A stretch of 64,000 bases of DNA from Alentia gelatinosa (Eukaryota > Annelida > Polychaeta > Phyllodocida > Polynoidae): contig OX465581.1 in assembly GCA_950022655.1 (NCBI GenBank), positions 109,227,125 to 109,291,124 on the forward strand. The letters run 5' to 3'. Positions 1 through 64,000 of the stretch are shown piece after piece (the stretch's first letter is position 1; each line of letters opens with the position of its first letter). The translations under genes were made by a program, and so were the position numbers. Under the pieces are notes generated by a model, which did no database searches, was not told the DNA's origin, and was given only the letters and a program-made list of their open reading frames with translations.

Positions 1-51
1 ACAAAGCCTCTAATGATGGCAGGATGCCTGGAATGTGGATTTTATTCTCAC

Positions 52-21893
<21,842 letters not shown>

Positions 21894-22427
21894 TATGCGT
21901 TGTATCTGGGATGTTTTAGCTGTGTAAGGAACAAAGTAACCAGTATATATTCGTTTGGGTATGACCACGCCTATTACGTGATGTTATCCTGACAATTCCC
22001 TTTTAATATGAGACGGTATGCAAGTATGGATTCAATTAAACAATTTGGAAAGAATAACATTAATTTAATATCACAATTCTATAAAATGGAGAACCTATCT
22101 AGATAAATACATGTGATGAATGCGGTAAGTATATGTAACCCGTATATAGATAACGATACATTCAGGCCATACATAACAGAACATCAAGATAGCCCTGAGT
22201 ATGACAGCAGAAAGAGTCTTCTGAGATTTGTTTACGTACGCAAAGCGCAATTTACTTCTATTATCGTTCACGATTAACAGTGATTATTATGCATTTATAC
22301 AGGTCACTTTCAGAATCAAGTCCCATAATCCATGGTTGAATATCGAAATATAATATGTAATGTAGCTTATAATATTTGAAAGACCCTACTTTAGAAATAA
22401 AGGCGAAAAACATCTGTAAACCCTTAC

Positions 22428-22500
22428 CACTTCAACAGTCCCTTCCCACGTCTCGGTACACTGTCTCCATGCCAACCAGCAAGCGCTGCTGGAAAGTGGT
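22428..22500 (-). other. CFAP100: probable non-coding first exon of CFAP100
   Basis: A good minus-strand donor gtaaggg (22427-22421) follows GC-rich sequence. The nearest downstream acceptor is the one at 21920 before the start codon. The upper boundary (transcription start) is not visible and 22500 is only nominal. No TATA box was seen. Confidence 0.5.
22463..22476 (+). promoter_or_regulatory. X-box (RFX site) candidate at the CFAP100 promoter
   Basis: GTCTCCATGCCAAC matches the ciliary X-box consensus GTYNCCATRGNAAC at 13 of 14 positions. It sits in or beside the first exon of a ciliary gene. RFX factors drive motile-cilia genes through such sites in animals, so location and sequence agree. 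Binding is inferred. Confidence 0.6.
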
Positions 22501-23379
22501 GCGTCGTAAATTAGATACCACATAATTTCATTCAAAAATAGATAAACCATATACACTCTAGGTATTTTAATATTCTAGCACATCAATATAGATATAAGTA
22601 CATGTATTATAATCTAAGAACTATTACGACAACACACACTGGTTCCTCGGTAATCCGCTAGGAGATTCGCTTTGCTGTACGCTGGTTCTTGCGTCGTCCA
22701 CTAGGGGGCTCGGCGGATAAGGCACGAACGACACCAAAACATACCTAAACCATACAACACCCCCAAGACCAGTGTCACGGTTGCAGTTGAGAACTAAAGG
22801 GACCCCCACCTCCTCTGCCGCTATCGAATTCACGGAGAACCATCGTAAAGTCGTGTGTTTGACCACTCTCCTTCACACTTGAAGCCTGCACATCTCCAGT
22901 CACCCTAATCGACGTTAGCGGTAGATGCGCGGGGCTTCCAGCGTGACTCTCCGAGGGTAGCTCCTGCGCCTTATTTCTAGTCAGATTGGCACGACCCTAA
23001 AAATTACTATATCCAACTCTCTGTCCAATCACTCTGGCCGAGGCTCACCTGAACAATGAGAGCCAAGATAGCCATGCACACATCACCAAGACAGTTAGCA
23101 ACCATCAGAACTATCGGTATTGGCAATGAGCACTGGTCTAACAGGTAAAAAAATCCCATAGAGAAGGATATCCAGTAGCCTGTAGTGTTCCTGCTTCTCA
23201 GGGGGACATTAGTATTACAAAATACTGTACCATGAACCTCTTTGCTAATATATGACACAAAATCCTGAATACAGGAGAGTTTGATGTTGTGCTCTCCGTT
23301 ATCGCAAGAAGGGTTAATGTTAGCAAGTGGGAGGTATGCGAGTCTAACAAAATTGTTCAAAAAATCTTTAAACCTGCCT
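22501..23379. other. upstream region of CFAP100
   Basis: A CpG-containing stretch (about 22,620-22,990) with the CTCF-like motif at 22698; then unremarkable sequence. Minus-strand open frames of 80 and 117 codons have no recognised product. Confidence 0.3.
22698..22709 (+). promoter_or_regulatory. CTCF-core-like motif
   Basis: CCACTAGGGGGC fits the bilaterian CTCF core (CCASYAGRKGGC) at every position. It is about 230 bp upstream of the CFAP100 first exon. Confidence 0.4.
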
Positions 23380-23640
23380 ACACATCAACCTGCCTACACA
23401 TCTACCCACATCTACCTACCCTGCAATCTACCTGCCTCCCCATTTAACTACCTACCCATCATCCTACCTACCCATCATCCTACCTACCCATAAACCCACC
23501 TACCCATCTACATTCCTACCCATCTACTAACCTACCTTGCTCCGCCATCAACCTGTCTTCCTATCAATTTGCACGCGCACATTAACCTCCCTACCCATAA
23601 ACCTCCCTACCCATCCATCTCCCCTACTCATTAAACTGTC
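23380..23640 (+). repeat. CTACCCAT-type minisatellite
   Basis: Degenerate tandem repeats of CTACCCATC, CTACCTACCCAT and relatives. This strand is strongly C/T/A-biased. Confidence 0.75.
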
Positions 23641-23649
23641 CCTTTCTAT

Positions 23650-23865
23650 GTTATCGTAACAACTCAATAAACCATCTCCTCGACAACTCAATAAATTGAC
23701 TTTTCTTATAACATTTCAACAACTCATTCTACCATCTCTTAACAACTCATTAAAACGTCTCTTTCTATAATATCTCAACGATTCATTAAATTGTCTCTTC
23801 AACAACACATCAAAAATGCTCTTTCTATAAAAGCTCAACAACACATTTAACCGCCTTTTCTATAA
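23650..23865 (+). repeat. degenerate ~45-60-bp tandem repeat
   Basis: Repeated phrases CAACAACTCATTAAA, GTCTCTTTCTATAATAT and CTCAACAA recur with variable spacing. Confidence 0.55.
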
Positions 23866-24190
23866 TATGCATATATTCCGAAAACAGTGAAATATCCTGT
23901 GGCCTCAATGTAACTATTAGCTGTGCTAATCCGTCTACGACGGATAATTTCGAAAGAATTTGCCCTCCAACCATGTTGTAGTTTCCCCGCTGATATCCAA
24001 ACTCTTATTTCTGTACACTGGATACCAGCTATGAAAATAATAGAACAGCTGTTCACCCCTCAATGGAGATGAGTGGTGAATACTTTACCGAGGGCAGACC
24101 ATGACTGAGTGGGGGCGTTAGCTAATAGGTCACTGCACTCACGGTTACACGACCGTCTAGAGTGCCGATTTTACCAACACACAAGATAAA

Positions 24191-24430
24191 GCGAAATTAG
24201 TCTTGATTTGGTTGTTTTGCTAAATCGGGCTAGGTTTGAATAATTGCGTGCCTATTTGTCACGATGTGTCTTGAGGTGTTGCAGTGGTGGAGCACCAAAA
24301 ATAGGTACAAAACACCGCATGGCTACGTTTTGTGACAACAGAGGTATGACATATCCCGACACTGTAAGATCTAACAAGATACACTAAGACATACCATGGC
24401 AATTCCATCGTGTTGGTGGAACCAGCCAAG
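24191..24430 (-). repeat. dispersed repeat, inverted copy
   Basis: The reverse complement aligns with 6,576-6,810: GGCTGGTTCCACCAACA, TTGGTGCTCCACCAC and ACACCTCAAGACACATC are recognisable. Confidence 0.6.
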
Positions 24431-24448
24431 GGACACTCAAATAATATC

Positions 24449-24778
24449 GTAAAACTGGATGAGTTTTAATCTTGGCCATGTATGCCACGACTGGAGTTTG
24501 ACATAGTGACTTCATGAGGTGAAGCCGAGTGAAGTCCGGTGCCAAAACTTTAGGATTGGCATGCGGTGGCCAAAATTAAAACAAATCAGGTTTTGATTTT
24601 ATCCTACCCCAGGGAAGTGTCCACTTCTCTGCCTACCCCGAACTCCTCAATTTTGGAATATTACTCGATAACAATACTGTATGCCACTAGTGGCATATAA
24701 AATTCTGTATGCCAGTCAGCATGGCATACGGAAACTCAATGTTAAGCCTATGGGATTTTATATTAGGGGTAGGATAAT
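24449..24778 (+). mobile_element. double-hairpin element, copy 1
   Basis: Hairpin 1 has arms around AAACTGGATGAGTTTTAATC and AATTAAAACAAATCAGGTTT. Hairpin 2 runs from TTTTATCCTACCCC to GGGGTAGGATAA and contains the family core CAATGTTAAGCCTATGGGA. Closest relative: copy 6 at 56,607. Confidence 0.6.
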
Positions 24779-25119
24779 GACACTCTCCTGGCTTAGGAGT
24801 TTTAGCCTACTTTCAGTGAGTAAGGTCAGTAAGGAAATCAGGTTGGAGAGTGGGGTGACCTAGATACTGTCAGTGACTCACCACACACGCAGGTCCTGGG
24901 AGCAGTGAGCACAGTGAGGGGTGTCAAACCAAAACAACACACACTGCGAACTCCCGGTTTTGAATGCAAGTAGCTGGCAACACATACGTTTTCCACAGCT
25001 TTTGAAGAGAATTAAGATAAGAAGTAAAGTGCTATACTATTCCTAATGTTTTATTGTGTAAAAGAATTGTTTGTTTTATGAATGTCATTGCCCGAAAATT
25101 ATGTAAACTACCAGTATTT

Positions 25120-25445
25120 CAGTTGACAGGTCAGTAATGTGAGGTGGTGTAATATCATATATGGTGCATGGTATAATGTGAGGTGGTGCAGTGTGGTATA
25201 GAATGACAATGTATAGTGTGGTGTAGCGTGACATGTTTTAGTGTAATACATATTGATGGGGGTAGTGTGGTGTAGAATGACAGGGTGTAGTGTGGTGTAG
25301 TGTTACATGGTGTAATGTGAGGTGGTGTAGTGTGATATATTATGAGATAGTGTATTGGGGTGTATTATCAGATGATTTAGTATGGTATAGTGTGGTGTAA
25401 TATGAAGTGGTGAAGTGTAGTGTATTATAGGATGATAGTTAGTGG
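25120..25445 (+). repeat. GTGGTGTAGTGTGA-type minisatellite
   Basis: Degenerate tandem units such as GTGAGGTGGTGTAATAT and GTGTGGTGTAGAATGACA; G/T-rich on this strand. Confidence 0.7.
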
Positions 25446-25696
25446 CATGATTAGTGACCCCAATTATGCCAATAGTGACAGGAATAGCGGAAAAAATTGA
25501 AGTCTTGGGACCCGTTTCAATAGTCTGTAGGACGTCCGTTATTGGGCCTTGCGACACAATAGCAGCAGGTCGCGTTTCAGTAGTTTTGTGACAAGACATT
25601 TAGTGACACTGAAATTCAGACGGACACAAACAGTGGCTGTACCATTTCAAAAGAAACATGTCCGGTCACTATTGCTGCCACTGTTGTGTCTATAAT

Positions 25697-25720
25697 AGCG
25701 AGAGGGTATACCCTCTCGCT
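25697..25720. repeat. perfect 24-bp palindrome
   Basis: Two 12-base arms, AGCGAGAGGGTA and its exact reverse complement, with no spacer. It lies in an otherwise unassigned 0.9-kb stretch (25,446-26,447). Confidence 0.7.
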
Positions 25721-26447
25721 TCTATTGTCACAAACGTGTAACTTTAGCTATGAAACTTTAACCCCGGTTAGGGACACATATAACTTATAAACATGCCAAA
25801 TATGAAGGAGATTGGCCCATTCAATCCAATGATATTCACATTTGAATTTTGTCATAGCAAATGCTGCTCTGGTGGCCAGTGTAGAATTACTCAAGCACAG
25901 TCGCTAATCTATGGGGTGACCTTCACCTTGACAGCACTTGTTCCCGATAGCACTAACACCATAAGTATTAAGTATTAAGGTTAGACAAGTTTTAAAAATT
26001 ACAAAAGTAAGATAAATCGGATGTTTTTCCTTTTTGTCTTTAACTGCAGTTTCTTTGTCACCGCATGACTAGGGAGGCACCCTTCTGGGGTGGTGGACCG
26101 CTAGGGCTAAACTTGCTTAAGCCTTTGATTGTGAACATTCATTATATGATTAAACAAAACCAGGATAAAATACATTACAGTGAATCACCCTGACCTTCCA
26201 CTGACAAGAATCACGACGAGGAGGGGTTTGGTAGATGCAAGGTTACAGGGACTGAAGCCAGTCTACGTTAGAGCCTAACATTAACACAGTAGCGGGGAGC
26301 TGGACTAAAAAAGAAACCAATGAGTTATGGCACGGACCTGTATCTCTGGATAGGAAACGCGGGCCATTGCCGTGTTTGTTCAACGATCTCTTCGACTCGG
26401 CTATGCTTGACTGCGTTTCGCGGATAGCGCGCTAATTTCCGTGTGAT

Positions 26448-26459
26448 CCGCTAGGGGGC
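26448..26459 (+). promoter_or_regulatory. CTCF-core-like motif
   Basis: CCGCTAGGGGGC, one mismatch from the CTCF core, followed by A. It lies just before the satellite block that begins at about 26,515, in the same orientation as the motif at 22698. Weaker relatives occur at 38788 and 52112. Confidence 0.3.
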
Positions 26460-26514
26460 ACCTATACAAGTTCCATTATAAGCCACCAGGGTTCAAAAGT
26501 GGCACTGCTAAAAA

Positions 26515-27540
26515 AGAATCTAGTGCACTTAGGACCCTAATTCGAACTGTCCCATGTAGGTATATATCTGGAATCAACCGACAAATACTTTATTAAGGCC
26601 TAGGGGCTTGGGAATAATTTAAGAATCTGGATTTTTTGGAATATTTCCTTGAAAATCAGAGAAATTTGACACAAAATGTGCCATAACTTTTTAAAAATCT
26701 AGTGCACTTAGAACCCTAATTCCAACTGTCCCATGTAGCTATATATCTGGAATCGACTGGGAAATACTTTATAAAGGCCTAGGGGCATGGGAACAATTTA
26801 AAAATCTGGATTTTCTGGATTTTCCCCTTGAAAATCAGGGAATTTTGACTGCCGACCCAACCCAAATTGACACAAAATGTGCCGTAACTTTTTAAAAATC
26901 TAGTGAACTAAGAACCCTAATTCCAACTGTCCCATGTAGGGACATACCTGGAATCGACTGACAAATACTTTATTAAGGCCTAGGGGCATGGGAATGAATT
27001 GAAAATAATTGTTTCCCAAGACTGACTGCCTGGAAATCAGGGAAATTTGTCCGCCAGCCCCAACTATTCTAAGACAAAATGGGCCGTAACTTTTAAAAGA
27101 TCTAGTGCACTTAGGACCCTAATTCCAACTGTCCCATGTAGCTATAAATCTGGAATCGACTGACAAATACTTTATTAAGGCCTAGGGGCATGGCAACAAT
27201 TTAAGAATCTGGATTTTCCCTTAAAAATCAGGGAATTTTGACTGCCGACCCAACCCAAACTGGCACAAAATGTGCCGTAACTTTTAAAAAATCTAGCGAA
27301 CTAAGAACCCTAATTCCAACTGTCCCATGTAGGGACATACCTGGAATCGACTGACAAATACTTTATTAAGGCCTAGGGGCATGGGAATGAATTGAAAATA
27401 ATTGTTTCCTAAGACTGACTGCCTGGAAATCAGACAAAATGTGCCGTAACTTGATAAGGCCAAGGGGCATGGGAACAATTTAAGAATCTGGATTTTCTGG
27501 ATTTTTCCCTTGAAAATCAGGGAATTTTGACTGCCAACCC
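26515..27540 (+). repeat. satellite 1: ~200-bp tandem repeat, about 5.5 units
   Basis: The phrase ATCTAGTG (or AGCG) marks units at 26518, 26697, 26898, 27100 and 27291, with spacings of 179, 201, 202 and 191 bp, then a truncated unit. Shared text includes CTAATTCCAACTGTCCCATG and AAGGCCTAGGGGCATGGGAA. Non-coding. Confidence 0.85.
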
Positions 27541-30500
27541 AAACAATTGGCAGAGTTTGGGTGACTTTAGATGGGGGCGCCACAGAGAAATGACTGATTT
27601 TGGGGGTTCACCTGTGAAAAGTCAAAGTTTCAAAAATGTTCCCTATTAACAAGGCCCTGCTTATGTATTTAGCTGTCTTCCCTAATGTGAAAGCTACTTA
27701 GAACAGTTGAAATTATATTCCTAGCCCTTCTGGGAGAGTCCAAACAATTGGCAGAGTTTGGGTGACTTTAGATGGGGGCGCCACAGAGAAATGACTGATT
27801 TTGGGGGGTTCACCTGTGAAAAGTCAAAGTTTCCAAAATGTTCCCTGTCAACCAGGCCTTGCTTATGTATTTAGCTGTCTTCCCCAATGTGAAACCTACT
27901 CAGAACAGTTGAAATTATATTCCTAGCCCTTCTGGGAGTTTCCAAACAATTGGCAGAGTTTGGGTGACTTTAGATGATGGCACCACTGAGAAATGACTGA
28001 TTTTGGGGGGTTCACCTGTGAAAAGTCAAAGTTTTCAAAATTTTCCCATTCAACCAGGCCTTTCTAAAGTATTTAGCTGTCTTCCCTAATGTGAAACCTA
28101 CTCAGAACAGTTAAAATTATATTCCTAGCCTTTCTGGGAGAGTCCAAACAATTGGCAGAGTTTGGGTGACTTTAGATGGGGGCGCCACAGAGAAATGACT
28201 GATTTCGGGGGGTTCACCTGTGAAAAGTTAAAGTTTCAAAAATGTTCCCTGTCAACCAGGCTTTTCTAAAGTATTTAGCTGTCTTCCCCAATGTGGAACC
28301 TACTCAAAACAGTTCTAGTTATATTCCTAGCCCTTCTGGGAATTTCCAAACAATTGGCAGAGTCTGGGTGACTTTAGATGATGGCGCCACTGAGAAATGA
28401 CTGATTTTGGGGGATTCACCTATGAAAAGTCAAAGTTTCAAAAATGTTCTTTGTCAACCAAGCCTTGCTTATGTATTTAGCTGTCTTCCCTAATGTGAGA
28501 GCTACTTAGAACAGTTGAAATTATATTCCTAGCCCTTCTGGGAGTTTCCAAACAATTGGCAGAGTTTGGGTGACTTTAGATGGGGGCACCACAGAGAAAT
28601 GACTGATTTTGGGGGGTTCACCTGTGAAAAGTCAAAGTTTCAAAAATGTTCTTTGTCAACCAGGCCTTGCTTATGTATTTAGCTGTCTTCCCCAATGTGA
28701 AAGCTACTCAGAACAGTTGAAATTATATTCCTAGCCCTTCTGGGGGAGTCCAAACAATTGGCAGAGTTTGGGTGACTTTAGATGGGGGCGCCACAGAGAA
28801 ATGACTGATTTTGGGGGGTTCAACTGTGAAAAGTCAAAGTTTCAAAAATGTTCCCATTCAACCAGGCTTTTCTAAAGTATTTAGCTGTCTTCCCCAATGT
28901 GGAACCTACTCAAAACAGTTCTAGTTATATTCCTAGCCCTTCGGGGAATTTCCAAACAATTGGCAGAGTCTGGGTGACTTTAGATGATGGCGCCACTGAG
29001 AAATAACTGATTTTGGGGAGTTCACCTATGAAAAGTCAAAGTTTCAAAAATGTTCCCTGTCAACCAGACCTTGCTTATGTATTTAGCTGTCTTCCCCAAT
29101 GTGAAAGCTACTCAGAACAGTTGAAATCATATTCCTAGCCCTTCTGGGAGTTTCCAAACAATTGGCAGAGTTTGGGTGACTTTAGATGGGGGCACCACAG
29201 AGAAATGACTGATTTTGGGGGGTTCACCTGTGAAAAGTCAAAGTTTCAAAAATGTTCTTTGTCAACCAGGCCTTGCTTATGTATTTAGCTGTCTTCCCCA
29301 ATGTGGAAGCTACTCAGAACAGTTGAAATTATATTCCTAGCCCTTCTGGGAGAGTCCAAACAATTGGCAGAGTCTGGGTGACTTTAGATGATGGCGCCAC
29401 TGAGAAATGACTGATTTTGGGGGGTTCAACTGTGAAAAGTCAAAGTTTCAAAAATGTTCCCATTCAACCAGGCTTTTCTAAAGTATTTAGCTGTCTTCCC
29501 CAATGTGGAACCTACTCAAAACAGTTCTAGTTATATTCCTAGCCCTTCTGGGAATTTCCAAACAATTGGCAGAGTCTGGGTGACTTTAGATGATGGCGCC
29601 ACTGAGAAATGACTGATTTTGGGGGGTTCACCTATGAAAAGTCAAAGTTTCAAAAATGTTCCCTGTCAACCAGGCCTTGCTTATGTATTTAGCTGTCTTC
29701 CCTAATGTGAAAGCTACTTAGAACAGTTGAAATTATATTCCTAGCCCTTCTGGAAGTTTCCAAACAATTGGCAGAGTTTGGGTGACTTTAGATGGGGGTG
29801 CCACAGAGAAATGACTGATTTTGGGGGGTTCACCTGTGAAAAGTCAAAGTTTCCAAAATGTTCCCTGTCAACCAGGCCTTGCTTATGTATTTAGCTGTCT
29901 TCCCCAATGTGAAACCTACTCAGAACAGTTGAAATTATATTCCTAACCCTTCTGGGAGTTTCCAAACAATTGGCAGAGTTTGGGTGACTTTAGATGGGGG
30001 TGCCACAGAGAAATGACTGATTTTGGGGGGTTCACCTGTGAAAAGTCAAAGTTTCCAAAATGTTCCCTGTCAACCAGGCCTTGCTTATGTATTTAGCTGT
30101 CTTCCCCAATGTGAAACCTACTCAGAACAGTTGAAATTATATTCCTAACCCTTCTGGGAGTTTCCAAACAATTGGCAGAGTTTGGGTGACTTTAGATGGG
30201 GGCGCCACAGAGAAATGACTGATTTTGGGGGGTTCAACTGTGAAAAGTCAAAGTTTCAAAAATGTTCCCATTCAACCAGGCTTTTCTAAAGTATTTAGCT
30301 GTCTTCCCCAATGTGGAACCTACTCAAAACAGTTCTAGTTATATTCCTAGCCCTTCGGGGAATTTCCAAACAATTGGCAGAGTCTGGGTGACTTTAGATG
30401 ATGGCGCCACTGAGAAATAACTGATTTTGGGGAGTTCACCTATGAAAAGTCAAAGTTTCAAAAATGTTCCCTGTCAACCAGACCTTGCTTATGTATTTAG

Positions 30501-33185
30501 CTGTCTTCCCCAATGTGAAAGCTACTCAGAACAGTTGAAATCATATTCCTAGCCCTTCTGGGAGTTTCCAAACAATTGGCAGAGTTTGGGTGACTTTAGA
30601 TGATGGCGCCACTGAGAAATGACTGATTTTGGGGGGTTCACCTATGAAAAGTCAAAGTTTCAAAAATGTTCCCTGTCAACCAGGCCTTGCTTATGTATTT
30701 AGCTGTCTTCCCTAATGTGAAAGCTACTTAGAACAGTTGAAATTATATTCCTAGCCCTTCTGGAAGTTTCCAAACAATTGGCAGAGTTTGGGTGACTTTA
30801 GATGGGGGTGCCACAGAGAAATGACTGATTTTGGGGGGTTCACCTGTGAAAAGTCAAAGTTTCCAAAATGTTCCCTGTCAACCAGGCCTTGCTTATGTAT
30901 TTAGCTGTCTTCCCCAATGTGAAACCTACTCAGAACAGTTGAAATTATATTCCTAACCCTTCTGGGAGTTTCCAAACAATTGGCAGAGTTTGGGTGACTT
31001 TAGATGATGGCACCACTGAGAAATGACTGATTTTGGGGGGTTCACCTGTGAAAAGTCAAAGTTTTCAAAATGTTCCCATTCAACCAGGCCTTTCTAAAGT
31101 ATTTAGCTGTCTTCCCTAATGTGAAACCTACTCAGAACAGTTAAAATTATATTCCTAGCCTTTCTGGGAGAGTCCAAACAATTGGCAGAGTTTGGGTGAC
31201 TTTAGATGGGGGCGCCACAGAGAAATGACTGATTTCGGGGGGTTCACCTGTGAAAAGTTAAAGTTTCAAAAATGTTCCCTGTCAACCAGGCTTTTCTAAA
31301 GTATTTAGCTGTCTTCCCCAATGTGGAACCTACTCAAAACAGTTCTAGTTATATTCCTAGCCCTTCTGGGAGTTTCCAAACAATTGGCAGAGTTTGGGTG
31401 ACTTTAGATGATGGCACCACTGAGAAATGACTGATTTTGGGGGGTTCACCTGTGAAAAGTCAAAGTTTCAAAAATGTTCTTTGTCAACCAGGCCTTGCTT
31501 ATGTATTTAGCTGTCTTCCCCAATGTGAAACCTACTCAGAACAGTTGAAATTATATTCCTAGCCCTTCTGGGAGTTTCCAAACAATTGGCAGAGTTTGGG
31601 TTACTTTAGATGATGGCACCACTGAGAAATGACTGATTTTGGGGGGTTCACCTGTGAAAAGTCAAAGTTTTCAAAATGTTCCCATTCAACCAGGCCTTTC
31701 TAAAGTATTTAGCTGTCTTCCCTAATGTGAAACCTACTCAGAACAGTTAAAATTATATTCCTAGCCTTTCTGGGAGAGTCCAAACAATTGGCAGAGTTTG
31801 GGTGACTTTAGATGGGGGCGCCACAGAGAAATGACTGATTTCGGGGGGTTCACCTGTGAAAAGTTAAAGTTTCAAAAATGTTCCCTGTCAACCAGGCTTT
31901 TCTAAAGTATTTAGCTGTCTTCCCCAATGTGGAACCTACTCAAAACAGTTCTAGTTATATTCCTAGCCCTTCTGGGAATTTCCAAACAATTGGCAGAGTC
32001 TGGGTGACTTTAGATGATGGCGCCACTGAGAAATGACTGATTTTGGGGGATTCACCTATGAAAAGTCAAAGTTTCAAAAATGTTCCCTGTCAACCAGGCC
32101 TTGCTTATGTATTTAGCTGTCTTCCCTTATGTGAGAGCTACTTAGAACAGTTGAAATTATATTCCTAGCCCTTCTGGGAGTTTCCAAACAATTGGCAGAG
32201 TTTGGGTGACTTTAGATGGGGGCACCACAGAGAAATGACTGATTTTGGGGGGTTCACCTGTGAAAAGTCAAAGTTTCAAAAATGTTCTTTGTCAACCAGG
32301 CCTTGCTTATGTATTTAGCTGTCTTCCCCAATGTGAAAGCTACTCAGAACAGTTGAAATTATATTCCTAGCCCTTCTGGGGGAGTCCAAACAATTGGCAG
32401 AGTTTGGGTGACTTTAGATGGGGGCGCCACAGAGAAATGACTGATTTTGGGGGGTTCAACTGTGAAAAGTCAAAGTTTCAAAAATGTTCCCATTCAACCA
32501 GGCTTTTCTAAAGTATTTAGCTGTCTTCCCCAATGTGGAACCTACTCAAAACAGTTCTAGTTATATTCCTAGCCCTTCTGGGAATTTCCAAACAATTGGC
32601 AGAGTCTGGGTGACTTTAGATGATGGCGCCACTGAGAAATGACTGATTTTGGGGGGTTCACCTGTGAAAAGTCAAAGTTTCAAAAATGTTCCCTGTTAAC
32701 CAGGCCCTGCTTATGTATTTAGCTGTCTTCCCCAATGTGAAAACTACTCAGAACAGTTGAAATCATATTCCTAGCCCTTCTGGGAGAGTCCGAACAATTG
32801 GCAGAGTTTGGGTGACTTTAGATGGGGGCGCCACAGAGAAATGACTGATTTTGGGGGCTCACCTGTGAAAAGTCAGAGTTTCAAAAATGTTCCCTGTTAA
32901 CCAGGCCCTGCTTATGTATTTAGCTGTCTTCCCCAATGTGAAAACTACTCAGAACAGTTGAAATCATATTCCTAGCCCTTCTGTGAGTTTCCAAACTAAT
33001 GGTAGAGTTTGGGTGACTTAGCTCATGGTGCCCCTCAGATATCATGCTTTTTCAGGGAGTACCCGTGAAATCTCCAAAATTTTAAATATTCCCACTCTAG
33101 CAGGCCTTATTAAACTATCTAGCTGTGTTCCCTAATTAGAAACCTACTCAGAACAGTTAGAATTTAAGCTCTATGATTTCTTGTG
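27541..33185 (+). repeat. satellite 2: 28 units of 202 bp
   Basis: CAATTGGCAGAG marks units at 27544, 27745, 27947, 28149, 28351 and so on to 32795. Every spacing I counted is 202 bp except the first (201), and a diverged last unit ends at about 33,185. Recurrent text includes GTGAAAAGTCAAAGTTT and CTTATGTATTTAGCTGTCTT. Units carry shared diagnostic variants showing block duplication. There is no coding frame across units. Confidence 0.95.
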
Positions 33186-33310
33186 GTTAAATCTACCTGC
33201 TGCTACTGTGGTGCCGCCCTGGTGGCAAAAACGGGAACTAGAGAACAATAGCGAGTCATAGAGAGATAAGCCAGCAGGCCTGTGTTGCCAATCCAGGTCA
33301 TCCAAATCCG

Positions 33311-33568
33311 TGGTTATGGTCAAAGTCGTCGTTCTTCACGAGTTTGATGCGGAGTGAATACCACATAGCATTCAAGCTAGTTGGAGAATGACTTCTTTGA
33401 CCAAAAGGATTTGCTTTCTGTATTTATCATCTCACCCCTGTACACACTAAACGAATGGACAGCACACAGGATATTAACCGTGGAGAACGGACTGCAATAC
33501 TTGTAGGAGCATGGAGAACGAGTTCCCAATGTTAAGCATATGGACATTTATTCCAGGGGTGAGATAAA
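33311..33568 (+). mobile_element. double-hairpin element, copy 2
   Basis: Hairpin 1 arms are GGTCAAAGTCGTCGTTCTTC and GAGAATGACTTCTTTGACC. Hairpin 2 runs from ATCTCACCCCTG to CAGGGGTGAGATAA with core CCCAATGTTAAGCATATGG. It aligns along its length with copy 5 at 53,803. Confidence 0.65.
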
Positions 33569-34761
33569 ACGCATAGCAAAACACGGCGGCACGCCGCTTG
33601 CCTGTTCATAGATACAGGTGCGTGGTCATGTATAGGCCCATGTACAGAATATTTGGGGAATCATTTAATAACAGTATATTTAGTATACCGGGAAGTTGTA
33701 ATTGAAAAACTCAATGTAAATTCTTTGAGGGATGCAATTAATTAATTTAAAAAATGACCTTAGTTTAGGCCACTTATATCATCTTTTCTAGTTACTTTGA
33801 ACCCCAATACGATGTTATTTGTGGTTTAAGCCGTATACCTTTCGAGAAACATAAGCGATCACTATTGGATGTATAGGCCGCGTCCTGGGCAGTGTAGACG
33901 ATTTAGCATTAGGTCCATACTACATATATACCCCTCCCCACTTCCACATTCACTATACACCGCTTCCCTGACTCAACTCCCGTTTTAGGGTAGGTCTCGA
34001 ATGCCATAGACCTTCAGCGGGTTTTCTACATTGACCCAGGGCGTTGACCCATCGGGATTGAGTTACATTATTTTGGTTGACTTGACCAGGTAGCCGGTAA
34101 AGTGCGGAAGCTTCATACTGTAATCATGGACAGTGCACAGTGTCCATGCTGTAATGCACTTTATCCTAAGTTGTTGAATTATTTAAGGAATATTAATAAT
34201 CAAAGACTTGAGCAAGTCTAGGGTTAGGGTCACTTTAGGGTTAGAGTGGGGTTACAGCCCTGCTGGGTCAGGGCTAGGAGGACTAGCTCTTTAGTCGTAG
34301 GCTATACTTAGGGTTGTCTGGTACCGAGTCAACTTTATTCTAGGTGGCGGGCTGTGTTTACCTCGGGCCGCGGTACCCCCAGGCTGAGTGTCTTCGTATT
34401 CTGATAATGCTGGTTAGAACATGCACCTAGCGATATGCCTACATGGTACTATTGATAGGGACGTGTTAAATATAGACTGACAGAGGAGCTGCTACTGTAA
34501 ATGCCATACAATGTGTCCCATAGTAGGTCATACCACGGACCTGTCATCCAAGTCCGTGGTCACAGGAATTGTACCATGGTCAAAGTCCAATAGCCATGAT
34601 TATCACTGAGCCCCCGGGACAGATGCAAGAGGTGGGACACGCACTGTGACACGCACGTCTCTGGAAACTATAGCGACTTGGCAGAGCTTAACGCCTTCAA
34701 CCTGCCAGCTTCCCTCGTAAATAACGGGAACAACACAAAACCCACTAGCACAACAGACACG
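33569..34761. other. upstream region of mARC
   Basis: No gene. Short telomere-like TTAGGG runs occur at about 34,219-34,245. A small hairpin (CCACGGAC / GTCCGTGG) lies at about 34,533-34,559. No TATA box was recognised; the mARC transcription start is not located. Confidence 0.3.
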
Positions 34762-35015
34762 ATGCATTCAGAGTGGATAAGCGACAGAGCGACGGTGTCT
34801 GCCATCGTACTCGGTGTTACTTTCATGGCGTACTTTCTCTACAAGAAGTTCTCTCAGGCGCCGATAAAGGTGCCACCGGAGGCCGTGGCTGTGGGGACAG
34901 TCAAGAAACTGTTTATCTATCCAGTCAAGTCAGCCATGGCGATGGCGGCAATGGAGAGTGTCCGCTGTGTCCGCGAGGGGCTGATCACTGACGACAACGA
35001 TGATGTGAGAGACAG
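34762..35015 (+). CDS. mARC: mARC exon 1: membrane anchor and start of MOSC barrel
   Basis: Codes 84 residues plus two bases of an Arg codon, then donor gttggt. It begins MHSEWISD, followed by the hydrophobic anchor and a Lys pair. The reading frame stays open upstream to at least 34678, so a longer N-terminus from an unseen upstream exon cannot be excluded, but anchor placement fits this start. Confidence 0.88.
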
Positions 35016-38000
35016 GTTGGTGTAGACGTTACTAACAAGTCAGTGGTGCATGGACACCGATGACAAGGGGTTGGGAGCATGAGTTAGTCAGGGTGTCCGA
35101 CCCTCGACTCTCGTTTTAGGGTCTCACCCCAATGATCATTCTGTGATTTTGCTTTACATGGTGAATATAGACGTATTTTGGCTCAGGACATTGTCCCCCT
35201 ACACTTCCTACATACAATGATACTTATGCATATATAATCAATTTGGCAATTTAAATGTTGTGCCACCCTACAACAGCATATCTCGGGTACTTTGTATTAC
35301 CAAGTGAACCGATATGACTGCACTTGACATTCATTAAGGACATTTAGAAATGATGAAGCAGTAGTCGTATGAGTGACTGGACAATCTTTATAAGTGGAAT
35401 TCAATATCAATGGTTAAGCAGGTTTGAACAATACCATTTAACATGTAACCATTATTATTACTATCATGAATTTGATCTGTTTTACTTATGAGTGTGAGTT
35501 TGCAGTGAACTATTGTAACCACATAAAGTGAATGTGAGATAAGCATGTTCGTAGTGCTCTAGCAAGGTTACATATCAGGATTGCCTCTCAGGATATTAAA
35601 GTTGCATACTAAGAATTTCAGTATTCGTCCTTATAATAGGGAAACTAGTTAACCTAATTGGGACAGCTTATCGTACCGCGTTACTTTCGATAGAATTATC
35701 GCACGAGCTCGCAGAGCAAGTGCGATAATTCTATTGAAAGTAACATGCGAAGTTTCTCCAATTAGAAATTGGAAAACGATGGTTCATCGGGGAACAGGCG
35801 GCTGTAGTGCTGCCAGTCAGTCGGGAGTTGATCCTTTACTTACCCAGGGCGACATTAGGAAGTTGAGCAATGTCAGGGTTTTTTAATTTTTTTTTATACT
35901 GGAGTATCCATCTAGGGTTAGGATACCCTGTTTTCGGTGGGCTCCAGTGGTGTATTTATTTCCTGGCATGGGTGAGCAGCTCATCCCAGCTCTAACCACT
36001 GTCGAGTAATATGAGTAATTCTCCATAGAGGAAACATATGAATGTTTAGGGTCAGAGCTGGTATCCCATCGAGTTTGAATCGTGTAGTAATTCACAAGGT
36101 GCAGCCACGTGAATTACATAGTGATTCTAACCAGATGGGATCGAGATCTGACCCTAAACTTGAATAGGTTTCTGAATTGATCTCACTCTTTACATTGATT
36201 AAATGGCTGACCTTTGTATCAGTACATCATCGAGTATTTTTTTCTAAATACTCAATGGGCATTGGATAAGAGTTGCCAATGTTAAGTCTATGGGCAAAAG
36301 CACCAGGGGTGAGATAAAAAATATAGATCTAACTCTAAAATGACCGGAAGTGTGAAATACATGTGCTGTATGAGTACCGGTACCGCACTCTTCCATTGGC
36401 AATGGAAATAACCTCACAGCCCAGTTAGTTATTTTTTCACAGATATTCAGTTGACACCTTACATTCCTTCATTCACAGCCTCCCTTCCCCTCCCTTCCCC
36501 CTAGATTATAGATACAGCTGTTTATTACGCTTCGTAGTCCGGTTTAATTCTTGAGAGGTTCCACCGTTAGTTTGAGATTTATGAGCTTAGCGAGTGTCTG
36601 ATAGATTAACTAGGACACGCTTGTGTGACCTCAAGTTTGTGCCGCTGCTACTGATGTAGAGAGACAGTTGTAGAATTACTTTCGCTAATTATGAGTTATA
36701 CACATATATATTATGTTTCTTGCTTTAGGTTTTGAACCATGTATTTAGACCAACTACATATGTATGCATATATGTTAGATAAACGAATGGGAAACATGGA
36801 GTAGCCTAGATTCAGACCAGACTGTCACGTACCGCCAGCGTTTACAGCAGAAATACAATCGCATAACTCACGCCGTCCACTGTTAGGGTATTTGTATCAT
36901 GTGTGGTGTGGGAATATGGACGATATCAAGGCTACATGTGGTAGGGGACTGACCTTTAAAGGTTTTGCACCCTTCCCAGGCTCCTTGTCTGGGCTAGCTT
37001 TGGAAATGAATAGTAGTTAGACAGAGCCTAGCCTTTCGGAAATACAATTGATAGTTTTTGATATATTTATTATAGATCAATAAGTCAAATAACCAGTATT
37101 ATTCCCTACTTGCCAAAGACTTTACAGTATTTTCTTTATCTCTAAAGCTATGATGTGAAACCGAAAGTAGGGGAATGCACACACTGCATTCTACAGCATC
37201 ATGGTGTCTGTCTTCTTCCTTCCTGATTCCCACAAATAAGACAAAATACAACAACTAATGTGTGGTTTGACGCGGCGTACCGTTACGCTACCACGAATGC
37301 CTACCCGTGCCCGAGCTCTCTACCTTGTTGACTCTGTCACAGATTTCCTCCGTTCTGATTGGCTGTTGCTCGCCAAACAAAATCTTGTACCTTAGTAACG
37401 TGTGTGGTCTGTTTGGGACCAGCGAAACTCCGCTGTGTCCTCTGGGTTTACAGGCTTTTTCTATGTCGGCTTCGCTGGTAGCCGGCCTCTTCCCGCGGTG
37501 TCTCCGCTGGGTGCCCTGTAAACGCACTGTGAATCTCTGATTCACTCGCTTGTACCTAGGGTGGCACTGAAGCTGGTGCTTGGTTGGTGCCTACCATTTC
37601 TAATGGTATGCTACCGTGACAGACCGAAATACTCGCGTGGTGTTGACATGGACATCTGCCCTTGTTCTACAGCCGTATTCTGTTGTTACTAGCGACTTCG
37701 TCGTGTCGTATTTGAGAGGGTGAGGGCTTAGTGGCACCCCCTACTATTAATACCTGAAACTATGAATTAGTTCCCAACCATCATTTCATGTGACACCAAT
37801 TTTACCGACTATGAAAAACGAAAAAACTTTCCGCGGAAAGCGAACTACCGACTTTCGCATTCCCAAACGTTAGCCCTGCCCACTGCTCCAGGAAGATGGG
37901 TTATTAGACCAGACCAAATACTTAGTGCAGTGGTGGGTGGGGGGAATCAGCGGAGTTTTGAAAGGGCTACCAGCGAAACTTGAGATCTCATTGGTTTCTC

Positions 38001-41000
38001 ACGAGAAAAGTAAATCAGAAAACTACAGTACTAAACTTTGATTTCGGCATGGCTTGAATTGAATCTTAAGAGAAAAAGCATGCATGTCTATCGACCTAGA
38101 AAAAAGAAGAGCAGGTTCGAATTCCACCACACACGAGAATCTCACTCTCGTGGCCCTTCGGTCTCCAAGCCTAAGTTTGGTTCACTATGTCTCTATGTGC
38201 GGAAAGATCTCCAAGCGGATTCAACGGAATTCTACCATTTTAAATATAGTAGGTAAACAGACTCGCGATGTGGAGGATTAGAATGGATTCGTGGTTTCAA
38301 CTCTTACTGAGCATCATCAGGCGCGGTAACGACTACGTTTTTTCCGCAACGCTCGACACGTCGAACGGGAAGAGATTGTCAACAAAATACAACAACTAAA
38401 CAGATACTAGCCTTATACTTTGCAAAATGTGGTATTAGGCAGGATATGATGTTACATGTTTTTACAGGCTCAACGTATATTGTACCACTCGATGTCACTG
38501 CAATGTCCCTAACATAGAAAAAAACACACTTCTTGTTATCCTTCACAGGACTTGTATCTAGTTCACAGGTAAAAAAACAGTGACCTTGAGAGCGTCAGGA
38601 GGATAAATATAGAATGATACAACAGCTACTGAAATACCGCAAATGGTATTTAAACTTTTTATATTTGTGAGTGCATTTTGAAACTTACCAACGACAACGG
38701 ACAGACCAAAGAGCAAGGGGGTGGGGCAACATATGAACTCCAACTGCACTCTATTCTCGGGAGCGGAACATTTAGTTTCAATCACAACCGCTAGGGGCAA
38801 AGGGTATTGCCAGTTTCGATCACCCTAGCTTTCTGTTATTATCGCTCGACCAGCGTTACGATAATCGATGTTTGAACTCTCTGTACATGATAAATATGTA
38901 TAATTAAAGGTAGTTTGATGTGTTCCTAACAAGATATATCAAAAATCTTTGCAGGAAGGAAGTATGAATGCTTAAATTTAAAGATTTATTTACTTTTGAG
39001 CAAGTTTTTATTTTGACAGTTGTAGCAGCCTGTCATTGCAATTTCGGCAGATTGCCGGAAATAAGACCAAATATAACGATCTTTGCAAAACGAATTGATA
39101 GAAAAAAACCACCAAACATCTTCCCCAGCTCTCCAGCCACATGACATTTTTTGTTTGATATCTCTATGTTGTATATTTACTGAGATATTACCAGAGATAT
39201 ATAGTGGATTTAACATTGGTTTCTATGGGGTGAAAAGTTGTTTAACCCTTCGTGCATACGAGAGTGCACTGCACCGCTTTCGGGAAAATAAACTGCAGAG
39301 CGAGAAAATCGAGCAACGCAGTGTACCTTCGTGACGTCAGCACCGCTCCCGAGAATAGACATAATGAAATTTGTATTCAATGGTTATGGTATCTGATTGT
39401 TTCTAAACAACAGGTAGTGGCTAACTGAGTCCCCACACATTATTACATTATGTCCTTCTTATGTTTATTGATACTCTAGCTATTAAGACACCACAAAAGA
39501 ACGAAGACGTTTTAAAGATATGTGACAGGTGCTCATAGGCCCACAAGTAGAGTGCCCATGAGACAGCCTGCCTCCAACCCTTTCCCCTCCCCTCCCCCTT
39601 TCCTACACCCAGGCCCTGTCCTACACCCGTGCAATTTGGAACCAATTAACAACAGAATTGGTAATCGAGATTAGCGTGCACATCTGATGGCACTATGCAA
39701 TTGGCTATCCAGCACTGGCCACAAGTAAGCTAAGGTTTTGCCTATATATATATATATTATATATTTCATCATTAGTGGAGCGACATCTTTCCAAAATGAT
39801 ATTTTCATTGATCCAACATAGGGCCAATATGCATCGTCACAACACAATGGACATATTAAAGCAGAAATCAAGTTGGTCTGCTCTACGCTAGTTGACGCTA
39901 GTGCCAATCCCTGCTGTGTGGTAAGGGCGGCAGACCCTTGTATGCAGATACTATGGGGTCACCCACATTACGTAACTCAGTATATATAGGCAGAGTCTGC
40001 AGCAGGTTGACAGGTTACTTGTACGTTCCTCCATGTCGAGTGAGCTACTTGGAATCTCACAGACTGGTAAGGTTTCTCCGTGAAGCCTTTTAGTGGTTGA
40101 GGGAACAGATCCCCTCACCTTACGCTACCTAGCACATTCCGTGCTAGGGGACTGTTTCTGCAGGTATTGAATAAAGATCAGTAATACCTGAAATGTGCCG
40201 AGTCTGTTTTTATGTTAGTAGACTTGTATCGAGTAGTACATCCCACATCTCCTTATACATACCAAGGATTATTCGAACCAACCTATGCGGGAAACCCCAT
40301 AGGGTAGCGAATTGTCTCACTCTGCCGGATAGACCAATCTAATCTCGGGTAGTTAGTTAAGCACTCTAGAACCAGCGGCCCGCTACATATGTTTGAATAT
40401 ATGATATATCCATGTTTTCTTACCGATCAGAATTTTAGATTTGTCGTTACAGAGAATATCTTGCTTCTATTTGACAATTGGGTTGAAGCGATTCAGCATA
40501 ATTTCATTCGTTATCAAATCTCAGTTTTATTAAATGCTTTAGTGTAGGCATTAATCAGTTATATACTGACTACCTTTATCTCATTGGTACTATACAACAA
40601 TTATAGATAGCGCTATAGATTATAAGGATTGTGCAGGTTATTGCAGTATCTCATTTGAATCGCTTCAGAATATTCACTTGGCTATCGCCTAATTCATATC
40701 CCTGAATGCTCCAAACTCGATGGCATACGGGGACACAGACCAAACACTCATCAGTTTCATTCTTAGTTTTATACATGCAGGGTGCATACGGAATAAGTGT
40801 AGCGATCATATCATGCACATAGCTTTGAGAGCGAACCAGCCCTGTTGGGACTTGGCTGGTGATATTGGCCCTCCTAAATGCAACGTGATAAGTAGTGTTT
40901 GTTGGCAAGGGTTGGGGAAGTTTGCCAAGCATTCCCAGTGACAGGAATACAGGTGCAGAAAACAATATATGCAGCCAATGCATCCACTAGCTCCTTCAAA

Positions 41001-44000
41001 TCACAATTACAACCAATTTTCAAAACAGAAAGTGGATGGGGGTGGGGTGGGGGATGGCATTATATCCCTGTGGTCGAAAAGCTATGAAATACTAGCCGCT
41101 GCTAGTGATGTAGTATTAATAATGTTCGCTACCCAGAGCCGTAGTGAAAGACCGCTAATATGTAAGTAATCAGAATGATATTTTTGAAGACGATTTTCAG
41201 TTATGTAACAAGGAAGCATATTAACTGTGGGGGAATTGATGCCGTTCTCGTATTTTCCCGAAAATACGTCTAGATGCCGCAGCCCCAACACAATATAATC
41301 ACCTATATATATCTGAAAAAGGGGCTCCTTTGAATCCAACCCTGACCGACTCACTCCCTGGTCCTTTTTATGCTTGCAGGACGTTAGGGCCCACCACCTT
41401 AAAGTCGGGAGGTTAGGGCCCACCCTACACCGGGGGTATGAAAGCCGGGAGGGAGATTTGGCATAATTAGACGTTAGGGCCCACCTATTTTTGCAAAATT
41501 GGTTAATGTTTGAATACTGGAGAACTTGACCCATAAAAAACTCGACCCATAAAAAAATCTTCCCTACTCAAGCATCTCAACTGTGAATAAATACTATATT
41601 TAGTAGTAAGTATAAGTAAGTAACCCTATCCCTAACCCTAACCCTTACCCCATCCCTAACCCTATCCCTAACCCTATCCCTAACCCTTACCATAACCTTA
41701 ACCCTAACCCTAACTCTAACGTCCCGATGAGTGGGCCCTAACGTCCCGACTTTCGGGTGGTGGGCCCTAACGTCTACATATCCCTTTTATTCTCCAGGGC
41801 ATGGATGATCGTGAATGACACCGGGGTGTTCGTGTCACAACGGGCTGAGCCCCGGATGGCCCACATCAAACCATCTGTACCATTCGGAGGAGACATGCTT
41901 CATCTGGAAGCACCTGGACAGACAACCCTCAAGGTGTGCAAATACCTGTCCTCCCGCACAGCCAAGGTCGTCGACGTATCGTGAGTGATTTATAGATTTA
42001 ATCATTATCCATTTTCTCCCCAGTTTATCATTTATTGATCATAAATTGATACAAGTAAAGTTCTCGATGTACAGGAATTGTTCACATCACTGGACTATGT
42101 TCTCTTTTTCAATTATTTGAAGGTAAATGATCATTTAAGCTTATTGCTGTTAATATATTTACTATATACACATGCCGTATATACTGTAAATACGTACCGT
42201 TTCGACATATGACGTAAAAATACTGTACGGACCGCTGGTCCGTACACTAAAATACGGACCACCTTGCCATACACATTTATTAACATATCGGTTGTAAAAA
42301 AATTAAATTAATGATTTTTTTTAAAATTTTGGGTATATAGTTAATATATAACGTCCAACCATGCTTGTACAAGCCACAGAACTCGATGATAATTTACGGT
42401 TTGTACGGAACTCGGCATAAATGCCTCGGTCCGTACAAACCGTAAATTACCATCTCGTTCTGTGAATTGTACAGCATGGTCAGGACGTTCTATATAAGTA
42501 TGCATAGACATTAATCGATGGTTTTCTGGACAGGCGGCCCTGAACCACGAAAGATTGATGCGTATTGATACACGAGCGTCAACCTCGAGTGGGTTACGGA
42601 GCGGCCTGTCCACAAAACCATCATTTGTTGTATCTATTATCCATCTCCTCCAATAAATCAAACCCAGGAATTGCCATATCAAAGGGTATATAACCAATAT
42701 TTTCCCGTACATAATGGCTTTGAGGCCATATACCACGGATTTGAATCTGTTCACCATGGTTATGGTATCTGAGAGTTTCTAAATAATGGGTGGTGGCTTA
42801 CTGAGTCCCAATACATTCTCAGTGGGTATTTTGTTTGCGACGTATAATAAATTTTCTGTGATCATCTACTATGTATATTGCTGTTATATTCGTATATTCT
42901 GAAATATAATTATCTTAATTATCATATTAAACAGAATGTATGGATATCCCCCATGATTATTTCTGTTACCCACAAGTTCACCGTCTGTATACGAGTCTAT
43001 ATCAATCATGTTGGCATGGACATACAACTCTAGAGATACGCTGTCCATGATGTTGGTTATATGACCATACAGTTTACTTATGGGAGGGGGACATCGTCAC
43101 CAGAGCAAATAACTTCAGGGATTTATTTCGAGAGCTGCAGACATCACTGGTAATTCTCCGAGTCATCTGGCGACTTCCGGTTTGAAATCCCCTCCGAATT
43201 GGCTTAACAACGGACATGTCCGCCATCTTGCTGGTGAATACAAAGCGCTGTCAGAGTATAAAATAGTAGAAAACTATACTAATTTACTTTCTAATGTGTA
43301 ATTTACACATGCAATAGTTGAAAAGAGGTTATTTACATTATCTAGACATGATTTAAACATGCAAACTGGAAGGAAATCGTTGTTTCGTCGATTTGTTGAC
43401 ATCGGGTTCGGAGGCTAAACTGAGGCCATCACGTAATCACTTGATCTGAAACTGCCAGGGGGGGGGGGGGGGGGGTCTGGTTTTGCCAAAAGAAAGGCTT
43501 CAGAGTAACTGAATACATCCCCACACATTAAATACCATCAAAAATCAACGTTTGAATTCTCCATAGACTTAGCACTGTGTAGGAGCCATGCCAAGATGGC
43601 TGCCAAGGGGGTTTGTAGCGCCACCTACTTCCAGGTTGACTCGACGAATGACCAACACTCTGTATTTTATCATATCATACAGGGTGTGGGGCAATCATAT
43701 GGATGCGGTTGACTGTGGACAGGAGGCGGCAGACTGGGTGTCAGCCTACCTTGGGCGCCACGGTTTCAGACTGGTTTACCTGCCGCCTGACATGCCGGGC
43801 AGGAAGGTGGTGGAGAGCAAGAATCCAGCTGACAAGGCCTTCAGCAGCCAGGACAGGGTACTTACCTTTTACGAACTACAGTAAAACCCCGCTTCTGGGA
43901 CACCCTACTTAGGGGGACAATTTGCTCGGAAGAGAAATTTTATTTAGTATATTTTAACCTCGCTTAAGGGAGCATCACTCGAATGGGGACACTATGCTCG

Positions 44001-47000
44001 GTACGGAGGGTGTCCCCTTAACCGGGGTTTTACTGTATCTTTCAAGGACACATCGTGCTCAGAAGGGTACATACTGTGAATAGGCGGAGAATTTGAATAA
44101 GACGCGTAAAAATGATATTAGGAGCACGGTTTTAAGGAAGCGTCGAGGGTGAAATAATAACAAATTAAAATTGATATAAAGTGCCAAAGGGGTGTGCTTA
44201 GTCTGCTTTGCAGGTCACGTATCTACCGAGCGAAACGAATGATGGGACATTGTCACACATAAAGGGCTAATAATATATTCGACCTTGTCCTTGTTAATGT
44301 AGAATATACATGTACTTATGTGACTATGATATGAAGTAAACCACAATTCGTGACTTGTAGATCTGTTTTGTGTTCTAGGTGATCTTCCCGGATGCGGCGC
44401 CCGTTTTCCTGTTGACAGAAAATAGCATCAATGACATCGCAGACCGCGTCCAGGGAACCGACGTCTCTATGGAGAACTTCCGACCCAATATTCTCATCTC
44501 AGGTCCAGATGCATATGATGAGGTAGCACATCTTTTAATGGACCAACATGTGATATACAGAAACCAATCATACATAGTGCAGAGGAAACCTATGAAAGTT
44601 TAGGGTCAGAGCTCATATCCCATCGAGTTTGAATCACATCGTAATTCACATGGCGAAGCCGCCTGATCTGATTTACGTAGCGATTCAAAGGATCGAGAAC
44701 TGACTGTAATCTTGATTAGGTTTCTGAATTCATCTCACCCTTCACTCATATTGACTAACAGGCTAACCCTTATGACAGATTCCCTCATTGGATATTTTTT
44801 CTAAATACTCCATGGACGTTGGATACAAGTTCCCAATGTTAAGTTTATGGGGGAATAATACCAGGGATGAAATGATAAAGAGTAACAGACTGGACACTAG
44901 TACCAGGTGATACAGGTGTCAGATTGTTTGGTTTGGTTACAGATACCAATAAAAACTGTTACAAAGGTAGGCCTAAGTAGGTCAAGTAAGTGCGGAAGGT
45001 CGATGGATCGCTTATCCTATCAGTGTCTAGTGCATAAACATTTGATACGATTGCACCAATATAAAGCTCATTCCGTTGTCTTCTTAGATGATCTATTTGT
45101 GTGACGTGCGTTTGATATGGTGACGCGAATGTTTATAGATTGATCAAGTAAAGTGAAAAAGTGCTAAATAGTGAATATGCAAACTGAATATATTTTAATT
45201 TGTATACATCATATAAGTCGTTTCACAACTACGGTCTTTAAAACGGAAGTGAAGGGTGTAGACCTAAGGTTCAGTGAATGTGATCTTTGCTCAGTCACAA
45301 TTGTATTTTCCAAAACTGCATGATGATTTGGATAATACATACATGTACATGATTAAATTCCCTTAGTTATATTGTTAAAGGCAGTAGATGATATATGCAA
45401 GCCAATCGATTGACGAGTATTTTATTCATAAACCGCTGTGATGTATATATGTTTATATCAATCGTCTTTCTTATTTTAATTTCAAGGATACCTGGGACGA
45501 TATATACATTGGCCAAGTAAAGATGGGTAACGTTCGGGGCTGTGACAGGTAAAGATAAAAGTTCACTAGTATCAGCTCCTATTCACTCTGAATATCCAAT
45601 ATCTGAGGCTTTAGCATTCAGGGACAGAAGTCATATTGTTTGGAATAACAAGCCCGATCTATTGAAAGTGTGACCCGGTTTCCACAAAATCATATTCCAG
45701 ATGATTTTGATGAAGAGATTTATTGAGTTTTGTTAATTGATAAAATTTCTGAGGAGACCTTTCCATTAGGTCTTGATCAATATTATATAATCATTTCAGA
45801 AAAAGTAACGATAATAGTGGATAATATATACAGTGCTTTCAGCCGCTAGAGATTACACTCTTAATTAATCACAGTTACAAAGATGGTTCTTTCCTATATT
45901 TATGTAGTTAGAATCATGATTGAAGCTTATGGATGAGAATTTTAGAAATTTTGAGGATTATAATTATAGACTGTCTTTCCATAGCACTACTGTGAGGGTA
46001 ATTTTGTGAAGATTATACGAGTACGTGATGTCAAGACATTTCACGTTCTAAAAGGTGAACACTTAGCAAGCTCTGCGCGAGTTCTACCCCTTTGACAATG
46101 GCAGAAATTCACACTTGGGGACGACTACCAGTGACTATATACATTTCTAGGGGATTGGGGCATCGTCCTCTGAACCTAGATTTCGAAGGTTTATCACATG
46201 ATGTAATATGTTATACTTGATATATTTATTTCTATTATCTAGAAATCATAAATATGATGTTACACCTACATTCCCTGCAAATGTCAAGTTTTTTTGTTAA
46301 GATATATCCTTTTGAAAAACAATTTTACAAATATCCAGCAAATGATTTCTTAAGGCATCATCCGTCCCCGGCCAGTTGATGTCTTAAGGCATCATCCGCC
46401 CCGCGTTAAGGCATCATCCGCCATCATAACTGGAATAACATCTTCTTCATTGACCTTAGACTTCTGATGATCGAGGAACTACGTTTGTTTTGTTCTAGTG
46501 GTTCAGTCTTGCATACACATCGGTTCTGTAGGCGCTGTAATATTAGGAAACGTCCATACTGTGGACGAAACGGTTCCTGTTCGAGGTCAGTCGTCGATTT
46601 CATACTGCCTGACGCCACAGGCCGAAGGCAGCATGAAATCAACGACTGACCGAGAACGAGAACCATTTCGTCTACAGTAAGGATGTTTGCTTATTATTAT
46701 ATACCTTCAATTGGTGAAAGAACACCATTTTAATGACATACAAAGTCGCAGTCGCAGCGGGCACGAACATTATTATTACTGCACCCCTAGCAGCGGGCAG
46801 TATTTAATAGACATTCGGACATAGGTATATAAAAATATCAGTAACCACCTCCATACTGCACCTTCCAACACAATGCAACAATACAAGGACTGTATTTCCT
46901 TTATGATTCATCAACATCCTTTATTTCCTTTAAATTCATTCATTTTGGTAAACTGTCCTTCTATATCCTATATTTAATAGAAATGAATATATTTCTAATA

Positions 47001-48375
47001 CCATTCTACTTAATATGAATGAATCACACGACATCGTGTCGTGTTGTATTCATTAGCGATTTTTAGGTTCCATATGTTAAGTATAGAGACGTATGGGTGG
47101 ATAACAAATCAAGATTGGTCACTTTCTCAGTAGTCACATAACCTACGCCCCATTCTTTCAAAACATAAATTTCGTTGATATTCCCCATACAATCTTACAT
47201 CTACACTTATTTACACTCGTGAATCCCACTAACAACCATTTCACACCCAAACTGTCATACCCCTTCACATTCAAACATGCTTGTAATATAAACACTCATT
47301 CCCTCGTATCCCTTTACACCAATACACATTTACATTAAATACTCCTACAGCCCCTTATACCCATAGATCCAGCACCTGGTCCCTTCACATTTGCATATTT
47401 TCCCCTCCAGCTATTCACCCATGGTCTCATACCACTTCACAGTCCTACATAATTACACTCACACATCTATACATGTTCTTTACTTCTTTTTAGGTGCACT
47501 CTGACCACAGTTGATCCCAAAACAGCCACGAAAAACAAGAACCAGGAGCCATTAAATACCCTGAAGTCGTGAGTATCTTACATGATGTACTAAGGTGCCC
47601 ATTCATACTTTACTGGGCATTTGAATCGACAATTCTCGTTGGAGGGACACTATAATGATATCTTGGCTGCCCCAAGGCGTATTAGCTATAGGTGCCTGGG
47701 ATGGAGGTTGATCAGACACAAGAGCATGAGAAACCAGTTTGTGGTACAGTTTTTTTAAACTTAAAAAAAAAATGTTGCGTTACTTTATCGCTTACGACCA
47801 CAACGGAAAAGGTATAGAGATGTTTGAGAGGCCGCATTCAGGGCACTTTTTGCCTTGCTCCTATTTCCTATCCCGGCTCCAGGTGCTGATAATTCAGTGT
47901 CACCACTCAGGTCACCCCCTTTGGTTACGGGTGGATCGGTACGTCTGTGTGTGAAGGTTTTGGACAGTGTATACGCGTTTCCTGTCTGTGTTACGAAGTG
48001 GTGTTGCCTAGGGTGGCTGCCACCTCATGGCGTAGTGATAAATACTGTTTTCCCTCTGTTTGGAGTAGGCCTGTTGTGGTTTCTTGAACTACTCTGAACT
48101 CTTATAAGACTCTCATGAATATGGCTAATTCTATTTGTAGTTAAGGCTATGTTTTGAGGCCTCTTCAAGGTGAGGGAGGGGTGCTTGGTTCTTTTTTGTT
48201 GTCTACATGGGTCTTCGAAAATGAAGTTGTTATAAATGAATGTTTTTACCTGTTGTCTACCAGGTATCGCCCGTGTGCTGGCAATGCACCTTACTTTGGG
48301 ATTTATCTGAACGTCCAGGGAGAGGGCTGCATTAAGGAAGGTGACATGGTGTACGTCACCAGGAAGACGTCATAA
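34762..48375 (+). CDS. mARC: mitochondrial amidoxime-reducing component (mARC, MOSC-domain molybdoenzyme)
   Basis: Molybdenum-cofactor enzyme that reduces N-hydroxylated compounds (amidoximes, hydroxylamines) with electrons from cytochrome b5 and its reductase, anchored in the outer mitochondrial membrane. Exons: 34762-35015, 41798-41980, 43683-43857, 44379-44522, 45487-45548, 47494-47568, 48264-48375; 1005 nt, 334 aa plus TAA, about the usual family length (human paralogue about 337). All junctions are GT-AG and in phase. Visible: an N-terminal membrane anchor at about residues 10-27 (AIVLGVTFMAYFLY) followed by KK, as in signal-anchored mARC; the MOSC N-terminal barrel from about 43 (GTVKKLFIYPVKS); FRPN at 238-241; and C271-D-R-C274 followed by TLTTVDP, where Cys274 aligns with the Mo-binding cysteine. 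Start: first in-frame ATG; a TTG 84 nt upstream is open but not a plausible start. Introns range from about 0.4 to 6.8 kb and are rich in repeats. Confidence 0.95.
35680..35744. mobile_element. hairpin, 25-bp arms (possible MITE core)
   Basis: Left arm 35680-35704 (GTTACTTTCGATAGAATTAT...), 15-base loop, right arm 35720-35744 with one mismatch. Looser inverted homology (CTAATTGG / CCAATTAG) continues outward to about 35,650 and 35,775. It lies in mARC intron 1. Confidence 0.6.
36031..36319 (+). mobile_element. double-hairpin element, copy 3
   Basis: Hairpin 1: GTTTAGGGTCAGAGCT and AGATCTGACCCTAAAC. Hairpin 2: GATCTCACTC to CAGGGGTGAGATAA with core GCCAATGTTAAGTCTATGGG. Aligns with copy 4 at 44,584. 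Confidence 0.65.
36320..39911. other. mARC intron 1, mostly unassigned
   Basis: Contains a GC-rich patch (37,288-37,545) open on both strands with no recognised product, an inverted pair TATTCTCGGGAGCGG (38,752) / CCGCTCCCGAGAATA (39,342) that could bound an element of about 0.6 kb, a fragment of the dispersed repeat at 39,363-39,450, and a short TA run at 39,741. No gene was identified. Confidence 0.35.
39912..40240 (+). mobile_element. solo LTR of a retrotransposon
   Basis: 329 bp beginning TG and ending CA, flanked by TCCC on both sides (39908-39911 and 40241-40244), consistent with a 4-bp target duplication. It contains a TATA box (TATATATA, 39981-39988) and AATAAA (40170-40175) in the right order and spacing for U3-R-U5. 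No internal coding region is present. It is in mARC intron 1, same strand. Confidence 0.6.
40241..41379. other. mARC intron 1, no recognised feature
   Basis: AT-rich. Overlapping short open frames on both strands look accidental. Confidence 0.35.
41380..41774. mobile_element. foldback element enclosing telomere-like repeats
   Basis: The ends GACGTTAGGGCCCACCACC and GGTGGTGGGCCCTAACGTC are inverted and continue inward with AAGTCGGGA-GTTAGGGCCCA. The interior 41,622-41,718 is a degenerate CCCTAA array. The right end is 24 bp before the acceptor of mARC exon 2. Confidence 0.7.
41622..41718 (-). repeat. interstitial telomere-like repeat (TTAGGG on minus strand)
   Basis: CCCTAACCCTAACCCTTACC, CCCTATCCCTAACC and similar units, imperfect. 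It is embedded within the foldback element at 41380-41774. Confidence 0.8.
42345..42497. mobile_element. hairpin element with CATGCTTGTAC/GTACAGCATG arms
   Basis: The long arms include AATTTACGGTTTGTACGG and CCGTACAAACCGTAAATT, with outer ends ACGTCC-AACCATGCTTGTAC and GTACAGCATGGTCAGGACGT. Related to 51,709-51,850. It lies in mARC intron 2. Confidence 0.65.
42520..42840 (+). repeat. dispersed repeat, copy in mARC intron 2
   Basis: Shares GTCCACAAAACnATC, GAATTGCCATATCA-AGGGTATAT and ATGGTTATGRTTTCTGA with 50,760-51,030. Its right end (ATGGTTATGGTATCTGA..GGTAGTGGCT) also appears at 39,363-39,450. Confidence 0.55.
43445..43480 (+). repeat. poly-G tract
   Basis: Nearly 20 consecutive G within CCAGG..GGTCTGG. 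Exact length is likely to be unreliable in assembly. Confidence 0.8.
43879..44035. mobile_element. 157-bp MITE of CAGTAAAACC type, TA target duplication
   Basis: The ends CAGTAAAACCCCG and CGGGGTTTTACTG are exact inverses, with GGGACACCC / GGGTGTCCC inside and TA on both sides (43877-43878, 44036-44037). This is typical of Tc1/mariner-derived MITEs. It starts 22 bp after mARC exon 3. Confidence 0.85.
44584..44876 (+). mobile_element. double-hairpin element, copy 4
   Basis: Matches copy 3 at 36,031: AGTTTAGGGTCAGAGCT, ATCCCATCGAGTTTGAATC and TTCTAAATACTC. Core CCCAATGTTAAGTTTATGGG, end ACCAGGGATGAAATGA. Confidence 0.65.
44877..46343. other. mARC introns 4 and 5, otherwise unassigned
   Basis: Apart from exon 5 (45487-45548) this stretch shows only AT-rich intron sequence. 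Confidence 0.4.
45487..47568 (+). CDS. mARC: mARC exons 5 and 6: molybdenum-ligand region
   Basis: Exon 5 (45487-45548) reads DTWDDIYIGQVKMGNVRGCD and exon 6 (47494-47568) completes the split Arg and reads CTLTTVDPKTATKNKNQEPLNTLK. The intron interrupts the codon just before Cys274, the expected Mo ligand, so correct splicing here is essential for activity. The intron of 1.9 kb contains the 46,344 repeats and the 46,548 hairpin. Confidence 0.92.
46344..46425 (+). repeat. triple AAGGCATCATCCGYC repeat
   Basis: TTAAGGCATCATCCG occurs three times with short spacers. It is related to the GATGCC/GGCATC repeats at 15,968 and 52,329. Confidence 0.6.
46548..46687. mobile_element. long hairpin, ~62-bp arms
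   Basis: The left arm (46548-46610) includes GGACGAAACGGTTCC and GGTCAGTCGTCGATTTCAT. The right arm (46627-46687) is its reverse complement with scattered mismatches. Open frames on both strands here are a by-product of the inverted repeat. Confidence 0.75.
47200..47490 (+). repeat. degenerate pyrimidine/A-rich repeat in mARC intron 5
   Basis: CACTTCACA, CCCTTACACC and ACATTTACA phrases recur without a clean period, immediately before the acceptor of exon 6. Confidence 0.35.
47569..48263. other. mARC intron 6, no recognised feature
   Basis: I see nothing in it beyond short chance frames. Confidence 0.4.
48264..48375 (+). CDS. mARC: mARC exon 7 with stop codon
   Basis: Acceptor ctaccag. The exon encodes YRPCAGNAPYFGIYL, then NVQGEGCIKEGDMVYV and TRKTS, ending with TAA at 48373-48375. 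This is the family's C-terminal pattern (RPC..PYFG.Y, then GxIKxGDxVYV). Confidence 0.93.
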
Positions 48376-49579
48376 ACGACGTCACGGATGCCATGAAGAT
48401 ATACGCCAAGAGTCTACGTGCGATCCAAGGCTACCAAGTACGGCGTCTATATCGCACTATCACCATGGATCTTCAATATATCTTAAAGCGATATGTTATA
48501 GTTTTGGAAAAGAAGTGGTAAAAACTACCAGCAACGGGTGAAAAAGATTTGTTGAAAGATAGCCAGCTACTCCCCAGCTGACACATTTATTTACCCACTC
48601 ATATGAGAAAAGAGATGGATCAGCATCAATATGCCAGGGTTATGCACAGTATTGATGTCAACAGGGATAATGTGTGAGAAAGCAGTCTATCCTTAACAAC
48701 TATGTCAATGGTTTTATGGAATGCATATTTATATTTGCAAAACTGTGGAAATGTAACTTTATTTTCAAAGCATTCAAATTTACCCCTTTATCTGCACACA
48801 GTCACAGAAGGTTAACACAACGAAAGCCAAAGTGGCTTTTGAGGCTATATAGCTAGGCATGGGTGCCCACCAACCGCCGAAGCCGACTTCAGACCTCTCG
48901 ATGCACATTCAATATAATGCAATTGTGCATCGCAGAGTGTGTCGTATTTAGGGGCGGAACCTACCGGGCACACCGACGCGCCTTACGACGCACAACTTAA
49001 TTGAATTGGATGAATTGGGGTGAATTCTGCGTCGGCGTTTGGCGGGTTCTATGCCTTATGCTACATCCTGTTGGTACTAAGCCATATAGAATTGAAATAA
49101 AAGCTTAAAAATATATATAATTCTTAAGATTCAATGACATATTTGATATCATTTATGAAAGTTATTTCAAAATGGGGGTTTAAATGAGGTTACCACTGAA
49201 ATGCAGTTATTTTGCCTAAAACTATTATAAATTGATGTGTGCTTTTGCCGCTTAATGGTAACAAACATGCAATTGTTTTTCGTACAGCGAGGTGCTTATG
49301 GTCCCATAATTTGATTGCCGTTTGTTCGAGCAAACCTGTCGGACCACTTCACTAGTTCAATAATAGGAGGAGGCACAATAGTTGTACGGGACTTAAGTTG
49401 ATAGAACAATAGCCTGAACCATTATTACATACCTTTGGCTGAACGTCTATGAAATACTTCCCGCTACTAGGGGTGCAGTATTAATAATATTCGGGCGCAC
49501 TGTGCCCATCGGGTCAATTGGTACATTAAATAAGTATCTAAAATGGCATGTTTTTTTTTATTTAGGTATGTAATAATAA

Positions 49580-49725
49580 GGAAACGTAGTGACCGAGCCC
49601 GTAGGGATGCCATTCTCGGCCTTTTTATGCCATAAATACGTCCCTTCGCCTGCGGCGTCAGGACGTATTTATGGCATTAAAAAACCTCGAACGGCCATCC
49701 CTTCGGGCTCAGTAACCACGTTTTC
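49580..49725. mobile_element. hairpin element downstream of mARC
   Basis: The arms AAACGTAGTGACCGAGCCCG and CGGGCTCAGTAACCACGTTT enclose a second inner hairpin (AAATACGTCC / GGACGTATTT). It may lie in the longer mARC 3' UTR. Confidence 0.7.
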
Positions 49726-49928
49726 TCTTAATACTTGGGGGTAACTATCTCGAGAACACGATCAATACTGTAGAGGTCACTGCAAATTCCCGGTTACCTC
49801 AAATCACAAGTTGATCAACATTGCCTCCTCAGTGGGCTTTACAGACTACAGCTATCTATTTTTGAGATAATGGAATCTCAATTGTTTGACGATATTCACA
49901 AACTGAATGTTAATGATTTTTTTTTTTC

Positions 49929-49934
49929 AATAAA
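49929..49934 (+). terminator. poly(A) signal AATAAA, distal candidate for mARC
   Basis: A canonical hexamer 27 bp from the opposite-strand signal of the dioxygenase gene. A proximal alternative lies at 49096-49101. Confidence 0.45.
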
Positions 49935-49960
49935 GTACCAACAATACGATGAAGTTTTCG

Positions 49961-49966
49961 TTTATT
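49961..49966 (-). terminator. poly(A) signal AATAAA of the dioxygenase gene
   Basis: TTTATT on the plus strand is the only minus-strand AATAAA between the stop codon (50384-50382) and this point. It gives a 3' UTR of about 0.4 kb. Confidence 0.55.
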
Positions 49967-50381
49967 TCGTAAATGATCGTACATGATTGAAAGGACTGGA
50001 TATCTCATGAATGGATGGTGTGAGTTATTGGTTAAGGCACATCTTCAGACTCTTGGCCAAAGAACAAGTCTTTTCACAATTACAACGAGACGATAACAAG
50101 AGGTTTATCTTGTTACTTCAAAAGGTCGACCATTTAAGTCTACTCTAGAAGAATATCATAAAATACCGCGAAATAAGAAAAGAATGAGGTTATACTTCTT
50201 AGATCCAACTAACACAAAATGTTATCTAACAAACATTTTGAGTGAGATTTGCAATCGTACTGGGCAACCAACGCGTCGTCTCTTAAAAAAAAGAAATATT
50301 TAGAAAACGAGGCGAAAGCACTTCTAGACTCAACCGATGCAATAAAAAAAAGTAAAAGAAATTAAAAAAAAAATGAAAAGC

Positions 50382-53300
50382 TTAGCTATTGAAGGACTCT
50401 TCTAGAGATGGAGACAACTTGAATGCTTTCCGGTACAGCTCCATAGCCTTCATACACTCCCCGTGACACTGCGATAATAAAATGTGATTTTAAATACATT
50501 CTATAATATAAACATAACTGCAGAGTAAATGGTTATGGAAATGAGTCAGCTGCTTGGATACTTAAATATCAGGGTTCTGCTACCTATAATGTTTATGACT
50601 TAATAATCAGAATCTATCCTCAGAGACAATATAATGTAGGAACATATCTTATTATACCCTTATTTGCAGTGACAGGTTTTGAATGCCAGAGTCAATAATC
50701 AATAGTTTACGGCACGGTTGGCTGTAATCACGAGGGGATAAATCATAGTAATACACAAGCGTTAGCCTTAAGTAATTTACAGTCGCCCGTCCACAAAACT
50801 ATCGTTTCTTGTATATCATTCATTGTCGTATATAAATCCTAGAATTGCCATATCATAGGGTATATCATAAGGGAATATTTTATTGTCCTTCAACACAGAG
50901 GGCCTATATTTTGCCCCGTAATCAAAGGGCTTTGTATCCGTAATCAATGGTTATGATTTCTGACAACATAATGGGTAGTGGTTTACTGTGGCTCCATACA
51001 TTTTCAGTAGGGACTTTTGAATCTATGGATAATAAACCCACCTCTAGCCGCTCCGCTTCCTGAACCAGAAGCAAGGCAGCTACCTCAGCTTCATCTACTG
51101 CCGGTCCATCCACGCGCTCGTACATGATGTCTGTTCGCAGTATGTACTTCTGTCCGTTACTAATAGAGATGATAGCGATACAAAATAAATAAGATGTCAG
51201 GGGAATATTCAAGCGGTAAAGAGAATATCATCAATCCATGGTCGTAGATCTGCTTGTTACACCAGATTGCCTTTCACATTTGTTTACACTTATTGACGAG
51301 CATTATAGAAGTACATATGAATTTCACCTAGTAAACATGTACTAGTTTTTCAGATCACAAAGATGTTATCCATGAATAATGTATGGATTGCAAACACTAT
51401 ATAAACAACCACCAATCCGATCTCCAAGAGATTACAAATGAAATGTCCATGAGCAAAGACCCATGATTGGAAATGCGTTTGAGTTCCACTATCGCCGATG
51501 AAAGGCGTGGATTCATCCATTCCCGGCGAATTGAAACATAAGGTGGTTGATTCTGAAGGTATTTCCACATACCTTATGGCCTGACCTTCATGAAGTCTGT
51601 GGTGGTTGAAGATGATGGCAAGACCAGGCTCAGGCTTTACCCGGCATACAACATTCTTCTCTTCAGCACAGTAACGGCCATTGTTGTCCTATAAATAGGT
51701 CAAGACTTATATAGAACGACCTGACCATGCTGTACATGCTACAAAACGAGATGGGGGATTTATTTTACGGAACGAGCCAGAGTTCCGTAAATAACATCAA
51801 TTCCCATCGAGTTTTGTAGCATGTACAAGCATGGTGGGTCGTTCTATATTTATTATATACCCAAAATTAATCAAACTTGTCATGTATTGGCGAAGAAGAC
51901 ATGTCAGCGCGAAAGCCCACATACTGCTGATATTTCAACGTGTGCAGTATAAAAGTGTACTGCACAGGGTTCAGTATACAATTTATACTGCATAGGGAGC
52001 AGCATTACCTAATTATTAAATATACTGCATCTGTCTCCCACAAACGCATATTAACCATTTAAGGCAGGCGCCTGTGGCTGGGCAACAAGGACGGAATACA
52101 GTGTCCCTATACCGCTAGGGGACGATCATATAGTCGTTTGGACCCATATTTTGATTGTTTCATCACTTGATATGAAATGCTTTTGTATTGTTTTGTCTCT
52201 TGCTTAAAAACATCACATACAATGTTATTCCTACATCTTGAGAAAATTATGTTTATTGATCAAATATTTCTTTGTAAGAATCTTCTGTGTATTTTGGAGA
52301 ACAGATGCATCATTTGGCCTGGTCTGGTTGATGCCTCAAGGCATCATTTGTCCTTAAAGGGTTAACAGATACACACTAATATTTGAAGGCTATCCAGAAA
52401 TGCTTAATTTAAACCTAAAGCATGGACCTCGGTGGAATCAATTCTCCACTGATTACGTGGTGGAACATCACACCTGAGTGGCTGCTTAAATGGGATTCAC
52501 ACGATGGGATTCATGTGCCTTACAGGCGTGTTTCTGAGACAAATCCTGCTGAGATTCTGTACTCGAACATAATTTCTTTGTCTAAATTATAGGGTTTCAT
52601 TTCCCAGAGAGAAGTTTTCCCCCTGTAATTGTTGAAAACATTTCCCCCTAAAAAGGAACAGAATCGCATGAGATTTTGAACCCTGTGAGGTACATGGATC
52701 CCACCGTGTGAATTCCACCTTAGTAAACTGTCAGGATCGTGCGAGACCTTATGTGCTGATGTGCCATAGCTCCCACTCTGCACTTTACTCACTTTGAGGC
52801 CATGCAAGTACCGCTTTAACCTATCATATTGTTGAGGCATTTGTGTAACGGTTTGGAGTTATTGTCAATCTTGGTAGTGTCCTTATCAGACCTCGATACA
52901 TCCATACACATACATGTATGCAGCTCTCCTATTACTTACATTGAAACACACAGACAGGCACTGGACTAACAACTTGTTGACGTACCTTGTATAGCTGTTG
53001 AGATTCATCGATGAAATTGGTAGTGCCTCCATCAAACTCACTATTAAGGTAGAGCATGAGAGTGGTCATAGATCTGAGATTGGGATCCTTTACTAGGTGA
53101 CCATCAAAGTGTGGTGCGAAGTGTCCTCCCGATTCGTATTTACAGAGACGAAATACCTACAATGTTCAATATGCTTTTTATAGAATACAGGAGTCTTGTA
53201 TTAATTTCTCAAACCAGATATACATCAGGGGGGTATATCCGAGTACATGTATTATAAAGCAAGAATGGAACATAGAGGGAGGGCATAAATGAGGATCTAT

Positions 53301-56300
53301 TCATAATCAAGTCTGTCAATAGTTGCACAAACTATACTCTTTCTAGTGGTGACATCGCACAATAAATGTCTGAGACCTGATTATTACTAATAAGTCTATC
53401 AATAATTGATAACTACCACAAACGAAGATCCCTCTCCTTTCTCTGTATTTCAGATTTAGGTAACAGACTAACAGATTAGTTAAACAGCCTCATTACCTCA
53501 TTTATCCCACATGGTTTCCACTTGCCCTGTAAAAGGGCACGCACACCATGCACGTGAAGGTCGTGAGGGTCACCATTGATCTCTATATCTGGCAAGTGAG
53601 GCTGAACACGTGACCACAGGACCGCAGCCAATGACTCACTCTCCACCATAATTCTGAAATATAACATCAGCCTGAGTTCAGATCGCAGCCAAAGACCCTT
53701 CTCCACCAGGATTCTGGAATAATATCAGCCTGAGGTAAAAGTCATGGTTAAAGCTTTCTCCAACAAAGTTCTGAAATAGGATTAAAGAAGAAACCAACAA
53801 GTTATGGTCATAGTCGTCGTTCTCCATGAGTTTGATGTGGAGTGATATGAATGCCGAGTGAATATTACGTAGCATTCAAACGAGTTGGAGAATGACTTCT
53901 TTGACCAATACGAGTTGCTTTCTGCATTTATCTCACCCATGTACACACTAAAAGAATGGACAACACAGGCTATAGACCATGGAGAATGGACTGCAATACT
54001 CAGCAATAGGTTCATGGAGAACGAATTCCCAATGTTAAGCCTATGAGACAAAAATACCAGGGGTGAGATAAATATGTGTCCGTGGTAGCGTTAGTTATTA
54101 TAGAAGCAGTCTTTTCACATCAAAGCTCATCTTCATTTTATTCAATCCATAAGGAAGGGGATCCCATTTCATATGTGTTGCACAGCATTAAATCTAATTG
54201 TATCGGTAAGGTATAGTTAAAGATATCGAGGGTAACATTGATGAGTCCTGTTTAAATGTATTCTTCTGTATATAAAGGGCCAAGGAGTGTGTAAGGATTA
54301 CTCATTTTCTGGTGTTTGTAATGCAATAAACATGAAAGTGGGTAGCTGGGGCTAGAGCACATTCAACGATCTGGCGGGGGGAGGGAGTGAATACTACCAT
54401 ATATTTGTGAACAACTCACCGTTCACAGTTTCTGTAGGAGGGTGTAGCGCCATGGATGAAACCAAAGCCAAGTCTCTCGCCTGTCTGTATGTAGTGCTTA
54501 GCCTCCTCCTCAGATAACAAGCCTTGTAGTAAGAAACACTGGTCTCCAAAGTCATGCACCTCTCTGCGCTGTATGCACGACTTCCTCTCTTTCTCAGCGC
54601 CTGTTATAACATTAATATTCTCATTGTTAGAGAGAAGATAGCATGGGCCGCAGGATTGGCCCCGATGTCCTCATGAGAAACTTGACACTGACAACTAAGG
54701 TAGACATACTTTATAATGCATTCATGGAAGGAGCTTTCGGTTGTCTGAAAGATACTTGTTGAGGTTGTAGGTGGTAAGTTAGAAAGGAATATTGTTGTGA
54801 TGCTGTGAAAAACGTGGGTAGAACATACTTTATTTACTGCATTCCAAGAGCTGTGTAACATCCCATATACAACTGGTCGTGTAAGTGACAGTAACCGATG
54901 CCAACTTATCCATGCACATCCATGAACTGTGTAACATTAAAAAGTATACCTGGTAGTGACATTGACAGTACATTTTGTGACAACCTAGTGCCACTTTTTC
55001 AGTTGAAACCAGTGTCCTCTGTGACAGTGTGTGTTATATGTCAGTCAAGTTTGTCCAAGTAAAGTAGACAGTTCCATCAAAACAAAAAAGGAGCATACTG
55101 CATAGCACAGGATAAGACCAGAAGAAAATGCTGATGGACCAGCTGAGCAACAGCTGCAGCAGGCATTTTTCGGCGCACATTTCACGCCTCAATATCACCT
55201 TCTTGATGATAATGAATGGCCTGACCTGGCAATTTATGGGGAAGAATGGACAGAAGGCTTAGAGTTCATGTTCAGGACACATTTTGTCTCGGCCAATGAG
55301 AAATATGATTGGCTGATGCATTATTTACAAAAAACACGGTGTTATTCCTCTGTGAACCGCGATGAAATAAAACCCTGTAGTTTGACCAAGGCTGGAGAGG
55401 TGGTATGTTATGCGTATCTGTGTGGCCTGACCCTGCTTCCCGATTAAATAATAACCTTTGAAAAAAGGTTATCTGTGACCTAAGATGGCTTTTCCTTTAT
55501 GATCATTGAAATGTAATACCAACAAGTCTTCAACAAGTTTTCTCAGACTGCTACATGAAGGTCATCGGGGTTTAAGAAGACAATGAACCTCGTCATTGAG
55601 AGTGGGGTCTCCCATTATAGGCAATAAAATTGCTCAGTTGCTTCTCTAGGCCACGCCAGTGAGATCCAGTTGGGCAGTCTATGTCCTTTTCATAATCAAT
55701 GCGTACTCGCTATTCCCTGAAATGAAGAGTATCAAGACACTGTTCGACAATGCGTTCTCATCAGGAGTATACCAGACCAATGACAGGCCATGAAACTCCA
55801 TTCTAAAATGAGGAATTTGAGCAATATCCTGATTGACTGACTTGGTCTAAAGTCTAGCATCACTCAAGAGATTTACATTGACTCTTTGGAAACTTCAAAG
55901 TGTACAGGTACAAGGATAAAATATGGAAAAAGGGTTGTACCGGTAGGCCTACATGTTCTTGAAGAACTCGGAACTCAACCCTACATAAGGAAATCGTAGT
56001 GAAGCCTGCATTCATACTCTGGTAATGCAGAAGCTACTCTTTAAAACTGGTCAATAAACATTGAAGTAAAACCGCTGAATCCACAGATACCCGTTTACAA
56101 AACACCATTTCCGGATTCAGGTGCTCAGTACTTTGACTATGTAGGTTCGAGATTATATATGTGTCATTCTCCTATCTTTTGGATCCATATTTTTGATAAA
56201 CTTAACAACTGTCATCATAGCTTCGAGACAGAGTTATTCAGAGACAATAGCAGTAAACTAATCTTCAAAAGTAACAAACGAGACCAAAAACAAAATTGTA

Positions 56301-56994
56301 GCCTCAAATCCCCATAGGTTTAGCACTAATCGTCGTTCTTACTGGCCACCGGAAATGGTGTTTTGAGCACGGGTATCTGCCATTTTAGCGGGTTCACTTT
56401 GGCTCCCTATAATGCTTACATGCACCCCCCCCCCCCCCTTAATGGCTAGAAGATGGCTATATACATTCCCATTAGGCCTAAAGCCACGAACAGATGATGC
56501 CTCAAGATATTCCCCAGCCACGCGTTATGCCTTGTGATGGAAGGGAGAAATTCAGAAAATAGGAGACTGCTGGGGTAAGGTTTCGGCCGCCTCCCTCGGA
56601 TACTATCGTAAAACTGGATGAAGTTTAATCTTGGCCACCGTATTCCACGACTGGAGTTTGGCAAAGTGACTACCCTATCTCCTCGATTTTGGAATATTAC
56701 GTGATAACAATGCTGTATGCCACTAATGGCATATAAAACTCCGTATGCCAGTCAGCGTGGCATACAGAAACCCAATGTTAAGCCTATGGGATTTTATATT
56801 ATGGGTAGGATAAAAGTAATTATGAACACTACCGAATATATTGTACATGTACACCATTAGATAAATGAAAGGAACATACCCGGGGTCACTTCAGGATGTT
56901 CCAGGTGCCGGAGTTCTTCACACTCACTGACCTCGTCATAGGTCTGTGGACCTCGTGCCTCAACCTGCGGTGTAAACGCCGACTTTTCTTCCAT
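50382..56994 (-). CDS. 2-oxoglutarate/Fe(II) dioxygenase of prolyl 4-hydroxylase type
   Basis: Exons: 56994-56880, 54600-54420, 53653-53497, 53156-52986, 51688-51573, 51159-51042, 50468-50382; 945 nt, 314 aa plus TAA, all junctions GT-AG and in phase. The catalytic set is visible: His167-Phe-Asp169 (iron, HFDG), His241 (iron, RLHEG) and Lys251 exactly ten residues later, the 2-oxoglutarate carboxylate position in prolyl 4-hydroxylases. The double-stranded beta-helix fold is expected from about residue 150 to 260 (FRLCKYESGGHFAPHFDG, then YLNSEFDGGTTNFID). The N-terminus is polar with no signal peptide, unlike collagen P4H, so a cytosolic or nuclear enzyme is inferred. The C-terminus (ELYRKAFKLSPSLEES) resembles the second helix of a TPR motif. 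The substrate is unknown and I do not recognise the exact orthologue. It is tail-to-tail with mARC. Confidence 0.93.
50690..51030 (+). repeat. dispersed repeat, copy in dioxygenase intron
   Basis: Relative of 42,520-42,840 (GTCCACAAAACTATCGTTTC, AGAATTGCCATATCATAGGG). It ends about 12 bp from exon 51159-51042. Confidence 0.5.
51042..51688 (-). CDS. dioxygenase exons 5 and 6 with distal His and 2-oxoglutarate Lys
   Basis: Exon 51688-51573 ends with IIFNHHRLHEGQAI, containing His241. Exon 51159-51042 begins with a split Ser, then NGQKYILRTDIMYERV, with Lys251 as the likely 2-oxoglutarate anchor. The two exons must be joined for activity. Confidence 0.93.
51709..51850. mobile_element. hairpin element with AGAACGACCTGACCATGC ends
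   Basis: Arms of about 50 bp: AGAACGACCTGACCATGC, TACAAAACGAGATGGG and their inverses, with an inner pair ACGGAACG..GTTCCGTAAAT. It starts 20 bp upstream of the dioxygenase exon-5 acceptor. Same family as 42,345-42,497. Confidence 0.7.
52329..52346. repeat. short hairpin TGATGCCT-CA-AGGCATCA
   Basis: TGATGCCTCAAGGCATCA is followed by TTAAAGGGTTAAC, the same ending seen at 16,055-16,072. Confidence 0.55.
52986..53156 (-). CDS. dioxygenase exon 4 with the HxD iron site
   Basis: A 57-codon, phase-0 exon. It holds KYESGGHFAPHFDG, in which His167 and Asp169 bind iron, and MTTLMLYLNSEFDGG, the conserved strand after the site. Splice sites are good (attgtag acceptor, gtacgt donor). Confidence 0.94.
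53630..53785 (-). repeat. triplicated splice acceptor and exon start of dioxygenase exon 3
   Basis: The segment containing the exon-3 acceptor and first codons (AG then AATTATGGTGGAG) is present three times in tandem, with acceptors giving exon starts at 53653, 53713 and 53770. The middle one would add exactly 60 nt in frame (20 residues beginning ILVEKGLW). The outermost runs into a TGA. The shortest form fits the enzyme fold best and is used in the CDS. Confidence 0.75.
53803..54071 (+). mobile_element. double-hairpin element, copy 5
   Basis: Aligns with copy 2 (33,311): TCGTCGTTCTCCATGAGTTT, GAGAATGACTTCTTTGACCA. Hairpin 2 runs from TTTATCTCACCC to GGGTGAGATAAA with core CCCAATGTTAAGCCTATGAG. 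Confidence 0.65.
55106..55447 (+). pseudogene. unassigned 113-codon open frame in dioxygenase intron 1
   Basis: It is open from just after a TAG (55103-55105) to a TAA (55445-55447), with protein-like composition: FFGAHFTPQYHLLDD, NEWPDLAIYGEEWTEG, DWLMHYLQKTRCYSS, PCSLTKAGEVVCYAY. There is no ATG near its beginning, so it is either an exon (possible acceptors at 55105 or 55110) or a retrocopied or mobile-element remnant. It lies on the strand opposite the host gene. I do not recognise the family. The next 500 bp have no further long frame. Confidence 0.45.
55448..56606. other. dioxygenase intron 1, unassigned
   Basis: No long frame or repeat was recognised, apart from a C tract near 56,428-56,438. 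Confidence 0.35.
56607..56813 (+). mobile_element. double-hairpin element, copy 6 (shortened)
   Basis: Relative of copy 1 with an internal deletion in the hairpin 1 region. It keeps TATGCCACTAATGGCATA and core CCCAATGTTAAGCCTATGGG, ending ATGGGTAGGATAA. Confidence 0.6.
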
Positions 56995-57992
56995 TTTGGC
57001 AATTTTTGCGTTGTTAAAGTACAGATCTTTGAGAAAGAAACTGAGATATCTTTAAAAATAATCAGGCAGGGATTAGGATATGCCTACATGTTACTATTCC
57101 CTTCCGTCAAATGGCACGATAGACAGCTCAGGAAAAGGATGCGACTTTTATATCAGCACAGTGGTGACATGGACCACCACTAAAATACCTAGGATGTAAA
57201 TCTGTGATGGTGACAGGCGGTGGTGCAACCCATCACTCCTCTTGCCATACGCAGTCGAGTTTCACCAGAGGGCGTCGCAGTTCGCGGCCGTGTGCGACAA
57301 TTACACGCGACACAAGTTCAAAAGGCTGGGAGACGGTGGACAGTCAATTTAGCCGCCACTGATGACACCGGGTGCCTGCAACCCCCCGGGCAAGACTTGC
57401 TAAACGCAGGACTCAATGAAGTAACCGGGGTGGACGCTGACACGCTTCGCCAAACGTTTGGACTCGTAATCATGTGCACTTGAGAGTTGAGTGTTGTGTA
57501 TCCCGGCCTTTCTTCTATGCTGAATACATACTCTATATAGCAAATTCCGAGTGTAGGCCCTACAAAGGCATTGATTCTGTTGATAGTATCAGTGTTGAAA
57601 TCCCACTCTAATGGTCGTATTAGTCAATTTAGGAAGACACGAACCAAGGTGAACGGTCATGTTTGGTAAACACATCCTTTGGTTATATCTTTCCCCTATA
57701 GAGGGCTCTGAGGTAAGTTACATCCCCTGGTGTCGGGTAAGAAATTAGAGCCTTATGACATGTGTCCATTTGCCATCCTGAACAAATCCAAATCATCAAA
57801 CTGAAAACTTAACTTAAGGGTAGAACCTTGTGATAGAGTGAAAAGAGTAAGGTTATAAGTAGAGCTAAAACTGTTAAGCGTTATACAAACATTGTTTGAA
57901 TTTAAGGCCGGCCTTTGAAAAAGATAACGCCCCTCTTCGGAAAAAGGGAATTGTCTTCATTAATGATATCCTTGATACCTCATAAATGATAT
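56995..57992. other. 5' flank and probable promoter of the dioxygenase gene
   Basis: 57,200-57,480 is GC- and CpG-richer than its surroundings, as expected for a promoter upstream of the minus-strand start at 56994. Plus-strand open frames here have no recognisable product. 57,480-57,990 shows nothing. Confidence 0.3.
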
Positions 57993-58551
57993 GGGTCATT
58001 CCACCAGAAAATGTACTTTTGGTAAAAAAGGGGTAAAAAAATTAAATTTGCCCAAACCAAATTTTCTTTTACTTGTGTGCAAAATATACACTTTCAAGTT
58101 TTAGGAAAACATGATTCAACTGGGATATTAGTGGGGGGTCAGTTTTTGTGAGGCTGCAAAAATTGTAAATATTATTGCCGTCACGTCCGACATATAAAAA
58201 AACACTCATACAAAAGTTGATGATAGAGAAATATATTTTATTTTTTGTAAGACATCAAGTTTGTACCCAGTATGTCAAGCATAGTCTGATACTATAGACA
58301 AGTGGAAATAGTGAACTACTTATACAATCTTTTTCTGTGCTGCCTCAAAGATGCACATACAGAAGGTGTTCTCCAAGGGATTACAGAATGAATTTTGTTT
58401 TTTCTGTCACTATCTAAATACAAAAGTTTCACGTTTTTAAATCACAGAATTAATTTTATAGGTTATATACATGATCTATGTCAAATTAGAAGATGTTCCA
58501 TGCATTATTTCTTGAGCTAATAGCTTCTGGGAAAAAGGTTTAAAAATCTCT

Positions 58552-59600
58552 CGGACGTGATATTTTTAATAACGGACGTGATGGAACAGTAAATTCCACT
58601 TTCTTGATGAGAAATCGGAAATATGTCCCAAATTATTAAAAGTTCATGTTTCCTTTTGAAAATAAATAAATTATCTTCAATTGAACCACATATAAGAGTA
58701 TCTTAAATGCCAATGACCTGTTATTTTTCTTGAAAAACTACAAAGAATGTCCAACTCTTTCTTTCTGATCACACTCAGAATAAAGTAAAGTACATTTTTC
58801 TCTTACATTTTGTGCTAAAAACTGTCTAGAAACCTTTTTTCTTTGCTTTTAAATGCAAAAAATGCTAACTTTAACCTTAATATTCATTGAAATACCACAT
58901 TTTGTATAGACATTATAAATATCTTGGACGTGATATTCTTGATAACGGACGTGACAGACCAGTAACTTCCACTTCCACAAACATGAAATATGGACCAAAA
59001 TCTGAAAAACTTTTGTTTGTTTTTGCTAATATATATATATACATGATTTTCAATTCAACGACCTATAAGAGTACCTTAAATGCCAATGACCTGTTTTTTT
59101 TTCTGGAAAAACTGCAAAGAATATGAAACTCTTACTTCTGATGCCACTCACAATACAGAAGAGTACATTTTTCACTTACATTTTGTGCTAAAAAAGTGTC
59201 TGCAAATCTTTTCTCTATGCTTTTAAATGCCAAAAACGCTAACTTTAACCTTAATATTCATCCAAATGCCACATTTTGTGTGTACATCATAAATCTCTTG
59301 GACGTGATATTTTTAAAAACGGACGTGACAGACCAGTAACTTCCACTTTCTTGATCACAAACATGAAATATGTACAAATTGCTGAGAAAATCTTCTTTGG
59401 TTTTGCAAATATATACATCAGCTTCCATTCAACCATATATAAGAGTACCTTAAATGCCAATGACCTGGTTTTTGGGGAAAAACTGCAAAGAATATCAAAC
59501 TCTTGCTTCTGATACCACTCAGAATACACAAGAGTACATTTTTCATTTACATTTTGTGCAAAGAACCATCTGCAAACCTTTTCTCTATCTTTTTAATTTT
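58552..59600 (+). repeat. three ~373-bp tandem units inside the CGGACGTGA element
   Basis: Units start at 58552, 58925 and 59299. Each opens with two motif copies 21 bp apart, followed by CAGTAAnTTCCACTT, TTAAATGCCAATGACCTG and TACATTTTGTGC. Confidence 0.75.
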
Positions 59601-59715
59601 ATCTTTTTCTCATCTCCTTGTTCCTCCAGTCCTTAGATGAGTCCTTTGGAGGTTTCCTCTCATCCGGAGGTAACGGTTTACACCCCATGCTTTCAAGGTA
59701 TGGCTCATATGTAGG

Positions 59716-59893
59716 GGGCCATCCATAAAGTATGTATGCACTGAGGGGGGGGGGGGGGGGTAGTGGGGATAGGATGGTTAAAATTTTGTGCATAGGCTAC
59801 TTCTGTGTTTTATTGTGAAAAAAAATAAGGTATGGGGGGGTTGGTAGGGTCGAAAATTTGAGATATTGTGTGTACATACTTTATGGATAGCCC
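59716..59893. mobile_element. 178-bp MITE with CCATCCATAAAGTATGTA ends
   Basis: The ends GGGCCATCCATAAAGTATGT and ACATACTTTATGGATAGCCC are inverted with one mismatch. It contains a tract of about 15 G at 59,744-59,760. It is nested in the 57,993-61,930 element. Confidence 0.8.
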
Positions 59894-62079
59894 TAAAACT
59901 GAAAAAAGAGAAAACAAACAAATTAGCAAACTACCTATTAAATAACATTCAAAAGGTACATTTGTTTTCAAAAATTATGTTCTTTGTATGACTATTGTTC
60001 AGACTTATATTTAGAATAGATATTTTGCCCACAAACTTAATATGATGGCTGTAAGAACAAAAATATTACCAAAATCAGATTTTTGCCAAAAATGTCAAAA
60101 AAAGATTTCCTCAAAATGATTTATTTTTTTCATCACACCATAAAATATAACTGTCTTCAGTATTCCAGGTGATTTTATCCAAGGTTTGTCCAAGTGTTAT
60201 AGTTCAGGTATGGTTTTGAAAAATCATGCATCACATCCGACATGAAAATAAACCACTATAGGTAGTAGCTCAATCTCATAATCATTTCAATTTTCGATTA
60301 GATATGGAGTACAATAGGCAAACATTAAGAAAAATCAAAACAGATGATCCTAACCCTCATTTTCATACTTGTTATGAGATGAAACCAAACTGGGCGTCAC
60401 GTCCGACATATATATATCGGACGTGATGGCGGCTACAAAAATGCATGAAAAAAAAATATTTACATGTGGACTTTCTTCACTTTTTCTCCCTAGACTTATG
60501 AAATGACACTTGGTGCACATAATGAACAACTTTCGTTACTGTATTCTTGTAATTTAATCTCATTCAAACATAGTTCCTAGTCAATTCGATGAAAAAACTT
60601 CACCTATATCACGTCCGTGATGGCTATTACCACATGATAGGTGTACAACCTGAGTCCAGATACTACACAGTCTTTTAAACATACATTTTGTCATTGGGAA
60701 TAGATCGTAATATATATATATTCTGCACCTCTTTGCACATTTTCTCATAGATCAATCGAAAGAAGAATTTCCATGTCGGACATGATATGGCTAAACAAAT
60801 TTTTTTGAAAAATTCACTAAGACATTGAAAATACCCCCAACCTTTCCAGTAGTGGCCATGTTGGGAACTCATCAATCTACCCTTTTATTCAAACCACAAA
60901 CTTTCGGTAAATACTTGTGAACTTTTCAAGAAAATGGATTCTACAGAATCACAAACTCCAAGTTATCACTATTAACACAGAAAATCATGTCCAGGATGGA
61001 AAAATAATGCTAGCATCGAAGAAATCTGCACTACTCACATGAGCTGGATGTCTCCTCAAGCCGCTGAACCGCCGGAGTGGAGGCGAATGCACAGTTAAAA
61101 GGGATAACATCCGGTTCTTGTGATCAGCTTTCCCGCCTTCGATTAATCTCTCGGACGTGATAAATATCACGGACGTGATTCCTTCAAAATTACTTTCCCT
61201 GTTCTCGCATAGTGAAGGCACTTTGGAAGCATTTTATTACTATTACACTACAGACCCTATGGCCACATTATTCAGTAATTTTTGTACCAAGTTAGCACCA
61301 ATATGGAGAAGTGGAGAGTGCTAAATGCAACTCATCACATCCGTGATATCAATTGTGTAAAATCGATTTTTTTTCGTAATTCGGCTGGGAAAAGAACCCT
61401 GTTGCAGTTGACCTAAAATCATATACATATGTGAAAAATTGATGTATGTCCAGAGTTTTAAGTGCATGTTTGGGAAATATACCATTAAAATATATTGTCA
61501 TCAGGCTATGCCAAATATAACCTATAGCATTTGCTGAAAAAGCACACTTTTCATTGAAATACACTTAAAAAATTTGCGGAGCCTTAGAAATAAGGGAAAA
61601 TACTACTAAACAACAGCCAATTTACATAACTTCAGGAAATAAATCAATTAGGGAATATATATTAATAGTTTCCACAAAAGAAATAGTGCTAAACTTTAGA
61701 AATATCAAAAAGACATGCACTTTTTTGCTAATTTCTCACTTTGAAAGTCCACAGATTAAAAAATAATGCAGATAGACCAATAAAAGTAATGATTTTCTGA
61801 AAGGGCAGGGTGTTTTCTTTGCACAGAAAAAAAAATTCATTAAAAAAATTCATTTATAATGAAATTATAGCCCATTAACCCCCAAAAAGTATGATTTTCA
61901 CCAAAAGTACATTTTCTGGTGGAATGACCCTTATATTATCCTTGATGAAATAATAGTAGCGTCAGAATAGGTGGGGACAGGGGGCTACTTTTTTAAGGAC
62001 CTAGAAACAGTTGGCAGCTTCAAATTTTACTCAATCAAGGATGAAAACAGTGAAATTCAGAACCTAAAGTACTACCGTA

Positions 62080-62600
62080 TGCTAAGCTTTGACATTTCAC
62101 CATAGAAAAATGTCAAAGTCCAGTGGCGTCAGAATAGGGGGGGGGGGGGGCGGGGGGGGGGGCGACTGCCCCCCCCTTTTTTGCCAGACCAAAAAAGTCA
62201 GCAGCTTCAAAAATTACTCAAACAGTTGTAAAACCTGTCTTGACTTTTCAGCATCGAAAAAATGTCATAGTCTGACTTTTTGGCATGCAATGATGACTAA
62301 GCCCTGACTTTTCACCGTGGAAAAGTGTCAAAGTCTGACTTTTTGCATGCAATGATGGCTAAGCCCTGACTTTTCACCGTGGAAAAGTGTCAAAGTCTGA
62401 CTTTCTAGCGTGCAATGATGGCTAAGCCCTGACTTTTCATTGCGGAAAAGTGTCAAAGTCTGACTTTTTAGTGTGCAATGATGGCTAAGCCCTGACTTTT
62501 CACTGTGGGCAAAATATCAAAGTCTGAATTTTTAGTGTGCAATGATGACTAAGAGCTGACTTTTCACAGAATTCTTGCAGATTCACAGTAAATCCAGTGG
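62080..62600 (+). repeat. ~62-bp tandem repeat, about six degenerate units
   Basis: Unit text: GTGTCAAAGTCTGACTTTT, TGCAATGATGGCTAAG, CCCTGACTTTTCACCGTGG. The first unit is separated from the rest by the poly-G side of the foldback element starting at 62,121. Confidence 0.75.
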
Positions 62601-62702
62601 AACAGGCAAATGTCGAAGTCTGACTTCATACCAAGAAAAAAGTCAGCAATTTTTCAGTTCCCCCCCCCCCCCCCCACTTTCAAAAACGTTCTGACGCCCC
62701 TG
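62121..62702. mobile_element. CAGTGGCGTC-type foldback element with G and C tracts
   Basis: Left end CAGTGGCGTCAGAATAGGGG; right end with a C tract, then CGTTCTGACGCCCCTG, the inverse. AAGTC lies on both sides, possibly a target duplication, though the host tandem repeat also contains that word. Long G runs make the exact length uncertain. Confidence 0.6.
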
Positions 62703-62725
62703 AAGTCTGACATTTTAGCATCAAA

Positions 62726-63440
62726 AGCGGCTATTCCACCAGAAAGGCTTTCTGCAGGCGATGTTTGCCGCCAGGGCCGGCCGCCCGGCAGTCCCTAAGG
62801 GGCCCCTCCCACCTACTACGATTAACTCTACCATTAACCCTTTGGCCGCGTCGGCGACAAACTCAAAAAAATTCGTGGAGGTGTCGCCGACGAACTCCTC
62901 AATTAGTCAGGTTTTGTCGCCGACGAACTAGCTCCGTGCCGACGCACTACGACGCACTACAACAAAAAAACGTTAATCGTAGAGGCTCTACGATATTCAA
63001 ACATGTTTGAATTTCGTAGAGCGTCGTAGTGCGTTGTAGTGCGTCGGTGAGTTAATCGCAGAGCGCAGCGGTTTGTCGCCGCAATTAGTCAGCTTTCCAT
63101 AGTTTGTCGCCGACAGCAGCGTTTGTCGCCGACAGCGTCGGCGACAAACGCTGCTGTCGCAGACTTAATCGTAGTGCGTCGTAGTAGGTGGGAGGGCCCC
63201 CTAACTCTCTAATATTTCTGAGGTGTTCCACCAAATACACCAGCCGACGACCAACAGGCACACACACACTGCCCGGCGGGTGCCCAGTGAGCGGTTCCAC
63301 CAAGAGACGTGGCTAGCCGGCTCCGGCAAGGCGATGAACATGCAGCAGGTTTGCTGCTGATGTCTGGTGGACATTTGCTGCACTAACGTGCAAGCCGAGT
63401 TCCACGTTTATGCGATAGGCGGCCGGCCTGCACTACAAGA
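62726..63440 (+). repeat. GC-rich repeat, copy 1, interrupted by a hairpin element
   Basis: Begins AGCGGCTATTCCACCAGAAA and resumes after the insertion with CCAACAGGCAC and TTGCTGCTGATGTCTGGTGG. It aligns with copy 2 at 63,611. Confidence 0.6.
62803..63200. mobile_element. hairpin element with CTCCCACCTACTACGA ends, inserted in copy 1
   Basis: Left end CCCCTCCCACCTACTACGAT, right end its inverse (GTCGTAGTAGGTGGGAGGG). The interior is built of GTCGCCGACGAACT, TACGACGCACTACGACGC and their inverses, so almost the whole element can fold. Confidence 0.7.
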
Positions 63441-63610
63441 TCAAATCACACAGTATTCCTCAGGCGGTTGATTGCAGGGGGATTTTACAAGTTTACGGTC
63501 ATGATGCCCGGCCACCTGATTGGCCTTCTTTTATGTGGTTGGTCACAAGTTTATTTACTACAAATACAGCATGGGTATATTGTAAAGTAACTAAGACCTA
63601 ATCTAGCTAA

Positions 63611-63840
63611 AGCGGCTATTCCACCAAAAATGCTCTCAGCAGATGTCTGCTACTGGGGCCCAACCAACAGGCACCCGAGGGCAGCTCCATGAAGTGTTGG
63701 AGCCGGCCGGACCCGGCGAGGCGATGGACACACCCAGGTTTTGCTGCTGACGTCTGGTGGACATTCGCCACACTAATGCGCAAGCTGGGTTCTCGATTGC
63801 TCCGATTGGGTGGCAAGGCGAGCGGTTCTCTATACACTGT
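63611..63840 (+). repeat. GC-rich repeat, copy 2, uninterrupted
   Basis: AGCGGCTATTCCACCAAAAA, CCAACAGGCACCCGAGGG and TTTTGCTGCTGACGTCTGGT match copy 1 without the inserted hairpin. Open frames on both strands here appear to be a GC effect. Confidence 0.6.
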
Positions 63841-64000
63841 GCCGCTCTGGATCTGCAAAAGTCGATTATCGAGTGAAGCATTGTGCCACCACGTTGGGAT
63901 TTGTACGGGAACGCTCACAGCTTGTCATTTTTGTGCTGGATTCTCCGTTAAACTGAACAATGAAGGTTAATAAAGATAAGGCTTGATATAATGAATGTGT

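Follow-up and report, generated by a model that had tools for sequence, protein, structure and literature searches.

A short CpG-bearing word repeated in both arms of a young DNA transposon family: a candidate cis-acting site

Introduction

In the En/Spm transposons of plants, subterminal repeats are bound by TNPA, a protein encoded by the element itself (PMC2613891). For Kat1, a domesticated hAT transposase of yeast, subterminal repeats besides the ends are described as important for activity (PMC4763223), although hAT is another superfamily than the element treated here. The target duplication of piggyBac and Kolobok is TTAA (PMC9587614).

The element described here lies in a window of 64 kb, which is the whole stretch of DNA analysed. 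Like En/Spm (PMC2613891), it has a short CpG-bearing word that recurs many times in both arms, and its non-autonomous deletion derivatives likewise retain ends and sites; there the repeats are bound by an element-encoded protein, here such a protein is the proposed binder. It differs in its 4-bp WTAW target duplication (3 bp in En/Spm), its ends (GGGTCATTCC versus CACTA), a transposase without a tnp2 match, and sites that extend inward beyond 1 kb; in addition, a paired unit has been amplified into a tandem repeat with a period of 374 bp. The element resembles Sola2, in the partial description of PMC3627910, in its AT-rich 4-bp target duplication, ATAT included, and in transposase size (888 aa in Sola2, an 866-aa frame here), a likeness by description and not by protein sequence; unlike in Sola2, there are duplications (ATAA and TTAT) outside the AWWT pattern, and the ends are 31 bp long instead of 12–21 bp.

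Results

The element and its copies

A preliminary description of the window had reported a unit with perfect 31-bp inverted ends; both ends are indeed perfect and are the only two matches to the end sequence in the window at up to 3 mismatches (Table 1). The right flank of this copy, TTAT at 61931–61934, differs from ATAT on the left. Terminal inverted repeats, a fixed 4-bp duplication and a same-ended relative coding for a transposase are all present, as in cut-and-paste DNA transposons, and judged by its sequence the unit is an internal-deletion derivative of one. Of the gene, the window copy retains its start codon and 28 codons shared with the 317-aa frame of a longer copy (copy B, below), followed by one extra codon and a stop, which indicates that the 3.9-kb type arose by deletion of nearly the whole gene. 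A small inverted-repeat element (26-bp arms, 88% complementary) is nested at 59716–59893, just upstream of the transposase start codon; as the right-arm alignment of long copies A and B continues through it, the nested element is old.

Table 1. Features of the element and of its transposase family; coordinates are those of the window except in the last line
Feature	Coordinates	Strand	Remarks
Left half of 4-bp target duplication, ATAT	57989..57992	.	flank comparison of 34 copies
Whole element, non-autonomous internal-deletion derivative (by sequence)	57993..61930	.	3938 bp
Left terminal inverted repeat	57993..58023	+	31 bp, perfect; end search, window
Motif site closest to left end	58181..58189	-	exact also in long copies A and B
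Tandem repeat, period 374 bp, 2.8 copies	58544..59597	+	two motif sites 21 bp apart per copy
Transposase gene remnant	59599..59688	-	compared with 317-aa frame of long copy B
Right-arm motif cluster	60231..61343	.	upstream of transposase start codon; conserved across subfamilies
Cluster sites	60231(-), 60397(-), 60418(+), 60609(-), 60777(+), 61152(+), 61170(+), 61335(-)
Inverted motif pair, 30-bp imperfect palindrome	60397..60426	.	minus site, then plus site
Decayed sixteenth motif site, TGGACATGA	60985..60993	-	two-mismatch match
Right terminal inverted repeat	61900..61930	-	31 bp, perfect; end search, window
Transposase family locus	L054 91-2688	minus	widespread in animals; chromo/Tudor-like C-terminus

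The host's own genome was searched with the element (1.234-Gb assembly, 101 contigs), 38 of 1900 candidates being scored, so that the counts are lower bounds. At least 29 matches, the window copy among them, cover positions 1–3938 at 95–100% identity. Both ends are present in 34 of the 38 fetched copies, some with a few end mismatches; these complete copies are on average 98.7% identical to their consensus, and divergence is about 1% if CpG, TpG and CpA are left out. The 31-bp end itself has 635 matches in the genome at up to 2 mismatches (reversed control: 0); end-to-end distances, viewed by eye among the 100 matches listed, are mostly about 3.7–4.0 kb, others falling near 8.5 kb, at 10.3–13.5 kb and at a few other lengths. 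The target duplication is an exact 4 bp in 28 of the 34 complete copies (ATAT in 17, ATAA in 6, TTAT in 5), while the flanks are not identical in the remaining six, the copy in the window included. The family is young and has spread by transposition. Three copies with identical flanks within about 50 kb of contig C1 (L019, L020, L021) are duplications of a host segment and not separate insertions. In a 1.77-kb derivative (L058 201-1970) the ends are intact and both flanks read ATAT, and the motif cluster of the right arm has been lost.

Several known groups were considered and rejected. En/Spm (CACTA) does not fit because of the ends, and an exact duplication of 3 bp, or of 5 bp, was found in none of the 34 complete copies; TTAA, required of piggyBac or Kolobok, is seen in none of the 28 exact duplications. 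The target duplication of the P element is 8 bp; an exact 8-bp duplication occurs in 2 of 34 copies, both of which are by length also AT repeats of the 4-bp type.

Other features of the window are a satellite array at 27539–33019 (period 202 bp, 27.1 copies, 91% matches), a telomere-like array of TAACCC units at 41621–41720 and, just outside the element, a tandem repeat at 62241–62567 (period 63 bp, 5.2 copies). Two frames at 34600–35022 and 43573–43884 weakly match the MOSC N-terminal domain, with E values of 0.0021 and 0.00079 that do not reach the curated cut-off, and are perhaps exons of one host gene.

Long copies and the transposase

Two longer copies share the ends: A (8457 bp, ATAT on both sides), from which most of the transposase gene is gone, and B (11465 bp, ATAA on both sides). 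The minus strand of B contains two frames, of 317 aa (with a basic start) and of 866 aa, which are probably joined by splicing. The latter comprises a DDE-type transposase core and a chromo/Tudor-like C-terminus, and the acidic triad of its RNase H-like core (D304, D387, E419) is common to 32 aligned rows. Copy B, with its same ends and its predicted DDE-type frame, is the kind of long transposase-encoding relative that the preliminary description had proposed to look for, and would be the autonomous partner of the 3.9-kb type. The full element is predicted to be about 11.5 kb long, with 31-bp ends, a 4-bp WTAW target duplication and a DDE-type transposase on the minus strand.

No transposase model of Pfam or NCBIfam matches the 866-aa frame. 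A single-sequence search finds 38 relatives and a profile search 129 (120 listed); among the matches listed, those with a name include uncharacterized, hypothetical or unnamed proteins of lancelets, sea urchins, molluscs, moths and a fish, with about 43% identity to the best of them, and none of the matches listed from either search is named as a transposase. The distribution of these named relatives suggests that the host, too, is an animal.

A repeated word in both arms

The word CGGACGTGA occurs ten times exactly in the element and nowhere else in the window, and five further sites inside the element have one mismatch. All ten exact sites reported previously were recovered in a word search of the window; of the five one-mismatch coordinates given with them four were right, and 61334 should read 61335. 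At up to 1 mismatch, 18 sites are found in the window, 15 of them inside the element, against 3.47 expected and a maximum of 8 in 100 shuffles. In a de novo count on the family consensus, with one tandem unit retained, CGGACGTGA is the top over-represented 9-mer (10 versus 0.005 expected). The decayed sixteenth site at 60985 reads CGGACATGA in five aligned longer copies (A, B, L055, L056, L057). The word is best written YATNWCGGACGTGAY, with GGACGTGA as core and two CpGs, and constitutes a conserved candidate cis-acting site in both arms; the 31-bp ends themselves hold no copy of it.

Every one of the 34 complete copies carries 7 to 12 exact sites, so that no copy devoid of the motif, which the preliminary description had named as evidence against its reading, was met among them. 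The same description had asked whether the motif is common outside the family; with 5137 occurrences in the assembly the 9-mer is not private to it. Among the first 100 of these places (29.7 Mb of C1), five family elements with recognized ends account for 33, the remaining 67 lie scattered, and visual inspection of these 100 matches showed no additional cluster of at least three 9-mers within 5 kb.

Spacing of the sites

Four pairs of sites 21 bp apart had been taken as sites facing the same side of the DNA, 21 bp being two helical turns. The spacings are there, but three of the pairs (58552/58573, 58925/58946, 59299/59320) represent one event, as all three lie in a single tandem repeat with units of about 374 bp, and in the fourth (60397/60418) the two sites are inverted, the first on the minus and the second on the plus strand, so that its start-to-start distance of 21 bp is another geometry. 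The nine right-arm positions, moreover, give no sign of helical phasing (an equal or better score in 2304 of 5000 random placements), which leaves the same-face argument weak. Exact 21-bp direct pairs of the word number 143 in the whole genome; among the 100 listed, 96 have the element's own kind of spacer, three come from a satellite of 21-bp period on C6 and the last is unrelated. The satellite (C6:2173996-2174067) is itself unrelated to the element, its unit happening to include the same 9-mer. In the long copies the paired unit is present nine times (A) and six times (B); the 21-bp pairing is a property of one repeat unit, expanded in long copies, and no rule of the array. Four distances of 165–168 bp among the right-arm sites (60231–61343), reached by 70 of 5000 random placements, were seen after the fact.

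These observations bear on the view that the repetition is a functionless by-product of tandem duplication inside the element. Six of the element's 15 sites do lie in tandem units, and the direct 21-bp pair is, by the count just given, nearly always the tandem unit by descent; on the other hand, the word remains in large excess when one unit is retained, comparisons of right-arm segments with one another and with the tandem unit give no clear similarity (largest z 3.2), and the motif is conserved across subfamilies. We regard this already disfavoured view as highly improbable.

Conservation of the motif

The right arm was aligned among the 3.9-kb consensus, A, B, L055 and L056; since identity is 98.9% between A and B and 96% between L055 and L056, the alignment represents three lineages, 90–92% alike. 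Of non-CpG columns, 1 of 47 is variable in the motif versus 24 of 206 in the 15-bp flanks and 215 of 1588 elsewhere, and variation as low as this was found in 10 of 10000 random block sets; because sites were picked by their match to the motif, conservation is somewhat favoured in these figures. Between consensus and B alone, 0 of 47 non-CpG positions differ in the motif versus 192 of 2151 others. The expectation that the 9-mer be more conserved than its surroundings thus holds between subfamilies about 10% apart, which fits protein-binding sites. Variable CpG columns amount to 14 of 34 in the motif and 51 of 93 elsewhere. In A and B the word frequently begins with T, A or G in place of C, while L056 has the full word at 7 of 9 sites, which makes GGACGTGA the strict core; across the 15 consensus sites, A and T predominate in the 5′ flank.

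Among the 3.9-kb copies, singleton changes affect the motif about as frequently as the remaining sequence, both per non-CpG position (0.136 versus 0.165) and per CpG position (0.48 versus 0.47), as expected of dispersed neutral copies, and the close flanks are quiet too. CpG loss in these copies is lower in the motif (mean 8.6%) than at other CpGs (mean 18.6%; p 0.003), and outside the motif the element is strongly depleted in CpG (0.33).

The two CpGs per site, together with the fact that all five one-mismatch sites in the window depart from CGGACGTGA by a CpG transition, would suit a host that uses the sites to recognize and silence the element, for instance by a repressor of methyl-CpG or zinc-finger type, the sites persisting from source copies. 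A site serving silencing only should vanish from transposing copies, yet it is kept across subfamilies, and this reading appears quite improbable to us. That one short word in about 15 copies has stayed nearly unchanged while the rest drifted indicates that it is probably a docking site for a protein involved in moving or controlling the element.

Discussion

Building on the observed anatomy, family, transposase frame and site conservation, we infer protein binding, the identity of the binder and its effect. The best explanation, held with moderate confidence, is that the unit is a derivative of a recently active cut-and-paste DNA transposon, probably from an animal, whose own transposase, or the product of its basic first exon, binds the word in both arms. 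The bound protein would help to bring the element ends together; sites upstream of the transposase start might also tune transcription of the transposase gene itself, and the 3.9-kb type, retaining ends and sites, would be mobilized in trans. Against this explanation stand the ends without a motif copy, the equal rates of singleton changes and quiet close flanks within the 3.9-kb family, and the variable first C of the word in the A/B lineage, whose frames are open in B; further, the 1.77-kb derivative either moved without the right-arm cluster or lost it later.

The main rival is a host activator: a host transcription factor would bind the sites, which would form an enhancer or promoter array driving the transposase gene. 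The ACGTG in the motif core presumably resembles words of bZIP or bHLH-PAS factors, eight sites precede the start codon at distances of about 0.5 to 1.7 kb, their orientation and spacing are loose, as in an enhancer, and three sites are near-palindromic (ATCACG-GA-CGTGAT type). The left array, however, sits past the 3′ end of the gene, and the conserved word is longer than a simple half-site, a T three bases before it being invariant in 15 of 15 consensus sites. A host factor in this role seems unlikely, if worth keeping in mind, and we lean towards the element's own protein, rather than a host factor of bZIP/bHLH type, as the binder.

It is conceivable, and offered here tentatively, that an animal lineage with an unannotated transposase (DDE core plus chromo/Tudor-like C-terminus) evolved a long array of CpG-bearing docking sites in both arms independently of plant En/Spm, the paired unit being amplified as a 374-bp tandem repeat and the activity of a copy being set by site number and CpG methylation. 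As the family is young and offers transposase frames that appear open, non-autonomous copies to match and a sharply delimited word as candidate binding site, a direct test for Spm-like site arrays in transposons outside plants is possible; and since the transposase family is widespread in animals, a working description of it would help to annotate many genomes.
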